The notes under the pieces were generated by a model that was not told where the DNA came from, ran no database searches, and saw only the letters and a list, made by a program, of their open reading frames with translations. Position numbers and translations under genes: made by a program. This document shows, piece by piece, positions 1-64,000 of a stretch of DNA of 64,000 bases. Position 1 is the first letter of the stretch. Each line of letters begins with the position of its first letter. The stretch is from Synergistaceae bacterium (GTDB lineage Bacteria > Synergistota > Synergistia > Synergistales > Aminobacteriaceae): assembly GCA_017446055.1 (NCBI GenBank), contig JAFSRQ010000096.1, positions 62,001 to 126,000 of the forward strand, in the 5' to 3' direction.

Positions 1-3000
1 GGCGTTGCAGTCATTCCTCAGACCCGAATCCTTGTCCGCGTCATCACGGTATCTCTCCACAACCCACGCAAGCGCGCTCCTCCCGTTCACCCGGTACTCC
101 CACGCCGACTCAGGAATCCCAAGCACCGCAAGCCCCTCGCTGTACTGAATCCCAACAGGCCGCCCGCCCTTCTTGTCCGTCAGAATCTTCATCCTCTTCA
201 CGCGCAGGTCAGACACATATCCCTCAAGCTCAACAGGCCACATCTCCGCAGTCTCATACCCCACGTGAAGATCCCCAAGCTCACGCCCGGCCTTCACGAA
301 CTCCCGGAACGCCCCCGCATCCCTCACCATAGGGACACGCGCAAGAACCTTCTTTGTGTCGTTCCCGAAACGCAAAGCATACTCACGCGACGAAAGCACT
401 CCGTAGACGTAGCAGAACACATCCTCCTTCGTTACACTGTCATCACTGAACTCACGCCGGAACGTCTCAAGGAAGCCGTCGCTTATTGCGTCCCTGCGCT
501 GGCCGTCCTCATACCACCACAGCGGGAAGCATTGACATGTTTCTAGCAGATGCTGGTCTGGTAAGCAGTCAGTCATTAGCACAGAAAACTTCTTGATTGC
601 TCCCAATCCCTGAACACATATCAGTCTGTTCTTGACACTAAGCGCAGGGAAAATGTGAGACATTTGGTGAACCCTCTGATTCGTCTCACGGCTGAAGTGC
701 ATACACTCTTTCACATATGGACGGTAAAGCCCAACCCTCACGCTGTCTTCCGTCAAGGCTTCAGGCTTCAGTCTCGTGATGTTCCTGCAAAGCTCCTCAC
801 GCGAAAAGTTGTAGCACCATGCATCCTGTCCTGTCTTCACTCCCATCGAATACCTGTCAGCAAACATCGCCAGCCTCTCATTCTTCTTGTCGCCCAGTGC
901 CATGAACGTGTAGTAGTCATTGCTCCTCTGGTTCACCCAGTCCCCCCAAAGGTTGCAGGTGAAACACCTCATCTTCCCGGCCTCAAGCATCCTTCCGAAA
1001 TCCCCGCAGGCCTCAAGCTCCCTCAGCTTCTCCTCACGCGTCATCCCGTCAGCACTCTCATAGTAGTACCCGCAGAATGGCTGCCTGAACCTCCGCTCGT
1101 CCTTCACGAAGAGAGTTATCGCTATCGGACACTGGCTTCCCTCGCCGAAAACTTTTCCCCCTTCCTTGCGCCAGTTGCCGCCCCTCTGGTTGCCTCTCAG
1201 GTTGAAGATGTAGACGCACGAGAACTCCCCGGCTATGCATTTCCTCATTCCGTCCGCGCTGTTGCTGTCGATGAAGGAAGCGTTTGTTACGTAGCATATT
1301 ATGCCCTTGTCGCCCATCCTGTCAGATGCCCAGCGTATAGCCCGTATGTAGCTGTCATAGAGCGAGCCTTTGTGATTGGCCTTGCTATTCTTAACATATG
1401 TGTCCTTGATTTTGCCGTCAACAGCCTCGTAGTCCTTATTCTTTCCGCCGACGCTGTAGGGAGGGTTGCCGATTATCACGGTGATTTCTGTGGTCTCTTC
1501 CTCGTAGGCTCTCTTTCCGTTCTCGTAGAAGAGGGGCTTCTTGTCCTTGTCCGCGAGGGTGAATGTTGCCTCAGTGTTGAGCCTGAAAGTGTCGGCCATG
1601 ACCATGCCGGGGAAGGGGATGTAAGTTATTCCGCCGTTGACCTGGTTGAACGCGGCCTCGATGTTTACGGCTGAGATGTAGTACGCGAGGAGCAGCATTT
1701 CGTTGGCGTGTATCTCGCGCTGGTACTTTATGCCGAGCCTTGACGGTGGGATTATGCCGGAGTCTATGAGCCTTGCGGTGAATGTGCCTGTTCCGCTGAA
1801 GGGGTCGAGGATGTGAACGTTGTCCGCGCTGAGTCCTTCCGTGATTCCGAGATGATGACGGAGAGCCCAGTCCGCGCTGTTGATGATGAAGTCAACGATT
1901 TCTTCGGGAGTGTAGACGATGCCGAGGCTGTCTGCTGTTTCGGGGAAAGCCTGCCTGAAGAAGTTGTTGTAGATGTCGCGGAGGAGACGCTGTTTTTCCG
2001 CGCCTGTCTTTGCGTTTGCGGAGGCTGTGCGGACTCTTTCGTTGAAGCTGTCGAGTCCTTTGGGGTCGAGGTTCACGCCGCTGGACTCGATGACTGCCCT
2101 GACTCTCTGCATGGATTTCGATACCGGGTTGTTGTCGGAGAAGCCGGAGAATAGAGCGTCGAATATCTCCTTGCTTGTGATGTGCTGTGCGAGCATCTTT
2201 ACAGCGTCGCCGTGAGTAACGGAGGGGTTGATTTCGTGCTTGAGTTCGTTTGTGAAGCGGTCAAATTCCTCCTTGATGCCTTCGAGTGATGAGGCTGACT
2301 CGATTCTCTCTGAGATTTCGCGGAAAGCCGAGACCATATCGCCCGCCCATTTCGACCAGTATTCGCGGTCTCCGCACTTCCTGACCATGCGTATGTATAT
2401 CTCCTGCCTGTATGAGCGTGAGACATCATCAGTGAACCACGAGCCTTTTCCGCCGCCGCCGGTAACGCGGACTTTCATTCTGAGGTCGAGGGAGTTGACC
2501 GCCGCGCTGAATCTCTCATCGTGTGAGCGGAGAGCCTGCAACACGTTCCAGACGGTCTTGTAGCTTTCGTTGTTGTCGAGTGCGTGCTCTGGTGTCTCGT
2601 TTGGCTGGACGACTACGGGGAGGATGACGTAGCCGTATTTCTTGCCGTCATATTTGCGCATGACTCTTCCTACTGACTGTACGATGTCGATCTGGGAGCT
2701 TCTGGGGCTGAGGAAGATTACAGCGTCGAGTGCGGGAACGTCTACCCCTTCGCTGAGGCATCTTGCGTTCGAGAGTATCCTGCATTCGCCGGGGGGAATG
2801 TCTGAGGCCAGCCGCTGGATTTCGCGGGAACGTCTTGCGGCTGACATAGTGCCGTCGATGTGTGAGACTGTGCAGGCTATGGGGGAGTCGCTGGTTATGA
2901 CGCTGTGGAAGTCGCGCATGAATCGTTTTGAGTCGTCAATCTTGTTGGAGAATGCTACGGCTCTGGACATGGGCATTGTGTCTCCCTCTATGAAGTCGAA

Positions 3001-4341
3001 ATCAACGGGGCTGATGTCTTTTGCGAGGGCTTTGTACGCTCCCTGAATTTTTGCGGCGAGGTCTGGTGTGTCTGGGCTGCCGCGCTCAACCATGAAGATT
3101 ATGACCTTGTAGTCAGACAGGAGATTATCGTTGACGGCTTTCGAGAATGCGAGCCTGTGGAACTCCGGGCCGTAAACGCTTTCGTCCTCCATGTCATAGA
3201 GTGTTGCGTTGCTGTCGTCAGCTTTCTTGAGGATTGCGGCTTTGCGTTCGGGTGTGTCTCCGAAGATTCGGGGGGTTGCGGTCATGTAGAGTCGTTTTCG
3301 TGCGCGTATGAACGAGTCTTTATGCACAGCCCGGAATGATGAGTCCTTCTTGGCTTCTGGTGTAACGCCTGCTGTCCTGTGTGCTTCATCGCAGATAACG
3401 AGGCTGAAATCCGGGAGTCCGAGTCCCTGCGCGTCATTGAGGACTCCTAATGATTGGTACGTGGAGAATATGACGGTCATTGAGGAGTCGCGGTGCGTGT
3501 TAGTCTGCCATGAGGTGAGGAGGTCTTGCGCGTTTGTTGACGGAGTCAGCGCGAGCTCTGCGGGTATCATGTCCTCATCGGTTGACTTCCTGCCGACTGT
3601 TGAGTCCGAGCATACGGCGAATGACAGCAGGGGTATGTTCTCGCTGTGGTCGTTGTGCCATGCTATGAGGCTCTGGTTGACGAGTGAGATTGACGGGACG
3701 ACTACGAGGACGAGTCCGCCGACTCCCGCGCAACGTTCTGCGATTTTGAGGGATGTGAAAGTTTTGCCCGTTCCGCAGGCCATGATGAGCTTGCCCCTGT
3801 CGTGAGACTCAAAGCCTCTCAGAACGTCATCAACGGCTGTAATTTGGTGGGGCAGTAACTCCTTGCGTTTGTAGCGGACGTTTCCGGGATTGTCGAAGCT
3901 GAAAGCTGACCACTCGATGGAGGACTCTTCCAGATTCTGGAGCGTGAGAATCCTGACGGGGGGAGTCTGATCCTTGAGGGCGTTGCGGGCGTTGTCGCTG
4001 AAATTGTCTGTGAGGGCAAAGAGAATCCGGGCAGAATAGATGCTCTTGCTGCTGAGTGCGAGGAATGAGTCGATTTCGGACTTTGGGATTGCGGAGTCGT
4101 CCTGCCTGAACTTGCATTGAACCGCGCAGAATGACTCGGAGTCCCGGAGTCTGGCTACAATGTCGATGCCTGTATCGGGTTTTCCCTCGTTGCCGGGCCA
4201 GTCGTGCCAGTGCCATATGTCGGTGAACTGTGCTTGCTGGACTCGGTCATGACGGAGGAAGTACGCGCATAGCTTCTCGAACAGGCGGCCTTTGTCCGGG
4301 CTGTCGCTGATGGACTGAATGATTGTGTCTAGTGCGGACAT
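1..4341 (-). CDS. Type ISP-like restriction-modification enzyme (nuclease-helicase-methyltransferase), partial
   Basis: One open minus-strand frame of 1447 codons starts at ATG 4341 behind an AAGGGA-type ribosome binding site and runs off the left edge. In order it shows an Mrr-like PD-(D/E)xK nuclease (Asp60, Gln75-x-Lys77), a superfamily 2 helicase with Walker A CGTGKT near residue 190 and DEAH near 318, a coupling region, an N6-adenine methyltransferase with DPFSGTGTF near 845 and NPPY near 957, then the start of a specificity region. This order matches single-chain type ISP enzymes such as LlaGI and LlaBIII, which are about 1570 residues long, so roughly 120 residues probably lie outside. 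Such enzymes methylate one strand of an asymmetric site and translocate before cutting. No internal stop was met on reading the frame, so it appears intact within the window. Confidence 0.9.
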   Translation of the reverse strand, partial: MSALDTIIQSISDSPDKGRLFEKLCAYFLRHDRVQQAQFTDIWHWHDWPGNEGKPDTGIDIVARLRDSESFCAVQCKFRQDDSAIPKSEIDSFLALSSKSIYSARILFALTDNFSDNARNALKDQTPPVRILTLQNLEESSIEWSAFSFDNPGNVRYKRKELLPHQITAVDDVLRGFESHDRGKLIMACGTGKTFTSLKIAERCAGVGGLVLVVVPSISLVNQSLIAWHNDHSENIPLLSFAVCSDSTVGRKSTDEDMIPAELALTPSTNAQDLLTSWQTNTHRDSSMTVIFSTYQSLGVLNDAQGLGLPDFSLVICDEAHRTAGVTPEAKKDSSFRAVHKDSFIRARKRLYMTATPRIFGDTPERKAAILKKADDSNATLYDMEDESVYGPEFHRLAFSKAVNDNLLSDYKVIIFMVERGSPDTPDLAAKIQGAYKALAKDISPVDFDFIEGDTMPMSRAVAFSNKIDDSKRFMRDFHSVITSDSPIACTVSHIDGTMSAARRSREIQRLASDIPPGECRILSNARCLSEGVDVPALDAVIFLSPRSSQIDIVQSVGRVMRKYDGKKYGYVILPVVVQPNETPEHALDNNESYKTVWNVLQALRSHDERFSAAVNSLDLRMKVRVTGGGGKGSWFTDDVSRSYRQEIYIRMVRKCGDREYWSKWAGDMVSAFREISERIESASSLEGIKEEFDRFTNELKHEINPSVTHGDAVKMLAQHITSKEIFDALFSGFSDNNPVSKSMQRVRAVIESSGVNLDPKGLDSFNERVRTASANAKTGAEKQRLLRDIYNNFFRQAFPETADSLGIVYTPEEIVDFIINSADWALRHHLGITEGLSADNVHILDPFSGTGTFTARLIDSGIIPPSRLGIKYQREIHANEMLLLAYYISAVNIEAAFNQVNGGITYIPFPGMVMADTFRLNTEATFTLADKDKKPLFYENGKRAYEEETTEITVIIGNPPYSVGGKNKDYEAVDGKIKDTYVKNSKANHKGSLYDSYIRAIRWASDRMGDKGIICYVTNASFIDSNSADGMRKCIAGEFSCVYIFNLRGNQRGGNWRKEGGKVFGEGSQCPIAITLFVKDERRFRQPFCGYYYESADGMTREEKLRELEACGDFGRMLEAGKMRCFTCNLWGDWVNQRSNDYYTFMALGDKKNERLAMFADRYSMGVKTGQDAWCYNFSREELCRNITRLKPEALTEDSVRVGLYRPYVKECMHFSRETNQRVHQMSHIFPALSVKNRLICVQGLGAIKKFSVLMTDCLPDQHLLETCQCFPLWWYEDGQRRDAISDGFLETFRREFSDDSVTKEDVFCYVYGVLSSREYALRFGNDTKKVLARVPMVRDAGAFREFVKAGRELGDLHVGYETAEMWPVELEGYVSDLRVKRMKILTDKKGGRPVGIQYSEGLAVLGIPESAWEYRVNGRSALAWVVERYRDDADKDSGLRNDCNA

Positions 4342-4408
4342 GGTGAGATTTTCCCTTCTGTGCTGGATGTGTATAATGATAGCAAATCACATGAAGGAGG
4401 GTTAATTT

Positions 4409-4555
4409 ATGGAGGAATACGAAGACATGAGCCGTGAAGATGTCGCGGGGCTGTCAGATTATTTTCTGGAGAAATACAGGCAGGCATATATCGCGCTAGC
4501 CAACGCTGAGAGCATAGAGGACGGGAGGAAATATTTTGACGGGACTCAGGCTTAA
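4409..4555 (+). CDS. Putative 48-residue antitoxin of a Doc-type toxin
   Basis: A short ORF begins at ATG 4409 after a strong GAAGGAGG site and ends at TAA 4555, overlapping the next gene by 20 bases. The product is acidic and probably helical (it starts MEEYEDMSREDV). I recognise no Phd or AbrB family motif. The position directly before and overlapping a Doc toxin gene is where antitoxins normally lie, so the antitoxin role is an inference from context. It is shorter than a typical Phd protein of about 70 residues. Confidence 0.55.
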   Translation: MEEYEDMSREDVAGLSDYFLEKYRQAYIALANAESIEDGRKYFDGTQA

Positions 4556-4928
4556 CACGGAACACGTAATCATGATGCACTCCGAAATCGTGAGGGCTTC
4601 GGGAGGCGGCAACGGCATAAGGGACATGGGGCTTCTTGAGTCGGCGGTCAATGCTCCGTTTCAGTCATTCGGCGGCTGTGATGTTTACCCGGATATTTAC
4701 CGTAAGGCGGCGTGTTTGGGCTACAATCTTGCGCGCAACCATGCTTTTATTGACGGCAACAAGAGAATCGCGGCATTGTCGGTTTTCGTTTTTCTCAGGG
4801 CTAACGGCGTTAATCTAAGCTGTACGGAATGGGAGCTGTTCACGCTGTTCTATGGTCTGGCGGCCTCCGAAGTAACGTTTGACGACCTCGTGAGCTGGCT
4901 AAAGAGCCACGACTCCCCCCGCGACTGA
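4536..4928 (+). CDS. doc: Death-on-curing (Doc/Fic) family toxin
   Basis: This 130-residue protein carries the complete Fic core HAFIDGNKR near residues 69-77, followed by the hydrophobic helix typical of Doc proteins. Doc enzymes transfer phosphate, and Fic enzymes AMP, to target proteins; phage P1 Doc phosphorylates EF-Tu. The chosen start is TTG 4536 inside the preceding small ORF, and the overlap suggests translational coupling. The length fits Doc toxins of about 125 residues. The GNKR form is closer to classical Fic than to P1 Doc (ANKR), so the chemistry could be either. It lies next to a restriction-modification gene and a dead methylase gene, consistent with a defence region. Confidence 0.85.
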   Translation: MTGLRLNTEHVIMMHSEIVRASGGGNGIRDMGLLESAVNAPFQSFGGCDVYPDIYRKAACLGYNLARNHAFIDGNKRIAALSVFVFLRANGVNLSCTEWELFTLFYGLAASEVTFDDLVSWLKSHDSPRD

Positions 4929-4949
4929 CTCACAAGGGTACATGATTTC

Positions 4950-5484
4950 CTGCTCGTTTTACCGCCTTTATATCTCACCGCTGACATTTCAAGCTGATGC
5001 CTTCAGTCCTGCATCCTGCTCGTGTACGTTATGCGCACATCACGGTCGGCAGTCAGTACTACGCTGAATGTTTGAAGACCTGTAGCATTTTGTTCCTGAA
5101 ATGACCAGCCGCTGGGGGCATCTAAGCTATTCTCACAACAGATACCGCCTCAGTCATCTCCTAAGACAGCCATGTATGTTTTTGTGGTCTTGCTCAAGAA
5201 TTTTTCTTTATCTATTCCTCTGAAATTCTTTATAGCTACTTCCTGCTAATCTAAGAATATTTCTCTGTCAGGCTCGACTAGTTCTTCTCCTTCTTGTTGA
5301 ATAAACTGCTATACATAACTAAGACTCCCAATCAAGAAACCTCCTGAAGCACAAGCGGGGTCTATTATCTTATCCTTACGATCTGTATCAACCAAAGAGA
5401 CAATAAGCCTTATCTTTTTGTTACGTCCGCGCACAAATTTTCCGCAAACCTTTTCTCATTGTACTTGTCGTATAATTCTTCCAT
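4950..5484 (-). pseudogene. Remnant of type I methyltransferase gene (hsdM-like)
   Basis: Reading the minus strand through stops and frame changes gives clear HsdM pieces: MEELYDKYNEKRF from 5484, the SAM-binding motif IDPACASGGFLIGSL around 5380-5325, and GIDKEKFLSKTTKTYMAVLG around 5230-5165, followed by GGICCENSL. Intact HsdM proteins carry DPACGSGGFL and an equivalent KxxKxYMAxxGDG segment. Several in-frame stops, at least one frame change and loss of the NPPF region show the gene is dead. Base composition is more AT-rich than the flanking genes, suggesting separate acquisition. Apart from this remnant I see nothing else in the gap between 4929 and 5516. Confidence 0.75.
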
Positions 5485-5516
5485 TCCCAGCAGATTAATA
5501 CAAAGGAGGAATATCC

Positions 5517-6662
5517 ATGTATCAGATACTCATCAAGGGCGCAACACTCATAGACCCCGCCAGCAATCTCCACGCCCCCCTCGACCTCGCAATCTCAGAC
5601 GGCAAAATCTCAGCGGTCGCACCCATAATCGACTCCCCGGCCGTGAACGAAATCGACGCATCCGGCTGCATCATCACACCCGGCCTCATCGACCATCACG
5701 CACACGTCTGGCCTCTCGCAAAAATCGGAATCCCCGCCGAGTCTGTGTGCTTCTCGTCAGGAGTCACCACAGTCGTCGACGCTGGAAGCACGGGCGCAAA
5801 GACATTCCGTCAGCACAAAGACTTCATCAGCAAGTCCAAGCTCACAGTGAAAGCCTACATCAACGTATGCTCAACCGGCCTCGACTCACTCCCGGCAAAA
5901 ATGGAGGACGTTGACCCGGCTCACTATGACGAGGGAGCAATACGCGAGCTTTTCGAGGAGGAAGGCGGTAACCTCTTGGGACTCAAGCTCCGCACCAGCA
6001 AGGAAATTGTCGGGGACTTGGGATATGAGCCATTGCGCCAAACTGTGAGGCTAGCGGACAAGCTCGGACTCTCCGTCATGGTTCACTGCACTAATCCTCC
6101 CGCCGAAATGTCAGAGCTTCTCTCATGCCTCAGGCCCGGCGACGTAATCACACACATGTACATGAACAAGGGAAGCACAATCCTTGACGGTATCGGCCAT
6201 GTCAGCAAGTCAGCACTTGAGGCAAGACTGCGCGGGGTGATCTTCGAGGCTTCAGACGCACGGGCGCATTTCGGGTTCAGCGTTGCGGAGCGGGCAATAC
6301 GCGAGGGATTCTTCCCCGATATTCTCGCGACAGACATAACGAAACTCAGCGTGTACCTCCGTCCTACAGCCTTCAGCATGGCCAGCCAGCTCGCGAAATA
6401 TACCATGCTCGGAATCCCGGAGGATGAACTCTTCCGCCTCTGCACCATCAATCCCGCGAGGCACATGAAGATTGACGCGGGGACTCTCAGCGTTGGGAGC
6501 GTTGCTGACGTTGCGGTGTTCAGGAAGGAGGAGTTTGCGGTTCAGTTCGGGGACAGGCCGTATAGTGATGAGACCGGGAGTCTGCGTTACGGTGAGTATG
6601 TCTACAGGCCGTTGATGACCATCAAGAACGGAGAAGTTGTGTACAGGGATATAGCCTTCTGA
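5517..6662 (+). CDS. Amidohydrolase/deacetylase family metallohydrolase (EF_0837/Atu3266-like)
   Basis: This 381-residue protein of the dihydroorotase-like amidohydrolase superfamily starts at ATG 5517 behind AAAGGAGG. Visible metal ligands are the HHAHVW motif at residues 60-65, VHC near 192, a later His in DVITHMYM and an Asp in ILATDITKL. A Lys in LLGLKLR, near residue 155, sits where carboxylated lysine is found in the family. The ending matches the usual beta-sandwich closure with a GSVADVAVF segment. Characterised relatives hydrolyse N-acyl or acetyl-carboxylate substrates; the exact substrate cannot be read here. It converges with an RraA-like gene. Confidence 0.85.
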   Translation: MYQILIKGATLIDPASNLHAPLDLAISDGKISAVAPIIDSPAVNEIDASGCIITPGLIDHHAHVWPLAKIGIPAESVCFSSGVTTVVDAGSTGAKTFRQHKDFISKSKLTVKAYINVCSTGLDSLPAKMEDVDPAHYDEGAIRELFEEEGGNLLGLKLRTSKEIVGDLGYEPLRQTVRLADKLGLSVMVHCTNPPAEMSELLSCLRPGDVITHMYMNKGSTILDGIGHVSKSALEARLRGVIFEASDARAHFGFSVAERAIREGFFPDILATDITKLSVYLRPTAFSMASQLAKYTMLGIPEDELFRLCTINPARHMKIDAGTLSVGSVADVAVFRKEEFAVQFGDRPYSDETGSLRYGEYVYRPLMTIKNGEVVYRDIAF

Positions 6663-6726
6663 CGGGAAAAAGAAAACGGCAAGCCGCGGTAACTTCCACA
6701 GCCTGCCGCAATCGCTTCACAGAGTC

Positions 6727-7428
6727 TTAAGCGTCGTAAACCTCATCGAGAATCTCAAACTCTTTCGCCTCCAACGACTTGAACACCCAGTCGCGGTTGA
6801 TTGTGCCTGCGCGTGTCTTTTCGAGCTTGCCCTCGTCTGCGGCCTGGAATTTCTTTGCGTCTTCGAGGACTCTTGCGCCGTCCTTGCGCGGGATGACGAT
6901 AACGCCGTCAGGGTCAGCAAGAATTATGTCGCCGGGGTTGACGCTGATACCACCGCATGAGATTGGCACGTTGATTTCGCCGGGACCTTCCTTGTAGGGG
7001 CCGCCGGGAGTCGTTCCTGTGCAGTAGACCGGGAAGTCCCACTTGCCGATCTCGTCAATGTCGCGGATTGGGCCGTCAAGGATTATTCCTGCAATTTTCT
7101 TCTGGAGGTACAGGTACGCCATCATCACTTCTCCCATAAGGGCGCGGGTTGGGTCTTCCTCATTCGACACTACGAGAACATCGCCCTCGTGGCAGTAGTT
7201 CAGTGCGGCATGAAGCGCGAGGTTGTCGCCAGCCCTGCACTTGACCGTGAACGCCGGGCCCGCCATCATCTGTGCCTTGGGGCTGCTCACGAGGTGTATG
7301 CGGGGATTCATGGCACAGCTTCTTCCCATAACGTCAGCAGTATTTGACGCGGGGATATTCTTGAACGCTTCGACTATTGCCGGGTCTGGGAGATTGCGCT
7401 TGAGGTATATTCTCTTTCCGACTGACAT
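6727..7428 (-). CDS. RraA-like / 4-hydroxy-4-methyl-2-oxoglutarate aldolase family protein
   Basis: A 233-residue protein starting at ATG 7428 with AAAGGAG upstream. It shows the RraA/HMG-aldolase fold signatures GEVMMAYL, GIILDGPIRDIDE and ADPDGVIVIP. In true aldolases the Asp of the DGxxRD segment binds the divalent metal and the Arg binds substrate; both are present, which favours an enzyme (aldolase or oxaloacetate decarboxylase) over the RNase E inhibitor RraA. The neighbouring amidohydrolase converges with it, so a shared catabolic pathway is possible but unproven. Confidence 0.8.
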   Translation of the reverse strand: MSVGKRIYLKRNLPDPAIVEAFKNIPASNTADVMGRSCAMNPRIHLVSSPKAQMMAGPAFTVKCRAGDNLALHAALNYCHEGDVLVVSNEEDPTRALMGEVMMAYLYLQKKIAGIILDGPIRDIDEIGKWDFPVYCTGTTPGGPYKEGPGEINVPISCGGISVNPGDIILADPDGVIVIPRKDGARVLEDAKKFQAADEGKLEKTRAGTINRDWVFKSLEAKEFEILDEVYDA

Positions 7429-7639
7429 AATATTTCTCTCCTTTGTGCTTGATTGTTTTGTGGATGAATGAATATTACCGCAGACACCTCACTAACACAA
7501 ACAGTTATAGTTTTCCTTTGCGACAAAACATTTTTGTTACTGGAGTACGAGGCAGGCCGTGTGAAAATCATTCGCGTGATTGTGCTGTGCTATACTCACT
7601 CTAATTTTCACCAGCAATTTATCACAGGAGGAATCATTC

Positions 7640-8329
7640 ATGTTAGGTTACGGATTAGACCCTACAATGATAGTCATTATTCCCGCGCTGCTACTCTCAA
7701 TGTGGGCGCAGCACCGTGTACAGTCAACCTTCAGCGAGTACAGCAGGATCCCGGCAAGGGGAGGAGTTACCGCCGACTCTGTCGCAAGAATGCTCCTCAC
7801 TCTTTACGGTATGGCGAACATGCCCATCAACCACGTAGCAGGAAACCTCACCGACCATTACGATCCCACAAAGAAGACCCTCAACCTTTCCGATGGCGTT
7901 TACGGAAGCAGCAGCATAGCCTCAATCGGAGTCGCCGCCCATGAAGTAGGCCATGCTATTCAGCACCACGAGTCTTATTCCCCGCTCATATTCCGCAATG
8001 CTATCGTCCCGGCCGTCAATATCTGCTCGACTGCCTCAATGCCCCTGTTCATTCTGGGACTCGTCGTCGGCAACTTCATGCTCGTGAATATTGGCATCAT
8101 GCTTTTCACGGGAGCTTTGGTGTTCCATCTTGTTGCCCTTCCTGTTGAGATTAACGCAAGCTCGCGGGCTCTGAAACTCTTGGAGCAGACACGCACCTTG
8201 TCGCCCGATGAATTGTCCGGGGCGAAGAAGGTTCTCACGGCGGCGGCTTGGACATATATAGCGGCGGCGTTGATGTCCCTGTTACAGCTAGTGAGGCTCA
8301 TACTCATAAGCAGGTCTCGGAGGCGTTAA
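7640..8329 (+). CDS. Membrane zinc metallopeptidase, YugP family
   Basis: The start is ATG 7640, preceded by CAGGAGG; an upstream in-frame ATG at 7580 lacks a site and lies in AT-rich leader. The 229-residue product has an N-terminal membrane segment, the zinc-binding HEVGH motif near residues 99-103, and three more hydrophobic segments, matching the neutral zinc metallopeptidase family PF04298. The catalytic Glu is in HEVGH. Substrates of the family are poorly known. The stop is followed one base later by rsmB, so this is the first gene of a seven-gene operon ending near 14713. Confidence 0.88.
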   Translation: MLGYGLDPTMIVIIPALLLSMWAQHRVQSTFSEYSRIPARGGVTADSVARMLLTLYGMANMPINHVAGNLTDHYDPTKKTLNLSDGVYGSSSIASIGVAAHEVGHAIQHHESYSPLIFRNAIVPAVNICSTASMPLFILGLVVGNFMLVNIGIMLFTGALVFHLVALPVEINASSRALKLLEQTRTLSPDELSGAKKVLTAAAWTYIAAALMSLLQLVRLILISRSRRR

Positions 8330-8330
8330 C

Positions 8331-9653
8331 TTGCGGGGAATTGAGGCGGCACTCACAGTATTAACGTCAGACAATCCCGGCAAATTCTCATCCGAGTCTC
8401 TCAGGATTCTTGCTGACCGTGAACACATGAAGCCCTCGGATATTTCGCTGGCCTCGTCATTGATATACATCGTCATGAGGCGAAAAGAGCTGTGGGAGAA
8501 AATATCATCGGATTATCTGCGCTCGAAGGAGAAACTTCCTCCCGCTGTGAACATGGCCGTGATTATGGGGACTGGGGGACTGTTAGAGCTTCGGAGATTC
8601 TCCGGCGGAGTCCTCGTCAACGGAATAATTGAGTGTCTCCGGCGCAATAAATCCACGTCAAAATATGCCGGGCTGGTCAACGCTGTCCTGCACAAAGTCA
8701 TCGAGAACGGTGAAGGCACTCTCGAAAAGTTCCGGCGTTCACCGTCTGCTGAAGGCCGCGCAATGTCCGCGGGGATTCCTGTGTGGACACTCCCGGCGTG
8801 GTCTAAGACTTGGACTCGCACGGAGCTTTACGCGATTTTCGACATGGCCGGACTCCCGTCATGCTCAACACTCAGAGTAACACCCGGAAAAACGGACGAA
8901 GTATCACAGCTTCTTGACGCTAACGGAATACGCTGGCAGAAATCAGGCATATCACCCGCAATCCGTCTCAGCGAGTCAGCATTGCCTGCAAAGATTCCCG
9001 GCTTCACGGAAGGACTCTTCACGGTTCAGTCAGAAGGCTCAATCCTCAGTGGCTCAATCGTCAGCAAATTCCACAAGGGAGGCTCAATTCTCGACATGTG
9101 TTCGGGACGGGGCATAAAGGCCGGGCAAATCTTGCAGGAATGTACAGACTCACACATTGAGTGCTGGGAGATCTCAGAAGCAAGGTCAAAGAGCGCAGGC
9201 CGTGAGCTTGAGAGGCTTGGTGTACGTGAACGCGCTGTGATGAAGGTCGGCAACGCATTATCCCTCATGCCTGAGAACGCGCCGGATTTCGTGGTGCTTG
9301 ATGCTCCCTGCTCGTGTTCTGGGACGTGGAACAGGAAGCCGGAGTCTAAGTGGCGTTTGACATGGGACAAGTTCGACTCAACCGTAAGCACTCAGAATAA
9401 GTTGCTGGCTCGCGCTGTGAGTCTGTGCAGGCAAGGAGGATATGTGCTGTACATAACGTGCTCGCTCTTGAAGCAGGAGAATGAGAATGTTGTTGCTGAA
9501 ATCTTGTCGGCTAATCCTGACTGCGCGGAGGTCTCAGCGTTGGTTGACTGGCGAGGGGAATTTTTCAGGCGTGGAAAACCTTACGGGATATATATTCTTC
9601 CGGGCAATGCGTGGCTTGACGGCTTTTATTGCTCGCTGATACTCAAAAGATAG
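8331..9653 (+). CDS. rsmB: 16S rRNA cytosine-C5 methyltransferase RsmB-like
   Basis: A 440-residue protein with an N-terminal NusB-like helical region (about 1-150) and a C-terminal SAM-dependent m5C methyltransferase domain. SAM motif I is DMCSGRGIKAG. The catalytic cysteines are in APCSCSGTW (motif IV) and YITCSLL (motif VI), the two-cysteine arrangement of the NOL1/NOP2/Sun family. It would methylate C967 or an equivalent position of 16S rRNA. The start is TTG 8331, one base after the preceding stop, with a GGAGGC site inside that gene's end. Motif I has GRGIKAG rather than GxGxKT, a small variation. Confidence 0.87.
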   Translation: MRGIEAALTVLTSDNPGKFSSESLRILADREHMKPSDISLASSLIYIVMRRKELWEKISSDYLRSKEKLPPAVNMAVIMGTGGLLELRRFSGGVLVNGIIECLRRNKSTSKYAGLVNAVLHKVIENGEGTLEKFRRSPSAEGRAMSAGIPVWTLPAWSKTWTRTELYAIFDMAGLPSCSTLRVTPGKTDEVSQLLDANGIRWQKSGISPAIRLSESALPAKIPGFTEGLFTVQSEGSILSGSIVSKFHKGGSILDMCSGRGIKAGQILQECTDSHIECWEISEARSKSAGRELERLGVRERAVMKVGNALSLMPENAPDFVVLDAPCSCSGTWNRKPESKWRLTWDKFDSTVSTQNKLLARAVSLCRQGGYVLYITCSLLKQENENVVAEILSANPDCAEVSALVDWRGEFFRRGKPYGIYILPGNAWLDGFYCSLILKR

Positions 9654-9666
9654 AGAGGTTAAACAT

Positions 9667-11067
9667 TTGGCGACATTCAAGAAAATTATCGGACATAACT
9701 TTTTGGAGCTTTGCAGGAAAGGAACATCTCAGGAAATCTCGGACGCTATAAAGTCCGGAGCTGATGTGAATTACCGTGATGAAAATGTTGATTTCGGGTT
9801 CACCGCCCTCACTATGGCCGCACGAGAGAATACTCCCCAAGCCGTGAAGACTCTCCTTGACGCTGGTGCTTTCGTGAACACACCCACCAATGACGGCAAC
9901 ACCGCTCTGATGTGGGCGAGCCTCAGAGGGGATGAGGACATAATCACGATGCTTCTCGATGCCGGGGCTGACGTGAATATGTCCAGGGCTGACGGTTTGA
10001 CCTCGCTCATGGGCGCGGCAAAGAAGAATCCACCGCACATAATATCCATCCTCCTCAAGGCAGGGGCAAATGTCAGCGCGAAGGACTCAAACGGTATGAC
10101 TGCCTTGCACCACGCCGCCATGAACAACCCCGACCCGCAAGCTACAGTAACACTCATCAAGGCAGGCTCAAAGGATTCCGGGACTAGAACGGGTAAGACT
10201 GCCATCATCCTCGCGGCCATGCTCAACACCCCCCAAGTAGCAGACGCTCTCATAGATGCCGGGTTCGACACTGACGCAAAGGACTCTGACGGCAAATCTG
10301 CGCTGGATTACGCCCGCGAAAATCCCAAGTTCGCATCATCATCGGTAATCTCCCGGCTTGAGACTCACACGGTCAGCTGTGATAGTGAGTTCATAGACTT
10401 CTGCGCTGACGCTTCACCCGATGCTATACGCCGCGCACTGTCCTGTGTCTCAGACATCAACACTCCCAACGAATACGGATCAACAGCCCTCTTCATGGCC
10501 GCAAGAGAGAATACCCCCGAAGCCGTGAAGGTTCTGACAGATGCGGGGGCTGATGTTCTGACGAAGGCATTTGACGGAGCGACCGCGATATTCTGGGCGG
10601 CTCTGGACAACTCGGCGGAAGTTATTGACGTTCTCGTGATGGCTGGTGCTGACGTTAACGCGGCAAGGTATGACGGCGTTACACCCATGATGGCGGCGGC
10701 AAGAAGGAATACTATCCAGACCGTAACAGCTCTACTCAAAGCGGGGGCTGTCGTCAACTCTCAGGACACTAACGGGATGACTCCCCTGCTTTACGCGGCA
10801 ATGGACAATCCCAACCCTGATGTCGTGAATATACTCATTGAGTCCGGCGCAGATGACGCGGTCAGCAAAACAGGACGCACCGCACTCATACTCGCGGCCA
10901 TGATGAACAATGCGGAGGTTGTTGACGCTTTGCTCAAGGCGGGGGCTGAGGTTCACGCAAAAGATTCTGACGGCAAAACTGCTCTGGATTACGCAAGAGA
11001 GAATGACAAGCTCAAAGCTACACCTGTGTTCCTCATGCTTGAGAATATGACAGGAAAGAAGGAATAA
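9667..11067 (+). CDS. Ankyrin-repeat protein (466 aa)
   Basis: It starts at TTG 9667 behind AGAGAGG. After a short N-terminal segment the protein is made of ankyrin repeats of about 33 residues with the consensus G-x-T-A-L-x-x-A-A-x-x-N-x-x-x-V and D-A-G-A-D-V. There are about twelve in two blocks (roughly 35-225 and 265-455), each closed by the same DSDGKSALDYAREN-type ending, so the gene probably arose by internal duplication. There is no signal peptide or membrane segment, so a cytoplasmic protein-binding role is likely; the partner is unknown. The next gene is a shorter paralogue. Placement between rRNA methylation and envelope genes is unusual. Confidence 0.9.
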   Translation: MATFKKIIGHNFLELCRKGTSQEISDAIKSGADVNYRDENVDFGFTALTMAARENTPQAVKTLLDAGAFVNTPTNDGNTALMWASLRGDEDIITMLLDAGADVNMSRADGLTSLMGAAKKNPPHIISILLKAGANVSAKDSNGMTALHHAAMNNPDPQATVTLIKAGSKDSGTRTGKTAIILAAMLNTPQVADALIDAGFDTDAKDSDGKSALDYARENPKFASSSVISRLETHTVSCDSEFIDFCADASPDAIRRALSCVSDINTPNEYGSTALFMAARENTPEAVKVLTDAGADVLTKAFDGATAIFWAALDNSAEVIDVLVMAGADVNAARYDGVTPMMAAARRNTIQTVTALLKAGAVVNSQDTNGMTPLLYAAMDNPNPDVVNILIESGADDAVSKTGRTALILAAMMNNAEVVDALLKAGAEVHAKDSDGKTALDYARENDKLKATPVFLMLENMTGKKE

Positions 11068-11070
11068 TCT

Positions 11071-11883
11071 TTGAGTTCAACGGGAAAAAATTTCTGGGAG
11101 CTTTGCAGGAACGGACATGCGTGGGAAATCTTAGAGGCAATCCGTAACGGCGCGGATGTCAACGCTGAGGACGAAAACGGGATAAGGCCGCTCGGACTCG
11201 CGGTTATGTTCAACAAGGAAGCAGGAGCTGTGAAAGTCCTTCTTGAGAACGGAGCAAAGATGAAAATCGAGGAGAGAAGCTACACACAGCTCATGTCGTT
11301 TGTCATGAAGAACCCGCCTTCCTACGAGGTCATAAAGCTGCTCATGGATTACGGGATGCTTATAGATACGAGGGCTTACGACGGGACTACCGCGCTCATA
11401 CTTGCCTCAAACGAGAATTATTCCCCCATCATTGAGTCCCTCATCAGGGCAGGTGCTGACGTGAACGCTTCAAGGTCTGACGGCATAACCGCCCTAATGA
11501 TGGCCGCGAGGAAGAACGCTCCCACAGTCATGCGCATTCTCCTGAAACACGGGGCAGCAGTCCGGGCAAAAGACACAAACGGGATGACCGCACTCCACCA
11601 CGCCGCGATGAACAGCCAGAATCCCGAACTGGTGAACATGCTCATAGCCGCAGGTGCAGAGGACTCGAAGAACGCAAGCGGGAAGACAGCATTAATGCTC
11701 GCCGCGATGATAAATGCCCCGGAAGTCCTTGACGCTCTCATGATGGCAGGCTTTGACGTAACAGAAAGGGACAATGACGGGAAATCTGCACTCGATTACG
11801 CAAGGGATAATGACAAGCTCAAAGGTTCGGAAGCAATGCGCAAGCTCGAAGAATATTCATCAGGCAGGGAGGCGGTAAGATGA
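11071..11883 (+). CDS. Ankyrin-repeat protein (270 aa), paralogue of the preceding gene
   Basis: The TTG start at 11071 has GGAAGGAA upstream, inside the end of the preceding gene. About seven ankyrin repeats share the phrasing of the larger neighbour, including the opening FWELCRNG, the late DTNGMTALHHAAMN repeat and the ending DGKSALDYARDNDKL. It therefore looks like a copy of one block of the neighbouring protein. It has no signal peptide. Its end overlaps the PASTA gene start by four bases (ATGA), which ties it to that membrane protein in one transcript. Confidence 0.9.
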   Translation: MSSTGKNFWELCRNGHAWEILEAIRNGADVNAEDENGIRPLGLAVMFNKEAGAVKVLLENGAKMKIEERSYTQLMSFVMKNPPSYEVIKLLMDYGMLIDTRAYDGTTALILASNENYSPIIESLIRAGADVNASRSDGITALMMAARKNAPTVMRILLKHGAAVRAKDTNGMTALHHAAMNSQNPELVNMLIAAGAEDSKNASGKTALMLAAMINAPEVLDALMMAGFDVTERDNDGKSALDYARDNDKLKGSEAMRKLEEYSSGREAVR

Positions 11884-13121
11884 AGAAACACTGCGGAGGA
11901 ATAGTATTAACCACACTGTTTATTGTCTCAGGAATAATTTTCGCGTCAGGTGCTATAGCGGTCTACACGGTCTTCATGAAACCTGAAGGGCGGTCAGAAA
12001 TCCCGGTATTGCGGGGGAAATCGGCGGTCGATGCTGTAGCTGAGGCTGAGAGGCTCGGACTCATCGTACAGATGGAGCAGGTAGTCTCAACATTGCAGGA
12101 GGGACTCGTACTCGCACAGTCCCCAGAGCCAGGAACGGAATTACGGCGCGGTCAGGTTGTAGTCTTGCAGGTCAGCAAAGGCGGTGAGCTTCATGAAGTG
12201 CCAGACGTTAAAGGCATGACCATAACGGAAGCCCAGACGGAAATCAAAGCTCAGGGCTTCACCCTCGGCGATGTGGTGAAGGTACGCGAGCGCAACGTCA
12301 AAGCCGGGGAAGTCATAGCTCAGAGTCCCTCGTCCCCCGCAAAAATATCATCAGGCAGGAAGATTGACCTCCTCGTTCAGGACGGAGCAGACGCTAACGG
12401 GGTAATCACTGTGCCGGACGTGAACAGAATGACCGAGAAGGAAGCACGCGAGACCCTCACGGCAGCAGGACTCAAAGTACAGGGTGTTGACCGGGTATAT
12501 AGTCCGTTACTGCCGGAAGGCTTGGCGATTGAGACACGCCCGGGAATGGGCAGCACTCTCCGCGCAGGTCAGGGGGTAATCCTCAAACTTGCCACACAGA
12601 GAAGACCCGCCGGATTCATGGACGCTGACTCGAAATCCACATCAACAGCAAACGGCACAGCAAGGCGCGTAACCAGCAGCAAGACTCAGGACGAAAAGCC
12701 CTCACAGTCTCAGGCCGCAAAGACTCACGCAAAAGAGTCCCAGCCAGCAAATACCGCCGCAACTCCCCCCAAGCAGGCAGAAGAGTTCACCGGGGACGAC
12801 TACGCACGACAGCCCGCAAAGGCATCATCACAGCCAGCCCCACAGAAAGCACAGACTCCCGCAAAGACCCAGCAGTCAGCAAGCACTCAGGCCGCTTCAT
12901 CAGGAGGAAGCAAGACAGCCAGAATACGCTACATTGTCCCGCCTATAGCCCGGCCCATGGACCTGCGCATAGAAGTTACCGACCCCAACGGAAGACGCAC
13001 CGTCATGAACAGGCAGGTAAGAAGCGGTGAAAGTATCAGCGCAAACGCAAGCTACTCCCAGGAATGCCTAGTTACTATATACTTGGGCGGCGAATCAGTC
13101 TGGCAGGAAAGGAAGAATTAG
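11880..13121 (+). CDS. Single-pass membrane protein with three PASTA domains
   Basis: A 413-residue protein with an N-terminal membrane helix (about 8-32) and three consecutive PASTA domains, at about 38-104, 105-171 and 175-243, each with the V-P-x-V/L ... A-x-x-L ... G motif. A low-complexity Gln/Ala/Lys/Pro/Thr linker follows (about 250-355), then a C-terminal module with RIRYIVPP. PASTA domains bind peptidoglycan fragments or beta-lactams. No Ser/Thr kinase domain is attached, unlike PrkC or StkP, so it would be an envelope-binding protein rather than a receptor kinase. It overlaps the ankyrin gene before it; rpe follows four bases later. Confidence 0.87.
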   Translation: MKKHCGGIVLTTLFIVSGIIFASGAIAVYTVFMKPEGRSEIPVLRGKSAVDAVAEAERLGLIVQMEQVVSTLQEGLVLAQSPEPGTELRRGQVVVLQVSKGGELHEVPDVKGMTITEAQTEIKAQGFTLGDVVKVRERNVKAGEVIAQSPSSPAKISSGRKIDLLVQDGADANGVITVPDVNRMTEKEARETLTAAGLKVQGVDRVYSPLLPEGLAIETRPGMGSTLRAGQGVILKLATQRRPAGFMDADSKSTSTANGTARRVTSSKTQDEKPSQSQAAKTHAKESQPANTAATPPKQAEEFTGDDYARQPAKASSQPAPQKAQTPAKTQQSASTQAASSGGSKTARIRYIVPPIARPMDLRIEVTDPNGRRTVMNRQVRSGESISANASYSQECLVTIYLGGESVWQERKN

Positions 13122-13125
13122 CGAC

Positions 13126-13815
13126 ATGCGCGAAATAATATTTGCACCTTCCCTTCTCGGAGCGAACCCCCTCGCTATATCACATGACATTGACAGGCTC
13201 GGCGGAAATTATGACTGGCTTCATCTCGACATCATGGACGCTCATTTTGTCCGCAACCTCTCATTCGGCCCGGCTTTCTCTCAGTCTCTCAGGAAGAATT
13301 ACCCGGACTCCTTCATTGATGTCCACCTCATGACCGACAACTTGCAGATAGTCCTTCCGCTGTTCACGGATTCGGCATCACTGATCACCGTCCACGCTGA
13401 GACAGAGCCGCACCTCCTTCACGCCACACTGACAGCCATAAAGGACGCAGGGCTGAAGGCCGGAATATCTCTGTGTCCGCCAACGCCAATATCACACGTT
13501 GAGCATGTTCTTGAGCTTGCTGACCTAGTGCTTGTGATGTCTGTTACTCCCGGCTTCGGAGGACAGAAATTCATCGGCTCATCTCTGGAGAAAGTCAGAC
13601 AGCTTGCGAGCATTCGTGAGGCTGGGAAATACAGTTACATGATTGAAATTGACGGCGGAATAAACGAGAATAATATAACCCGTGCGGTACTTGCAGGCTG
13701 TGATGTTATTGTTATGGGGAGCGCGGTCTTCAGGAATAATAATCCGGGTGAATGGCTTGCGGGTATGCGCGGAAAAATAAAGGAGGCACTAATACACCTT
13801 GACGGAACAGAATGA
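13126..13815 (+). CDS. rpe: Ribulose-phosphate 3-epimerase
   Basis: A TIM-barrel protein of 229 residues that interconverts ribulose-5-phosphate and xylulose-5-phosphate in the pentose phosphate pathway. Recognisable family segments are APSLLGANP at the N-terminus, HLDIMDAHFV with metal-binding His and catalytic Asp, DVHLM, MSVTPGFGGQKF, and EIDGGIN with the second catalytic Asp. It starts at ATG 13126. The 3' end overlaps the next gene by 17 bases, so the two are probably translated together. Confidence 0.95.
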   Translation: MREIIFAPSLLGANPLAISHDIDRLGGNYDWLHLDIMDAHFVRNLSFGPAFSQSLRKNYPDSFIDVHLMTDNLQIVLPLFTDSASLITVHAETEPHLLHATLTAIKDAGLKAGISLCPPTPISHVEHVLELADLVLVMSVTPGFGGQKFIGSSLEKVRQLASIREAGKYSYMIEIDGGINENNITRAVLAGCDVIVMGSAVFRNNNPGEWLAGMRGKIKEALIHLDGTE

Positions 13816-14713
13816 AGCCCTTGTTGAGCTTGGGCGGATGATAACGGAACGGCGCGAAAACTTAGGCATGACTCTTGAGACTGTATTCGACAGGACAAAG
13901 ATAAGGCCCGAATATTTGCGCGGAATTGAGGCGGGGGATTACAGGAATTTCCCGGAGGTAGTGTACATCAAAGGCTTCGTGCGGACGTACCTTAAGCTGA
14001 TAGGCGCGGAAGACTTGCAGAACGACTTCATGTCCCAGCTGGACAGGAGTCAGAATCTCCAGCAGCAGCCGCAGGGCCACGGTCACAAAAAGCAGCAGGA
14101 CTCACCGCGTCAGAAGCCCAAGAACATGAACAACATACTAGGCAACGGCTCATCAATGCCCAAGGGATTCAAGCCCGCGAGTCATTTCTGGCTTTTTCTC
14201 GTGCTGATACTTGCCCTTGCCGGCACCGGGGCTTACGTCTGGTACGCTGTGAGTTACGGCGGACTCGACCTGCGCAACCTTAAGCTCTTCAGTTTTTCGG
14301 GCGGCAATAATACCGTTGCTCCTGCTGAAACTTTCTCGGCTGACGTGAATATGCCAGGCGGAAATATCCCCGTGCCTGTTACTGTTTCGCTTGATGAGAC
14401 AGTCTCAGAAGAGCCAGAGCCGGAACAGGAAGTATCACCCTACCTTGAGATTCACGCGGTCAATGATGTCTGGCTCAGTGTGTCATTCGGAGGAGGCCAG
14501 CCAACATTCCGGAGGACTCTGAAACGCGGCGAGGTAATGCGCTGGGACTTGAACGCTCAGGCTAGAGTCGTTATAGGCCGCCCCACAGCAGCGCAGATAA
14601 TACTTAACGGCAGAGACTTGGGTATCGCCAACCCCACAGCGAAACGTTCAGAAACATACCTGTACAACCCTGACGGAACATACAGCACAGTCCAGAGACG
14701 CAGCAGAAACTAG
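13799..14713 (+). CDS. RodZ-like helix-turn-helix membrane protein with C-terminal DUF4115
   Basis: The start is TTG 13799, within the end of rpe. The 304-residue product has an N-terminal HTH_25 domain (about 8-70, with LGMTLETVFDRTKIRPEYLRGIE), a polar Gln-rich linker, one transmembrane helix (about 128-150) and an extracytoplasmic DUF4115 domain at about 215-300 with the usual FRRTLKRGE segment. This is the architecture of RodZ, the bitopic protein linking MreB to cell-wall synthesis. mreB is not in the window, so a cell-shape role is by family. It ends the operon that began at 7640. Confidence 0.85.
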   Translation: MTEQNEALVELGRMITERRENLGMTLETVFDRTKIRPEYLRGIEAGDYRNFPEVVYIKGFVRTYLKLIGAEDLQNDFMSQLDRSQNLQQQPQGHGHKKQQDSPRQKPKNMNNILGNGSSMPKGFKPASHFWLFLVLILALAGTGAYVWYAVSYGGLDLRNLKLFSFSGGNNTVAPAETFSADVNMPGGNIPVPVTVSLDETVSEEPEPEQEVSPYLEIHAVNDVWLSVSFGGGQPTFRRTLKRGEVMRWDLNAQARVVIGRPTAAQIILNGRDLGIANPTAKRSETYLYNPDGTYSTVQRRSRN

Positions 14714-14719
14714 CGATTA

Positions 14720-14761
14720 GTGGTTAGTGGGGAGTGGGTGATTGCCTTCCTCACTAGCCAC
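14720..14761 (+). terminator. Long imperfect hairpin between the rodZ-like gene and lepB
   Basis: The left arm GTGGTTAGTGGGGAG (14720-14734) pairs with the right arm CTTCCTCACTAGCCAC (14746-14761), leaving a loop of about 11 bases. The tail after the hairpin (GATTTATTT) is only weakly U-rich. It could terminate the upstream operon or be a dispersed palindromic repeat; a related GGCTAGTGGCTA string occurs near 40285. Confidence 0.45.
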
Positions 14762-14829
14762 GATTTATTTCTTGCGTTATCATTTACCCCGAAAATTTCA
14801 CATCACAATACAAAGAGGAGTTATGCACA

Positions 14830-15375
14830 ATGGCAGCAGAGGCAGTAAAGCCCTGGTGGCGCGAGGCAGTCGAGACTGTAGTCTGGGCGTTCGTCCTTGC
14901 GATGATTATACGTACATTCATCATACAAGCATTCTGGATTCCAAGCGGCTCAATGATTCCCACACTGGAGATTAACGACCGCGTATTAGTCGCCAAATTC
15001 TGGAACTTGTTTTTCCCCCCGTCAAGAGGCTCGCTGTATGTCTTCCGTTATCCTGTTGACCCAAGCAGGGATTTCGTCAAGAGAATCATTGCCATCCCCG
15101 GCGACACAGTAGACATCAGGAACGGAGTCGTCTACATCAACGGCAATCCTACAGAAGAGCCCTACGTCAAGAATCATGACCGCTACACTATGAGGAAGAG
15201 CAATGTGTTTCCGCAAGTGCCTTTCACTGTCCCGGAAGGAAAGTATTTCATGCTTGGCGACAACAGGGGCAACTCACAGGACAGCCGCTTCTGGGGATTC
15301 GCTGACATTGACGACATGAGAGGCCCGGTGTTTTTCCGTTACTGGCCGCTTAACCGCATAGGCATTCCGAGATAG
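14830..15375 (+). CDS. lepB: Signal peptidase I
   Basis: A 181-residue type I signal peptidase with an N-terminal membrane anchor (about 15-37). The catalytic Ser41 lies in PSGSM and the general-base Lys84 in DFVKRIIAIPGD; the GDNRGNSQDSR box near the C-terminus is family box E. It cleaves signal peptides of exported proteins at the outer face of the membrane. It starts at ATG 14830 behind AGAGGAG. As in Firmicutes, the gene precedes ylqF and rnhB. Confidence 0.95.
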   Translation: MAAEAVKPWWREAVETVVWAFVLAMIIRTFIIQAFWIPSGSMIPTLEINDRVLVAKFWNLFFPPSRGSLYVFRYPVDPSRDFVKRIIAIPGDTVDIRNGVVYINGNPTEEPYVKNHDRYTMRKSNVFPQVPFTVPEGKYFMLGDNRGNSQDSRFWGFADIDDMRGPVFFRYWPLNRIGIPR

Positions 15376-15379
15376 CACC

Positions 15380-16216
15380 ATGCCCCGCACAGTATGGTAT
15401 CCCGGCCACATGGCCAGAGGAACGCGCAGACTGCTGGAACTCGCAGAACGCCTTGACGTTATCGTTGAGGTGAGAGACTCACGCGCTCCCTCGTCAACAT
15501 CATCACCCCTGATGAAGCGTCTCGCGAAAAACAAGCCGGTAATCCGCGTGTTGTCCCGCAAAGATCTTGCCGACCCCGAAAAGTTAGCGTTGTGGCTTAA
15601 GGCGGTGAAGTTCTCGTACTCAGCCGACCTCAGAAAGCGCGAGGGACTCCCTCAAATCAAGCGGGCAATAATGAGCTTCAAGCCTCCTCACAGGGAAGTG
15701 CGTCTTGCCGTAGCCGGGATTCCGAATGTGGGAAAGTCATTGCTTCTGAACCTTCTTGCGGGGAAATCTTCTGCCACTGTCGGCAACATTCCGGGCGTAA
15801 CAAAGTCTGTCAGCTGGTACAAGAATGACAACATGCTAATCGTAGACAGTCCCGGAATACTGGATCCACACGCAGAGCCGGGAGCGCATCTAGTGTTGTC
15901 GTGGCTTGGGTGCGCAAAGGCTGAGGTTGTCGGAGGCTGGGAGAACGCCGCATTGTCTCTCGTGAAATTTCTGGCACATAACGACATGGCCGGGATGATT
16001 CCTGCTGAGACTGACGAAATCCCCGCGCTGACTCTCGAAAATGTCGGGCGGAAATGGGGCTGCCTTATTTCGGGCGGAAGGGTGAACATGGAGCTTGCCG
16101 GGCAGAAATTCATCGAGGCTTTCAGTTCCGGGAGACTTGGCCGGGTATGTCTTGAGGTTCCGGGCGGTGAAAGGGCTGTTGACTTCCTTGCAGATGAGGC
16201 AGCTGACGTTGTTTGA
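15380..16216 (+). CDS. ylqF: Ribosome biogenesis GTPase YlqF/RbgA
   Basis: A circularly permuted GTPase of 278 residues. The G4-like motif (in LSRKDLAD) precedes G1 (GIPNVGKSLLLN) and G3 (DSPGIL), the hallmark of the YlqF/YawG group. It starts PRTVWYPGHMARG, the N-terminal signature of RbgA. RbgA acts in late assembly of the 50S subunit. It lies five bases after lepB and its end overlaps the rnhB start by 23 bases, keeping the Firmicutes-type gene order. Confidence 0.93.
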   Translation: MPRTVWYPGHMARGTRRLLELAERLDVIVEVRDSRAPSSTSSPLMKRLAKNKPVIRVLSRKDLADPEKLALWLKAVKFSYSADLRKREGLPQIKRAIMSFKPPHREVRLAVAGIPNVGKSLLLNLLAGKSSATVGNIPGVTKSVSWYKNDNMLIVDSPGILDPHAEPGAHLVLSWLGCAKAEVVGGWENAALSLVKFLAHNDMAGMIPAETDEIPALTLENVGRKWGCLISGGRVNMELAGQKFIEAFSSGRLGRVCLEVPGGERAVDFLADEAADVV

Positions 16217-16865
16217 CGACATAATACCCCCTCTGCGCTGTGAACATGACGAGGCGGTGTACCACTTAGACAGGCTGAAGGAGCGCGGAGTCATCATCGG
16301 AACAGACGAAGCCGGGCGCGGTTCACTGGCCGGGCCTGTTGTGGCGGCGGCTGTATGTCTGACACAGGAGCAGGAAGACTCATTGACGGCAATCGGCCTG
16401 AAGGACTCGAAGCGTCTTGCGCCTAATGTGCGTGAGAGGCTCTTTGCGGCCATGAATGAGGCGGGTGTGATATGGCGGGCGTATATGGCGGATAATCTCA
16501 GGGTTGACCGGGATAACGTGCTTAACGCATCACTGTGGGCGATGGGCGAGTCGGTCTCAAGAGTCGCAAAAATCACGGGCAATGCAGGGTGTGTTATCGT
16601 TGACGGCAACAAGAGACTGCCCGATACTGATATTCCGCAATGGGTTCTGATCAGGGCGGATGACTTGATACCGTGCGTGTCAGCTGCGTCAATAGCGGCA
16701 AAAGTTATCCGTGATAGATTGATGGTGAGGCTGTCAGTGAGATACCCCGGCTACGGTCTCGAAAGGAACAAGGGCTATCCTACAAGGCAGCATATCGAGG
16801 CGGTCAGGCGTTTGGGACTGAGCAAGATACACCGGGAGACATTCTGCCGGAAATTTATTGCGTGA
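16194..16865 (+). CDS. rnhB: Ribonuclease HII
   Basis: A 223-residue enzyme that removes ribonucleotides and RNA from DNA-RNA hybrids. The family start GTDEAGRGSLAGPVVAAAV supplies the first acidic pair (Asp-Glu). Further acidic residues lie in LKDSK, VDGNK and AASIAAKVIRDR. I prefer ATG 16194 (MRQLTLFDDI), which gives the normal length, over an in-frame ATG at 16095 deep inside ylqF; the ribosome binding site is weak, suggesting coupling to ylqF. Confidence 0.93.
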   Translation: MRQLTLFDDIIPPLRCEHDEAVYHLDRLKERGVIIGTDEAGRGSLAGPVVAAAVCLTQEQEDSLTAIGLKDSKRLAPNVRERLFAAMNEAGVIWRAYMADNLRVDRDNVLNASLWAMGESVSRVAKITGNAGCVIVDGNKRLPDTDIPQWVLIRADDLIPCVSAASIAAKVIRDRLMVRLSVRYPGYGLERNKGYPTRQHIEAVRRLGLSKIHRETFCRKFIA

Positions 16866-16881
16866 AAGGGGAGAATAACAA

Positions 16882-17991
16882 TTGCCGTCAATAAACGTTA
16901 ATGTAGACAGCGGATATAACCAGAGCCAGGCGAACATCAGCGCGAACACAGGACAGGGAAGAATATCCACACAGCCGCAGATACAGCACCCCTCACAGAT
17001 AGCGGCCCGGCTTGCAGGAATGCGCACGGGTCAGATGGTGGAAGGCAGCGTGCTGGCACAGAATCAGGACGGCACATATCTTGTGCGTGTTGACGTGAAC
17101 GGAATCCCCCAGGAACTCCGCGCAAGGGCTACTGTCTCACTCATACCGGGCGAACATTTCCGGGCATTGTGGGACGCTTCCGGGACTGACGGAGTCCCTG
17201 TTCTGAGATTGTCGCAGGGGGAGCTGTCATTCCTCAGTCAGATTCCCTCAAGAGACAGGGAGCTTGCTACGGCACTGCTGGCCCGCGGATTACCCCTGAG
17301 CAGTGAAGTCTTGTCGGCGATAAAAGATGCTTGGCGCAAGGCCGGGGGGACGGAAAATCTCTCGTCATTCATTGAGCTTTGGGCGCGTGATGTCCCCATG
17401 ACTATGGAGAATGCCGCTCTCTTGTCGCAATATGCTGCCATGAACGGAGCAGAGGCCACTGAAATGTGGAACAGGATTCGCCGTGAGCTTAAGGAACGCA
17501 CAAAAGAAGGCGGAGACCCGGTGAAGGCTCTGAAATCCATGAAGGAAGGGACTGATGACACCGCGAAATTCCTTCAGGCACAATCCATCCTCATGAAGTC
17601 CCCCCGCAATGATGTGAACCCGGCACTATTGGCCGCACCTTTCTGGCCTCTCATGGACAGCCCCGCACAGCAGAACATGACCGCAAAAATCTACGTTGGC
17701 CGCACAGTCTCAGACGAGTCACAAAAATACTGGCAGGTAGGATTCGGGATTACAGGCTCAGTGCTCGGCGAGGTCGGCGGACTGGTCGAGAGCGACGGCA
17801 AGAGCTGTAACCTGACACTGAGCGCGGAGAAAGCATCAACATGCAGGCTCATCGAGAAACGCAGAAGGGAACTCAGGCGTGAGCTTCAGGGAGTTGGTAT
17901 CCCCGTAACATTCATCGGAGTGGCACAGAAAGCACAGGAAACAGTACGTGATGTTCTTGCGGCCGGGCGGGGACTGGATATAACGGTGTGA
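16882..17991 (+). CDS. FliK-like hook-length-control domain protein (YlqG-type)
   Basis: A 369-residue protein with TTG start 16882 behind AAAGGGGAG. The N-terminal part is Gln/Asn-rich and probably disordered. Residues about 50-110 form a beta-rich region (VEGSVLAQNQDGTYLVRV). The C-terminal 100 residues resemble the FliK C-terminal domain, with GSVLGEVGGLVESDGKSCNL and an amphipathic helix RRRELRRELQGVGI. It corresponds by position to ylqG, between rnhB and the FlhB-like ylqH. No other flagellar gene is present, so the role may be outside flagella. Homology is judged by pattern only. Confidence 0.6.
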   Translation: MPSINVNVDSGYNQSQANISANTGQGRISTQPQIQHPSQIAARLAGMRTGQMVEGSVLAQNQDGTYLVRVDVNGIPQELRARATVSLIPGEHFRALWDASGTDGVPVLRLSQGELSFLSQIPSRDRELATALLARGLPLSSEVLSAIKDAWRKAGGTENLSSFIELWARDVPMTMENAALLSQYAAMNGAEATEMWNRIRRELKERTKEGGDPVKALKSMKEGTDDTAKFLQAQSILMKSPRNDVNPALLAAPFWPLMDSPAQQNMTAKIYVGRTVSDESQKYWQVGFGITGSVLGEVGGLVESDGKSCNLTLSAEKASTCRLIEKRRRELRRELQGVGIPVTFIGVAQKAQETVRDVLAAGRGLDITV

Positions 17992-17994
17992 GAA

Positions 17995-18288
17995 ATGGCA
18001 GACGGAAGACCAGACAAGGCAGTAGCAGTAAAGTATGACAATCAGAAAATGGCAGCTCCCGAAGTAGTGGCAAAGGGAGAAGGATTCATTGCGCGGAAAA
18101 TTGTCGAGAAGGCTATTGAGGCTGACGTTCCCATTGTCGAGGATGCCGCGTTAGTCTCTGCGTTGATTTCGCTGGAACTGGGAGAGGAAATCCCGTCAGA
18201 GCTGTACGAGGTAGTTGCGCGTGTTCTGGCGTGGGTCTACAAGCTCGACAAGGAAGCCTCACCCCCTCCTCCGCCCAAAATGCGATGA
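17995..18288 (+). CDS. FlhB C-terminal-domain homologue (YlqH-type)
   Basis: A 97-residue protein that matches only the cytoplasmic tail of the flagellar export switch FlhB. It has AVKYDNQKMAAPEVVAKGEG, the IVEKAIEADVPIVED segment and GEEIPSELYEVVARVLAWVYKL. Membrane helices and the autocleaved NPTH loop of full FlhB are absent. Pairing with a FliK-like gene mirrors the FlhB-FliK partnership in substrate switching. It follows ylqG by three bases and its stop overlaps the yraN start (ATGA). Confidence 0.85.
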   Translation: MADGRPDKAVAVKYDNQKMAAPEVVAKGEGFIARKIVEKAIEADVPIVEDAALVSALISLELGEEIPSELYEVVARVLAWVYKLDKEASPPPPPKMR

Positions 18289-18668
18289 TATCGGCTCACA
18301 GGCTTGGGCGTTACGCTGAGGACTTGGCCGCGAAGTATCTCGTCTCTATAGGCTGGAAGATTCTTGCGCGAAATGTCTGGAACCAGTACGGCGAGCTGGA
18401 CATAGTATCATCTGACACGAAAGCAGAAGAACTAGTTATCGCTGAGGTAAGGTGCAGGACGAAGAATAAAGTTCAGGACGCAATAGACTCGGTGAACGCA
18501 AGAAAGCTCCGCACACTGCTGAGAGCGTCAAGCGAATACGTAGAGACTATCGGCTATGCTGGCTTCTGGAGGATAGACCTTATAGCCGTAACGATTGACA
18601 CCAGGGGCAGCCTTGAGGACTGGACGCTTGAGCACGTGAAAGATATTACGGACGGCATGAGTGTTTGA
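18285..18668 (+). CDS. yraN: UPF0102 (YraN) endonuclease-like protein
   Basis: The start is ATG 18285, overlapping the previous stop, which gives 127 residues, usual for the family. It shows the YraN pattern: LGRYAEDLAAKYL, ILARNVWNQYGELDIVS, then VIAEVRCRTKN, a Holliday-junction-resolvase-like fold with Glu, Asp and a Glu-x-Arg in place of Glu-x-Lys. The nuclease activity of the family is unproven. It is the last gene of the lepB operon. Confidence 0.9.
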   Translation: MISAHRLGRYAEDLAAKYLVSIGWKILARNVWNQYGELDIVSSDTKAEELVIAEVRCRTKNKVQDAIDSVNARKLRTLLRASSEYVETIGYAGFWRIDLIAVTIDTRGSLEDWTLEHVKDITDGMSV

Positions 18669-18732
18669 CAGAAAATTTTGACAGTGCTATATTCCGTGAA
18701 ATTTTTACCCAACGAAAGAAGGATTTATATTC

Positions 18733-20403
18733 ATGAACGGTTTAACGCTTGTCGGCATAGCAGTAGTTGTTCTTGTGCTGGCATACCTGCTCTATGGCCG
18801 CTGGCTCGTAAAGACTTGGGGAATTGACCCGTCAGCAAAAACTCCCGCATACCGCTTCGAGAATGGCCAGGACTACGTGCCTGCTTCACGCTTCACGGTG
18901 TTCTCTCATCAGTTCAACTCAATCACGGGGGCAGGCCCGGTAACAGGACCGATTATAGCGGCGATGTTCGGATGGCTTCCTGCGTTCCTGTGGCTGCTTG
19001 TGGGTGGAGTGTTCTTCGGGGCGGTTCAGGATTTCACGGCACTGTATGCTTCCGTCAAGAACGAGGGCAAATCGATGGGTCTCATCATTGAGCGTTACAT
19101 CGGAAAGACCGGGCGCAAGCTGTTCCTGATGTTCTGCTGGCTGTTCACGCTTCTGGTCATAGCGGCGTTCGCTGACATTCTCGCGGGCACGTTCAACGGC
19201 AATGACGGCAAGAATGTTCCCGGAGCATCTGCGGCATCAATCTCGATGATATACATTTTCGCGGCAATGGCATTCGGCGTGTTCATGCGCTTCGTGAAGT
19301 CGGGCGAGATGACGAAGTTCGCTGTCGGCGTGGTTCTCGTTGTGGCTATGCTGTGGGCAGGAATCGCAAATCCCATGTACTACAACGCGCAGACATGGAG
19401 ATATGTTGTGTTCGCTTACTGCTTCATCGCTTCAGTTCTCCCCATGTGGCTGCTGAAACATCCCCGCGACTACCTGAGCGTCTTTCTGCTACTGGGAATG
19501 ATATTCGGCGGAGCAATCGGTATCATAGTCGCCAACCCTGAAATCCAGATGCCTATGTTCGCCGGGTGGACGGTGAAGAATCAGCCGTTGTTCCCGATAC
19601 TGTTCATCACGATAGCCTGCGGTGCGGTGTCAGGATTCCACAGCCTTGTGTCGTCAGGGACATCGTCAAAGTCAATCGCCAATGAATCAGACATACTTCC
19701 TGTAGGTTACGGTGCAATGCTGGTTGAGACTCTCTTGGGAGTTGTCGCGCTGGTTATAGCCTGCTCTGCCACGAAAGACGGCGGCCTTCCTTCGGGGAAT
19801 CCTTTCCAGATTTTCGGGACAGCAATAGGCGGGTTCTTCACGATGTTCGGGCTTCCTGCGAATATCTCATCATGCGTGATAATGATGTGCGTCTCAGCTC
19901 TGGCCATGACGACAATAGACGCGGTAACAAGAATCGGCAGGATGTCATTGCAGGAGTTACTGCTCCCGTCAGACGGAGAAGAAGCCGGGGTTCTCGTGAA
20001 GTTCATCACGAACAACTACGTAGCAACAATCATCACGCTTGCGCTGGCCTATGCATTGTGCCTTGCCGGGTACGCAAGCATCTGGCCTCTTTTCGGTGCG
20101 GCGAATCAGCTTCTCTCAGCGTTGGTACTCACGGCTCTTGCGGTGTTCCTGCGTGTTACGGGGCGCAAGGGATGGATGCTGTACGTGCCGATGACGTTCA
20201 TGTTTGTGGTTACGATGTCGGCTCTCGTGATAAGTGTGTACAACATTGTGCTGAAGCTCGGCGCGGGAAATTTCGTGTTAGAGGTTGACGGACTCCAGCT
20301 CGTTATAGCGGTCGCATTGATGACACTTGCGGTGCTTGTTGTGTCTCACTGCTGGAAGGAACTGTTTACCGCCAAAGTCCGCAAAGACATAGCAACGGCA
20401 TAA
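18733..20403 (+). CDS. cstA: Carbon starvation protein CstA family peptide/pyruvate transporter
   Basis: A 556-residue polytopic membrane protein starting at ATG 18733 behind GAAAGAAGGA. The N-terminal YGRWLVKTWGIDPSAKTPA, the SITGAGPVTGPIIAA segment and GFHSLVSSGTSSKSI are characteristic of CstA. It has about 14-16 hydrophobic segments. It is shorter than E. coli CstA (701 residues), as in the short branch of the family. CstA proteins import peptides or pyruvate; the substrate here is not determined. Confidence 0.92.
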   Translation: MNGLTLVGIAVVVLVLAYLLYGRWLVKTWGIDPSAKTPAYRFENGQDYVPASRFTVFSHQFNSITGAGPVTGPIIAAMFGWLPAFLWLLVGGVFFGAVQDFTALYASVKNEGKSMGLIIERYIGKTGRKLFLMFCWLFTLLVIAAFADILAGTFNGNDGKNVPGASAASISMIYIFAAMAFGVFMRFVKSGEMTKFAVGVVLVVAMLWAGIANPMYYNAQTWRYVVFAYCFIASVLPMWLLKHPRDYLSVFLLLGMIFGGAIGIIVANPEIQMPMFAGWTVKNQPLFPILFITIACGAVSGFHSLVSSGTSSKSIANESDILPVGYGAMLVETLLGVVALVIACSATKDGGLPSGNPFQIFGTAIGGFFTMFGLPANISSCVIMMCVSALAMTTIDAVTRIGRMSLQELLLPSDGEEAGVLVKFITNNYVATIITLALAYALCLAGYASIWPLFGAANQLLSALVLTALAVFLRVTGRKGWMLYVPMTFMFVVTMSALVISVYNIVLKLGAGNFVLEVDGLQLVIAVALMTLAVLVVSHCWKELFTAKVRKDIATA

Positions 20404-20433
20404 GATTCCCCGTCTGTCATGTACCCCCATAAT

Positions 20434-20453
20434 CCCCCCCTAACTTAGGGGGG
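20434..20453. repeat. Perfect C/G hairpin after cstA
   Basis: A short inverted repeat (CCCCCCTAA, one-base loop, TTAGGGGGG) lies 30 bases after cstA, followed by a G-rich stretch (GGAGGGGGG at about 20466-20474). It lacks a T-tract on the plus strand. It may act as a weak terminator or be a dispersed palindromic repeat; the genome copy number would decide. Confidence 0.5.
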
Positions 20454-20495
20454 ACACTGTTTACGGAGGGGGGTAACCCACACGGAGCAACGCAG

Positions 20496-21356
20496 ATGAG
20501 AATACTTATCACAGGATTACACAGCTACACAGGAAACGCAATACGTCAGCACCTTTCAGCATGGCCGGAGAAATATCACACTGACACCATAAGCCTCCGG
20601 GGAGACTCGTGGAGGTCAGAGAGTTTTTCCGGGTTCGACACAGTCATACACACCGCCGGAATCGCTCACGACTCAACACGCAGCAGCCTCAAGGATGACT
20701 ATTACCGGGTCAACACGGAGCTTGCGTTTGAGACAGCGTACAAGGCCATGAATGACGGCGTGAGTCAGTTCGTGTTCATGAGCTCGTCAATAGTCTACGG
20801 GAAATCCGCCCCAATAGGACAAACGCGAGTCATTACACGTGATACTCCCGTCAGCCCTGAGAGCTATTACGGAGACAGCAAGGTTAAGGCTGAGGATATG
20901 CTTGCGGGTCTTGACGGCGGTGATTTCCGGGTCTGTGTGCTGAGATGCCCTATGATTTACGGGAGAAATTGCAGGGGGAATTACCCGGTCTTGTCGAGAA
21001 TAGCCCGGACTCTTCCGTTTTTCCCGAATGTGAAGAATACCCGGTCAATGCTCTACGTGAAGAATTTTGCGGAGTTCGTGCGGCTGGTGGCTGAGAATGG
21101 CGAGCGGGGAATATTCTGGCCTCAGAACGGGGAGTATTCCTGCACTGCCGAGGTGGTGAGGATGATTGCGGAGTCTCACGGGCGGAAGATACTGATGATA
21201 CCGGGCTGTGAGTTTCCGCTGAGGGTGCTTGCGGGGGTTTCGGGGACGGTCAATAAGGCTTTCGGGAGTCTGGCCTACGGTATGAGCCTGAGTGATTACC
21301 GGGAGGATTATAGGCTGTACAGTCTCAGAGAGAGTATAGCTGACACCGAGTCATAA
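20496..21356 (+). CDS. NAD-dependent epimerase/dehydratase (extended SDR)
   Basis: A 286-residue extended short-chain dehydrogenase. The NAD-binding loop reads ITGLHSYTGNAI, a divergent GxxGxxG, followed by DTVIHTAGIAHDS. The catalytic residues are Ser in FMSSSIVYG and the Tyr-x-x-x-Lys pair in YYGDSK. This fits UDP-sugar 4-epimerase or 4-ketoreductase enzymes of surface polysaccharide synthesis. The glycosyltransferase-like and sugar-phosphate transferase genes on the opposite strand support this, but the sugar cannot be specified. Confidence 0.85.
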   Translation: MRILITGLHSYTGNAIRQHLSAWPEKYHTDTISLRGDSWRSESFSGFDTVIHTAGIAHDSTRSSLKDDYYRVNTELAFETAYKAMNDGVSQFVFMSSSIVYGKSAPIGQTRVITRDTPVSPESYYGDSKVKAEDMLAGLDGGDFRVCVLRCPMIYGRNCRGNYPVLSRIARTLPFFPNVKNTRSMLYVKNFAEFVRLVAENGERGIFWPQNGEYSCTAEVVRMIAESHGRKILMIPGCEFPLRVLAGVSGTVNKAFGSLAYGMSLSDYREDYRLYSLRESIADTES

Positions 21357-21359
21357 AAA

Positions 21360-21578
21360 TACGCGCACGGATACCCCTAGCTTTAGCAATATGGGCGTTA
21401 GGTTGGCAAGTCCCCTTTGTGCCGAGCGCATAAAAATTGTCAGACGGGCAGAAAAGTAAGCGGGTAAGGTGTAACAGCTTTTACCGTATAGAGGCTGTGT
21501 AAACCGACCCCGGCGAATAAGGCTCTACGGAGCAAACTTCACCGAAAGTTCCCGTCTTTAGGCGTGGGAGTTGTTTAC
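21360..21578 (+). mobile_element. Right-end relic of an IS200/IS605-type element (possible omega-RNA region, no tnpB)
   Basis: The segment ends in TTCCCGTCTTTAGGCGTGGG plus AGTTG (21549-21573), the imperfect palindrome found at right ends of IS200/IS605 elements. Before it lie AGTAAGCGGG-, GGCTCTACGGAGCA- and ACCGAC-like strings typical of the 3' part of tnpB elements that becomes the guide omega RNA. Neither tnpA nor a tnpB reading frame is present, so it is a relic or a small non-autonomous derivative. Its end reaches the stop codon of the converging glycosyltransferase-like gene at 21575-21577. Confidence 0.6.
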
Positions 21579-22567
21579 GAGTCCTTCCTGTGAACATTCC
21601 TGATGATGAAGTCCGCGAACCTTCCGAAGTCCCCCGGGTTAATGCTGCCGAATATCCTGTGTTCGTCCTCAATGGCAAGAGGCTTCCTGATGAAGTCCGT
21701 ATCAATCTCTGAAGCCTCGCTGAACACCTGCACAAATTCCGGGCTGTAGAACCATTCAGACGGAGCATTGATGTTTGTCGTGAGAAGTTTCTTATGATAC
21801 GTGAGAGACTCAAGCGGGCGTATGGAGCTGTAATTCTGGCCGAACGGGAGTACCTCAAGCACACACTTCGTATTCATCACCTTCTGGCACGTCTCATCAT
21901 ACGGAATGGGGCTGTTGTAGTGAATGGCATCGGAATATTTCTGCTCACTGTCAGGAACTTGCGTAATCCAGAAGTCGCACTTGACCCCCGCCTCCGTCAG
22001 ACGCTCATAGATACTCAGCAGCAAGGGAAGCCTGTCCTTAGCAGCTCCCACAAAGAAGACATCGCTTGAGTTTTCCGGCTGATATTCTTTCTTGGGGAGG
22101 AGGCCGGGCCAGCAGTCCGTGTAAAGCAGGCCGTGCTTCTCTGCGTCAGGCTTGTTGAAGGTCAGCCCGGCATCAAAATATTTCTTCAGCTGCCGCCACC
22201 ATCCCGACATAGAAGCCTGACTCCCTGCAACAGAGTCGCGGAACATGAACACCATTTTTGCCCGCCTGTACCTTTCCCTGAGATACGACAAATACACCCT
22301 GGACTGTGAGAGCGTATAGTTCTGGCAGAACAGGAAGTACAAATCATCGTCATCACGAAAAGCATCGTCCCCGAAAACTACTTTGTGCCAGAAAGCTCCC
22401 ATGCATGACGGGAGAGGAAGACGGTTGAAGCGTCTCGACATTGAATAGTACATGGCATTCATCAGAAACGGACGGGATGATATATCCCTGCTGAGTACCG
22501 CGCCGTAAGCCTCAGCAGAATCGAGAAAGCCTCCCCACGTTTTACCGATTACGACAAACTTAGGCAT
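21575..22567 (-). CDS. Glycosyltransferase-like protein (330 aa), C-terminus at an IS end
   Basis: The start is ATG 22567 (MPKFVVIGKTWGG) with GGGGAA upstream, overlapping the previous stop by eight bases; a longer ATG start at 22609 would lie deeper in that gene. The protein has no membrane segment. Its C-terminal half (DVFFVGAAKDRLPLLLSIYERL, then SIRPLESLTYHKKLLTTN) resembles the nucleotide-sugar-binding half of GT-B glycosyltransferases of polysaccharide clusters. The stop TAA lies within the adjoining IS200/IS605-type end, so the last residues may be altered or truncated. Exact family not assigned. Confidence 0.6.
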   Translation of the reverse strand: MPKFVVIGKTWGGFLDSAEAYGAVLSRDISSRPFLMNAMYYSMSRRFNRLPLPSCMGAFWHKVVFGDDAFRDDDDLYFLFCQNYTLSQSRVYLSYLRERYRRAKMVFMFRDSVAGSQASMSGWWRQLKKYFDAGLTFNKPDAEKHGLLYTDCWPGLLPKKEYQPENSSDVFFVGAAKDRLPLLLSIYERLTEAGVKCDFWITQVPDSEQKYSDAIHYNSPIPYDETCQKVMNTKCVLEVLPFGQNYSSIRPLESLTYHKKLLTTNINAPSEWFYSPEFVQVFSEASEIDTDFIRKPLAIEDEHRIFGSINPGDFGRFADFIIRNVHRKDS

Positions 22568-23168
22568 TGCAATTCCCCGCACCCGTTCCGCCCTCAACGA
22601 CTCCCTCATGACCCGCCGCCTTGAACGCCGTCCGCCATATGCACATCACATCAAACGCAAAGCCCTCACGCCTGACATATTCCCCGTCAAACCTGGCCTT
22701 CTCTGGAATCTCCAGCTCATCACGGCCGTTAATCTGCGCCCACCCTGTTAGCCCCGGCCTGATGTCATTAGCCCCGTACTTGTCCCTCTCGGCTATAAGG
22801 TCATACTGATTCCATAAAGCCGGCCTTGGTCCTACGATAGACATATCACCCTTAATGATGTTCAGGATTTGGGGCAGCTCGTCAAGGCTGTAGCGTCTCA
22901 TCCATTTTCCGCAGCGCAGGATATATTTCTCCGGGTCAGCAAGAAGGTGTGTCGGAATATCGTGGGGAGTGTCCATCTTCATCGACCTGAATTTGTACAT
23001 GCTGAACGTTCGCTTGTGTATACCGATTCTCTTCTGCCTGAAAAACGCCGGGCCCCTGTCCTCCCTCTTGATGATGAGAATACACGCAATCATTACGGGA
23101 CTCAGAATCACCAGCGCAAAGAGACTCAGAACTACATCAAGCAGCCTTTTTCCGAACAGCTTATACAT
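22560..23168 (-). CDS. Polyprenyl-phosphate sugar-phosphate transferase (bacterial sugar transferase)
   Basis: The start is ATG 23168 (MYKLFGKRLLD), with GAAAGGA upstream; longer in-frame starts lack a site. The 202-residue protein has one N-terminal membrane segment and the compact PGT domain: FRQKRIGIHKR, FRSMKMD, then YSLDELPQILNIIKGDMSIV, GPRP and GLTGWAQINGRD. Such monotopic enzymes (PglC/WcaJ C-terminal type) transfer a sugar phosphate to undecaprenyl phosphate to start glycan synthesis. A two-domain paralogue lies at 47074-48315. Confidence 0.92.
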   Translation of the reverse strand: MYKLFGKRLLDVVLSLFALVILSPVMIACILIIKREDRGPAFFRQKRIGIHKRTFSMYKFRSMKMDTPHDIPTHLLADPEKYILRCGKWMRRYSLDELPQILNIIKGDMSIVGPRPALWNQYDLIAERDKYGANDIRPGLTGWAQINGRDELEIPEKARFDGEYVRREGFAFDVMCIWRTAFKAAGHEGVVEGGTGAGNCNA

Positions 23169-23288
23169 TCGTGAAATCCTTTCTTGGGATTGTGATTTTT
23201 CCGGGTGATTATAGCAGACTTGTTGACATTTTCGGGTTTGCTGATAAAATTTCATGGTGCTTTGAGGAAATCCTTAGCATTAACATTC

Positions 23289-23362
23289 TGGGAATTGGTG
23301 CAACGGCAGCACACCTGACTCTGGATCAGGCAATTGGGGTTCGAATCCCTGATTCCCAGCCA
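23289..23362 (+). tRNA. tRNA-Gln (anticodon CUG)
   Basis: A cloverleaf can be drawn: acceptor TGGGAAT pairs with ATTCCCA, the anticodon stem is CCTGA/TCAGG with loop CTCTGGA, so the anticodon is CTG at 23321-23323, and the T-arm is GGGG-TTCGAAT-CCCT. The 3' GCCA is encoded. The first base pair T-A rather than G-C is normal for bacterial tRNA-Gln. Confidence 0.95.
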
Positions 23363-23393
23363 AATATTTCGAGAGATGACGGAAGAAATTACT

Positions 23394-23430
23394 CCCCTGT
23401 TTAGATGCAACAGTCTGGACAGGGGATTTT
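23394..23430 (+). terminator. Rho-independent-like terminator after tRNA-Gln
   Basis: CCCCTGT (23394-23400) pairs with ACAGGGG (23419-23425) across an 18-base loop and is followed by ATTTTCG. The position, about 30 bases after the tRNA, fits a terminator for its transcript. The U-tract is short. Confidence 0.55.
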
Positions 23431-23573
23431 CGTATGCGCCGGGGGATTGAGTCTCTTGCGGGAGAAATCTCAATATGGCAGAAGGCTCTTGTGGCGGGAA
23501 ATCTCTTGCGCAGTCTCAAGCCGTTAATCTCGTAAATGTCCCATCAATCACAATCATCACAGGAGGAATATTC

Positions 23574-24965
23574 ATGCTGTCATTCATATTCGTGTACGCG
23601 GCAATTCTCGTAGCAATCGGCGCAATAATCGGCAGGAAGGCAAAATCAGCCTCGGATTTCTTTGTTGCCGGGCGCAAGTTCGGGGCTGGACTCCTCTTCA
23701 CCTCACTCATAGCCGCAAACCTCGGAGCAGGGTCAACCGTAGGAGTCTCTGCACTGGCATACACTCACGGTGTCTCAGCATGGTGGTGGATAGGCAGCGC
23801 GGGGATTGGTTCGCTGATTCTTGCGTACATAGTCGGCCCCAAAATATGGAGGGTTGCGCGTGAGAACAACTATTATACCCTTAGTGATTATCTTGACGCG
23901 CGTTACAGCCGTGCATTCTCCGGGATAATCGCTGTCATGATGTCTGTCGGGACTCTCGCGCTTTTCGCCGGGCAGCTTCTCGGAATTGCGTGGATACTCG
24001 ATGTTGCTGCGGGAATCCCTAAAGTGCAGGGCGTGATTATCGGGGCGGTTGTTACGACTCTCTACTTTGCGGCGGGGGGGCTTCTGTCAAGTGCTGTCGT
24101 CAATATCGTTGAAGTGGCTGTGATTCTCGCGGGCTTCATCATCGCTGTTCCTTTCGTGTGGACTTACGCGGGCGGTGCTGAGGGCATAAAGTCAGCGGTG
24201 AGCAGTCCCACATACTTTGACGCTTTCGGGATGGGAGCAAGTACGATAATCGGCTACATAGTGATGCTAGTTCCGTCATTCTTCATTTCACCCGGGCTAA
24301 TCGGCAAAGTTTTCGCGGCAAAAGATGAACGGTCTGTGAAAGTCGGCACGGCGTTAAACGGACTCGTACAGCTGGTTTTTGCGGTGATACCTGTGATTAT
24401 AGGGATGTCAGCGGGGGCATGCCTTCCGGGATTGTCGCGGGCTGATCTTGCGTTACCATCGGCCATGAAGGAGATGATGCCGTTCTTCGCGGCGAGTCTT
24501 GCGCTTGCGGGGATATTCGCGGCTGAAGTGAGCACGGCGGATACTGTCCTGTACATGCTTGCGGGGTCTCTCACGAATGACATCTACAAACGCTTCATGA
24601 ATCCCGGTGTCAGCGACAAGAGTCTTCTACGTCTCTCACGGATTGTTACGGTTGTTTGCGGAGTGCTGGGTGTGATTCTGGCACTGAGGCTTGAGAGCAT
24701 AATCTCGGCTTTGACGATATTCTACTCACTCATGAGCGTATCACTGAGTGCGCCGCTGGTGTTCGGACTGTTCACGAGGAGGGCGGATAATTACGGTGCT
24801 GTGATGTCGGCGGTACTTGGGGCTGGTCTGACGGTGTACATGACGTTCGCGGGTATGACGTGGAATGTTATGGGTGTGAAGCTCAATGCGTCAACGTGCG
24901 GAATACTGCTGTCGTTTGCGGTCATGGCCTTATCGTTGGTGCGCAGAAACTCCCCCGCCCGTTAA
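23574..24965 (+). CDS. Sodium:solute symporter family transporter
   Basis: ATG 23574 follows CACAGGAGG and begins a hydrophobic 463-residue protein with about 13 membrane segments, as expected of the SSS family. Characteristic stretches are SASDFFVAGRKFG in the first loop, AANLGAGSTVG, and AAEVSTADTVLYMLAGSLTNDIY with the sodium-site region. An earlier in-frame ATG at 23475 would add a polar tail without a ribosome binding site. The substrate is not evident; neighbours give no clue. Confidence 0.9.
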   Translation: MLSFIFVYAAILVAIGAIIGRKAKSASDFFVAGRKFGAGLLFTSLIAANLGAGSTVGVSALAYTHGVSAWWWIGSAGIGSLILAYIVGPKIWRVARENNYYTLSDYLDARYSRAFSGIIAVMMSVGTLALFAGQLLGIAWILDVAAGIPKVQGVIIGAVVTTLYFAAGGLLSSAVVNIVEVAVILAGFIIAVPFVWTYAGGAEGIKSAVSSPTYFDAFGMGASTIIGYIVMLVPSFFISPGLIGKVFAAKDERSVKVGTALNGLVQLVFAVIPVIIGMSAGACLPGLSRADLALPSAMKEMMPFFAASLALAGIFAAEVSTADTVLYMLAGSLTNDIYKRFMNPGVSDKSLLRLSRIVTVVCGVLGVILALRLESIISALTIFYSLMSVSLSAPLVFGLFTRRADNYGAVMSAVLGAGLTVYMTFAGMTWNVMGVKLNASTCGILLSFAVMALSLVRRNSPAR

Positions 24966-24983
24966 AGCAGGGGAGTCCCTCTC

Positions 24984-27185
24984 TCATTCACCAAGAGCAG
25001 CAATACACGCCCTCACGATAATATCGCAGGCTTCACCTTTCGTTACAGGGTAGCCGTAATGAAACTCTCCGCTGTCTATGCTGTAGAGGCTCAGTATACC
25101 CAGACGACCGAGAATTTCTGCGTACTCTGCATTCCTGTTCTTGCCGAGCCTGAAGGGTAGCCGTGAGTTTTTCGGGGGCTTTATCGTCTTCAGCGCAGGA
25201 AAAGCATCGCATACAGCCTTCACGAAATCGCTTCTCGAGATGAAATTTCCGGCCTTGTTCACCGCAATTTTCCCGGCTGCCTTAATGTTCACCGCCTTCT
25301 GCGCCCGTGTCAGTATTTCCACCGCATCATTCCCCGTGATGATGTCATTCACACCGAACACGCCCTTGTCTGCTCCCTTGATGATAGCCATCTCCAGCAC
25401 CGGGTTATCCCATTCGCGCAGGTTGAACGATGGCGCATGAGGGTATTCATTCGGGGCAATAAGTCCGTACATGTTCGAGATCTGGACTGTCCTGTTGATG
25501 CTGTGTTCCGGCGGGACATCGGAATACTTGCACAGCGACAATGACACGCCCGAATTGAGCAGCTCCCACTGAACGCGCATAGGGTGAACCTGGCGGGGCT
25601 GCTTTCCGTCCCTCACACAGACTGCGGCCAAAGCTCCGGCGGCCTGACCTGTCATCATGGTGATTGGCTGTAGCCTCAGAGTCCCGGCGGAGAAACGCGA
25701 CATAGAGAGATTCTTCTCGGCGGCAATAAGTCCGTCAGTCTCATTCGGTATCAATATGTTCATCGGCACCTGGAACGGTCCGCGCGGCCTGTTGATTTCC
25801 TGCGATTTCATGGTCTCGTCAAGCTCGTACTCAGTATCAGCGTCAGTATTAGCCCCGTGAAGGTCGAGAATATACCCCCCGATTGCTATTGCGTCAGAAA
25901 ACTCCCGGCTAGTGTGTCCGTCCCTGTAGCTGAGAGAGTTGCGCAGAAGCTCCTCGGATGTCAGCGTGTGAGAGCCGATTATCCTCCGTGATTCTCGCAC
26001 GTATGGTATCACGGGCATCCTCCGTGCTATTTCCTGCCACTCACGGGGGAGAGTCCGCGCCGCTTCGGGAAGTATCCTGTTCGTGTACTCGTCATCTGGC
26101 ACAGACCAGGGCTCGCCCAGCTCATTCTGTATGTAGTAGATCAGGTGAAGAGTCTTGATGAGTGCTTCCCGTTCAACCTGCAAACGCAAGTTCCTGTCCT
26201 CAAGGTATGACACAGGGAGGCCCCTTCTGCCGTTAATCCATCCGTAAGTGCCGGGATAATCGTTGCCCCAGTTCAGCCCGGTCTTTGTGATGTACTGCCT
26301 GTTCTCCGCCGAGGCATCGTAGCCGTAAGGGTTGGAGCTGTCCGGGATTCCCCTGTAGGCCGTGTATGTCGCGAAATTCACGGGGGTCTGGACGGGGTAA
26401 GTGTTCCTGAAGTTGTAGCCGTCAGCGGAGAGGAAGCTCTCATAGTTTCGTCTGGCAAGGTCATAGCCGGGCAGGGGGGACTCAGGCTTGAGGTAACCGG
26501 GCACTCCTCCGGGATATTTCTTGATGACAGCCGTCCATGTTATGTCCTGAATCATAGCGTCAGGGTTGATGAATTTCGAGATGGAATTTCCCGCCCTGTA
26601 TGGTGTCTTCGTGAGCGGTAGAATGTCGCCGTATTCTGTCGCGTCAATCAGCACCTTGCAGCCGTAGGAGCGGTTCCCGGAAGGAGTCCTTGCTGTAACG
26701 CCTGAGACAGCGCGCTTTGTCATGTTCACGCTGACTATCTCCGAGTTCATGAGAAATTCCAGAGACCCGCGCCTCCTTGCCTCGTTTATCATAGAGATGA
26801 ACGCTTCCTGACCTATACGCGGCTCGAATGCCAGGCTTCCCGTGTACCAGTAGCATGTTCCCATAGACTTGCCCCGTGAGTCGTAGTAGCTCTTTATCCT
26901 GTTGATGAACTCCTCGTATATTCCGCTCATCTGCCGGCTCATGTCGTCCATTGTCGAGACTCCCGCGGCGGTTGCCTGACCTCCTATCCATGTTGACGGC
27001 TCTACAACGAGGACGCTTGCGCCCATTCTTGCGGCCTGGATTGCGGCGGAAATTCCCCCTGTCCCCCCTCCTGCTATGATGATGTCGTATGAGCTTTTCG
27101 GCTGGTGTGATGATCGTGAAGCTGCTGATGAGATGAATATCAATATGACGGACGAGACTGCTAGCAAAAATTTCCTGACACTCAA
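24984..27185 (-). CDS. Exported FAD-dependent oxidoreductase with C-terminal SLH-like segment
   Basis: A 733-residue protein with an N-terminal signal peptide (about 1-24). The dinucleotide-binding motif IIIAGGGTGGISAAIQAARMG is followed by VLVVEPSTWIGGQAT and the GVSTMDD region of the PF12831 FAD oxidoreductase family, and the late FAD segment is MTGQAAGALAAVCV. After the enzyme domain (to about 560) comes a 170-residue tail with repeated FVKAV- and KGEACDIIVRA-like pieces resembling S-layer homology modules. The protein would act outside the membrane, possibly bound to the envelope. Substrate unknown. Confidence 0.82.
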   Translation of the reverse strand: MSVRKFLLAVSSVILIFISSAASRSSHQPKSSYDIIIAGGGTGGISAAIQAARMGASVLVVEPSTWIGGQATAAGVSTMDDMSRQMSGIYEEFINRIKSYYDSRGKSMGTCYWYTGSLAFEPRIGQEAFISMINEARRRGSLEFLMNSEIVSVNMTKRAVSGVTARTPSGNRSYGCKVLIDATEYGDILPLTKTPYRAGNSISKFINPDAMIQDITWTAVIKKYPGGVPGYLKPESPLPGYDLARRNYESFLSADGYNFRNTYPVQTPVNFATYTAYRGIPDSSNPYGYDASAENRQYITKTGLNWGNDYPGTYGWINGRRGLPVSYLEDRNLRLQVEREALIKTLHLIYYIQNELGEPWSVPDDEYTNRILPEAARTLPREWQEIARRMPVIPYVRESRRIIGSHTLTSEELLRNSLSYRDGHTSREFSDAIAIGGYILDLHGANTDADTEYELDETMKSQEINRPRGPFQVPMNILIPNETDGLIAAEKNLSMSRFSAGTLRLQPITMMTGQAAGALAAVCVRDGKQPRQVHPMRVQWELLNSGVSLSLCKYSDVPPEHSINRTVQISNMYGLIAPNEYPHAPSFNLREWDNPVLEMAIIKGADKGVFGVNDIITGNDAVEILTRAQKAVNIKAAGKIAVNKAGNFISRSDFVKAVCDAFPALKTIKPPKNSRLPFRLGKNRNAEYAEILGRLGILSLYSIDSGEFHYGYPVTKGEACDIIVRACIAALGE

Positions 27186-27315
27186 AATACAAACCTGCCT
27201 CCTGAAAAATAATTGTCAATAATACACCAAGCGTGCGCAATAAATGAAAAACTTTTCGCGCCTCATGCTAAAATTTCCACGTTCACAAAACTTTTCATGA
27301 AGGGAGATTTTCACC

Positions 27316-28032
27316 TTGGCACTAAACTTTATGGATCTTCTCGGCTCGGTCATACAGGGAACGACAGCGTCATCACCTGCGGCAAGCTCCAGAATGTCAA
27401 ACGCGGGAAGCAGCCTTCAGGGACTCTTAGAGTCTCTCATGGGAGCAGGACAGAGCATGAAGCAGAGAGTCGGCGGCGACAACCTCGCGGCAGGGGGAAT
27501 AGGCGCGTTGCTCGGCGCATTGATGGGAGGCTCTAACAGCACCACGATGAACAGTCTCGGCGGGAGCATGATGGGACTTCTCGGTATGATGGCGTATAAG
27601 GCTCTCAGCGGCTCAATGTCGGGCAGCTCCGGCGTAACGTCTCAGCCCCAGTACACACCGCCAACGCCCAAGCAGCAGAACAGCGATGCGGAGATTATCC
27701 TCACGGCCATGATTGACGCGGCAAAAGCTGACGGCCAGGTCGATTCGGACGAGCTGAACAGGATAATGGGCACGATGAAATCATCAGGCATAGGTCAGGA
27801 AGGTATGAACTACGTTATCGGCAAGCTGCAGGGGCCAATGGAGACGGCGAAGATTGTCGCGGCGGTAAACGGAAGGCCGGATCTGGCGGCGCAGGTCTAC
27901 TCGGCCTCGCTCATGGCTATTGATGTTGACACTGAAGCGGAGAAAGTGTACCTCGACAAGCTGGCTAAAGCTATGGGATTGTCCCCGGCGGTTGTCCGTA
28001 ACATAGAGCAGCTCACCGGGATGAAAGCCTGA
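27316..28032 (+). CDS. DUF533/TerB-like domain protein
   Basis: The start is TTG 27316 after GAAGGGAG. The first 120 residues are rich in Gly, Met and Ser with a hydrophobic stretch (LGALMGGSNSTTMNSLGGS), and residues about 125-238 form an all-helical TerB-like domain (AMIDAAKADGQVDSDELNRI, then MAIDVDTEAEKVYLDKLAKA). This is the layout of DUF533 proteins such as YebE, whose function is unknown. It converges with an HTH regulator; only two bases separate the genes. Confidence 0.8.
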   Translation: MALNFMDLLGSVIQGTTASSPAASSRMSNAGSSLQGLLESLMGAGQSMKQRVGGDNLAAGGIGALLGALMGGSNSTTMNSLGGSMMGLLGMMAYKALSGSMSGSSGVTSQPQYTPPTPKQQNSDAEIILTAMIDAAKADGQVDSDELNRIMGTMKSSGIGQEGMNYVIGKLQGPMETAKIVAAVNGRPDLAAQVYSASLMAIDVDTEAEKVYLDKLAKAMGLSPAVVRNIEQLTGMKA

Positions 28033-28034
28033 GA

Positions 28035-28406
28035 TTATTCGGCAGGAGTGATATTCCTTCTGGCCATGAGATTCTCAAGAAGTTTGCTGAAAAGCTCATA
28101 GCCCTTGTCCGTGGGGGGAAGCTCGATTCTTGTTCCTTCCCCCTCAAACACTAACATGCCGTTTGACCTCTCATCGGCAGGAAGCATAAGCCTAGCCCGG
28201 CCGTTACCGTCTCCAGCCGCAACAACCTCATCCGGCGAAACTTTGAGGATGTTCGCAAGCTCGACAATTCTTGTGCCGTTGGGGGCAGTCTCTCCGGCTT
28301 CCCAGCGTCTTAACGTGGCGATTGACACATCTAGTTTTTCCGCAAGCTCTATCTGCGTAAGGCCGGCTCTCTTTCTCAGCTGCCTTATGTTTGCTGATAT
28401 GGTCAT
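28035..28406 (-). CDS. XRE-family helix-turn-helix regulator
   Basis: A 123-residue protein. The N-terminal Cro/C1-type HTH spans about 1-60 (IRQLRKRAGLTQIELAEKLDVS, then LRRWEAGETAPNGTRI). A small C-terminal domain of about 60 residues follows, of no family I recognise. The start ATG 28406 (MTISAN) is preferred over an ATG 24 bases upstream because AAGGG lies between them. Targets are not evident; birA diverges from it. Confidence 0.82.
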   Translation of the reverse strand: MTISANIRQLRKRAGLTQIELAEKLDVSIATLRRWEAGETAPNGTRIVELANILKVSPDEVVAAGDGNGRARLMLPADERSNGMLVFEGEGTRIELPPTDKGYELFSKLLENLMARRNITPAE

Positions 28407-28552
28407 ATTGTACACAGCCCTTCTCCACAAAAGATTGAATGCCTGAATTATACCCGTGAAAATATCTTTACTGCAAGAATATCACCAAGTGTAAACCGCA
28501 TACAGCAGAAGGAAGTTTACAGTCAAAAATTTCTGTGGTATATATACGCCTC

Positions 28553-29551
28553 ATGAAGACGAAAATATTGCGTGCCCTTGAAGACAGTCGGGGCGAATAC
28601 ATTTCAGGCGAGGAGCTTGCAGAGTCATTCGGGGTATCACGGGCGGCGGTGTGGAAGGCAGTAGAGTCGCTGAGGAAGGAAGGACACAGAATTACAGCGG
28701 CAACGAACAAAGGCTACATGCTTGAACACGCGAGCGATATTCTCACGGCAAGGGGCATAAGCTCACACCTCAAGGCCGGGACGAAAGTATCACGGGTGAT
28801 CTGTCTCGGTGAAGTGGACTCGACCAACAATTACGCCAAGAAGCTGGCCATGAACGGAGAGCCTCACGGGACATTGGTTGTCGCGAACCGTCAGACTGCG
28901 GGGCGTGGTCGGCGCGGTCATAGCTTCGAGTCTCCTGCAGGGACGGGGCTGTACATGTCGCTGATACTCAGGCCGGACTGCGATGCGGGGAAATTCCAGA
29001 TGATTACGGCGGCAAGTGCTGTAGCTGTGTGTCTTGCCATCGAGGAGCTTTTGCCGGGCCCGGAGACACGCGGCAATATCGGCATAAAGTGGGTCAACGA
29101 TGTCTACATGAACGGGCGCAAGGTCTGCGGCATTCTCACGGAAGCTGTAACAGGATTCGAGAGCGGAGAAATTGAGAGCGTCATAACAGGAATCGGTGTC
29201 AACGTCTCGACAAGGAAATTCAGCGGCGACATATCACAGACAGCCGGGGCAGTCTTCGCGGGTAATGATGATACGCGATTCGGAAGGGATGAGCTTTGCG
29301 CGCGTATTGCTGACTATGTGATGGCTTTTGCTGGGAACATCGGCGGCCCTGAGATAATCCGTGCTTACCGTGAACGCTCTATATTGACGGGGCGGGATAT
29401 ATCCTACATGAACGGCGGCGTGAAGTGTTACGGCCATGTTGAAGGGGTCGATGATGACGGCGGGCTTGTAGTGAGGAATGCTGAAGGGGAGACTGAGACT
29501 CTGAGGTCGGGGGAAGTGTTCATGATTCGCAGCGAGGAGGATAAATCATGA
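28553..29551 (+). CDS. birA: Bifunctional biotin-protein ligase / biotin operon repressor
   Basis: A protein of 332 residues from ATG 28553 (an alternative GTG lies at 28535; neither has a clear site). The N-terminal winged helix (about 1-60) has SGEELAESFGVSRAAVWKAV, the catalytic domain has the GRGRRGHSFESPAG biotinyl-AMP loop and KWVNDVYMNGRKVCGIL, and the C-terminal SH3-like domain is at about 280-330. Because the DNA-binding domain is present it should repress as well as biotinylate. It is coupled to bioY by an ATGA overlap, which suggests control of biotin uptake. Confidence 0.93.
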   Translation: MKTKILRALEDSRGEYISGEELAESFGVSRAAVWKAVESLRKEGHRITAATNKGYMLEHASDILTARGISSHLKAGTKVSRVICLGEVDSTNNYAKKLAMNGEPHGTLVVANRQTAGRGRRGHSFESPAGTGLYMSLILRPDCDAGKFQMITAASAVAVCLAIEELLPGPETRGNIGIKWVNDVYMNGRKVCGILTEAVTGFESGEIESVITGIGVNVSTRKFSGDISQTAGAVFAGNDDTRFGRDELCARIADYVMAFAGNIGGPEIIRAYRERSILTGRDISYMNGGVKCYGHVEGVDDDGGLVVRNAEGETETLRSGEVFMIRSEEDKS

Positions 29552-30087
29552 CAGCCACAAAGAAGATCACGTTATGCTCATTGTTCGCGGCGTTAATCGC
29601 AATAGGCACTCACATACGAATCCCGACACCGTTACTGCCCCTGACGTTCCAGACGCTGTTTGTGGTCATGGCCGGGCTTGTTCTCGGGCGCAGGCTGGGG
29701 GCTGTGAGCGTCTGCGTGTATGTCATCGCCGGGCTTATCGGTCTTCCAGTGTTCACCGGGTCCGCGCTCAATCCTACGTTCGGGTACATTGTCGGGTTCA
29801 TTCCAGGGGCGTGGCTTGCGGGGTATGTAGCCGAAAGATTCAGGCCGTGCTTCATGACGTGGTTTCTCGGAGCTGTGGCCGGGATTGGGGTGATTTACGC
29901 TGTAGGCATTCCGTATTACTGGCTCATGTCGAAATATTATCTTGGGAATGAGCTGGGAGCAAAGACACTCCTTCTGTATTTCGTCCTCATGCCCATTCCC
30001 GGAGATGCCGCGAAGAGTATTCTTGCCGGGCTTGCGGTGAAGAGGCTTGCGTTGTTCTTCCCTGACAGTTTCACGTGGAGGCGGTAA
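29548..30087 (+). CDS. bioY: Biotin transporter BioY (substrate-binding S component)
   Basis: A 179-residue integral membrane protein with about six helices. The sequences RIPTPLLPLTFQTLFVVMAG and SALNPTFGYIVGFIPGAWLAG carry the conserved BioY substrate region. BioY is the S component of an ECF-type biotin importer; no EcfA or EcfT gene is in the window, so it would share a module or work alone. It starts within the birA stop (ATGA). Confidence 0.95.
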   Translation: MTATKKITLCSLFAALIAIGTHIRIPTPLLPLTFQTLFVVMAGLVLGRRLGAVSVCVYVIAGLIGLPVFTGSALNPTFGYIVGFIPGAWLAGYVAERFRPCFMTWFLGAVAGIGVIYAVGIPYYWLMSKYYLGNELGAKTLLLYFVLMPIPGDAAKSILAGLAVKRLALFFPDSFTWRR

Positions 30088-30089
30088 CC

Positions 30090-30608
30090 TCAGAACTGCC
30101 AGCGGGATATGATGTTGCGCAGAAGCCGGGAGAATGAATACTCCTCGTTGTGCCTGTAACTTGAGACCAGGCAGTAGGCTTTTCCGTCTTGTACGAAGGC
30201 CGTGACTCTCTGGTCGTTTATGTCGTCAATCGAGTATGTTACCGATGAGGCGCGTATGTTGCCTATCTTCATTTCGCCGGGCCTCGGACGGGACTTTGAG
30301 CCGTAACGCAGTCTCAGTGTCCCGGCAATGTCTGAGGCGAACTTCTGCGCGTTGTCCCCTGAGTATGGCCAGTAAAGCAACACCGTCATTGATGCGTCAG
30401 ACCCTCCGGCGTTGAGCAGGGTACGGCATGACACGCCCGGACCGTAAGCGTTCTCTGTTACGGAGGAAGAAGTCCCGGTAACTGTCCATGACTGAGGGAG
30501 GGAGATTGTTCCGGCGGACTCGAGCTGTATTCTCTTCCACGTCATTCCTGCGGCTGAACAAGAAATCACCATAACAGCCAGCACAAGAGCGCAGTAAATC
30601 CTTCTCAT
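30090..30608 (-). CDS. Small secreted protein or lipoprotein of unknown function
   Basis: A 172-residue protein with an N-terminal hydrophobic signal; the VISC motif near residue 17 could be a lipobox. The mature part is beta-rich with ISLPQSWTVTGTSSSV, which resembles small secreted domains that open with a SLPxGW phrase. No enzyme motif is seen. It converges with bioY with two bases between stops. Confidence 0.6.
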   Translation of the reverse strand: MRRIYCALVLAVMVISCSAAGMTWKRIQLESAGTISLPQSWTVTGTSSSVTENAYGPGVSCRTLLNAGGSDASMTVLLYWPYSGDNAQKFASDIAGTLRLRYGSKSRPRPGEMKIGNIRASSVTYSIDDINDQRVTAFVQDGKAYCLVSSYRHNEEYSFSRLLRNIISRWQF

Positions 30609-30694
30609 GATGATACGAGTCTCCTTAATGTGAAATATTCTGCGGTTTGTTGACGGAATGCCCTGAATTATAGCACAGTGTGAATTTGGCGGGG

Positions 30695-31124
30695 CTATAT
30701 TCCCGTGAGTGAGAGAAATTCGCCGCCTAATGCCTGAAACTCGCGGACTATCTTGCGTGCCGTAAGCGTGAAAATCTTGGGGCGTGTGAGGCCTGCCGGG
30801 ACTCCTTTCTTGGGGGACGAGCCGAATAATGTTCCGTTGTTCCTCGCGAACTGGAATATGTGATAGCCCTTCCCGGAAAACTCGCGCAGATATTCCTCCT
30901 GACCGTCAATCATCTCATCACCCTTCTGTATGTTCACCATCATGGAGACTATTTCCGAGTGCCCCGGCGTTAATGTGGCTATTTACGCCTAATGATGACA
31001 GGTAGCCGGGCTTGGCCGGGATTATACGGTAATCGCTTTCGGCAATGGCATTCCTGGCTACGGAGCTGAAATCAGGAGGGCAGCCTGTCAGAATCAGGTC
31101 ATAATTTCCCGCTTCCCTGCTCAA
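30695..31124 (-). pseudogene. Frameshifted C-terminal remnant of a ParA/Soj-like ATPase gene
   Basis: Two adjacent minus-strand frames together give a ParA C-terminal half. The first (from 31124) has YDLILTGCPPDFSSVARNAI and ESDYRIIPAKPGYLSSLG, matching the ParA switch-II region with an altered DxPP; the second (to 30695) has MMVNIQKGDEMIDGQEEYL and the FAR-type ending. The frame change lies near 30950-30990. The Walker A half is missing, and no ParB gene or parS site was seen. The region 31125-31317 holds no gene I can support. Confidence 0.65.
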
Positions 31125-31317
31125 TTACCGCTGGAGGTGGCTGTGAGTCTTCAGAAAAGTCGATGATGGTGTGAACTGCCCCTGCTTCTATGAGTGCTGG
31201 CTTCCCGCAAGCAATATCATGTTTCGAGCCTCATGCGCATTCATCTGACAGTGTTATATCCTTCTTGAATCTTCCGCAAAAACGGTTGCCTGACCCCTTC
31301 CTGCGCGTATGGCAAAT

Positions 31318-31342
31318 GCCTCCCCTTTTCGCTGAGGAGGCA
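31318..31342 (-). terminator. Hairpin after the acyl-CoA synthetase gene pair
   Basis: TGCCTCC and GGAGGCA flank an 11-base loop just past the stop of the 31351-32841 gene. On the minus strand the tail is ATTTGCC, so the U-tract is poor. The position suggests the end of the minus-strand operon. Confidence 0.45.
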
Positions 31343-31350
31343 CAGTGATA

Positions 31351-32841
31351 TTACTCTTTTGATGCCCTTTCGCGCAGCACCCTCCGCAAGATTTTCCCTG
31401 TTCCTGAAAGCGGGAACTCCGTAACAAATTCTACTTTTCGCGGAACCTTGAAGTGCGCGAGATGTTCTTTTGCGTACTTGACGATTTCGCGCTCGTCAGC
31501 CTCTGCTCCGTCCTCAAGCATGACATACGCCTTCGGTATCTGCCCGTTGATGTCATGAGGCATTCCCACAACCACAGCCTGATGCACAGCAGGGTGTTCC
31601 GCAAGAACCTTCTCGACCTCCTGCGGGTAAACGTTGAAGCCTCCAACGATTATAATATCTGTTACCCTGTCCATGATGTAGACGAACTCCTCGCCGCCGT
31701 GAGTCTCAAGCCTGACATAGTCGCCAGTGTTGAGGAAGCCTTCCGAGTCGAATCTCTCAGCGGTGATTTCTGGCGCGTGAAGGTAGCCTGGTGTTACTGA
31801 CGGCCCGCGTACCCATAAGACTCCTTCCTTGTCGTTTGTGTCGTGGCCTTCGCGGTCTTTGAGCTTGTACTCGAAGCCTGGCAACACTGGCCCAATGCTC
31901 CCGGTTATTTGTGTCTCGCAGTCGTGGTTGACGCATATAACGGGCGAGGTCTCAGTGAGTCCGTAACCCTCCATGATGTCGCGCCCCAAGAGTGAGAGTG
32001 CCTGCTTGTGGCAGTTGGGGTTGAGCTTGTCGCCGCCAGTACAGATTACGCGGATTCTTGCGAGGACTTCTGCGGGCAGTTTCCCCTTCTCGACACTCAT
32101 CAGCAGGAACGAGATTATCGCCGGGACAACGAACATCACATCAACCTTCGCTTCCGTGATGGCTCTTATCGTTACGGCAGGAGGAAGGAACGACGGGGCA
32201 ATAGCAATCTTCGCGCCAATGGTGAGCGGCATGATGATTGTTACCGTGTAGCCAAACGAGTGGAAGTTAGGCAGGACTGTGAGGAACGTATCATCATCGC
32301 TGAGGCTGGGTATCATTTCGCAGACGGCCTTGCAGTTCGAGGCTAGGTTAGTGTGAGTTAGGGGAATAGCTTTCGGGAGGCCGGTTGTTCCTGATGTTGC
32401 GAGGATCAGCGCGTAGTCTTCAGGTTCGGGGGGCTGAGTTTTCCCGGTAAAGGCAGGAAGGCTTACGCTGTCGAGTGAGCATGTGAGGAACGGCCAGTTT
32501 TCCGCAAGCTCCGGGATTTTGTGTTCTGCTATGACCGCGAAGGGCTTTATGAGTTCGAGAGTCCCTGTGAGGGATTCGAGTCCGGCTTTCTCGTTGAGGG
32601 GGCAGAATATCCCGCCGAGTCTCCACACTGCGAGCGACAATGCCGGGATCAGCGGTGAGTTCCTGAGCATGACTACGAGCTTCTGTCCTCGCGTGAAGCC
32701 TGAGTTGCGGAGGACTGCCTCACAGCTTTTCACGAGCGATAACATGTCGGAGCGTTTGTACCATTTTCCGTCCCACCAGTAGCAGGGGGAGTCGGGGCTT
32801 TCTTCGAGCTTGGGTATGATGATTTCTTCGAGACGATTCAT
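31351..32841 (-). CDS. AMP-dependent acyl-CoA/acyl-ACP synthetase-like enzyme (copy 1)
   Basis: A 496-residue ANL-superfamily enzyme starting at ATG 32841, one base after the preceding stop, with GAAAGGGAA upstream. The AMP-binding P-loop is LATSGTTGLPKAIPLTH. Other core motifs are YGLTETSPV, GFLNTGDYV, DRVTDIIIVGGFNVYPQEVE and the C-terminal catalytic Lys in SGTGKILRR. This activates a carboxylic acid as acyl-AMP, usually then acyl-CoA or acyl-ACP. Its upstream neighbour is a close paralogue, so the pair arose by tandem duplication. Confidence 0.88.
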   Translation of the reverse strand: MNRLEEIIIPKLEESPDSPCYWWDGKWYKRSDMLSLVKSCEAVLRNSGFTRGQKLVVMLRNSPLIPALSLAVWRLGGIFCPLNEKAGLESLTGTLELIKPFAVIAEHKIPELAENWPFLTCSLDSVSLPAFTGKTQPPEPEDYALILATSGTTGLPKAIPLTHTNLASNCKAVCEMIPSLSDDDTFLTVLPNFHSFGYTVTIIMPLTIGAKIAIAPSFLPPAVTIRAITEAKVDVMFVVPAIISFLLMSVEKGKLPAEVLARIRVICTGGDKLNPNCHKQALSLLGRDIMEGYGLTETSPVICVNHDCETQITGSIGPVLPGFEYKLKDREGHDTNDKEGVLWVRGPSVTPGYLHAPEITAERFDSEGFLNTGDYVRLETHGGEEFVYIMDRVTDIIIVGGFNVYPQEVEKVLAEHPAVHQAVVVGMPHDINGQIPKAYVMLEDGAEADEREIVKYAKEHLAHFKVPRKVEFVTEFPLSGTGKILRRVLRERASKE

Positions 32842-32842
32842 G

Positions 32843-34342
32843 TTAGTGTGATTCCCTTTCCTTCTGACGCAAAACGCGCCGCAAAATTTTCCCTGTTGCT
32901 GAAATCGGGAGGCTGTCGACAAACTCAATGCTTCGCGGGACTTTGTAGTGCGATAATCTTTCCTTGCAGAACTTCACGAGCTCGCCCTCTGTTACTTCCG
33001 CGCCCTGAGTCTTCACGATGTATGCTTTCGGGACTTCACCGCTAATGTCATTGGGCATCCCCACGACAACGGCCATGTTCACCGCCGGATGTTCAGACAG
33101 AATCGCCTCGACTTCCTGCGGGTAGACGTTGAAGCCGCCCACGATGATGATGTCAGTTACGCGGTCGAGAATCTTGATGTAGCCGTCCGAGTCAATCTGC
33201 ACATAATCCCCCGTGTTGAACCAGCCGTCGATGAAGCGTTCCTTGTTGATTTCGGGAGCGTGATAGTAGCCTGCTGTAACGGAAGGCCCCCGCGTCCACA
33301 AAACTCCCTCGCCCGGAATCGTCAGCAGTTCCCCCGCCTCACTCCGTAACTGAAGCTCGAAGCGCGGCAATGCTGGTCCTACTGTTCCGAGTTTGCGCAC
33401 GCTGGGATTAGGGTTGACCGCAAGAACAGGTGAGCATTCAGTGATTCCGTAGCCCTCAATGACAGGGACACCGAAAGCCGCCGTAACTCTGTCGTCCATC
33501 TTGGGATTGTACCTGTCTCCCCCGGCAATCAGCAGCTTTATGCCCGACAGCTTTTTGCCCTGACGCTCTAGGAATGACGCGGCGAAACCGAGCATAGTCG
33601 GCACAAGAAGAAGCACTGTAGGGTGAGTAGCCTCGATAGCCTTGATGACGTTTGACGGTGGCATGAACCCGGTAACGATGACCTGAGTCGCTCCAAGCAC
33701 GAACGGAAGAACACAGCATATCGTGAAGCCAAAAGCGTGGAAGTTCGGCAGGACATTGAGCAGTGAGTCTTCTGGGCGCAAGTCCTTGACGTGTTCGAGG
33801 CAGGCGTTGATGTTGTCGAGAATGTTGGCGTGAGTGAGGGGTACAGCTTTGGGGTCGCCTGTTGTGCCTGATGTGGAGAATATCACCGCAAGCGTCTTGT
33901 CGTAATCATCCGCGGGCTGAGTCTTGCCTGTGAAACCCTCATTGCCCGAAAACTTGTCGTTCCCGAATCTTGCGCACGGCCATGAAGCACCCTTCAGCGC
34001 GGACTCCAAATCACCCTTCACTCCCTCAGACAGTATCACCGCAAAGGGCTTCAGCAGGTCAAGAGTCTTCAGCAGGGAAATTTCCCCGGTCTTCTCGTTC
34101 AGCGGGCAGAATACACCGCCAAGCCTCCAGGCCGACAATATCAGAGCCAGCGTCATCGGTGAGTTCGGCATGAGTACCGCGAGCCTCTGTCCCGGAGTGA
34201 AGCCTGAGTCCCTCAGAATCTCCGTGCACCTGTCAGCAAGCACCGCAAAATCTTTCCTGCTCATCCATCCGCCAGCGAACCAGCAGCATTTATCCTCCGG
34301 CTTTGAGGACAAATATTCATCAATAACCTTATCCAGACGCAA
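32843..34342 (-). CDS. AMP-dependent acyl-CoA/acyl-ACP synthetase-like enzyme (copy 2)
   Basis: A 499-residue paralogue of copy 1. Motifs are FSTSGTTGDPKAVPLTH, YGITECSPV, GWFNTGDYV, GGFNVYPQEVE and ATGKILRR. The start is TTG 34342, behind AAAGGGGAAG and one base after the stop of the surface-protein gene; a longer start at 34393 would lie within that gene. Both copies keep the whole catalytic set, so they are likely active with different acids. Coupling to an exported Synerg-CTERM protein gene is unusual. Confidence 0.88.
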   Translation of the reverse strand: MRLDKVIDEYLSSKPEDKCCWFAGGWMSRKDFAVLADRCTEILRDSGFTPGQRLAVLMPNSPMTLALILSAWRLGGVFCPLNEKTGEISLLKTLDLLKPFAVILSEGVKGDLESALKGASWPCARFGNDKFSGNEGFTGKTQPADDYDKTLAVIFSTSGTTGDPKAVPLTHANILDNINACLEHVKDLRPEDSLLNVLPNFHAFGFTICCVLPFVLGATQVIVTGFMPPSNVIKAIEATHPTVLLLVPTMLGFAASFLERQGKKLSGIKLLIAGGDRYNPKMDDRVTAAFGVPVIEGYGITECSPVLAVNPNPSVRKLGTVGPALPRFELQLRSEAGELLTIPGEGVLWTRGPSVTAGYYHAPEINKERFIDGWFNTGDYVQIDSDGYIKILDRVTDIIIVGGFNVYPQEVEAILSEHPAVNMAVVVGMPNDISGEVPKAYIVKTQGAEVTEGELVKFCKERLSHYKVPRSIEFVDSLPISATGKILRRVLRQKERESH

Positions 34343-34343
34343 T

Positions 34344-35981
34344 TTATTCTTCCCCTTTCTTTGCGACAAATACAGCCGCCATAATTCCCGCAAGTATCAT
34401 CATGCCTGAATCACAGCCCCCGCTCGACCTTCCTACACCGCTTGCGTCTCTGCTGACATCAGGCGATACAGGGTCTGTATGTTCACGAACTACTGACACG
34501 GTGAACGGCCGGGTCTCAGTCCTGCCTTCAGGGATCGTACCAGTGAACAGAGTAACCACCGACACTCCTTCAGTGTAGCCAGCCCTGAGCCTCACAGCGT
34601 CCCCCGAAATGACATCAGCCGAAACTATTTCAGGCCGCGAGGACTCCACATCAAGCGAGTACCCGACACCGTCAGCATCATCGAGATTGTAGCGGTCAAT
34701 CACTATGTGTATTTCCGGCCTTATGGTCAGAGCCGCTCCGGGACGCAGAGTCCTTCCTGTTACGGGGGAAATCTCCGCCCTAAGTTCCGTGAACGCCTCC
34801 CCGCCAGCGTACACCCTCACGATGTTAGACGGCAGAGTCAGCGCGCGGCCATGCGAGTCCCAGCCGTGAACCTCCGTCCACACGTCAGCACTCCCTGAAG
34901 ACAGCGCAAGTACTCCATCACCTGAAGCTGTGATAACGCTCTGGTTTGACGATTGCCACTCTATTCCGTCCGGCGGGAAATCCTCGGAGTTTATCGAGGC
35001 ATTCTCCGGGAAAATGTCGAGGCTGAACTTCACCCTGTCCCCAATCATGATATACGGCACTCCCTGAAGGCTTGCGGCTGTGAGAGGAATTGCGGGTATC
35101 TCGTATGCTCCCGCGTCATATGCTCCGTACTGGGGGCGGAATGTCCCGGCTATGTCGTAGCTTGATGAATATTCCGGGTCATTCACGAAGTTGTATGCGG
35201 GCGATGATTTCGTGATGCGTATCATGTGAATCCCGCCTGCAACATCAATGCTTGCCGCTCCGTTTTTCGACACAAGAATTTGGCTGACTGTCTGCCCGGC
35301 CATGTCTGTTTTGTCGGCTGAAATGTTCATTGTGCCGATGATGCTGTAGCGTGTGTGAACTGTTCCGCCTGACGCGCGAATGTCATCACTGCCCCTGTTG
35401 CCTGTAACTATTGACGAGAATACGTGCATTGTCCCGGATGAGGCTGCTATTCCTCCTCCGCTTTGTGATGTGTTGGACGTGATTGTGCAGTTTCGGAAAA
35501 CTGTCGGTGAAAGCTCGCTGCCTGTTGTAACGCAGACCGCCCCGCCGTAATCCAGAGCCTTGTTGCCGTAGAATATGCAGTTGCTGAACTCAGCCGATGC
35601 CCCGCTACCGTCAACCTCAACTGCGCCCCCGCTGCCTGAAGCCGCATTGCCACGTGTGAAGGTCAGTCCGTCAAATATTACGTGGCCGTTCGTTATGCGG
35701 AAGAGCCTGCGTGTTTCTTCGCCGTCAATCATTGCGCCGTTGCCGGTGATTCTTGCGCTCCGGGTCAGAGTAAGCTCCTGCGACAGATGTATTTCCTTCA
35801 CGTCAGAGCTTATTGTGATTGAGCTTGTTGTTCCTGTGTTGACCTGTTCGACCGCCCACTTGAGCGAGCCTGTGCCGTCTGAATTATTGTTGACGACATC
35901 GGCGGCGTGTGAGGGCAGAATGAGAGTGAGCAGAAAAATTCCCGTCAGCAAAAACTTTCCTGCCCGTGAAAAAATGAACAT
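34344..35981 (-). CDS. Secreted beta-helix protein with Synerg-CTERM-like sorting tail
   Basis: A 545-residue protein starting at ATG 35981 behind GGGGGAT. It has a signal peptide (about 1-26), then a right-handed beta-helix region (about 27-260) with repeated N-C-x-I or G-G-x-V turns of the choice-of-anchor Q type, a middle region with Ig-like strands (about 290-500), and a C-terminal GRSSGGCDSGMMILAGIMAAVF followed by KKGEE. The Gly-Gly-Cys, hydrophobic helix and basic end fit the Synerg-CTERM signal, known in Synergistetes, so the mature protein is probably surface-anchored. The domain boundaries are estimates. Confidence 0.8.
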   Translation of the reverse strand: MFIFSRAGKFLLTGIFLLTLILPSHAADVVNNNSDGTGSLKWAVEQVNTGTTSSITISSDVKEIHLSQELTLTRSARITGNGAMIDGEETRRLFRITNGHVIFDGLTFTRGNAASGSGGAVEVDGSGASAEFSNCIFYGNKALDYGGAVCVTTGSELSPTVFRNCTITSNTSQSGGGIAASSGTMHVFSSIVTGNRGSDDIRASGGTVHTRYSIIGTMNISADKTDMAGQTVSQILVSKNGAASIDVAGGIHMIRITKSSPAYNFVNDPEYSSSYDIAGTFRPQYGAYDAGAYEIPAIPLTAASLQGVPYIMIGDRVKFSLDIFPENASINSEDFPPDGIEWQSSNQSVITASGDGVLALSSGSADVWTEVHGWDSHGRALTLPSNIVRVYAGGEAFTELRAEISPVTGRTLRPGAALTIRPEIHIVIDRYNLDDADGVGYSLDVESSRPEIVSADVISGDAVRLRAGYTEGVSVVTLFTGTIPEGRTETRPFTVSVVREHTDPVSPDVSRDASGVGRSSGGCDSGMMILAGIMAAVFVAKKGEE

Positions 35982-36199
35982 GTTAATGATGAATCCCCCT
36001 GAGTGAAAATTTTGTGTGTAAGAATTTTACCAAAACAGCCGGGAAAAATTTATATCAGCAGCGGTGAAGTGTGTTAATGAATCCCCCTTTTGCGTTCATG
36101 GCCGGGTGAAAATTCCGGCAACGGGTATGATACTGGATATGTTTCGTGGAACGGTTCAAGCTACACGACAACAAGCGGCGGGAAGAAGTTATCCGGGTC

Positions 36200-36524
36200 A
36201 GGGACGAGGGCAGTCTTTATGTCAGCAGAAATAAGTGCAGGCTTTGAGGCTGGTGATGTCGTTGATGTAACAGCGGAGAAGGGTCGAGGCCGTGTTTGCG
36301 CTAAGGTCAAGCTCGGTCAGAAGGCTGCGGTCTACAGCTAAGTACTTCAGCTACTTTATGCCCATATCCTGAACATGTATTCCGTCAATGGCTTCCGTTT
36401 CCGCCGCGCTCAATACCCCGTCCCCGTCCGTGTCAAAGTTGAACATGTACGGCTCGAAAACGTCATCCCCGAAGTGAGCCGGGTCAATCGCCACGTCAGT
36501 ACAAGCATACGAAGCCGCCGTCAT
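36200..36524 (-). pseudogene. Remnant of a BspA-like EF-hand/LRR surface-protein gene
   Basis: An ORF of 57 residues begins at ATG 36524, overlapping the recX stop (ATGA), and ends at TAG 36351. It carries an EF-hand-like loop FDTDGDGVLSAAE followed by the IHVQDMGIK start of a leucine-rich repeat array. Directly after the stop the same frame continues LKYLAVDRSLLTELDLSANT and TSLKACTYFC before another stop, which is LRR sequence. There is no signal peptide at the start. A plus-strand ORF at 36090-36341 is a shadow of this remnant. Little is recognisable between 35982 and 36200. Confidence 0.65.
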
Positions 36525-36946
36525 TCCCTCACCGCCTCATTCACCGCCCGCCCGGAAAAACCCCGCGACATTAACCGCGCACGTATCTTCCTCTCCTCAA
36601 GCCCCGAACGCCTCAAGCCGTCAGCAATATCCCTCGCCCTGTCAGACTCATCGTCAGCGTCATCAAGAGCAAGCCTGATATTCTCACGTGATACTCCCCT
36701 CATGCCAAGCTCATACGAGATTTTAGCGTTCCCCCAAGACACATGGCCGTCAACAAACAGCCTCGCATAAGCCGCGTCATCAATCAGCCCGGCTTCTTCC
36801 GCCTCATCAAGGAGCGACTCAGGCAGCTTCATGCGCGACAGGTATTCTTTTGCCTGCTGACGGGTGCAGGGTTTACGGAGAAGGTGAGCGAAGAATTTTT
36901 CCCGCGCATCATTCTCCGAGTTGACGAGTTCGTGCCAGTCCCTCAT
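36521..36946 (-). CDS. recX: Regulatory protein RecX
   Basis: A 141-residue all-helical protein with the three-helix RecX repeats: LLRKPCTRQQAKEYLSRMKL, DDAAYARLFVDGHVSWGNAK, then an IRARLMSRGFSGRAVNEAV ending. RecX restrains RecA filament growth. It starts within the recG stop (ATGA), so it is translationally coupled to recG rather than to recA. Confidence 0.88.
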   Translation of the reverse strand: MRDWHELVNSENDAREKFFAHLLRKPCTRQQAKEYLSRMKLPESLLDEAEEAGLIDDAAYARLFVDGHVSWGNAKISYELGMRGVSRENIRLALDDADDESDRARDIADGLRRSGLEERKIRARLMSRGFSGRAVNEAVRE

Positions 36947-39015
36947 GACGTAACCGCAAGCTCCAGAACTCCGCCGAGCCTCCGCAGAATCTCCCTCTTC
37001 AAGTCAGGCTCTCCGCTCAAATCCGGGTCAGCGTCAAGAAGTGATTTCGCCTCATCACGCGCAAGTGTCAGAATCTTTTCGTCCCTCACCAAGTCAGCAA
37101 CACGGAAATCCGTAACACCATGCTGATGTGTACCGCAGATTTCCCCCGGCCCGCGAAGGTCCAAATCACGCGCGGAAAGCTCGAAGCCGTCAGAAATATT
37201 CACCATAGCTTCAACTCTCATGCGCCCCGGCTCGGTTATGTCGTTGTTCTCCAGCAGAACGCAGTAGCTCTGAGCATCACCGCGCCCTACACGCCCTCTG
37301 AGCTGGTGAAGCTGTGAGAGTCCGAACTGCCCCGCGTCCTGTATCACAATCATTGTCGCGTTAGGCACGTCAACACCTACCTCAATCACTGACGTAGCTA
37401 TGAGTATGTCGATATTCCCCGCGCTGAAGTCCTGCATTATCTGTGATTTCTCGTCAGCAGAAAGGCGGCCATGAATTATAGCTGTCCTCATTTCTGGCAT
37501 GGCTGAATTTATGCGCTCATATGAGTCTGCCACGCTGTGAAGGTCTTTCTCCGTCTCATCAATCACAGGACATACCCAGTAGACTTGATGACCCTTGCTG
37601 ACCTGCTCGCGTATCATCCCGAACACACGCTTTGCTTCAGGCAGAGTGAGTGAGCTTGTGATGATGGGCTTGCGTCCCTTGGGCATCTCGTTCAGGGTTG
37701 AGACTTCGAGATCGCCGTATATCGACATAATCAGGGTGCGGGGGATTGGTGTTGCTGTCATGGCTAGTACGTGGGGTGCCTGGGACTTTGCCGCGAGGCT
37801 TCCGCGCTGTAACACTCCGAACCTGTGCTGCTCATCAATTACTGCGAGCGCGAGATTCCTGAACGTTACCCCTTCCGCGAAAAGTGCGTGAGTCCCAACA
37901 GCAATGTTGATACTCCCGTCAGCAAGACCCGCTAGAATCTCCCGGCGTTCTGAGGCGCGGAGACTCCCGGTGAGCAGTGCTGACCTTACACCGAGGGGGG
38001 CAAGAAACCTCTTCAGGCTCATGTAGTGCTGCTGGGCGAGAATTTCTGTCGGTGCCATGAATGCTGACTGAGTCCCGGAGTCATACGCCGCAAGCATGGC
38101 CGATACTGCCACGAGAGTTTTCCCGGAGCCTACATCACCCTGCAATAGCCTGTTCATTGGATAGGGCTTTTCCATGTCTACGAGTATTTCGTATATTGCT
38201 ATTCTCTGGGCATCCGTAATCCTGAAGGGAAGGTTTCCTACAAACTCCGCGAAAATTTCTCCGGGCTTGAGGACATCTGCGCGGTATTTCCCGGTGAATG
38301 ACCTTCTGCGCATGATGACTCCGGCCTGCAACAGAAATAACTCATCGAATGACAGCCGGTTTCTTGCGCGGATAAATGCTTTCTCGTTCGGCGGGTTGTG
38401 TATGGTCATCACGGCTTCTTTGAGGCTCATCATCTTGTGGCGTGATGATATTCGCTTGGGGAGAAAATCTTTCAGCAGCGAGTCGGCGTAATCATAAAGG
38501 GCGGTGTCAATGAATTTCTTGATGGCCTTCTGCGTCAGTTCAGACGTTCCGGGGTATATGGGCTGTATCCTGCCGATGAGCGTAGGAGGTCTGCTGCCGT
38601 ATAGAATCTCGAACTCAGGGTGAGTGAACTGCGGAACAATATAGTAGTTGCTGACCGGGCCGTAAAGAGCGAGCCTCATTCCCTCACGCACAAAGTCCGC
38701 AATCTTGTCCGTGAACCATACAACATTAGCCGTCCCCGACTCATCTGTGATTACTGCCTCAGTCCGTCCGTTGACCGCAGAAATCTCCGAGACCACAGCA
38801 ACGGCGCACTCAGTATTGCCCGGCTGAAGGTCTGCCAGAGGCTTGGGGAATCTCCTGTCCTCGTAGCGTCTTGGCATAAGGTAGAGGAGATCCTCAAGCG
38901 TAAATACTTTCAGCCTTGAGAGTGCTTTAGCTTTCTTCGGGCCGACTCCTGTGAGAATTGTTACGGGGGAGCTTAGTCTTGCGTCATTCTTCCGGGGCTG
39001 GGCTGATGGTGTCAT
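36943..39015 (-). CDS. recG: ATP-dependent DNA helicase RecG
   Basis: A 690-residue helicase. The N-terminal wedge region starts TGVGPKKAKALSRLKVFTLEDLL and includes an OB-fold. Helicase motifs are LLQGDVGSGKTLVA (Walker A), VIDEQHRFGV (DEQH box), TATPIPRTL and QLHQLRGRVGR (motif VI). RecG reverses stalled replication forks and Holliday junctions. The start ATG 39015 overlaps divIVA by 32 bases. Confidence 0.95.
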   Translation of the reverse strand: MTPSAQPRKNDARLSSPVTILTGVGPKKAKALSRLKVFTLEDLLYLMPRRYEDRRFPKPLADLQPGNTECAVAVVSEISAVNGRTEAVITDESGTANVVWFTDKIADFVREGMRLALYGPVSNYYIVPQFTHPEFEILYGSRPPTLIGRIQPIYPGTSELTQKAIKKFIDTALYDYADSLLKDFLPKRISSRHKMMSLKEAVMTIHNPPNEKAFIRARNRLSFDELFLLQAGVIMRRRSFTGKYRADVLKPGEIFAEFVGNLPFRITDAQRIAIYEILVDMEKPYPMNRLLQGDVGSGKTLVAVSAMLAAYDSGTQSAFMAPTEILAQQHYMSLKRFLAPLGVRSALLTGSLRASERREILAGLADGSINIAVGTHALFAEGVTFRNLALAVIDEQHRFGVLQRGSLAAKSQAPHVLAMTATPIPRTLIMSIYGDLEVSTLNEMPKGRKPIITSSLTLPEAKRVFGMIREQVSKGHQVYWVCPVIDETEKDLHSVADSYERINSAMPEMRTAIIHGRLSADEKSQIMQDFSAGNIDILIATSVIEVGVDVPNATMIVIQDAGQFGLSQLHQLRGRVGRGDAQSYCVLLENNDITEPGRMRVEAMVNISDGFELSARDLDLRGPGEICGTHQHGVTDFRVADLVRDEKILTLARDEAKSLLDADPDLSGEPDLKREILRRLGGVLELAVTS

Positions 39016-39808
39016 TCACGGATTCTTCCGGCTGGACTGTCTCAGTTTCCGGCTCAGGGTCTGTGCTGTAGGCTTGGTGTTCGGAGATGTCAGCTTCAAT
39101 TTCCGCGTCAATATCTTCCTGTGCGCGGTCAATAATCTTCCCGAAATCTATCAGCAGTGAATAAGCGTCCTTCAGGAACTGCTGCTTTTGCAGGTTAAGG
39201 AATCTCATCTGCCCTTCGTGGCGTGAAGTCTCCGATTCTGCGTCATCGAGGAGCTTGCGTGCTTCTGCTTTTGCTGACGATAATATTTCCTCAGCCTGTG
39301 CTTCTGCCTCATGCCGCCTAGTTTCTAGCTCGTGTTCTATGTTCGCGAGCGAGTGTTCAGCCTTGTTGCGCCTGTCTTGTGTTGACTGTGTGATTTCTTC
39401 AGCGGAGATTTTCGCCTGGGCTACTATGTCGTTGGCTTTGCGTTCAGCCTCGTCAAGTTTCTGCTGAACAAGTCCGTCTGCCTCCGCAACATGTCTCTTT
39501 GCTTCCTCGTCGGCCTCAGCGAGTATTTTCTCCGTCTGAGTGCGTGCCTGCTCCTCCATATCTTTGGCGGCTTTCCGTGCCTGAATGAGAGCGTCCTTTA
39601 TCGCGTCAGTCATGGCCTCCTGCTTTTTCACGAAGGCTTCAAGCTCCTGTATCCTTGCGTCTTTCTCGTCAAGCTGTGTAACATATGCTTCAAGGTCATC
39701 GGCAACCTGATTCAGGAAGTCTTCAACCTCCGGGACTGAGTAACCGCCGAAGCGCACCTTCTTGAAGATTTTGACTTCTACATCTTTTGCTGTGAGTAAA
39801 TCGCTCAT
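38984..39808 (-). CDS. divIVA: DivIVA-domain cell-division/polarity protein
   Basis: The start is ATG 39808 (MSDLLTAKDVEVKIF), overlapping the sepF stop. The 274-residue protein has the N-terminal DivIVA lipid-binding domain (FKKVRFGGYSVPEVEDFLNQV) and then a long coiled coil to about 235 rich in Ala, Glu, Lys and Arg, with an acidic Pro-rich tail. DivIVA proteins mark curved membrane at septa and poles. Its place after sepF and yggS is the standard ylm cluster order. Confidence 0.9.
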   Translation of the reverse strand: MSDLLTAKDVEVKIFKKVRFGGYSVPEVEDFLNQVADDLEAYVTQLDEKDARIQELEAFVKKQEAMTDAIKDALIQARKAAKDMEEQARTQTEKILAEADEEAKRHVAEADGLVQQKLDEAERKANDIVAQAKISAEEITQSTQDRRNKAEHSLANIEHELETRRHEAEAQAEEILSSAKAEARKLLDDAESETSRHEGQMRFLNLQKQQFLKDAYSLLIDFGKIIDRAQEDIDAEIEADISEHQAYSTDPEPETETVQPEESVNDTISPAPEE

Positions 39809-40224
39809 TCGTGGGACTCCTCTTCCGGCCAAACCTCGAACATGTCAGGGCGCGGCGTAACAAGATACTGTGCCGGCTCAATGAATTTCAGCTCACCGTT
39901 GCGTGCGAAGGCTACCCCTCCCATGAAGGTGATGAAGTCTTTGCCGTCCTCGTCAAATTCGCGCTGGTTGAGTGTGTGAAGGTCAATCAGAATCATTGCG
40001 CCATTGTTGAATGCCTCACGGAGTCTGCGTTTGTCGCTGTCAGAAGCAACGCCGTTGAAGAGGATTAATTTCCCGCCTGCGCTGGTGCTGCCTGATGATG
40101 TCCGTGAAGGTGTCTCTTTGCGTGATTGTGATGATGGTTTCCTGCGCGGTTCGTCTTTGTAGTCTTCGCTGTCGTCGTAGTCGTCCTCGTCATTCTCGAA
40201 GCCGAAGAATTTCATTAGGTTCAA
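39805..40224 (-). CDS. sepF: Cell-division protein SepF
   Basis: A 139-residue protein. The N-terminal MKFFGFENDEDDYDD is the amphipathic membrane-binding helix and acidic linker; residues about 50-130 are the SepF core with ILIDLHTLNQREFD and FITFMGGVAFARNGELKFI. SepF tethers FtsZ to the membrane. The TTG at 40224 is favoured by GGGAGG nine or ten bases before it; an ATG three codons later is possible. Confidence 0.92.
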   Translation of the reverse strand: MNLMKFFGFENDEDDYDDSEDYKDEPRRKPSSQSRKETPSRTSSGSTSAGGKLILFNGVASDSDKRRLREAFNNGAMILIDLHTLNQREFDEDGKDFITFMGGVAFARNGELKFIEPAQYLVTPRPDMFEVWPEEESHE

Positions 40225-40295
40225 CGCTAACTGCCTCCCGTAAAATTATCTGGATATGAATACGGTAAATATACCATAAAAACAGCGGCTAGTGG

Positions 40296-40982
40296 CTAAG
40301 GTCTGCCGGAATAATCACGTGGTCCGAACAGAAGAGTCCCTATCCGAATTAATGTGCTTCCCTCAAGGATTGCTGCCTCAAAGTCTCCGCTCATCCCCAT
40401 AGAGAGAATCGGCAGAGCGAGTCCTGTCTCAGACCGTGCATTTTCCGCAAGCCCCCTGAGAGCCGCAAAAGCCCTCCTGATTTCGCGTTCGTCATCCGTA
40501 ATCGGTCCTACAGTCATAAGGCCGTCAAGCCTCAAGTTTTCCTGAGACGCAACAGTGTCGGCAAGAGCGGGGAAATTTTCCGGGCTGACTCCTGACTTGC
40601 TGTCTTCGCCGGACGTGTTGACCTCGATCAGAACGGGGAGGATTTTACCGAGTTCGCCAGCTATACGGCTGAGTCTGTGCGCTAATTCAGGTGAGTCTAC
40701 GCTGTCTACTGTGTCGAAAATCTCGACGGCCTTGCGTGCTTTGTTGGCCTGAAGATGGCCGATGAGCCGCCAGGGGATTCGCGAGTCCGTGTATGACTTG
40801 CGTTTTGCTTCTGCCTCCTGGACTCTGTTTTCCCCGAAGAAGTCGACCCACGAAATATTTTCCGCCTCTCTCATTTCGTCAACAGTTCTGGTTTTGCTGA
40901 CCGCCGCGAAATATACTTTGTCCTTTCGTCCTGCTCTAGACATGGCCGAGTCTATTCGCTCACGTATTGCTTCTGCGTTCAA
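40296..40982 (-). CDS. yggS: YggS/YlmE-family PLP-binding protein
   Basis: A 228-residue TIM-barrel protein that binds pyridoxal phosphate and keeps its level balanced. Family segments are AAVSKTRTVDEMREA (PLP Lys in VSK), FFGENRVQEAEAK, WRLIGHLQANKAR and the phosphate-binding SMGMSGDFEAAI. The start is TTG 40982, behind AAGGAT that lies inside a relic copy of the 3' end of the HlyD-like gene. It is separated from that gene by the repeat array. Confidence 0.93.
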   Translation of the reverse strand: MNAEAIRERIDSAMSRAGRKDKVYFAAVSKTRTVDEMREAENISWVDFFGENRVQEAEAKRKSYTDSRIPWRLIGHLQANKARKAVEIFDTVDSVDSPELAHRLSRIAGELGKILPVLIEVNTSGEDSKSGVSPENFPALADTVASQENLRLDGLMTVGPITDDEREIRRAFAALRGLAENARSETGLALPILSMGMSGDFEAAILEGSTLIRIGTLLFGPRDYSGRP

Positions 40983-40988
40983 TTGTTA

Positions 40989-41535
40989 CCATATCCTTCC
41001 GTTTTTGTCTTTTGTTACTTCTGCGTCAAGTGTGAGTTTGTCGCCGGGAAATCATGCGCTCTCCCTCAATGCACCCGGTTGCGTCCTAATACCGCCGCCT
41101 GTGAGTTTGCCGCCGGGAAATCATGCATTCTCACTCACTGCACCCGGTAGCGTCCTATCGTCGCCGCCTGTGAGCTTGCCGCCGGGGAAATCATGCGTCA
41201 TCACTCAATGCGCCCGGTTGCGTCCTATTGTCGCCTCTGTGAGTTTGCCGCCGGGAAATCATGCATCCTACCTCAATGCACCCGGTAGCGTCCTACATCG
41301 CCGCCTGTGAGTTTGTCGCCGGGAAATCATGCGTCCTACCTCAATGCCCCCGATTGCGTCCTAATATCGCTGCCTGTATGAGCTTGCCGCCGGGTAAATC
41401 ATGCGTCCTCACCAAATGCGCCCGGTTGCGTCCTAATACCGCCGCCTGTGAGTTTGTCGCCGGGGAAATCATGCGTCCTCACCAAATACGCCCGTTCTCG
41501 TCCTTTATCACTCCTGCATCAAGTATGAGTTTGTC
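40989..41535 (-). repeat. Degenerate tandem array of about 69-bp units derived from the 3' end of the upstream gene
   Basis: On the plus strand the unit opens GTGAGTTTGYCGCCGGG, with starts near 41032, 41101, 41170, 41239, 41307, 41376 and 41448 and an eighth inside the coding sequence near 41525; spacings are about 69, 69, 69, 68, 71, 70 and 77. Read on the minus strand, each unit is a decayed copy of the gene end coding GDKLILDAGVIKDENGRIW-stop plus about 15 bases. The copy nearest yggS (about 40989-41047) still spells GDKLTLDAEVTKDKNGRIW-stop. Stops break every frame, so the array is noncoding. Confidence 0.85.
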
Positions 41536-42408
41536 GCCGTGCCTGACCCCCTTCTCGATGAAGAAATTTTCCTCGTCAGCAGGAAATCCCTCAACATCAT
41601 GTGATACTAGGCTGTTGCCCTGAAGAAGGAAGACCTGATTCTTACCGTTGCGGGTAATCACTGCCGTATCAGGAACCATTATCCCCTTCTGTACGTCCGT
41701 AACAACACTCGCCGTAAACCTCCTCGAACGCAATAATCCCGGCGGGAAAAATGGAAGTCTCAAATATACCTTGAGCTTCTGCCCCGATGATTTCACCGCT
41801 ACAACTTCGGCCTTGCGCTCTTTGCCCTCGTTTTCTGTGCGTATCCGTATCGTAGGATTGTCCTTGTTGCGCAATGCCCGCTCAAGCGATGGTGTAGTGT
41901 CAAGATAGGCTATGCATCTGAGTATTTGCGGCTGAGGTACTAATTTCCCGACTGGCTCGCCGCGACGTATATATGTGCCGTCCCCTATGAGCCTTGCGTC
42001 CTGAAAGTCCGGGAAAGGAGCGAAATCCGGCCACAGCTTAGAGTAGACCCAGTTCCCTTCCTGGCCGTCAAGACCCGGGAAAAAGTACGCGGGGTAAGAG
42101 GCGTACACAGGTGAACCATCGAGAGCCGCTATCATCTCACCCTTTGCTGTCATTCTGGAACGCGGAGAAGGGTACGTGATTATCCCGTCTTTTGTGGCGT
42201 ACACAAGCTGCTCATCCCACAATAATATTCCGTCAAGGGGCTGCTCCTCGCTGTAGTTTGTGGTTACCGCCTCGATGATCTGGGGGTGAGAGTGCTTGTA
42301 GTCCTCGTACCATGTTCGGTATACCCTGTAGGACATGATGAATATGAACATGAGAAGGGAATAGTACAGGAGTCTTTGAGGAAGTCCCCTGCGTTTGCGG
42401 CGGCTCAT
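41479..42408 (-). CDS. HlyD-like membrane-fusion/adaptor protein in the yggS-sepF operon
   Basis: A 309-residue protein with one N-terminal membrane helix (about 12-32), a lipoyl/barrel-sandwich-like region (DGIITYPSPRSRMTAKGEMIA) and later beta-barrel segments (MVPDTAVITRNGKNQVFLLQG) as in HlyD-family adaptors. No partner transporter is nearby; the same kind of gene is found beside yggS in other division clusters, so an envelope role in division is plausible. It starts within the folE2 stop (ATGA). Its last 19 codons gave rise to the tandem array downstream. Confidence 0.72.
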   Translation of the reverse strand: MSRRKRRGLPQRLLYYSLLMFIFIMSYRVYRTWYEDYKHSHPQIIEAVTTNYSEEQPLDGILLWDEQLVYATKDGIITYPSPRSRMTAKGEMIAALDGSPVYASYPAYFFPGLDGQEGNWVYSKLWPDFAPFPDFQDARLIGDGTYIRRGEPVGKLVPQPQILRCIAYLDTTPSLERALRNKDNPTIRIRTENEGKERKAEVVAVKSSGQKLKVYLRLPFFPPGLLRSRRFTASVVTDVQKGIMVPDTAVITRNGKNQVFLLQGNSLVSHDVEGFPADEENFFIEKGVRHGDKLILDAGVIKDENGRIW

Positions 42409-43178
42409 TTTGTGCGCTCAATCTCCGCAAATGCGCTGTGGTCGTGTATGCTCTCTTCACTCTCAACGCTAGCACTGTACCACGTTATCCGCCCGTCATC
42501 GTCAAGCCTCACCGCAAGCTCCCGTATAACGTCCTCGACAAACCTGGGATTCTCGTAGGCATGTTCTGTGATGAATTTCTCGTCCTCTCGTTTCAGGAGG
42601 GTATACAGCGGCGATGATGCTGACTGCTCAATCATGGCTATCAGTTCCTCGAACCACACAAGACCCTTGCACCTGACCTTGAGCGATACGACTGCCCTCT
42701 GATTGTGCGCTCCGTACTGTGATATTTCCTTTGAGCATGGGCATAATGTCTGAACGCTGAGAGAGAGTCCCGTAATCATGTCGAAATGTTTACCCTCGCT
42801 GTAATGCGCCTGAAGGTCTATGTCGCACTTGCTGAAGCTCTCTATGCCTGAGACGGGAGCCTTCTTGCGGAAGTAGTACGGGAAGCGGAATCTCACGGAG
42901 CTTTCTGACGCGCTGAGTTTCTCGCACAGCCTCCGTGTGAAGCCTTCTAGGTTGTGGGGCGATACACGGCCGCGATATTCTTCGAGTGTCTCAATAAACC
43001 TGCTCATGTGAGTCCCCCGGTATTCACGGGGAAGCATCACGCTCATTGAGATTCTTGCGATTGTGCTTTGTGTGCCGCCGTCATGGTACAGGGTGATTAT
43101 GGGGTAGCTTACGTTTCGGACTCCAACGCGGTCTATCTGTATGTTGCGTGAGTCATGTTCCTTCTGTACGTCCTTCAT
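42405..43178 (-). CDS. folE2: GTP cyclohydrolase IB (FolE2)
   Basis: A 257-residue enzyme that converts GTP to dihydroneopterin triphosphate, the first step of folate and queuosine synthesis. The metal-binding Cys is in LCPCSKEIS and GAHNQR is the family signature; Glu and His ligands lie in the later part. The start at ATG 43178 overlaps the end of the small DUF2442-like remnant. With queD two genes upstream it supplies the QueD substrate, pointing to queuosine. Confidence 0.93.
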   Translation of the reverse strand: MKDVQKEHDSRNIQIDRVGVRNVSYPIITLYHDGGTQSTIARISMSVMLPREYRGTHMSRFIETLEEYRGRVSPHNLEGFTRRLCEKLSASESSVRFRFPYYFRKKAPVSGIESFSKCDIDLQAHYSEGKHFDMITGLSLSVQTLCPCSKEISQYGAHNQRAVVSLKVRCKGLVWFEELIAMIEQSASSPLYTLLKREDEKFITEHAYENPRFVEDVIRELAVRLDDDGRITWYSASVESEESIHDHSAFAEIERTK

Positions 43179-43413
43179 CGTGTCATCATTCCGTTCTCGT
43201 ATATCTCATCACTGCTATAGCTTCTGTGCGAACCGTCAAGAAATTCCGCCCTCAGCATGAAGTCAGGAAGCGGGGTAATATTCTTCAGCCTGTGAAATGT
43301 CATGACACTAATCCAGCGGAGGAAGCCTGTGAATCTTCTGGGAGTCCCACATTCCGCGCAGCTCTGACTGATGAAGCCCAGCACATTCCCGGATGAAGTA
43401 CATCTGCCCGTGA
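43175..43413 (-). pseudogene. Degenerate DUF4160-DUF2442 gene pair
   Basis: Between queD and folE2 one frame reads EIARFHGQMYFI and then CAGLHQSELRGMWDSQKIHR to a TAG near 43308, matching the two ends of DUF4160 with the middle deleted. Three bases later an ATG at 43303 opens a 42-codon ORF, MTFHRLKNITPLPDFMLRAE then FLDGSHRSY, matching the start of DUF2442; it stops at the folE2 start (43175), about half the usual length. DUF4160 and DUF2442 genes are often adjacent and resemble toxin-antitoxin pairs. The short ORF might still be translated as a coupling peptide. Confidence 0.6.
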
Positions 43414-43420
43414 AACCTAG

Positions 43421-43804
43421 CTATTTCCAGCACGTCATATCCTCCCTCCTGAGAATCACACGGCTGTCTGCTGTCTCCCACACATGAATCTCATACAGTC
43501 CGCAGTTTTCCCGCCTCACATGGTAGTAAAGCTCGCCCCAAATCCACAACGCTATATTCTCCGCGCTGGGCTGGGGGATTATGTCGTTGATATATGCGTG
43601 GTCTAACCGGGACAACACCCGCTCCTTCACGATTGCTTTAAGCTCTAGGAAGTCCATAATCATGCCTTCATCGTCCGGGGCTCCATCAAGTACAACCCGG
43701 AGCCTGTATGTATGTCCGTGAAGACGCTCACACTTGCCGTGATAGTTCACCAAGTTATGAGCCGCGTCAAACGTGAAATCCTTGCACAGTAACATTTTCC
43801 TCAT
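43421..43804 (-). CDS. queD: 6-carboxy-tetrahydropterin synthase QueD
   Basis: A 127-residue member of the PTPS family. Zinc ligands are His in FDAAHNLV and the two His of RLHGHTY; the catalytic Cys is in HGKCERLHGH. LDHAYINDI and a late PSAENIALWIW complete the signature. The start ATG 43804 overlaps the acyltransferase stop (ATGA) and has TGGAGG upstream; the longer in-frame start lies inside that gene. It acts on the product of FolE2 in queuosine synthesis. Confidence 0.92.
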   Translation of the reverse strand: MRKMLLCKDFTFDAAHNLVNYHGKCERLHGHTYRLRVVLDGAPDDEGMIMDFLELKAIVKERVLSRLDHAYINDIIPQPSAENIALWIWGELYYHVRRENCGLYEIHVWETADSRVILRREDMTCWK

Positions 43805-44667
43805 GGCCTCCATCTTTTGTGAAGCCAGAACCACAGCTCCGGCCTCCTGCGTATGAATCTCTCTATTGCTTTGTTGCACTCAAGGATAATCCTGCGCAGC
43901 CTCTCCTCACGCGGCAATTTTTCGTCAGGCATCTCTACAGGCGGGAAAAATTCTATCTCATGCTCAAACGGTGCGCTGCGGTAAATGCAAACGGGTATTA
44001 CAGGCACTCCCGAAAGCATAGCCATCACCGCCGGGCCGGGTACATTGGTCGCGTCATGCCCCATAAACGGCACAATCACTTTCCCGTTTCCTGCTACATC
44101 ATTCAGGAGGGCAATGTGATTCCCTGACTTGAGGAGATGAGCATACTTCATCACAGAGTAATCACTAGGCAGAAGGTCAACCCCCATGTTATGCCGCAAG
44201 CCGTCAATGTAGGCTGATATGTCCTTGTCGTGAATCCCCTGAGCTACAACGTACATCTGATGACCGAGCCTCTTCGTGTACTGCGCGTACCATGCCGCCA
44301 TAATCTCCCAGTTCCCGAAATGCCCGGAAAGGAACAATGCGCCCTTCTTTTCGTCAATGAGTCTGTCGACCGAATAGATGCCACGCACAGACTTTATCCA
44401 GCTGAAAATCTGCGAGGGGTTGCGCTGGAGGGCTAATATTTCCGTGATAGTCCACGCGAGATTGTCATACATGGCCGTGCGTATGTCCTTGCGCCATTGG
44501 GACGGGGCTTCGGGGTAGGCGAGCTTCAGATTCTCGTCAACAACTTTTGCGCGGGGATGAATGAGCCTGAGGAGACCTGACAGAAATTTTTGCGTTATCC
44601 GTCCTCTTATACCTGTGTCTGCAAGGTGGCGGAAGATGTCTATTGCGTTTACTGCTAACTTGCTCAT
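43801..44667 (-). CDS. LpxL/HtrB-like lipid A acyltransferase family protein
   Basis: A 288-residue protein with the acyltransferase motif SGHFGNWEIMA (the His-x4-Glu variant of the LpxL/LABLAT group), then GKVIVPFMGHDATNVPGPAVMA and VPVIPVCIYR. Length and motif order fit lysophospholipid or lauroyl acyltransferases of lipid A. This supports an outer membrane with lipopolysaccharide. It overlaps its neighbours by ATGA on both sides. Confidence 0.85.
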   Translation of the reverse strand: MSKLAVNAIDIFRHLADTGIRGRITQKFLSGLLRLIHPRAKVVDENLKLAYPEAPSQWRKDIRTAMYDNLAWTITEILALQRNPSQIFSWIKSVRGIYSVDRLIDEKKGALFLSGHFGNWEIMAAWYAQYTKRLGHQMYVVAQGIHDKDISAYIDGLRHNMGVDLLPSDYSVMKYAHLLKSGNHIALLNDVAGNGKVIVPFMGHDATNVPGPAVMAMLSGVPVIPVCIYRSAPFEHEIEFFPPVEMPDEKLPREERLRRIILECNKAIERFIRRRPELWFWLHKRWRP

Positions 44668-45446
44668 TGCGATATGATTTTCCTGTAGAGGCTGATGATT
44701 GAGTCTGTGCAGCGTTCGTGAGACCTCCGGGACTTGAGGAAATGCCGGGCTGTCATTGCCATATGTCTGCCCCTGCTGCCGAGTCCCTGATGTATTATCC
44801 GCGACAAATCATCATCATCATCACCATCACGAATCATGAAGTAACCATCAGGCCCTAGGATCTCGTCAAGGTAGCCGGATTTCTCCGAAGCTATAGCGAC
44901 TCCCCTCATGGTGAGGATACCTGCCCTCATTGCCTCGCGCGGCCCGGTGTCGTTGGCGATGTATATCCCGCTGAGTGTCTCAGGACGTAGCAGCTTCTCT
45001 GTGATGTCGGCGACCTCGTAATCACCTTCAGGGACTCTCCTTCCGTCCCGGACAAAGACAGCCCTCTTGCCGTCCTCGCTGTAACTGCTCAAGGGGTCAA
45101 ACACCGGGAATATCACTGCCTCGCCGGATTTCGCACCCTCAGTGAAGAAACGTGAAGGATGACCCGCCCAGTTGTCTTTATCGAGCAGAGTGTGTACCGT
45201 CCGTGAATGAAGCCTCACGATTCGCCACCAAACAGGAGCGCGTCCGAACAAGTGCCAGATTTCACGCCGGCGGAAAATGTTTCTCACACGCTCAAAGGCT
45301 GCCTTGTGTGAATCCTTTGCGCTGATTACATCGAGGTCGACATTCCGCGAATGAGTACGGAACGCCGCGGCCATGTCCTTTATGACCTGTGCCAGCACAT
45401 CACTCACTGAGGCGGAAATGTACCAGGTGCATGTGTGGGTGTTCAT
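44664..45446 (-). CDS. Glycosyltransferase-like protein (GT-B C-terminal half)
   Basis: A 260-residue protein. Its C-terminal part, IANDTGPREAMRAGILTMRG then SGYLDEILGPDGYFMIRDGD, resembles the donor-binding half of GT4 glycosyltransferases, with Glu of PREAMRAG at the usual place. The N-terminal half is short and diverged. An Asp run (DGDDDDD) is encoded by ATC/ATG-like triplet repeats near 44812-44830 and could vary in length. It sits between tyrS and the LpxL-like gene with four-base overlaps, suggesting a lipopolysaccharide role. Confidence 0.65.
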   Translation of the reverse strand: MNTHTCTWYISASVSDVLAQVIKDMAAAFRTHSRNVDLDVISAKDSHKAAFERVRNIFRRREIWHLFGRAPVWWRIVRLHSRTVHTLLDKDNWAGHPSRFFTEGAKSGEAVIFPVFDPLSSYSEDGKRAVFVRDGRRVPEGDYEVADITEKLLRPETLSGIYIANDTGPREAMRAGILTMRGVAIASEKSGYLDEILGPDGYFMIRDGDDDDDLSRIIHQGLGSRGRHMAMTARHFLKSRRSHERCTDSIISLYRKIISQ

Positions 45447-46720
45447 GAGATTTCCGCCATGCTGAACTTCTTGCGGCCAATTCGGAGGAAGAGATACTTT
45501 CCACAGACGAGCATTGACGAGTCAACCTCTGCTTTCTCGTCTGAGACTTTCACGCCGTTGACCGACACACCGCCCTGACGGATTGCACGCTTGGCCTCAC
45601 CGTTGGACTCACATGCGCCTGACGCTGACAGTATACCCACGACTCCCGCCGGAAGACTCACTCCTTCAAGCCGGGTGAACGGCACTTCCTGTTTCAGCAT
45701 ACCGCAGGTTTCCTCGCTAACGTCAGCAAAATCTATCTTGGGGTTGAACAGAATCTCGCTTGCTGTGATTACGCTCCGTGCTGTGTCTTCTCCGTGTACT
45801 GTTGCTGTAACCTCGTAGGCCAGGCGTTTCTGTGCTGTGCGTTTTTCTGGGGACTGGTTATGTTCGGCCATGATTGCGGCGATTTCGTCTGTCGGAAGGA
45901 ACGTGTACAACTTGAGGAGTCTTTCCGCGTCTTTGTCCTCAGTGTTGAACCAGAACTGATAGAACTTGTAGGGGCTGGTCTTCTCCGGGTCAAGCCACAC
46001 CGCCCCGGCCTCAGTCTTGCCGAACTTTGTCCCTGATGACGTGAGCAACAGCGGCTGAGTGAGACCGAAGACTTCCGCGCCTGTTGTCCTGCGTATGTAG
46101 TCAGAGCCTGCTAGCAAGTTCCCCTGCTGGTCATTTCCGCCCATCTGTAGACGGCAGTTGTAGTGTTCGTTGAGATACTTGAAGTCCATTGCCTGAAGGA
46201 GGACGTACGAGAACTCAGTGTAGGATATGCCCTTTTCGGGGTCTTCGAGGCGGGAACGTATGTATTCGCGGGCTATGAGGTTGTTGACGGAGAAATATTT
46301 TCCGACATCGTGCAATACTTCGAGGAATGTGAACTTGCTGAGCCAGTCGTAATTGTTGAGGAGGAGGGCTGAGTTTTCGCCGCAGTCAAAGTTGAGGAAC
46401 TTCACGAGCTGCTTCTTCACGCCCTCTATGTTGTGCTGGACTGCCTCAAGGGTGATGAGGTTGCGCTCCTTGCTCTTGCCGGAAGGATCGCCTATGAGTC
46501 CTGTACCGCCTCCTGCCAGTGCTATGGGCCTGTGTCCTGCCCGCTGAAGCCAGCCCAGTGCCATCAACGGAATCAGATGGCCAACGTGAAGGCTGTCCGC
46601 TGTCGGGTCAAAGCCAACGTAAGCAGTAACCATCTCTTCATTCATGACTTGGGCGAGGCGTTCTTCGTTGGTGCACCACTCGAAATATCCGCGCTCCTTC
46701 AGAGTCTCAAACGCATTCAT
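45443..46720 (-). CDS. tyrS: Tyrosyl-tRNA synthetase
   Basis: A 425-residue class I synthetase. The HIGH box is HVGHL and the KMSKS loop reads KFGKT, as in bacterial TyrRS. The C-terminal S4 RNA-binding domain is at about 350-415 (GEAKRAIRQGGVSVNGVKV). It starts at ATG 46720 behind AAAGGAG. No T-box leader is seen upstream. It heads the long minus-strand operon that runs to recX. Confidence 0.95.
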   Translation of the reverse strand: MNAFETLKERGYFEWCTNEERLAQVMNEEMVTAYVGFDPTADSLHVGHLIPLMALGWLQRAGHRPIALAGGGTGLIGDPSGKSKERNLITLEAVQHNIEGVKKQLVKFLNFDCGENSALLLNNYDWLSKFTFLEVLHDVGKYFSVNNLIAREYIRSRLEDPEKGISYTEFSYVLLQAMDFKYLNEHYNCRLQMGGNDQQGNLLAGSDYIRRTTGAEVFGLTQPLLLTSSGTKFGKTEAGAVWLDPEKTSPYKFYQFWFNTEDKDAERLLKLYTFLPTDEIAAIMAEHNQSPEKRTAQKRLAYEVTATVHGEDTARSVITASEILFNPKIDFADVSEETCGMLKQEVPFTRLEGVSLPAGVVGILSASGACESNGEAKRAIRQGGVSVNGVKVSDEKAEVDSSMLVCGKYLFLRIGRKKFSMAEIS

Positions 46721-46736
46721 ATTGCTGATGCTCCTT

Positions 46737-47073
46737 TGTGGGATTCTTTTGTGGCTAATTATACACGCCGTAAATATCCCTGCGATTGAAGACAGTGATT
46801 ATCGGCGTTGTATGTCGGCAAGTCATCATTGTAGAAGAATGATGCCTTTGACGTGTAACTTTCCTCCTATTCGACACACCTTATGCCGTAAAGCCTGCAC
46901 GGATATGCTGATTTTTCCCGGAGCTTGCCGTGCAATAGGTAATTATGAATCTGGCCGCCGAACTCATAGCGTAATTGATGCGGGCATTATTCCGTGTATG
47001 AATACGTATCTGCTGAATATCTTTGTCTGCATAATGCAGGTATTTATGTTCAGCAAAATATTACGTCCCGGTG
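46737..47073 (-). other. Intergenic stretch with decayed coding-like sequence
   Basis: No intact gene is present. The minus strand reads FGGQIHNYLLHGKLREKSAY, then a stop, then SKASFFYNDDLPTYNADN and CLQSQGYLRRV, one frame broken by stops that still looks protein-like. I do not recognise the family. No T-box or other riboswitch pattern was found before tyrS. Confidence 0.35.
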
Positions 47074-48315
47074 TCAGTACGCCCCCTTGTGTGATATTAC
47101 AGCAAGAGGAGTCTTCATGAGTATAGCTATGTCCAGCCACACGCTCCAGTTGTGGACGTAGTAGCAATTGATCTCCCGGCGAAATTCCGCGTCAAGGTCG
47201 CTCCGTCCGCTGACCTGCCATATACCCGTGAGTCCCGGCTTGGCGGCGTAGACCTTCTTCGTGAACCTCTCACCGTAAACTATATCCGCATCACTCTGCA
47301 TTAACGGCCTGGGACCTACAAGGCTCATCTCACCCCTGAGAACGTTAAGCAATTGGGGCAGCTCGTCAATGCTGGTCTTGCGGAGAATTTTCCCGGTCTC
47401 AGTCAAACGGGGATCATCCTTCAGCTTGATACCCTTCTTGTAGTCAGCAAAAATTTCCGGGTTGCTGAAGAGCCTTCGCGTAATCTCGTCAGCATTCTTG
47501 AACATTGAGCGGAACTTGTACGTCCTGAAATGCTTGCCCTTCCAGCCTACCCTGTCTTGTATGAACATAATCGGTCTGCCATCCTCGCGCCATATACGCC
47601 ACGCCGCCCAGATCATGAACGGAGAGAACACCACCAGAGCAATCACCGCCCCTACATAATCTATCCCGGTCTTTACGGCAATGTTGACGGGATTCAGGAG
47701 TCCCTGAGAGGAGGATATTACCGGCACTCCGTCAATGCTCCTGATTTCGGCGACCGATGTCGTAAGCATGTACATATCCGGGATATACAGAACCCGCCCT
47801 GTTGATGACTCTAACATGTTCAGGATTGAGGATAATTCCTGACGTGAGGCAGTCGGGATTGCTATCACGGCCTCATCAGCATGAAGTTCGGCTTGAAGCG
47901 TCCTGAAGTCTGAGATTTTCCCGGCGACTGGTATCCCGGAGATTTCCGCGCCCTGTTTCGACCCGTCATCGTCAAGGAAGCACAACGCCCGGCGAATCGT
48001 GAAGGGTGATGAAGTGATCTTGTCGGCAAAAAGTTTCCCGGCCTCACCTGCTCCTAGTATGATTACGGTCTTCATGAGCCAGCCAAGACGGAAGAATATC
48101 ACCCGGAAAAAGTATCTTGCTGTCAGTGTCAGGAGTATGAACGCCGCCGCTCCGCCAATGATAACGATGAATGAGAGTACGGACTTTGCCGCGTAAAGGT
48201 ACAGTGTGTTCACGAGAATCATTAGGACTGACGAGCGGAGAATCGACCCGGTTTCGTCCCACAAGGAAAGGTTTCGGAAGCCGTATAATTTCCCGAAGAT
48301 GAAACATGCTGACAT
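47074..48315 (-). CDS. WbaP/WcaJ-like undecaprenyl-phosphate sugar-phosphate transferase
   Basis: From ATG 48315 the product is 413 residues. It has two or three membrane segments, a CoA-binding-like Rossmann region ([17 protein letters not shown]), a long fourth or fifth helix before [13 protein letters not shown], and the PGT domain [28 protein letters not shown] and [14 protein letters not shown]. The frame stays open upstream to about 48426 and codes a further likely membrane helix (YYLFTVLQLIIDIALFQLCI), so the natural start probably lies in or before the 7-bp repeat. It starts glycan synthesis on undecaprenyl phosphate. Confidence 0.88.
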
Positions 48316-48426
48316 TGTCCCGGCAAGAAAGATGCGGGCTTCTCCTGATGCCTTGAACGGTATACATAACTGGAAGAGTGCTATATCAATGATGAGCTGT
48401 AAGACTGTAAAAAGGTAATACGTCAG

Positions 48427-48487
48427 GCGATGTGCGATGTGCGATGTGCGATGTGCGATGTGCGATGTGCGATGTGCGATGTGCGAT
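48427..48487 (-). repeat. Tandem 7-bp repeat (eight units plus five bases) at the 5' end of the WbaP-like gene
   Basis: GCGATGT occurs eight times without interruption (48427-48482) and is followed by GCGAT. Seven is not a multiple of three, so a change in copy number shifts the reading frame. At the present number an ATG at 48500 reads through the repeat and stops at TGA 48423-48425, out of frame with the transferase; one more unit or two fewer would join it to the transferase frame. Confidence 0.9.
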
Positions 48488-48514
48488 TGTACACGGCCAT
48501 GATTCTTGTGTCAA
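48486..48514 (-). promoter_or_regulatory. Consensus sigma-70-type promoter next to the 7-bp repeat
   Basis: On the minus strand TTGACA (48514-48509) and TACAAT (48491-48486) are separated by exactly 17 bases. Transcription would begin about seven bases further on, inside the 7-bp repeat, towards the WbaP-like gene. If this is the real promoter, the ATG at 48500 is not a start codon and the repeat forms the 5' leader. Confidence 0.6.
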
Positions 48515-48614
48515 GCTCCTTTCTGCTACAATGGCTGATTAATGGCAAAGTTATTCTATCATGAAAAAGTTTGCTATGATTCCCCGTAAAATTTATCCCG
48601 CAAGGAGACACACA

Positions 48615-50576
48615 ATGAGAAAAAGTTTCACTCTGCTCATAATCACACTGGCAGTTATGGTTTGCCGACCGTCATACTCACACGCGGCAGCAAGCCTTCA
48701 GGATTTATTCTGGCGCAGGGCATGGCCGGAAATGGAGCTACAGTTCAACGCCATCAAGAAGAAATCCGCCCGCGATTATTCCCTCATGGCCAACGCTTAC
48801 AGGTTCCAAGAGAAATGGAGCGAGGCCGTCAGGATTCTTGAGTCGCAGGCAAAGAATTTCCCCGCCTCAGTCAGACCGTATGCAGACATGACGCTTCTTC
48901 TTGGCTACGAGAACACCGGGCAGACACAACGCGCATTGACTCTCGCAGAATCACTCTACAAGTCCGCGCCCAATGACCTGAAATATTACGCTGCACTCGC
49001 GCAGTACCGCATCAATGACGCACAGGGCAATCCGTCAGCAGCATACACAGCCCTAACCCGGATGCTCTCACACGCCGTGACAGATGAGCGCAAAATCTAC
49101 ACATTGACCCGCCTCGTTCAGCACCCCGCCAACAGGAACGTGAACGATCACGCCCTCCAGCTGTTAGAGCTTCAAGCAGGGAGCAAGGAAGCCGCCTCAG
49201 TCTTAGCCCGCCTCAAGAATCCCGGCAACAATATCCGCGTGGCACTGGGAGTCCACTACCACACAGTCGGCGATAACCAGTCAGCATTGAACATTCTCAC
49301 GGGGGCGCAAGGACGCAAGGCACAATACTACCGTGCGTGGGCTTCTTCCCGCCTCAAGAGGAACAATGACGCTCTCAACCTGTGGGGAAGTCTCGCAGTA
49401 AGCGGCAACTCCTACGCGGCAAGCTCAGTAACAAGAATCGCCAACCTCGCCAAGGACAAAGGTATGCACGACTCGTGTGTGAGAGTGCTGGACAGGATAG
49501 CCCGTGAAAGGAGGGGCAACGTTCAGGCCAGGGCGTTGCAGTCCCTCGTCAACCTCACAGGCAAGTCCAACACAGCAAGAAGGGACGCACTGGAGGCGCA
49601 AATCCTGAAGTCATTTCCCGGAACAACGTTCGCGTTCAATACACTGTGGGCGCGGGCATGGAGGAATCTCGACGCGAGGAATTACGCCGAGGCCGTGAAG
49701 CTCTTCCGTCAGTGTGATGCTCCAGGTGTCAACCAGTACAAGCGCGCAAGGATACTCTACTGGCTGGCACACGCTCAGGCTCTCGCGGGGCAGAATCAGC
49801 AGGCCGCCAACACGCTGGCACTCCTCAAGCGGAAGTACCCCCTCACGATTTACGCCTTCCTCACGGGGCAGAAGCTCAACATCGTCAACGGCTCGAATCC
49901 TAATCTCAGCATGAAGCAGACCGAGCTCGAGCAGTGGGGATTCGTCTACCACGCATACCTGAAGCTCTCACGCCCGAAGGCAAGCACACGGGAGCTTTAC
50001 CGGGCTTTGCACCTGTCGCGGTGGCTGGGACTTGAGGAGAGTTACAGCGAGGCAAAGCGGCTTGAGACCCTCATGACATCCAGCACAACGATGTACCGTC
50101 AGGACCTCGAAGCGTTGTACCCTCGTCCCTACAAGGCGATTGTCGACTCAGCCTGCAAGCAGTACGGTACGGAGACAAATTTCGTGTGGGCAATCATGCG
50201 TCAGGAGAGCGCGTTCAAGCCCAACGCAAGAAGCTGGGTCGGCGCGGCGGGATTGATGCAGTTCATGCCGGCCACAGCGAAGGAGGAAGCACGCCGGGCA
50301 GGGCTCGCACATTATGACCTGTACAACCCGAACGACAGCATAAGGCTCGGAGCTTCACACCTGTCGACGCTGAAGAAGAATCTCGGACGCGAGGAATACG
50401 TCATGGCCGCTTACAACGCCGGTTCAGGAAACGCAAGAAAGTGGCTAAGGGAGGCCGGAGCTAATCCTGACCTGGCGCGGTGGATTGAGGCCGTCAAATT
50501 CTCCGAGACAAACGGCTACGTCCAGAGAGTCAGCGCAAATCTTGAGGTCTACAGGCTGCTCTACAATGGCAAGTAG
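48615..50576 (+). CDS. slt: Soluble lytic murein transglycosylase
   Basis: A 653-residue exported protein. ATG 48615 has CAAGGAG upstream and opens a signal peptide (about 1-25); an earlier ATG at 48561 lacks this fit. The body (about 40-500) is made of helical, TPR-like repeats forming the superhelical ring of Slt70-type enzymes. The C-terminal SLT domain has AIMRQESAFKPNARSWVGAAG with catalytic Glu near 530, then LMQFMPATA and YVMAAYNAGSGNA. It cleaves peptidoglycan to 1,6-anhydromuropeptides. It overlaps tilS by 11 bases. Confidence 0.93.
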   Translation: MRKSFTLLIITLAVMVCRPSYSHAAASLQDLFWRRAWPEMELQFNAIKKKSARDYSLMANAYRFQEKWSEAVRILESQAKNFPASVRPYADMTLLLGYENTGQTQRALTLAESLYKSAPNDLKYYAALAQYRINDAQGNPSAAYTALTRMLSHAVTDERKIYTLTRLVQHPANRNVNDHALQLLELQAGSKEAASVLARLKNPGNNIRVALGVHYHTVGDNQSALNILTGAQGRKAQYYRAWASSRLKRNNDALNLWGSLAVSGNSYAASSVTRIANLAKDKGMHDSCVRVLDRIARERRGNVQARALQSLVNLTGKSNTARRDALEAQILKSFPGTTFAFNTLWARAWRNLDARNYAEAVKLFRQCDAPGVNQYKRARILYWLAHAQALAGQNQQAANTLALLKRKYPLTIYAFLTGQKLNIVNGSNPNLSMKQTELEQWGFVYHAYLKLSRPKASTRELYRALHLSRWLGLEESYSEAKRLETLMTSSTTMYRQDLEALYPRPYKAIVDSACKQYGTETNFVWAIMRQESAFKPNARSWVGAAGLMQFMPATAKEEARRAGLAHYDLYNPNDSIRLGASHLSTLKKNLGREEYVMAAYNAGSGNARKWLREAGANPDLARWIEAVKFSETNGYVQRVSANLEVYRLLYNGK

Positions 50577-51567
50577 CATTCCGTATCACCTTTCGGATTA
50601 CGCACTGGGGAAATATTTTCGTGAGACAGGGACTCGGCAGGGCTGGTTACCGTCTGAGTCCCCCGTCATTCTCGCGGTGTCAGGGGGCGGGGACTCGGTC
50701 TCTCTGCTGTGGATGTTCAGCAGGTTCTACGGCGGCCCGGTTACTGCCGTCCACGTCAACCACAATATACGCGGCAGTGAGTCGGATGGTGATGAACAGT
50801 TCACGGCCATGTTAGCGGCGAGTCTCGGCGTTGCATTCCGGGCGGTGAGGGTTGATGTTCCGTCGGCGAAAATGAAGGGCGAGTCCCTCGAATCGTCAGC
50901 AAGAAGACTCAGGCTTCAGGCTCTCATTGATACTGCTCACGAACTCGGCATCACACGAGTCATGCTCGGACACAACCGCGACGACCTCGCTGAAACCGTG
51001 CTGTTCAACATTCTGCGGGGGACTGGAATTCGTGGCGGCGTTGGGATGACCGAGTCCAGCGTGAGGGAGGGCGTAACATTCTTCCGGCCGCTTTTGGGAC
51101 TGAGGCGTGAGTTTCTCCGGGACATTCTCCGCGTGAGGGGCTATTCGTGGCGCGAGGACTCCTCGAATGACGATGACACGTACACACGCAACTTCATACG
51201 CCTGCGACTCCTGCCAGAAATCGAGTCCAGCGTCAACAAGTCAGCCGTCGAACACCTTGCTACATTCGGGGAGGACATGAGGAAGGTACGTGATGACGAG
51301 GACAGGAGAAGCCGTGAGATAGTCGCGTCATGTTCGGTTGACGGGAGGACGCTTGACCGCAGGAAGCTCCGTGAACACGGCCATGATGGGGCGGGGCTTG
51401 CTGTGCGTGAGATTGGGCGGCGGCTGGGACTCACTACGCTGTCCCGGAGACGGTGCGGTGAGCTTGCGCGGCTGATTGTAGCGGGGGAAATGTTCACGTT
51501 CCAGTGGCAGGGGAAATTCACGGTCTCAGGCCATGACGGGAAAATATACTTTGGGGAGGGAGACTGA
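50566..51567 (+). CDS. tilS: tRNA(Ile)-lysidine synthase
   Basis: A 333-residue enzyme. The PP-loop is LAVSGGGDSVSLLWM near residues 37-51, followed by VHVNHNIRG and GHNRDDLAETVLFNILRGTG. It changes the wobble C of tRNA-Ile(CAU) to lysidine. The start ATG 50566 is inside the slt end; longer starts lie deep in slt. Its stop overlaps the next start by one base (TGATG). Confidence 0.93.
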   Translation: MASSIPYHLSDYALGKYFRETGTRQGWLPSESPVILAVSGGGDSVSLLWMFSRFYGGPVTAVHVNHNIRGSESDGDEQFTAMLAASLGVAFRAVRVDVPSAKMKGESLESSARRLRLQALIDTAHELGITRVMLGHNRDDLAETVLFNILRGTGIRGGVGMTESSVREGVTFFRPLLGLRREFLRDILRVRGYSWREDSSNDDDTYTRNFIRLRLLPEIESSVNKSAVEHLATFGEDMRKVRDDEDRRSREIVASCSVDGRTLDRRKLREHGHDGAGLAVREIGRRLGLTTLSRRRCGELARLIVAGEMFTFQWQGKFTVSGHDGKIYFGEGD

Positions 51568-54050
51568 TGCAGGAATTATTGGGACAGTTCGAGGAATTAC
51601 GGAGGATATTACAGCACAGGGCAGAGGAATTACACCAGCAGGAATTGTTGAGGGACTTGGACGCAAGAAGGGCTGACCTTGACCGCAAGACGGCGTTGTT
51701 CGTACCGTCAAAGCAGAGGCTCGAACGCGGCGGTAAGACTCTTGAGCTGGGCGAGGAGTACGAAGCGATAAAGGACTTGCGTGAACAGCGGGGGAAGAAC
51801 AAGATTCGGCAGGACGCATTGCGTGATGACCTGACAGAAGCCCGCAACGCCCTCCAGAACGCCGAGGAAGCACTGACTCTCATTGAGGCCGAATACCGTG
51901 ACAAGCTCGCGGAACAGTCAAAGCTCTCGAACCTGATTCAGAGGGTGAAAGCATTGGACACACAGCTTCTCAGCAGGCAGGACGCGGTAATCCAGGCACG
52001 CAACGAACACGAAGAGTCAGAGCGTGAATACCGTGAATGCTCCCAGAAGGCAGAGACGGAGCAGGTTGCTCTTGAGCGTGTTGAAGTGGCACTGCGTGAG
52101 GCCCGGAAGTTCCTTCAGCAGCATTCTATTGATGAGAAGTTGCAGACAGGGCTTGCGGGAATCCAGAAGTGTTTTGCCATGTATGAGCAGGCTGACGAGA
52201 AGCACACCGCCCTCAAAGCATCGTGGTCGAAGGCAATTCAGCGCAAGTTGCTGGCACAAAGCACCCTCAACGACAGGACAGCGATGTTCTCGGACGTTAA
52301 CCACCGTTACGCCGTCAGTGAGAAGAGTTACGCGCGGGCAAGGGCATTCTTTGAGGGGACTCTCAGGGGCAAGACTATAACCGAGTGGCGCGAGATATGC
52401 GACAAGAGCATAAAGAAGCTGGCTGACCTTGATGAGCTGTACCGAAAGTTTCAGGAAGTACGTAGCCTTGAGGAAAAGCTGAAACAGTTTCAGGATATAC
52501 GCCTACGAATCCAGCAGGAGACACGAACGCTGAATATCCGGGACGTAGAGCAGTCCGGGAAGATTCACGAGCTACAGCAGGAAGCAGAACGCCTCGAAAA
52601 GCGCGCCGCCCTACTCAGACGCATAGAAGACCTCGACGCAGTACGCGAACTCTTGCAGGACGGTGTAGCGTGCCCCCTCTGCGGGTCAATGACTCACCCC
52701 TACACATCGGGAGCGTCAATCCCTGACCCGGAAGAAGTTCACCGGCAGCTGCAGGACACACAGAGCAAGCTCGACGAACTCCGCGACGCACTCACCTCAC
52801 GCCAGACCAGAGCCGGGAAACTCAGCGAGGAGATTACAGCGGTTGGACGTGATGAGTCAGAATTGCGCCGGCAGATTAACGAGATGACCGCAGAAATTTC
52901 GACCAAAGTATCACTGTTAGGACTCAAAATCAGCGCAGGCATCTCACCGTTTGAGGAGCTTGACCGCGAACGCCAGCGCACACGGGACACGTTACAGCTT
53001 GCACGCAACGCCGCCGACACCGCCGAGTCAGCCGAACGCGACATGAAGTCAGCCGAAGACGAACTCAGCAAGATTCGTGAGACACGCGAGGAAGTTACAC
53101 GCATTCATCAGGACGCATTATTTGCCCTCCAGAACGCCCGCGCCGAGGAAGAACAGCTTGACGCGGAAACGAAAACTCAGGCCGAAATCGTAACCAGCCT
53201 CAAACGTGAATTGATTTCGCAGATTACGGCATACGGCTACAAGACTCTCCCGGACAAGAATCCCGGCGAGGTTGTCGACAGTCTCACGAAACGCCTCAAT
53301 GACTGGCAGGAAGGCTCGGTGAAACGTGATGAGCTGGAACGGGAGCTGTCAGTAGCAAACACCAGAATGACCGCCCTGAAGAAGGAACGCGAGTCCCTCC
53401 GTGTGAAGCGTGATGAGCTGGCCAGCCGTGTCAAAGCGACCGAGGCAGACCGCGATTCAGTCCAGCAACAGAGGATAATACTTTTCGCGTCAAGGAAGCC
53501 TGATGAAGAAATGTCCCGGATGAATGCTGACGTTGAGTCTTTGCGCTCACAGCTCAATGAACGCCGTGAGGACAAGAACGCTAAGGCTCAGGCACTCGAC
53601 AGGATACAGACGGCGATTCACACGCTTGAGACAGAGACGGCGACGGGGCGCGAGGATTTACAGAGGCACGAAATCAGCTTCAACAAGAGGCTTCTGGCAC
53701 TGGGCTTCAGGAACGAGGACGATTACGCCGCGGCCTGCCTGACTGCTGACGAGAGGCGCGACTTGCAGAACAGGCTGCGCGAGCTTACGCAGGCAGATCT
53801 TGACCTCAAGGCCGAACGTGAGAACACGCGGGCGAAGATACTTGAGCTTCAGGCTGACGGTCTGAGCCGGACGAATGATGAGATTTCCGCGATGGTGAAG
53901 GGGCTGAAATCCGCGCTTGCTGAAACAGGGAATGATGACTCGGAATCGTCTGTTTACCGCGAGAGGATTAACGGCGAGATTATCCCGGCCATTAAGGATT
54001 TGATGCTTACGTGCGGACTTGAGGAGGCATTTACGAGTGATGATGAATGA
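51567..54050 (+). CDS. SbcC/Rad50-like zinc-hook coiled-coil protein lacking the ATPase head
   Basis: An 827-residue protein made almost entirely of coiled coil, starting at ATG 51567 with GGGGAGGG upstream. The hook region DGVACPLCGSMTHPY near residues 365-380 matches the SbcC zinc hook (CxxC). The arms resemble SbcC, but there is no Walker A at the N-terminus and no signature motif, Walker B or H-loop at the C-terminus, so both halves of the ABC head are missing. SbcC is about 1050 residues. No sbcD gene is adjacent. It follows tilS with a one-base overlap and precedes a GNAT gene, so it is not an obvious relic; the frame is intact. Function unknown; a structural or scaffold role is an inference. 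Confidence 0.7.
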   Translation: MQELLGQFEELRRILQHRAEELHQQELLRDLDARRADLDRKTALFVPSKQRLERGGKTLELGEEYEAIKDLREQRGKNKIRQDALRDDLTEARNALQNAEEALTLIEAEYRDKLAEQSKLSNLIQRVKALDTQLLSRQDAVIQARNEHEESEREYRECSQKAETEQVALERVEVALREARKFLQQHSIDEKLQTGLAGIQKCFAMYEQADEKHTALKASWSKAIQRKLLAQSTLNDRTAMFSDVNHRYAVSEKSYARARAFFEGTLRGKTITEWREICDKSIKKLADLDELYRKFQEVRSLEEKLKQFQDIRLRIQQETRTLNIRDVEQSGKIHELQQEAERLEKRAALLRRIEDLDAVRELLQDGVACPLCGSMTHPYTSGASIPDPEEVHRQLQDTQSKLDELRDALTSRQTRAGKLSEEITAVGRDESELRRQINEMTAEISTKVSLLGLKISAGISPFEELDRERQRTRDTLQLARNAADTAESAERDMKSAEDELSKIRETREEVTRIHQDALFALQNARAEEEQLDAETKTQAEIVTSLKRELISQITAYGYKTLPDKNPGEVVDSLTKRLNDWQEGSVKRDELERELSVANTRMTALKKERESLRVKRDELASRVKATEADRDSVQQQRIILFASRKPDEEMSRMNADVESLRSQLNERREDKNAKAQALDRIQTAIHTLETETATGREDLQRHEISFNKRLLALGFRNEDDYAAACLTADERRDLQNRLRELTQADLDLKAERENTRAKILELQADGLSRTNDEISAMVKGLKSALAETGNDDSESSVYRERINGEIIPAIKDLMLTCGLEEAFTSDDE

Positions 54051-54786
54051 TGTGTGGGAAGACCTGAGATTTTTTGCGGAACATTTGCGGGGCTTGCGAG
54101 TGAGTGAGAGCGTTGCGCTTGGGGCTGGGGGAGGCTTCTGCGTGTCGACAAACAACGAGTTCGAGAACTGGGTGTATTTCCCTGAGCGAGTAACTGACAC
54201 TGACACTGTGAACATGGCCGCGGGCTTCTTCCGTGAGAGGGGGGAAACGTTCATGTGGCCTGTGTATGACGGTGGCGGTGAAGTACTTGCTGACGGGGGA
54301 CTCGTTCGCGCGGGTCATCTTGAGGCTATGAGCTTTGACCCGTCCCATGCAGTAACAAACAGAGGCAACAACGCTGTAACTCTGCGCAAGATAGGACGTG
54401 AGGCTAGCGGGGCGTGGGCTTCGTGTATGTGGTCGGCATTCGCTTACGGGGACGGCGGGCCAAGCCGGGAATATTGCGCGCTGGTTGAGGCACTGTGTGA
54501 TGACGGGGCAATGTCGCTGTATGTCGCGGAGCTTGCTGGTCATGACGCGGGGGGATTTCTGCTGACGGATGAGCCTGGACTGGCGGGTGTGTACTATTTC
54601 GGGGTGAAGCCGGATTTCCGCAGGAGGGGTGTAGCTTCGGCCATGATGAGCGGGATTTGCGGGCTGTCGGGCGGGAAGAAGATTGTATTGCAGGCGACTC
54701 CTTCGGGTGTTCCGTTCTACGAGGCGTTCGGGTTTGCTGACTTGGGAGCTATTGAGGTGTATTCGACAGTGGCAGATATATTCTAG
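54040..54786 (+). CDS. GNAT-family N-acetyltransferase
   Basis: A 248-residue protein. The C-terminal GNAT core shows LYVAELAGHDAGGFLLTDEP, then VYYFGVKPDFRRRGVASAMM (acetyl-CoA motif A, RRRGVA) and VPFYEAFGFADLG. The N-terminal 120 residues are unlike common GNATs and may bind the substrate. The start ATG 54040 (or GTG 54037) lies behind GAGGAGG within the end of the coiled-coil gene. Substrate unknown. Confidence 0.85.
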   Translation: MMNDVWEDLRFFAEHLRGLRVSESVALGAGGGFCVSTNNEFENWVYFPERVTDTDTVNMAAGFFRERGETFMWPVYDGGGEVLADGGLVRAGHLEAMSFDPSHAVTNRGNNAVTLRKIGREASGAWASCMWSAFAYGDGGPSREYCALVEALCDDGAMSLYVAELAGHDAGGFLLTDEPGLAGVYYFGVKPDFRRRGVASAMMSGICGLSGGKKIVLQATPSGVPFYEAFGFADLGAIEVYSTVADIF

Positions 54787-54799
54787 CGGACAAAAATTT

Positions 54800-54829
54800 A
54801 CCCCCTCCGTTGTGGAAGGGGTTTTTTTT
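54800..54829 (+). terminator. Strong Rho-independent terminator after the slt-tilS operon
   Basis: The stem CCCCCTCC / GGAAGGGG has a five-base loop and is followed by eight T residues. It ends the plus-strand operon just after the GNAT gene. On the other strand it lies just past the Synerg-CTERM gene and has only a short A-to-T tail. Confidence 0.85.
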
Positions 54830-54834
54830 GTGTG

Positions 54835-56377
54835 TCAGCGTTCGGGTTTCGTGAGGGGGATTGCCGCGAGGATGAGCGCGAGAACTGCCGGGAATGAGGA
54901 ACAGCCTCCTCCGTCTGATGATGTTACGGGTGTGGGTTCAGGCTCAGGGTCTGGTGTTGGAGTCGGAGTTGGGACGGGGGCGGGCGTTGGGCTTGGGGCC
55001 GTTCTGGCCTTCACGATGTGTGTGCTGAAAGTCCGCGCAGTATCAGCCGCAAGATCTGCCGCCGCAATTATCGTGCCGGGCAACGTGGTTACCGTCCCGC
55101 CTGACTCCGTGAAGATTCGCGCCGTCGTCAGCGGTTTTGTGATTGCTGAGGGGCTGAACGATGACACTCCGAATACGCTCCTGTCAGCAAGATACACCCT
55201 AAGCTCCGTGTTTGTCCCAACGAGATTGGCCGGGACTGTCAGGGGGAAGGCGTAATATCCTGACTGGCTCACGCTGAGGCTTCCCTGTGTGGATATGATG
55301 TCGAGGCTGAGGGCGGCCAGAGCGTTTGTGATGCGTGAGGTGGGAGCTTGTGGTGCGGCCATGTCGGACGAGGCTATGTAGCTCACGCTGTCTGAGGTTG
55401 TGCCGAGTGCCTGAGCGATGGAGTTGAGGGCTTCGGGCTTGGGAGTAGGGACTGGGGCGGGAATGTCTCCGCTGGGGTCTGGGACGGGGGCAGGTATGTC
55501 GTTGCTGGTATTGCCGCTGACAGTACCCTTTGTGCCAGCTCTGTAACCGTATATCGCACCTGAGTGATCACAGTTCCCGGAGAGTGCAACATTAGCATAA
55601 TTGTTTGTTACACTGCTTAAATAATCGCCCTCATTATTGGAATAGAGAAAGCCTATAACCCCGCCTTCGTATCCATCGTAGGAGTATAATCCGCGCATGC
55701 CACCGCTCGCGCCTATGGAAGTTGCAGACCTTGAACCTACTTTGCAGCCAGTGATTATGATTTTTTCTCCACCTGCGTAACCAGTAATGCCTCCTGCATA
55801 TGATGCTACAAGACCGATATTGCTTGCCTTGACTGTCCCGTCAAAATTGCAGTTCTCGATCGTTCCTTCACAAAGGCGAGATGCAATGCCTCCTACATAG
55901 ATATTATGGGAACCGCCCGGGTTGCCACTCACGTTAGCCTCTACACTTCCTGAAACTGAGAGGTTCTTTATGCTTCCTCCGTCATCAACCCAGCCGAAGA
56001 GTCCTGCGTTGCCGATATTCCCGCGCAGTATATCTACATTGACTGTATGCCCATTGCCGTCAAAATGCCCAACGAATCTATTGCTCGGCAGATTACGGAA
56101 TGTGCTATCATCTCTCCCTCCAATAGGCTTCCAGTCGGTATATTGCGTGATATCTATATCACTGGTCAGCTTTATAGTACGCCGCGTAACTGACTTTGCG
56201 CGAATTGATGTCATCCCGTACTTTTGCGAGTGTTAAAGCTGAGCTGATTCCCCATGCCCTTGACTCGCTCATGCCTTCATTCTCGTAGCCAGCTTCCCCG
56301 TACTCGACTGCTGAAGATCCTGTTGCTATCACTGTGATTACAGCCAACGCCAGCACCATCACCGCATACTTCTTCAT
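54835..56377 (-). pseudogene. GLUG-type surface protein with Synerg-CTERM tail, split by a frameshift
   Basis: A signal peptide starts at ATG 56377 (MKKYAVMVLALAVIT) behind TGGAGG and continues to LAKVRDDINS, then meets a stop near 56159. The following frame, readable from about 56214, supplies the missing continuation KLTSDIDITQYTDWKPIGG and runs to 54835. Joining them near 56168-56173, by removing one base in the AAAGCTG stretch, restores an intact protein of about 513 residues. It has GLUG-like repeats (AGLFGWVDDGGSIKNL), a Pro-rich linker, an adhesin-like beta region, then PTPVTSSDGGGCSSFPAVLA and a basic end, as in Synerg-CTERM proteins. The break may be a true mutation or a sequence error. 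Confidence 0.75.
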
Positions 56378-56575
56378 GGTAAAACCTCCAGTCATGAATT
56401 GTTTTGCCGCAAAAATCCACAATACACATGACCGCGTCCCATTGGGTTATGGTATAATAGCGACATAAAGCAAGGGAGACGGGACTTTTTCTCGCCATGT
56501 GTAATAAATTTCTGAGCGGAATAATTATAGTACACCCCTTGTTTTTTTATGGCCGAAATCAGAAATCCCCCGCGC

Positions 56576-56612
56576 AAAAAAACAACCTCCCCGCTCATCA
56601 CAGGGAGGCAGC
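56576..56612 (-). terminator. Rho-independent terminator after nhaC
   Basis: On the minus strand CCTCCC pairs with GGGAGG across a ten- or eleven-base loop and is followed by TTGTTTTTTT. It lies about 35 bases past the nhaC stop. Confidence 0.75.
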
Positions 56613-56643
56613 GATAACAATTTCTACAGGGAAAATCCCCCGC

Positions 56644-58230
56644 TCATTCCACGACAGCAGGAGCGACTTCCGCGATGAACAGCCCTTCCTCCTGCGGCTC
56701 ATTCTTCCAGATTATGCCCAGTCCCAACGCCGTCATAGCAAACGCCACAAGGGGATTCAGCCAGTTCATGAAGCAGTAGGGCAGGTAATCCAGAGTCGCA
56801 ACACCAAGCACCGAGCTCACGTACACTCCGCATGTGTTCCACGGGACAAGTACGCTCGTCATTGTGCCGGAGTCCTCAAGCGAACGCGACAGCATCACAG
56901 GCGCAAGTTTCTTTCCGTTCGGCCATGTGCGCTCGTCAAATGCGCGCTTGAACATCCTGCCGGGAACGATGATTGAGAGATACTGCTCTGACAGGAAGAC
57001 GTTGGCCATGAACGCCGACGCTAACACCGACCCTATCAGTCCCGCAACGCTCTTCACGTGCCTCATGAGCGCGTCAAGTATCACGTCCAAGAAGCCGCAG
57101 ACCTCCATTATCCCGCCAAGCGACAACGCAACGACTATCAGGCATATAGTCTCAAGCATCGATGTCATTCCGCCACGAGTGAAAAGCTGTGTCAACAAGC
57201 CCCCGACTCCAGCGAAAACATCCGACGTAACAGACAATGCCGGACTTCCCGCCGTGAACGCCTGAGTGAATGCTCCTGTTACCGCTGACATGGCTTCAGG
57301 TGTTGCCGCCTCCGCAAACGCGCCCAAGTGTTCAGGAACGTAGCCTGAGAACAGAACTTCGAGTGCCTCATGTGCCGTTGACCCGCGTACGAGAGAAATC
57401 ACTATGCTCGCGGCGATTCCTGAGACTATGCCGGGTATTGCCGGAATCTTCATGAACGCCATCACGATAATCACCATCGGGGGGATGAACGCCCACAGCG
57501 AAATGTTGAACTCAGCGCGCATCATCGACTGTATCAGAGCGATACGCCCGCCGTCAGAACCCTGAGCAGAGTCGCCCATCATGAACGCGATTATCGCCGT
57601 GATGACCAGTGTCGGGATTGTTGACCACATCATGGCCTTCACGTGGTCGAAAAGCTCGCTTCCAGCAACAGCAGGCGCAAGGTTGGTCGTGTCTGACAGG
57701 GGGGAAATCTTGTCGCCGAAATACGCCCCCGAAATCACGAAGCCCGCCGTAATCGGAAGGGGAAGGCCGAGTCCCGCGCTGATTCCGATTAACGCGACCC
57801 CGACGGTTGAGCTTGTGGTCCAGCAGCACCCGGTGGCAATCGCGACAACGACGGAGATTATCAGCGAGGCAAGGTAGAAGTATCTCGGTGTCATGACTTC
57901 GAGGCCGTAGTAAATCATCGTTGCGACAACGCCGCTCTGTATCCATGAGCCGACGAGACAGCCTACGAGTACGAGTATCACGATTGCCTGAATTGACACC
58001 TGGATTGCGCCTGACATTCCTTTTTCGAGGTCAGACCATGAGCGTTTGAGGTACAATGCGCCGACGAGAGCCGCGAAGATTGCCGCGAAAAGAAGGGGAA
58101 CTTGCGCCGGAAGTCCAAGCCCGAAGTGTGAGCCCGCTTCGAGTTCGACATCGACAACGCCGAACGTAACTATTAACGCGCTAACAAGGAGCACAGAAAT
58201 CGACAGTAAAAGAGACGGACGCTTGCACAA
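56644..58230 (-). CDS. nhaC: NhaC-family Na+/H+ antiporter
   Basis: A 528-residue polytopic membrane protein with about 12 hydrophobic segments. The core GCCWTTSSTVGVALIGISAG, GAYFGDKISPLSDTTNLAPA and the late GVYVSSVLGVATLDYLPY match NhaC. The start is TTG 58230, nine bases after GGAGG. NhaC antiporters exchange sodium for protons; some family members exchange malate and lactate. It stands alone between terminators. Confidence 0.92.
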   Translation of the reverse strand: MCKRPSLLLSISVLLVSALIVTFGVVDVELEAGSHFGLGLPAQVPLLFAAIFAALVGALYLKRSWSDLEKGMSGAIQVSIQAIVILVLVGCLVGSWIQSGVVATMIYYGLEVMTPRYFYLASLIISVVVAIATGCCWTTSSTVGVALIGISAGLGLPLPITAGFVISGAYFGDKISPLSDTTNLAPAVAGSELFDHVKAMMWSTIPTLVITAIIAFMMGDSAQGSDGGRIALIQSMMRAEFNISLWAFIPPMVIIVMAFMKIPAIPGIVSGIAASIVISLVRGSTAHEALEVLFSGYVPEHLGAFAEAATPEAMSAVTGAFTQAFTAGSPALSVTSDVFAGVGGLLTQLFTRGGMTSMLETICLIVVALSLGGIMEVCGFLDVILDALMRHVKSVAGLIGSVLASAFMANVFLSEQYLSIIVPGRMFKRAFDERTWPNGKKLAPVMLSRSLEDSGTMTSVLVPWNTCGVYVSSVLGVATLDYLPYCFMNWLNPLVAFAMTALGLGIIWKNEPQEEGLFIAEVAPAVVE

Positions 58231-58416
58231 TACAACATTCCTCCCAAAAGATTGTAGGTGTTACCCTTCTCCGACTATACCCGACAGTGTCCGCCAGTGC
58301 GAGAGGAATGCTTTTGCCTATTGGTCTTGACGGCTTAATTCGGAAAATCGCGCAAAGTTTACTTCATTTCCCCCAAATTGCAAGAACAAATTTTCTGTAT
58401 CATTCCGCAAAAATAG

Positions 58417-59307
58417 ATGGCCGTCTATAAATCTCAATATGACACCGTGAAGATAGCAATCCTTCTGTGTGTGCTGATATTCGCGGTCTCATACATACAA
58501 ACCTTCTTCCCGCCCGAACGCAGCAAGAGAATCATGGGGCGTTTCAGGGGACTCAAGGCTAACGTCATCGGTGCATTGCTGGGAGCTGTCACGCCGTTCT
58601 GCTCGTGCTCGTCGATACCAATCTTCATGGGCTTCACCAGCGCGGGGCTTCCGTTGGGTATGACGTTCTCGTTCCTCATATCCTCACCGATGATCAATCC
58701 CGGAAGCCTCGTACTGCTGATGAGCATATTCGGGGCGAAAATCGCGGTGTCATATGTCGTTCTGGGACTCACTCTTGCGGTTCTGGGCGGGACATTCATC
58801 GAGGCTCTTCACATGGAGGGGGACATTGAGGATTTCGTGTACTCCCGGCGCGGAGTCATTGACGCTGACATTGAGTTCCTGACTTTCACACGCAGGCAGA
58901 GACTCGCGTACTCGGCGCGTGAAGTTGCCGCTGCGTTCCGCGTGGTGTTGCCGTACATTCTTGTCGGCGTTGGAATAGGGGCGGTGATACACAACTATGT
59001 GCCGGAAAAGTTCATCACAGCAATTCTCGGCGGAAACAACCCTTTCGGCGTAATCATCGCGACGCTGGTCGGGATTCCTGTCTACGCTGACATTTTCGGG
59101 ACAATACCAATCGCTGAGGCACTGCTCGCCAAGGGGGCTATGCTCGGTACCGTGATGAGCTTCATGATGGCTGTTACTGACCTGAGTCTCCCGTCAATCA
59201 TAATGCTCCGGCGCGTCATAAAGCCGGGACTGCTGGCGGTGTTCGTGCTAGTCTGCGCGACCGGGATAATCATCACCGGCTACGTCTTCAACTTCATGGG
59301 GGTGTGA
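58417..59307 (+). CDS. YraQ/DUF318-family permease
   Basis: A 296-residue membrane protein with about eight helices. The hallmark is AVTPFCSCSSIPIFMGFTSAG followed by SFLISSPMINPGSLVLL; the second half repeats the fold with GIPVYADIFGTIPIAEALL. The Cys-Ser-Cys-Ser motif is shared by YraQ and by ArsP organoarsenical permeases. The start ATG 58417 is preceded directly by an in-frame stop and has no ribosome binding site, so it might be leaderless. It is followed at once by an ArsR-type regulator. Confidence 0.87.
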   Translation: MAVYKSQYDTVKIAILLCVLIFAVSYIQTFFPPERSKRIMGRFRGLKANVIGALLGAVTPFCSCSSIPIFMGFTSAGLPLGMTFSFLISSPMINPGSLVLLMSIFGAKIAVSYVVLGLTLAVLGGTFIEALHMEGDIEDFVYSRRGVIDADIEFLTFTRRQRLAYSAREVAAAFRVVLPYILVGVGIGAVIHNYVPEKFITAILGGNNPFGVIIATLVGIPVYADIFGTIPIAEALLAKGAMLGTVMSFMMAVTDLSLPSIIMLRRVIKPGLLAVFVLVCATGIIITGYVFNFMGV

Positions 59308-59309
59308 GG

Positions 59310-59597
59310 ATGAACGCTCCCGATGTTGCGCTGATATGCCGGGCTCTTGGCGACACTAACAGGCTTCAGATTGTGGAATTGCTGACGCAGGGCGAGCAGT
59401 GTACGTGCGTCCTCCTCGAACACTTCAGCATAACCCAGCCGACACTCACGCATCACATGATGGTGCTGATGGAGTGCGGACTCCTGAAATCGCGCAGGGA
59501 GGGCAGGAACACGTATTACTCGCTGAACTGTGAGACGATGGCCAGCTTCAGGGAGTTCATCGCCGGGCTTGAGTGCGGTTACTCCCACTTGCGGTAA
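59310..59597 (+). CDS. ArsR-family metal-responsive repressor
   Basis: A 95-residue winged-helix protein. The EQCTCVLLEHF segment (Cys31 and Cys33) is the ELCVCDL-type metal site of ArsR, followed by the recognition helix SITQPTLTHHMMVLMECGLL. It probably represses its own operon and the permease until arsenite or a related metal binds. ATG 59310 follows the permease stop by two bases, with GGGGGTGTGAGG before it. Its end overlaps the converging CGGC gene by 19 bases. Confidence 0.9.
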   Translation: MNAPDVALICRALGDTNRLQIVELLTQGEQCTCVLLEHFSITQPTLTHHMMVLMECGLLKSRREGRNTYYSLNCETMASFREFIAGLECGYSHLR

Positions 59598-59998
59598 ATC
59601 CCGGCCTGACGTTTTGCTTCAGCCTTCTTCGAGATGTGAGTCCCCAGCACAATATTCCCGAAGCCCTTGTGCTGTAACAGTGCCTTCATCCTGTTCATGA
59701 ACGGGCAGGGCAGGCGGTGTGAGTTCTCCGAGCATATGCATGACGCGAAATGTACTGTTACATCGTCCTTGCTGATTCCGGCCTTGCGCAGTCTCATTCC
59801 GAGATTTTCCAGCTTCGTTGTGATGTTCCCGCAGCACCCCCCGCAGGTTATCGACATGTAGCGAGTCTCAGAAGGATAGCCCTCAAATTTCCCGGCGCGC
59901 TCGTAAAAGTCATTCATGCATAGAAATCCAGAACAGCGATTGAGAACGTCCTCACACTGAATAATCACTACAAGTTCCGGCTTATTACTCATATTCAT
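59579..59998 (-). CDS. CGGC-domain protein, putative metal-binding
   Basis: A 139-residue protein of the CGGC family. The defining MSITCGGCCGNI segment and further Cys residues (RCSGFLC, FASCICSE, LPCPF) give at least nine cysteines, suited to metal or cluster binding. The family is uncharacterised but often lies next to metal-related genes, as here. The start ATG 59998 has GGAGG upstream, and the gene diverges from the orphan at 60060. Confidence 0.85.
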   Translation of the reverse strand: MNMSNKPELVVIIQCEDVLNRCSGFLCMNDFYERAGKFEGYPSETRYMSITCGGCCGNITTKLENLGMRLRKAGISKDDVTVHFASCICSENSHRLPCPFMNRMKALLQHKGFGNIVLGTHISKKAEAKRQAGIYRKWE

Positions 59999-60059
59999 AC
60001 CTCCTGCAAAGAATTAGTATGTCAGAATTATACATGCGGCAATAAAGGAAGTGTGAACA

Positions 60060-60869
60060 GTGGCAACAGTTGTAGAACGCGCAAGCCAAGTCAGCCAGCC
60101 CTACGGAGGATATATACCGCTGAAGAGTTTTGAGAGGATTACCTTCAATGATGAATTTACTCTCAATGCTGATGAAAATGTTAACGGACAATTAATCGGG
60201 TCTGCTGTGGAATATCTGACAAGATTCCTCTTCATGCCGAAAGACAATTCCCCCGTCAATAATATGCTCAAAGCCTTTGATGTGTCATTACGCGGTGCTG
60301 CTATGGCAAAAGAAATTTTCGGTATCAGCGATGCCCTTGATGTTTACCGTGAAATCTTCCAGAACATGCTGCAGTCAGACAAGAACGGTGTCATAGCGAA
60401 CGCCTGCAAGCTGGTAACATTTGACGCTTGGTACCGCAATCCCCTTCAAGCCGTGCCCGATGCCTGCAAGACCGTTAATCCCGACAAAGCTACAATCGAG
60501 AACATACACATAATGCTGAAACGCAGCGTATCATTCTTCAGGGAACAGGGCGGTGTTGTGCAGAGCGGATTTGACTTTGCGCCTTCTGGATACACTTCTA
60601 CGGTCAGCAATGGGGACGGAGATTTTCTCACAGCTGATAGTCTCTGGGATATGAAGGTATACAGAGCCACGACGAAAATCACCAAGAAGCAGACCCTGCA
60701 AATTCTCATGTACTGGATAATGGGACAGCATTCCGGGCAGGAAATCTTCAGGCACATAACGAGAATAGGCATGTACAACCCCCGCTTGAATGCGGCATAT
60801 GTTCTTGACACGGCGAAAATTTCAGCAGAAGTTATCCGCGAGGTGGAAGACAAAGTAATATGCTACTGA
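60060..60869 (+). CDS. Hypothetical protein with PD-(D/E)xK-like C-terminal motif
   Basis: A 269-residue protein with GTG start 60060 behind AAGGAAG. The first 170 residues have no family I recognise. Residues about 180-255 read DGDFLTADSLWDMKVYRATT, then LQILMYWIMG and GMYNPRLNAAYVLD. The Asp of LWD with the nearby Lys, and an earlier Asp-x-Asp, look like the core of a restriction-like nuclease fold; similar endings occur in phage-defence-type and hypothetical proteins. The gene stands alone, two bases from the convergent hydE stop. Confidence 0.6.
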   Translation: MATVVERASQVSQPYGGYIPLKSFERITFNDEFTLNADENVNGQLIGSAVEYLTRFLFMPKDNSPVNNMLKAFDVSLRGAAMAKEIFGISDALDVYREIFQNMLQSDKNGVIANACKLVTFDAWYRNPLQAVPDACKTVNPDKATIENIHIMLKRSVSFFREQGGVVQSGFDFAPSGYTSTVSNGDGDFLTADSLWDMKVYRATTKITKKQTLQILMYWIMGQHSGQEIFRHITRIGMYNPRLNAAYVLDTAKISAEVIREVEDKVICY

Positions 60870-60871
60870 CT

Positions 60872-61915
60872 TCACACAGCCTTCTTGAAGTCTCCCCTGT
60901 CAGCAACAATCTCATACCCAATCCTCCGCATCCTGTTGCTGAGACATTCACGGCACTGCGCGGACTCTTCGCCTGTGCATATCTTGTTGTCGTAAAGCTC
61001 ATACTTCTTCCTCACGTTTACGGGCGACAAGTTCGGCATTACCACGTTTGCCCCGGCCATGATTCCCTTCTCGCGCCCTACAGGGTCAACAGTCCCAAGC
61101 GCAGTAGTGGCAGGGAGCAGTACAGCAGGGTGTATCAGACGTATCACCGACAGCAGGTAGCACGTAAGCTCAACAGTCCCGGCGGGAAAATCACGGAACG
61201 GCGTATCCTTGTGGGGGATGAAAGGCCCTATTCCGCACATTTCCGGCCTGAACGTCTCAACAAACTTCAAGTCCTCCGCAATATTCCGCGCTGTCTGGTA
61301 CGGACTCCCAACCATGAATCCGCAGCCTACCTGATAGCCCAGTTCCCGCAACTTACGCAGGCAATTCATCCTGTTTTCCCACGACATGGCCGCCGGGTGA
61401 AGCCGCGAATAATGCTCACGGTCAGCTGTCTCATGCCTGAGCAAATATCGGTCTGCCCCGCAGGAACGCAGGAACTTGTAGCTGTCATAGCTCCTTTCAC
61501 CCATAGAGAGAGTTACAGCGCAGTCGGGGTGAATGGCCTTGATGTCTCTCACGATTCCGCCAAGCACCTCATCGCTGAAGTAAGAGTCCTCGCCTCCCTG
61601 TAGCACGAACGTCCGAAAGCCCAGCCCGTAACCCTCATCAGCACACGCGAGAATCTCATCATGACTCAGCCTGTAACGCTCTACATTCCCGTTGCTCCGG
61701 CGAATCCCGCAGTAGTAGCAATCGTTACGGCAGATGTTGCTGACCTCGATTAGTCCCCGGACGTAGACACTATTACCGTAAATCTCACGCCTGACCTTGA
61801 CCGCAAGAGTACGCAGAAGCCGGGCTGACTCCTCATCACGCCCGGTGATTAGCGACTCGTACTCGTCAACGCTGAGGGAATGAGTCTCTGACAGTCTGCG
61901 GATTAGCTCTCTCAC
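60872..61915 (-). CDS. hydE: [FeFe]-hydrogenase maturation radical SAM enzyme HydE
   Basis: A 347-residue radical SAM TIM-barrel protein. The SAM cluster motif is Cys62-x3-Cys66-x2-Cys69 (NICRNDCYYCGIR), followed by LQGGEDSYF and MVGSPYQTARNIAEDL. HydE helps build the dithiolate bridge of the hydrogenase H-cluster. The start is GTG 61915, overlapping the TM1266-type gene stop (GTGA). hydF, hydG and hydrogenase genes are not in the window. Confidence 0.9.
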   Translation of the reverse strand: MRELIRRLSETHSLSVDEYESLITGRDEESARLLRTLAVKVRREIYGNSVYVRGLIEVSNICRNDCYYCGIRRSNGNVERYRLSHDEILACADEGYGLGFRTFVLQGGEDSYFSDEVLGGIVRDIKAIHPDCAVTLSMGERSYDSYKFLRSCGADRYLLRHETADREHYSRLHPAAMSWENRMNCLRKLRELGYQVGCGFMVGSPYQTARNIAEDLKFVETFRPEMCGIGPFIPHKDTPFRDFPAGTVELTCYLLSVIRLIHPAVLLPATTALGTVDPVGREKGIMAGANVVMPNLSPVNVRKKYELYDNKICTGEESAQCRECLSNRMRRIGYEIVADRGDFKKAV

Positions 61916-62154
61916 TTCGAGAAGGCTATTGTTACGCTGACCCCATCAAGGTTGCCGATTTTCCCGGACAACGCCGAAATCACGTCCTGCGGTGCGTCAA
62001 GGGCTATGCTGATGATGTTGATGTTCTTCTGGTGATAGGGAAGTCCCATCCTGCCGATTATGTGCTGCCTGTACTCGTGGAGCGTGTTGTTGAGGGACTC
62101 GATTGATGATGTGTTCTCCACGATTATGCTCATTACCGCTACTCTTGTCTCCAT
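61912..62154 (-). CDS. TM1266-type regulator of the iron-only hydrogenase system
   Basis: An 80-residue ferredoxin-like fold protein. METRVAVMSIIVEN, YRQHIIGRMGLPYHQKNINI and ALDAPQDVISALSGKIGNL match the TM1266 family, small NikR-C/ACT-like proteins found beside hydrogenase maturation genes. The start ATG 62154 is preceded by AGGAGG. It is coupled to hydE by a GTGA overlap, and control of hydrogenase maturation is inferred from that. Confidence 0.9.
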   Translation of the reverse strand: METRVAVMSIIVENTSSIESLNNTLHEYRQHIIGRMGLPYHQKNINIISIALDAPQDVISALSGKIGNLDGVSVTIAFSK

Positions 62155-62167
62155 TGTGTTAATCCTC

Positions 62168-62854
62168 CTATCTGTAATCCGGGTAAAGCTCTTTTGCCCG
62201 CTCGTCTGACACCTCGAAATGCTGGTAGTCCTTGAGGCTCTTCCATTCCCCGCCCCACTCAAAGCCGCGCTCAGTGAACAGCTTGTAGCACAAGTCCCCC
62301 TTCTCTATCTTGTACGGGAAGCTCTTTGTCCTGTCTACATATTCTCCTGCTGTTGACGGCTCAAGGATTGTCTCTTTGTCCGTAACCCGTATGTAGGGAT
62401 TGTACAGCGTGTTGATGTCGACCGCCAGACCCAGACCGTGCTTCGAGATTCTCGTTGAGTGAGTGATGAATCGGAAGTTGAAGCAGGATGAATTGTTGTC
62501 GCGCATTGATGTCTCATCGTCAGCATCATACTCATCCACAAGCCTGACCCGCTCGACCGGGTAGCCAGCCTCGTAGAGTCCCCTGAAGATTTCGAGAACG
62601 TCAGAGGCTATGTGTACGCTGCAAATCATTTCGCCCTCGTGGGTATTGCCATTGATGTCCTTGTGGAGGACTCGCAGGTAGCGCAGATCCTCAAGGGGGA
62701 TGGGGCAGTTGTCCTTGTAGGATTTCCCCTGAATGCGGGCGAATATCTCCGGGCTGATTTCCGAGATGGTGAAACCCTCAGTGCCTGCGGAAAAAGATTC
62801 GTGAGCATGAAACGCAAGCAGAAGGACTCCTATAGCGACCATAAATTTTTTCAT
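62168..62854 (-). CDS. M15-family peptidase (D-Ala-D-Ala carboxypeptidase-like), exported
   Basis: A 228-residue protein with an N-terminal signal peptide. The M15 zinc site is seen as a His/Asp pair in SKHGLGLAVDINTLYNPY and the late His in KDYQHFEVSD, with Glu in GFEWGGEWK. Such enzymes trim peptidoglycan peptides outside the membrane. The start ATG 62854 (MKKFMVAIG) is chosen by signal-peptide fit; an AAGGAG site lies 14 bases before it. Confidence 0.85.
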   Translation of the reverse strand: MKKFMVAIGVLLLAFHAHESFSAGTEGFTISEISPEIFARIQGKSYKDNCPIPLEDLRYLRVLHKDINGNTHEGEMICSVHIASDVLEIFRGLYEAGYPVERVRLVDEYDADDETSMRDNNSSCFNFRFITHSTRISKHGLGLAVDINTLYNPYIRVTDKETILEPSTAGEYVDRTKSFPYKIEKGDLCYKLFTERGFEWGGEWKSLKDYQHFEVSDERAKELYPDYR

Positions 62855-62957
62855 GGTAAATGCAATCACTCCTTCGATGGCAAATATTTTAACGTGATTT
62901 TCACATAGTCCGCAAGATATATAATTTCACGGACTCTATACAGGAGAGGGATAACTT

Positions 62958-64000
62958 ATGCTTTCACATGAGCAGTACGACAACTACATAGCTATACTGC
63001 GTGAGGAACTGGTGCCTGCTATGGGCTGTACCGAACCAATCGCAATAGCATATGCCGCGGCAAAAGCACGTGAAGTGTTAGCTGAGGACGCAGCACACCT
63101 AAGAGTTTCGTGTTCAGGAAACATCATCAAGAACGTCAAGGGTGTAATCGTCCCCAATTCAGGAGGCCAGAAGGGTATCGAGGCTGCTGCGATTCTGGGG
63201 GCAGTCGGCGGTGATGCGTCAAGGGAGCTTGAAGTCATCGCAGGGACAACGGAAGAAGCAAGAGCATTGACACGCAAACTTGTCCGGGAAAATTTCTGTG
63301 ATGTCTCACTCGCTGAGAACGTGCCGAATCTCTACATTGAGGTTACAGCAGAAGGCAAGTCTCACATATCAGCCGTCCGTATCGAGGACTCACACACGAA
63401 CATCACCCTCATTAAGCGCGACGACGGGACAATCTTTGAGCGTTCACCCGAAAAACCCAGCGTTGAGTCCCAATCACCGTCAGCCGACAAAAGCACAATG
63501 ACATTGCGGGGGATTATCGATTTTGCTGACAGTCTGAGGCTCCCGGACGCTGAAGAAATTTTCGCCCGTCAGGTTGAGTACAACGTGAGAATCTCGCAGG
63601 AGGGTCTCGACAACAAATGGGGTGCGTGTGTGGGCAAGACCATGATTGAGACGTGGGGCGATGACGTGAGGACCTGCGCATGTGCGAGGGCTGCGGCGGG
63701 GAGTGATGCCCGTATGAGCGGCTGCCCCCTCCCGGTAATCATAAACTCAGGGAGCGGCAACCAGGGAATCACGGTAACACTTCCTGTTGTCGAATACGCT
63801 GAACGATGGCGCATATCACGCGGGAAAATGTTCCGTGCGTTGGCCGTCAGCAACCTCGTATCAATCTACATCAAGCACTATATCGGGTCATTGTCGGCGT
63901 TCTGCGGTGCGGTCAGTGCTGCTTCAGGAGCAGGGGCGGGGATAACGTACATGGCCGGGGGGAACTACGCGAGCATTTCACGGACAATCACGAACACTCT
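62958..64000 (+). CDS. UPF0597/CyuA-family iron-sulfur L-cysteine desulfidase or L-serine dehydratase alpha-like protein, partial
   Basis: It starts at ATG 62958 behind CAGGAGAGGG and runs off the right edge after 347 codons. The N-terminal PAMGCTEPIAIAYAAA with Cys24, the SCSGNIIKNVKGVIVPN segment and SGSGNQGITVTLPVV are signatures of the UPF0597/YhaM (CyuA) family related to serine dehydratase alpha subunits. Members break down cysteine to pyruvate and sulfide using a [4Fe-4S] cluster. A TATAAT-like -10 element lies near 62918. Full length should be about 430 residues. Confidence 0.87.
   Translation, partial: MLSHEQYDNYIAILREELVPAMGCTEPIAIAYAAAKAREVLAEDAAHLRVSCSGNIIKNVKGVIVPNSGGQKGIEAAAILGAVGGDASRELEVIAGTTEEARALTRKLVRENFCDVSLAENVPNLYIEVTAEGKSHISAVRIEDSHTNITLIKRDDGTIFERSPEKPSVESQSPSADKSTMTLRGIIDFADSLRLPDAEEIFARQVEYNVRISQEGLDNKWGACVGKTMIETWGDDVRTCACARAAAGSDARMSGCPLPVIINSGSGNQGITVTLPVVEYAERWRISRGKMFRALAVSNLVSIYIKHYIGSLSAFCGAVSAASGAGAGITYMAGGNYASISRTITNT

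Follow-up and report, generated by a model that had tools for sequence, protein, structure and literature searches.

A perfect heptanucleotide array lies within the 5' end of a glycosylphosphotransferase gene on the minus strand of the 64,000-nucleotide stretch of Synergistaceae DNA analysed here (hereafter the window), between the ATG at 48500 and the long open frame. The array very probably acts as the slippage tract of a slipped-strand translational phase-variation switch. The module to which it belongs, consisting of a Shine–Dalgarno (SD) sequence, a TTGACA-17-TATAAT promoter with an ATG in its spacer and then a tandem array, recurs at 74 sites, all in one genus of uncultured Synergistaceae. 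Comparison of these sites gives good support to the view that surface-glycan genes across the genus share one standard switch module, in which a mechanism of a familiar type takes a new form in a new lineage.

Heptamer array and reading frame

On the forward strand, eight exact GCGATGT units followed by GCGAT occupy positions 48427–48487. TRF describes the array with a period of 7, 8.7 copies, 100% matches and a score of 122, and a regular-expression scan of the window places the perfect octet at 48427–48482; both confirm the eight-copy 7-bp repeat that had been noticed originally. For units of 4–12 nt in at least three copies, the same scan returned besides this array only a three-copy AGGA. 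A search of 61 genomes for exact-unit arrays of three or more copies was positive in 13, each of which belongs to the genus of the window and often has several arrays, and the reversed control pattern gave no arrays. The limitation to one genus and the empty control exclude a chance origin of the array. An Rfam scan of the window matched a single tRNA only and thus no known leader RNA.

Read on the minus strand, the locus runs AAAGGAG, TTGACA, a 17-nt spacer with the ATG at 48500, TACAAT, CGC, (ACATCGC)8 and the transferase frame. AAAGGAG (48516–48522) is a likely SD sequence located 15 nt 5' of the ATG, which is a long spacing; it is about 14 nt in array-free orthologs. TTGACA (48509–48514) and TACAAT (48486–48491) represent the -35 and -10 hexamers of a promoter, P2, and together match 11 of 12 consensus positions. 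Their 17-nt spacer holds the ATG (48498–48500, ATGGCC), and the repeat units start 3 nt after the -10 hexamer. The array as a whole, CGC-(ACATCGC)8 (48427–48487), includes in its last two bases, 48486–48487, the end of this hexamer.

Reading from the ATG at 48500 gives MAVYNRTSHIAHRTSHIAHRTSHIA, a frame of 25 codons that is closed, with eight units, by a TGA at 48425–48423 on the minus strand. The transferase frame continues behind the array for 450 codons (48426–47077, minus strand; stop at 47076–47074), and between the TGA at 48513 and the ATG at 48315 it contains no ATG, GTG or TTG. The two ATGs are 185 nt apart, and the frames are joined by +7 or -14 nt, so that nine or six units yield the full protein. 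Frame reading and distance thus bear out the claim that the ATG at 48500 is out of frame as sequenced and that one additional unit, or two fewer, would rejoin it. Under the proposed mechanism, translation would begin at this ATG and pass through the array. Unit counts that are multiples of three would carry translation on into the transferase, extended N-terminally by (TSHIAHR)n (ON), the eight units present would end translation after 25 codons (OFF), and replication slippage of one or two units would switch between these states.

Identity of the enzyme

The post-array frame encodes a polyprenyl glycosylphosphotransferase with Bac_transf (1.3e-60) and CoA_binding_3 (7.1e-10) domains. It belongs to TIGR03025, the exopolysaccharide polyprenyl glycosylphosphotransferase family, reaching 353.1 bits against a cut-off of 295.55, with post-array residues 15–450 corresponding to profile positions 17–445. 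Its 349.3 bits against TIGR03022, the WbaP family, stay below the curated cut-off of 403. The earlier designation as a "WbaP-like glycan-initiating enzyme" is therefore fair as far as "WbaP-like" goes, but does not extend to an assignment as WbaP proper. In two related genomes (G003:C217 and G004:C72), two glycosylphosphotransferase paralogs stand in tandem, with the module on the first.

Start codon and orthologs

Array-free orthologs start with MAGTRSPFAN-LSYYLF (G030), MAGKKSHIAD-FSYFFF (G010) and MVSQKSSLANH-LSYYFL (G023), each with an AAAGGAG about 14 nt upstream. Another ortholog, G001 (79% identical), retains a short remnant corresponding to one leftover CACATCGC and is in frame as MTAAHR-YSYYVF. 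Because the orthologs begin at the matching place, the start is assigned to a position 5' of the array, and the array itself to the N-terminal coding region. By this comparison the ATG at 48500 is the homologous start codon, which agrees with the prediction that the full-length protein needs a start in or before the repeat.

Copy numbers differ among the orthologs, the comparison being one between species with one genome each, mostly metagenome-assembled genomes (MAGs). G004, with three ACATCGC units, reads in frame (MAAYNRTSHIAHR-LSYALF), whereas G002 (eight units) and G028 (five units) are out of frame with their ORFs intact. In G002, the first possible start 3' of the array is 170 codons into the frame. 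Other units take the same place in G003 (CAATCGC), G005 (TCAACGC) and G017 (the pentamer CACAT). The locus thus has two sequence features of SSR-based translational phase variation: a perfect repeat in the 5' coding region whose unit length cannot be divided by three, and copy numbers both in and out of frame with intact ORFs.

The first internal in-frame ATG (48315–48313, minus strand) is an unlikely start, as no SD sequence is visible before it. Translation from this codon, named beforehand as part of the case that would speak against the switch, would drop about 37 residues that align to the orthologs and partly to the family profile. The CTG at 48426 was rejected as a start, since orthologs have CTC, CTT or CTA there.

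Distribution of the module

With up to three mismatches allowed in the -35/-10 core, the module is matched in 21 of the 43 genomes of the genus. A stricter core is found in 18 of these 43 and is absent from all 140 genomes searched elsewhere in the order (183 order-level genomes). The genome of the window itself harbours at least four copies, namely that in the window and those on contigs C129, C50 (unit TGGTCGC) and C8 (unit CGGCGTT). The relatives comprise uncultured Synergistaceae or Synergistales MAGs recovered from goat, red deer and reindeer, together with "uncultured Fretibacterium sp.". Spacers are more alike within genomes (identity 0.56) than between genomes (0.46), a difference reached in 0 of 1000 permutations. 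Modules lie at contig ends in 9 of 66 cases against 1.6 expected, an excess that fits, indirectly, long or polymorphic, mixed arrays.

Anatomy of the module

Units are 7 bp long at 51 sites and 5 bp at 19, and hence never a multiple of three in the 70 sites with arrays; the remaining 4 of 74 have collapsed or imperfect arrays. The unit sequence varies by locus, and the array always begins at the -10 hexamer of P2. Among 32 sites found by their arrays alone, TTGACA is exact in 26, the -10 hexamer is TATAAT in 27 and TACAAT in five, and the spacing is 17 nt throughout; 30 of the 32 match P2 at 11 or 12 of 12 positions. Since this search did not rely on the promoter, P2 was not brought in by the pattern used for searching.

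An ATG occupies the spacer at 71 of the 74 sites, compared with 32% of shuffled spacers, and is open through the -10 hexamer in 70. From site to site it moves for the most part in steps of full codons. Where the ATG is in the frame that would meet the TAA of TATAAT, the hexamer is altered in six of seven cases. A TAA stop is thus found in the -10 hexamer for 1 of 7 frame-1 ATGs and 61 of 73 frame-0 ATGs (Fisher p 0.0004; with the module sites mutually related, counts are not independent and p-values here and below are indicative only). These frame-aware -10 variants are read as a signature of translation through both promoter and array.

At loci L132, L134, L137, L139 and L041 of G017 and G062, pentamers (ACATC, CGACA, ACACC, CAGTC) stand where other species have heptamers at the orthologous genes. 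This exchange implies that the length and sequence of the unit have been replaced and its position kept.

Promoters

Transcripts from P2 would begin within the array, miss the ATG and so be unable to give the fused proteins. A productive message could come from a second candidate promoter, P1, whose transcript could carry both the SD sequence and the ATG. Its putative -10 hexamer at the window locus, a TAGAAT after a TGA (48558–48553, minus strand), is weak when taken singly; across the module, a -10-like hexamer is located upstream in 64 of 72 sites, compared with about 34 in shuffles. P2 may provide a second output for leader-type genes or may affect slippage. A more specific and rather speculative idea is that near-consensus P2 does not make the productive message and instead keeps the array, placed exactly at the transcription start, melted or transcribed. 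The slippage rate would be set in this way, and the switching frequency of a genus-wide contingency module would be coupled to transcription.

Proposed modes of action and target genes

The module would act in two ways, either by direct fusion, as in the window copy, or through a leader ORF that ends on the start codon of the next gene. Direct fusion, in which one post-array frame opens into a long ORF, is found at 29 sites, seven of them in frame as sequenced. Some of these fused ORFs have no start codon for 80–170 codons 3' of the array, and in some fused copies GT2 and DUF6625 domains start one or two residues after it. At 37 sites, a short leader comes after the array. In 32 of the 37, one frame terminates no more than 10 nt from the start of the next gene, often as ATGA, where shuffles predict 14.3 (binomial p 2e-9). 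This coincidence probably reflects translational coupling. The coupling frame is the one read at 10 of the 32 sites as sequenced. Taken together, 17 of 61 sites (~28%) are ON, consistent with the one third that random frames would give. For leader-type copies, the signal that the SD sequence of the following gene is sequestered is only suggestive, with a mean unpaired probability of 0.18 against 0.26 in mononucleotide shuffles and a mean rank of 0.34 (n=31). Five copies have no clean frame relation: L166, L176, L179, L187 and the C8 copy of the window's own genome. GlgB-like L176, Sel1 L187 and L179 are poor fits and could be degenerate copies or false positives.

The targets are mostly surface-glycan enzymes, as judged from clusters whose sizes come from BLAST linkage and whose Pfam domains were assigned on representatives. 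The commonest are MBOAT O-acyltransferases (16), Bac_transf glycosylphosphotransferases (11) and a nitroreductase-like family (9). Glycosyltransferases are represented by GT61 and GT group 1 (three each) and by GT10, GT8 and GT2 (two each). Polysaccharide pyruvyltransferases, FkbM methyltransferases and LRR proteins occur twice each; the remainder are one sulfotransferase, one further methyltransferase, one hexapeptide transferase that scores below its cut-off, and one protein with Ig/PKD domains. Comparison supports the predicted phase-variation switch of the transferase, but the device is not specific to this gene, as the module fronts dozens of genes.

With nine sites, nitroreductase-domain proteins (MVKELIKSLLGEKN..., about 330 aa) rank third among the targets, and a surface role is not obvious for this family. 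The sites include L009 (G000:C129, from 7685 onward), L132, L137, L147, L155 and L177, and the genes are array-fused or leader-led depending on the species.

Alternative explanations

Several points speak against the switch reading: copy numbers known to differ between species only, the conserved near-consensus P2, whose transcripts would miss the ATG, the long 15-nt distance between SD sequence and ATG, the mutual relatedness of the sites counted, and the few copies that lack a clean frame relation. Conservation of P2, with its 11–12 of 12 positions in 30 of the 32 array-only sites and its invariable 17-nt spacer, would also suit an array that forms the 5' untranslated start of the P2 transcript, as would the fixed array start at the -10 hexamer. 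Copy number would then tune the level or stability of the RNA, and a start codon behind the array would be used. This explanation is improbable. It sits badly with the conserved ATG and the frame-aware -10 variants, with unit lengths that always change the frame, with fused ORFs lacking a start codon for 80–170 codons after the array, and with GT2 and DUF6625 domains that begin almost directly behind it. Such an effect on the P2 transcript could act in addition to the switch, mainly at leader-type copies.

There is very little to be said for a neutral array before a constant product made from an internal start, be it 48315 or a non-standard codon. The ATG at 48315 exists and leaves the Bac_transf domain whole, but residues conserved in orthologs would be lost, the CTG at 48426 is not conserved and several fused copies offer no usable internal start. 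No more credible is a mobile or selfish repeat family, spread and homogenised by recombination and located at glycan genes incidentally. The greater likeness of copies within a genome (0.56 versus 0.46) would agree with it; the restriction to gene starts, the single orientation, the strong bias in target function and the reading-frame constraints do not, and spread by recombination is itself compatible with a switch function.

Relation to known systems

The literature that was searched, which was limited to open sources, held nothing relevant on phase variation in Synergistota. In Haemophilus influenzae, the heptamers of hmw lie in the promoter and the tetramers of LPS genes in the ORF. Like the putative Synergistaceae switches, these hepta- and tetranucleotide contingency loci place several surface-structure genes of one genome under the control of simple repeats (PMC2651432, PMC8262952). 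The H. influenzae literature consulted does not describe a repeated module that combines promoter, start codon and array.

The gene neuO of Escherichia coli K1, encoding the polysialic-acid O-acetyltransferase, contains an (AAGACTC)n array and is translated to full length only at copy numbers divisible by three (PMC3046976). Both systems have a heptanucleotide array in the 5' coding region, repeats encoding N-terminal heptapeptides and a surface polysaccharide as target, whereas neuO is one gene on a prophage, its array lies 2 nt behind the start codon, and its repeat and enzyme are different (PMC3046976). The Synergistaceae module, in contrast, fronts dozens of genes, lays a promoter over the start codon, uses 5- and 7-bp units and has many leader ORFs. 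With its ACATCGC unit and glycosylphosphotransferase gene, the window copy would work like neuO and is no member of the NeuO type.

Leader-type copies recall the pil1 leader peptide of Streptococcus gallolyticus, whose leader ORF holds a (GCAGA)n repeat and whose frame determines where the leader ends and thereby downstream expression, acting through a transcription terminator (PMC3894217). The Synergistaceae leaders differ in ending on the downstream start codon, and the window copy is a direct fusion. No terminator-like site was found on the minus strand between 46700 and 49000, the window locus, which sets this copy apart from the pil1 type. Dispersed heptamers near start codons, with many copies per genome, are also known from Beggiatoaceae, Cyanobacteria and Bacteroidetes as TAACTGA direct repeats, for which binding of a post-transcriptional regulator has been proposed (PMC4679880). 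They differ in that their unit is invariant and usually located a few nucleotides 5' of the start, with no pattern in target function (PMC4679880).

Implications and other features of the window

This ruminant-gut lineage of uncultured Synergistaceae appears to possess a multi-gene phase-variable glycan set built on one recurring module rather than on independent tracts. The module predicts length polymorphism at the named arrays in metagenomic reads, and the arrays may explain contig breaks in these MAGs. The natural series of 5- and 7-bp tracts would also make slippage, start-codon placement and the interplay with an overlapping promoter accessible to study.

Two further features of the window were recorded. 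A 260-aa protein encoded on the minus strand at 44664–45446, whose neighbours are a lipid A acyltransferase homologue and tyrosyl-tRNA synthetase, has no Pfam or NCBIfam match. At 41031–41482, a 69-bp tandem repeat of 6.5 copies with 84% matches, not a switch of the heptamer-module type, lies mostly between the minus-strand ORFs 40296–40982 (a YggS-like PLP fold by eye) and 41479–42408.
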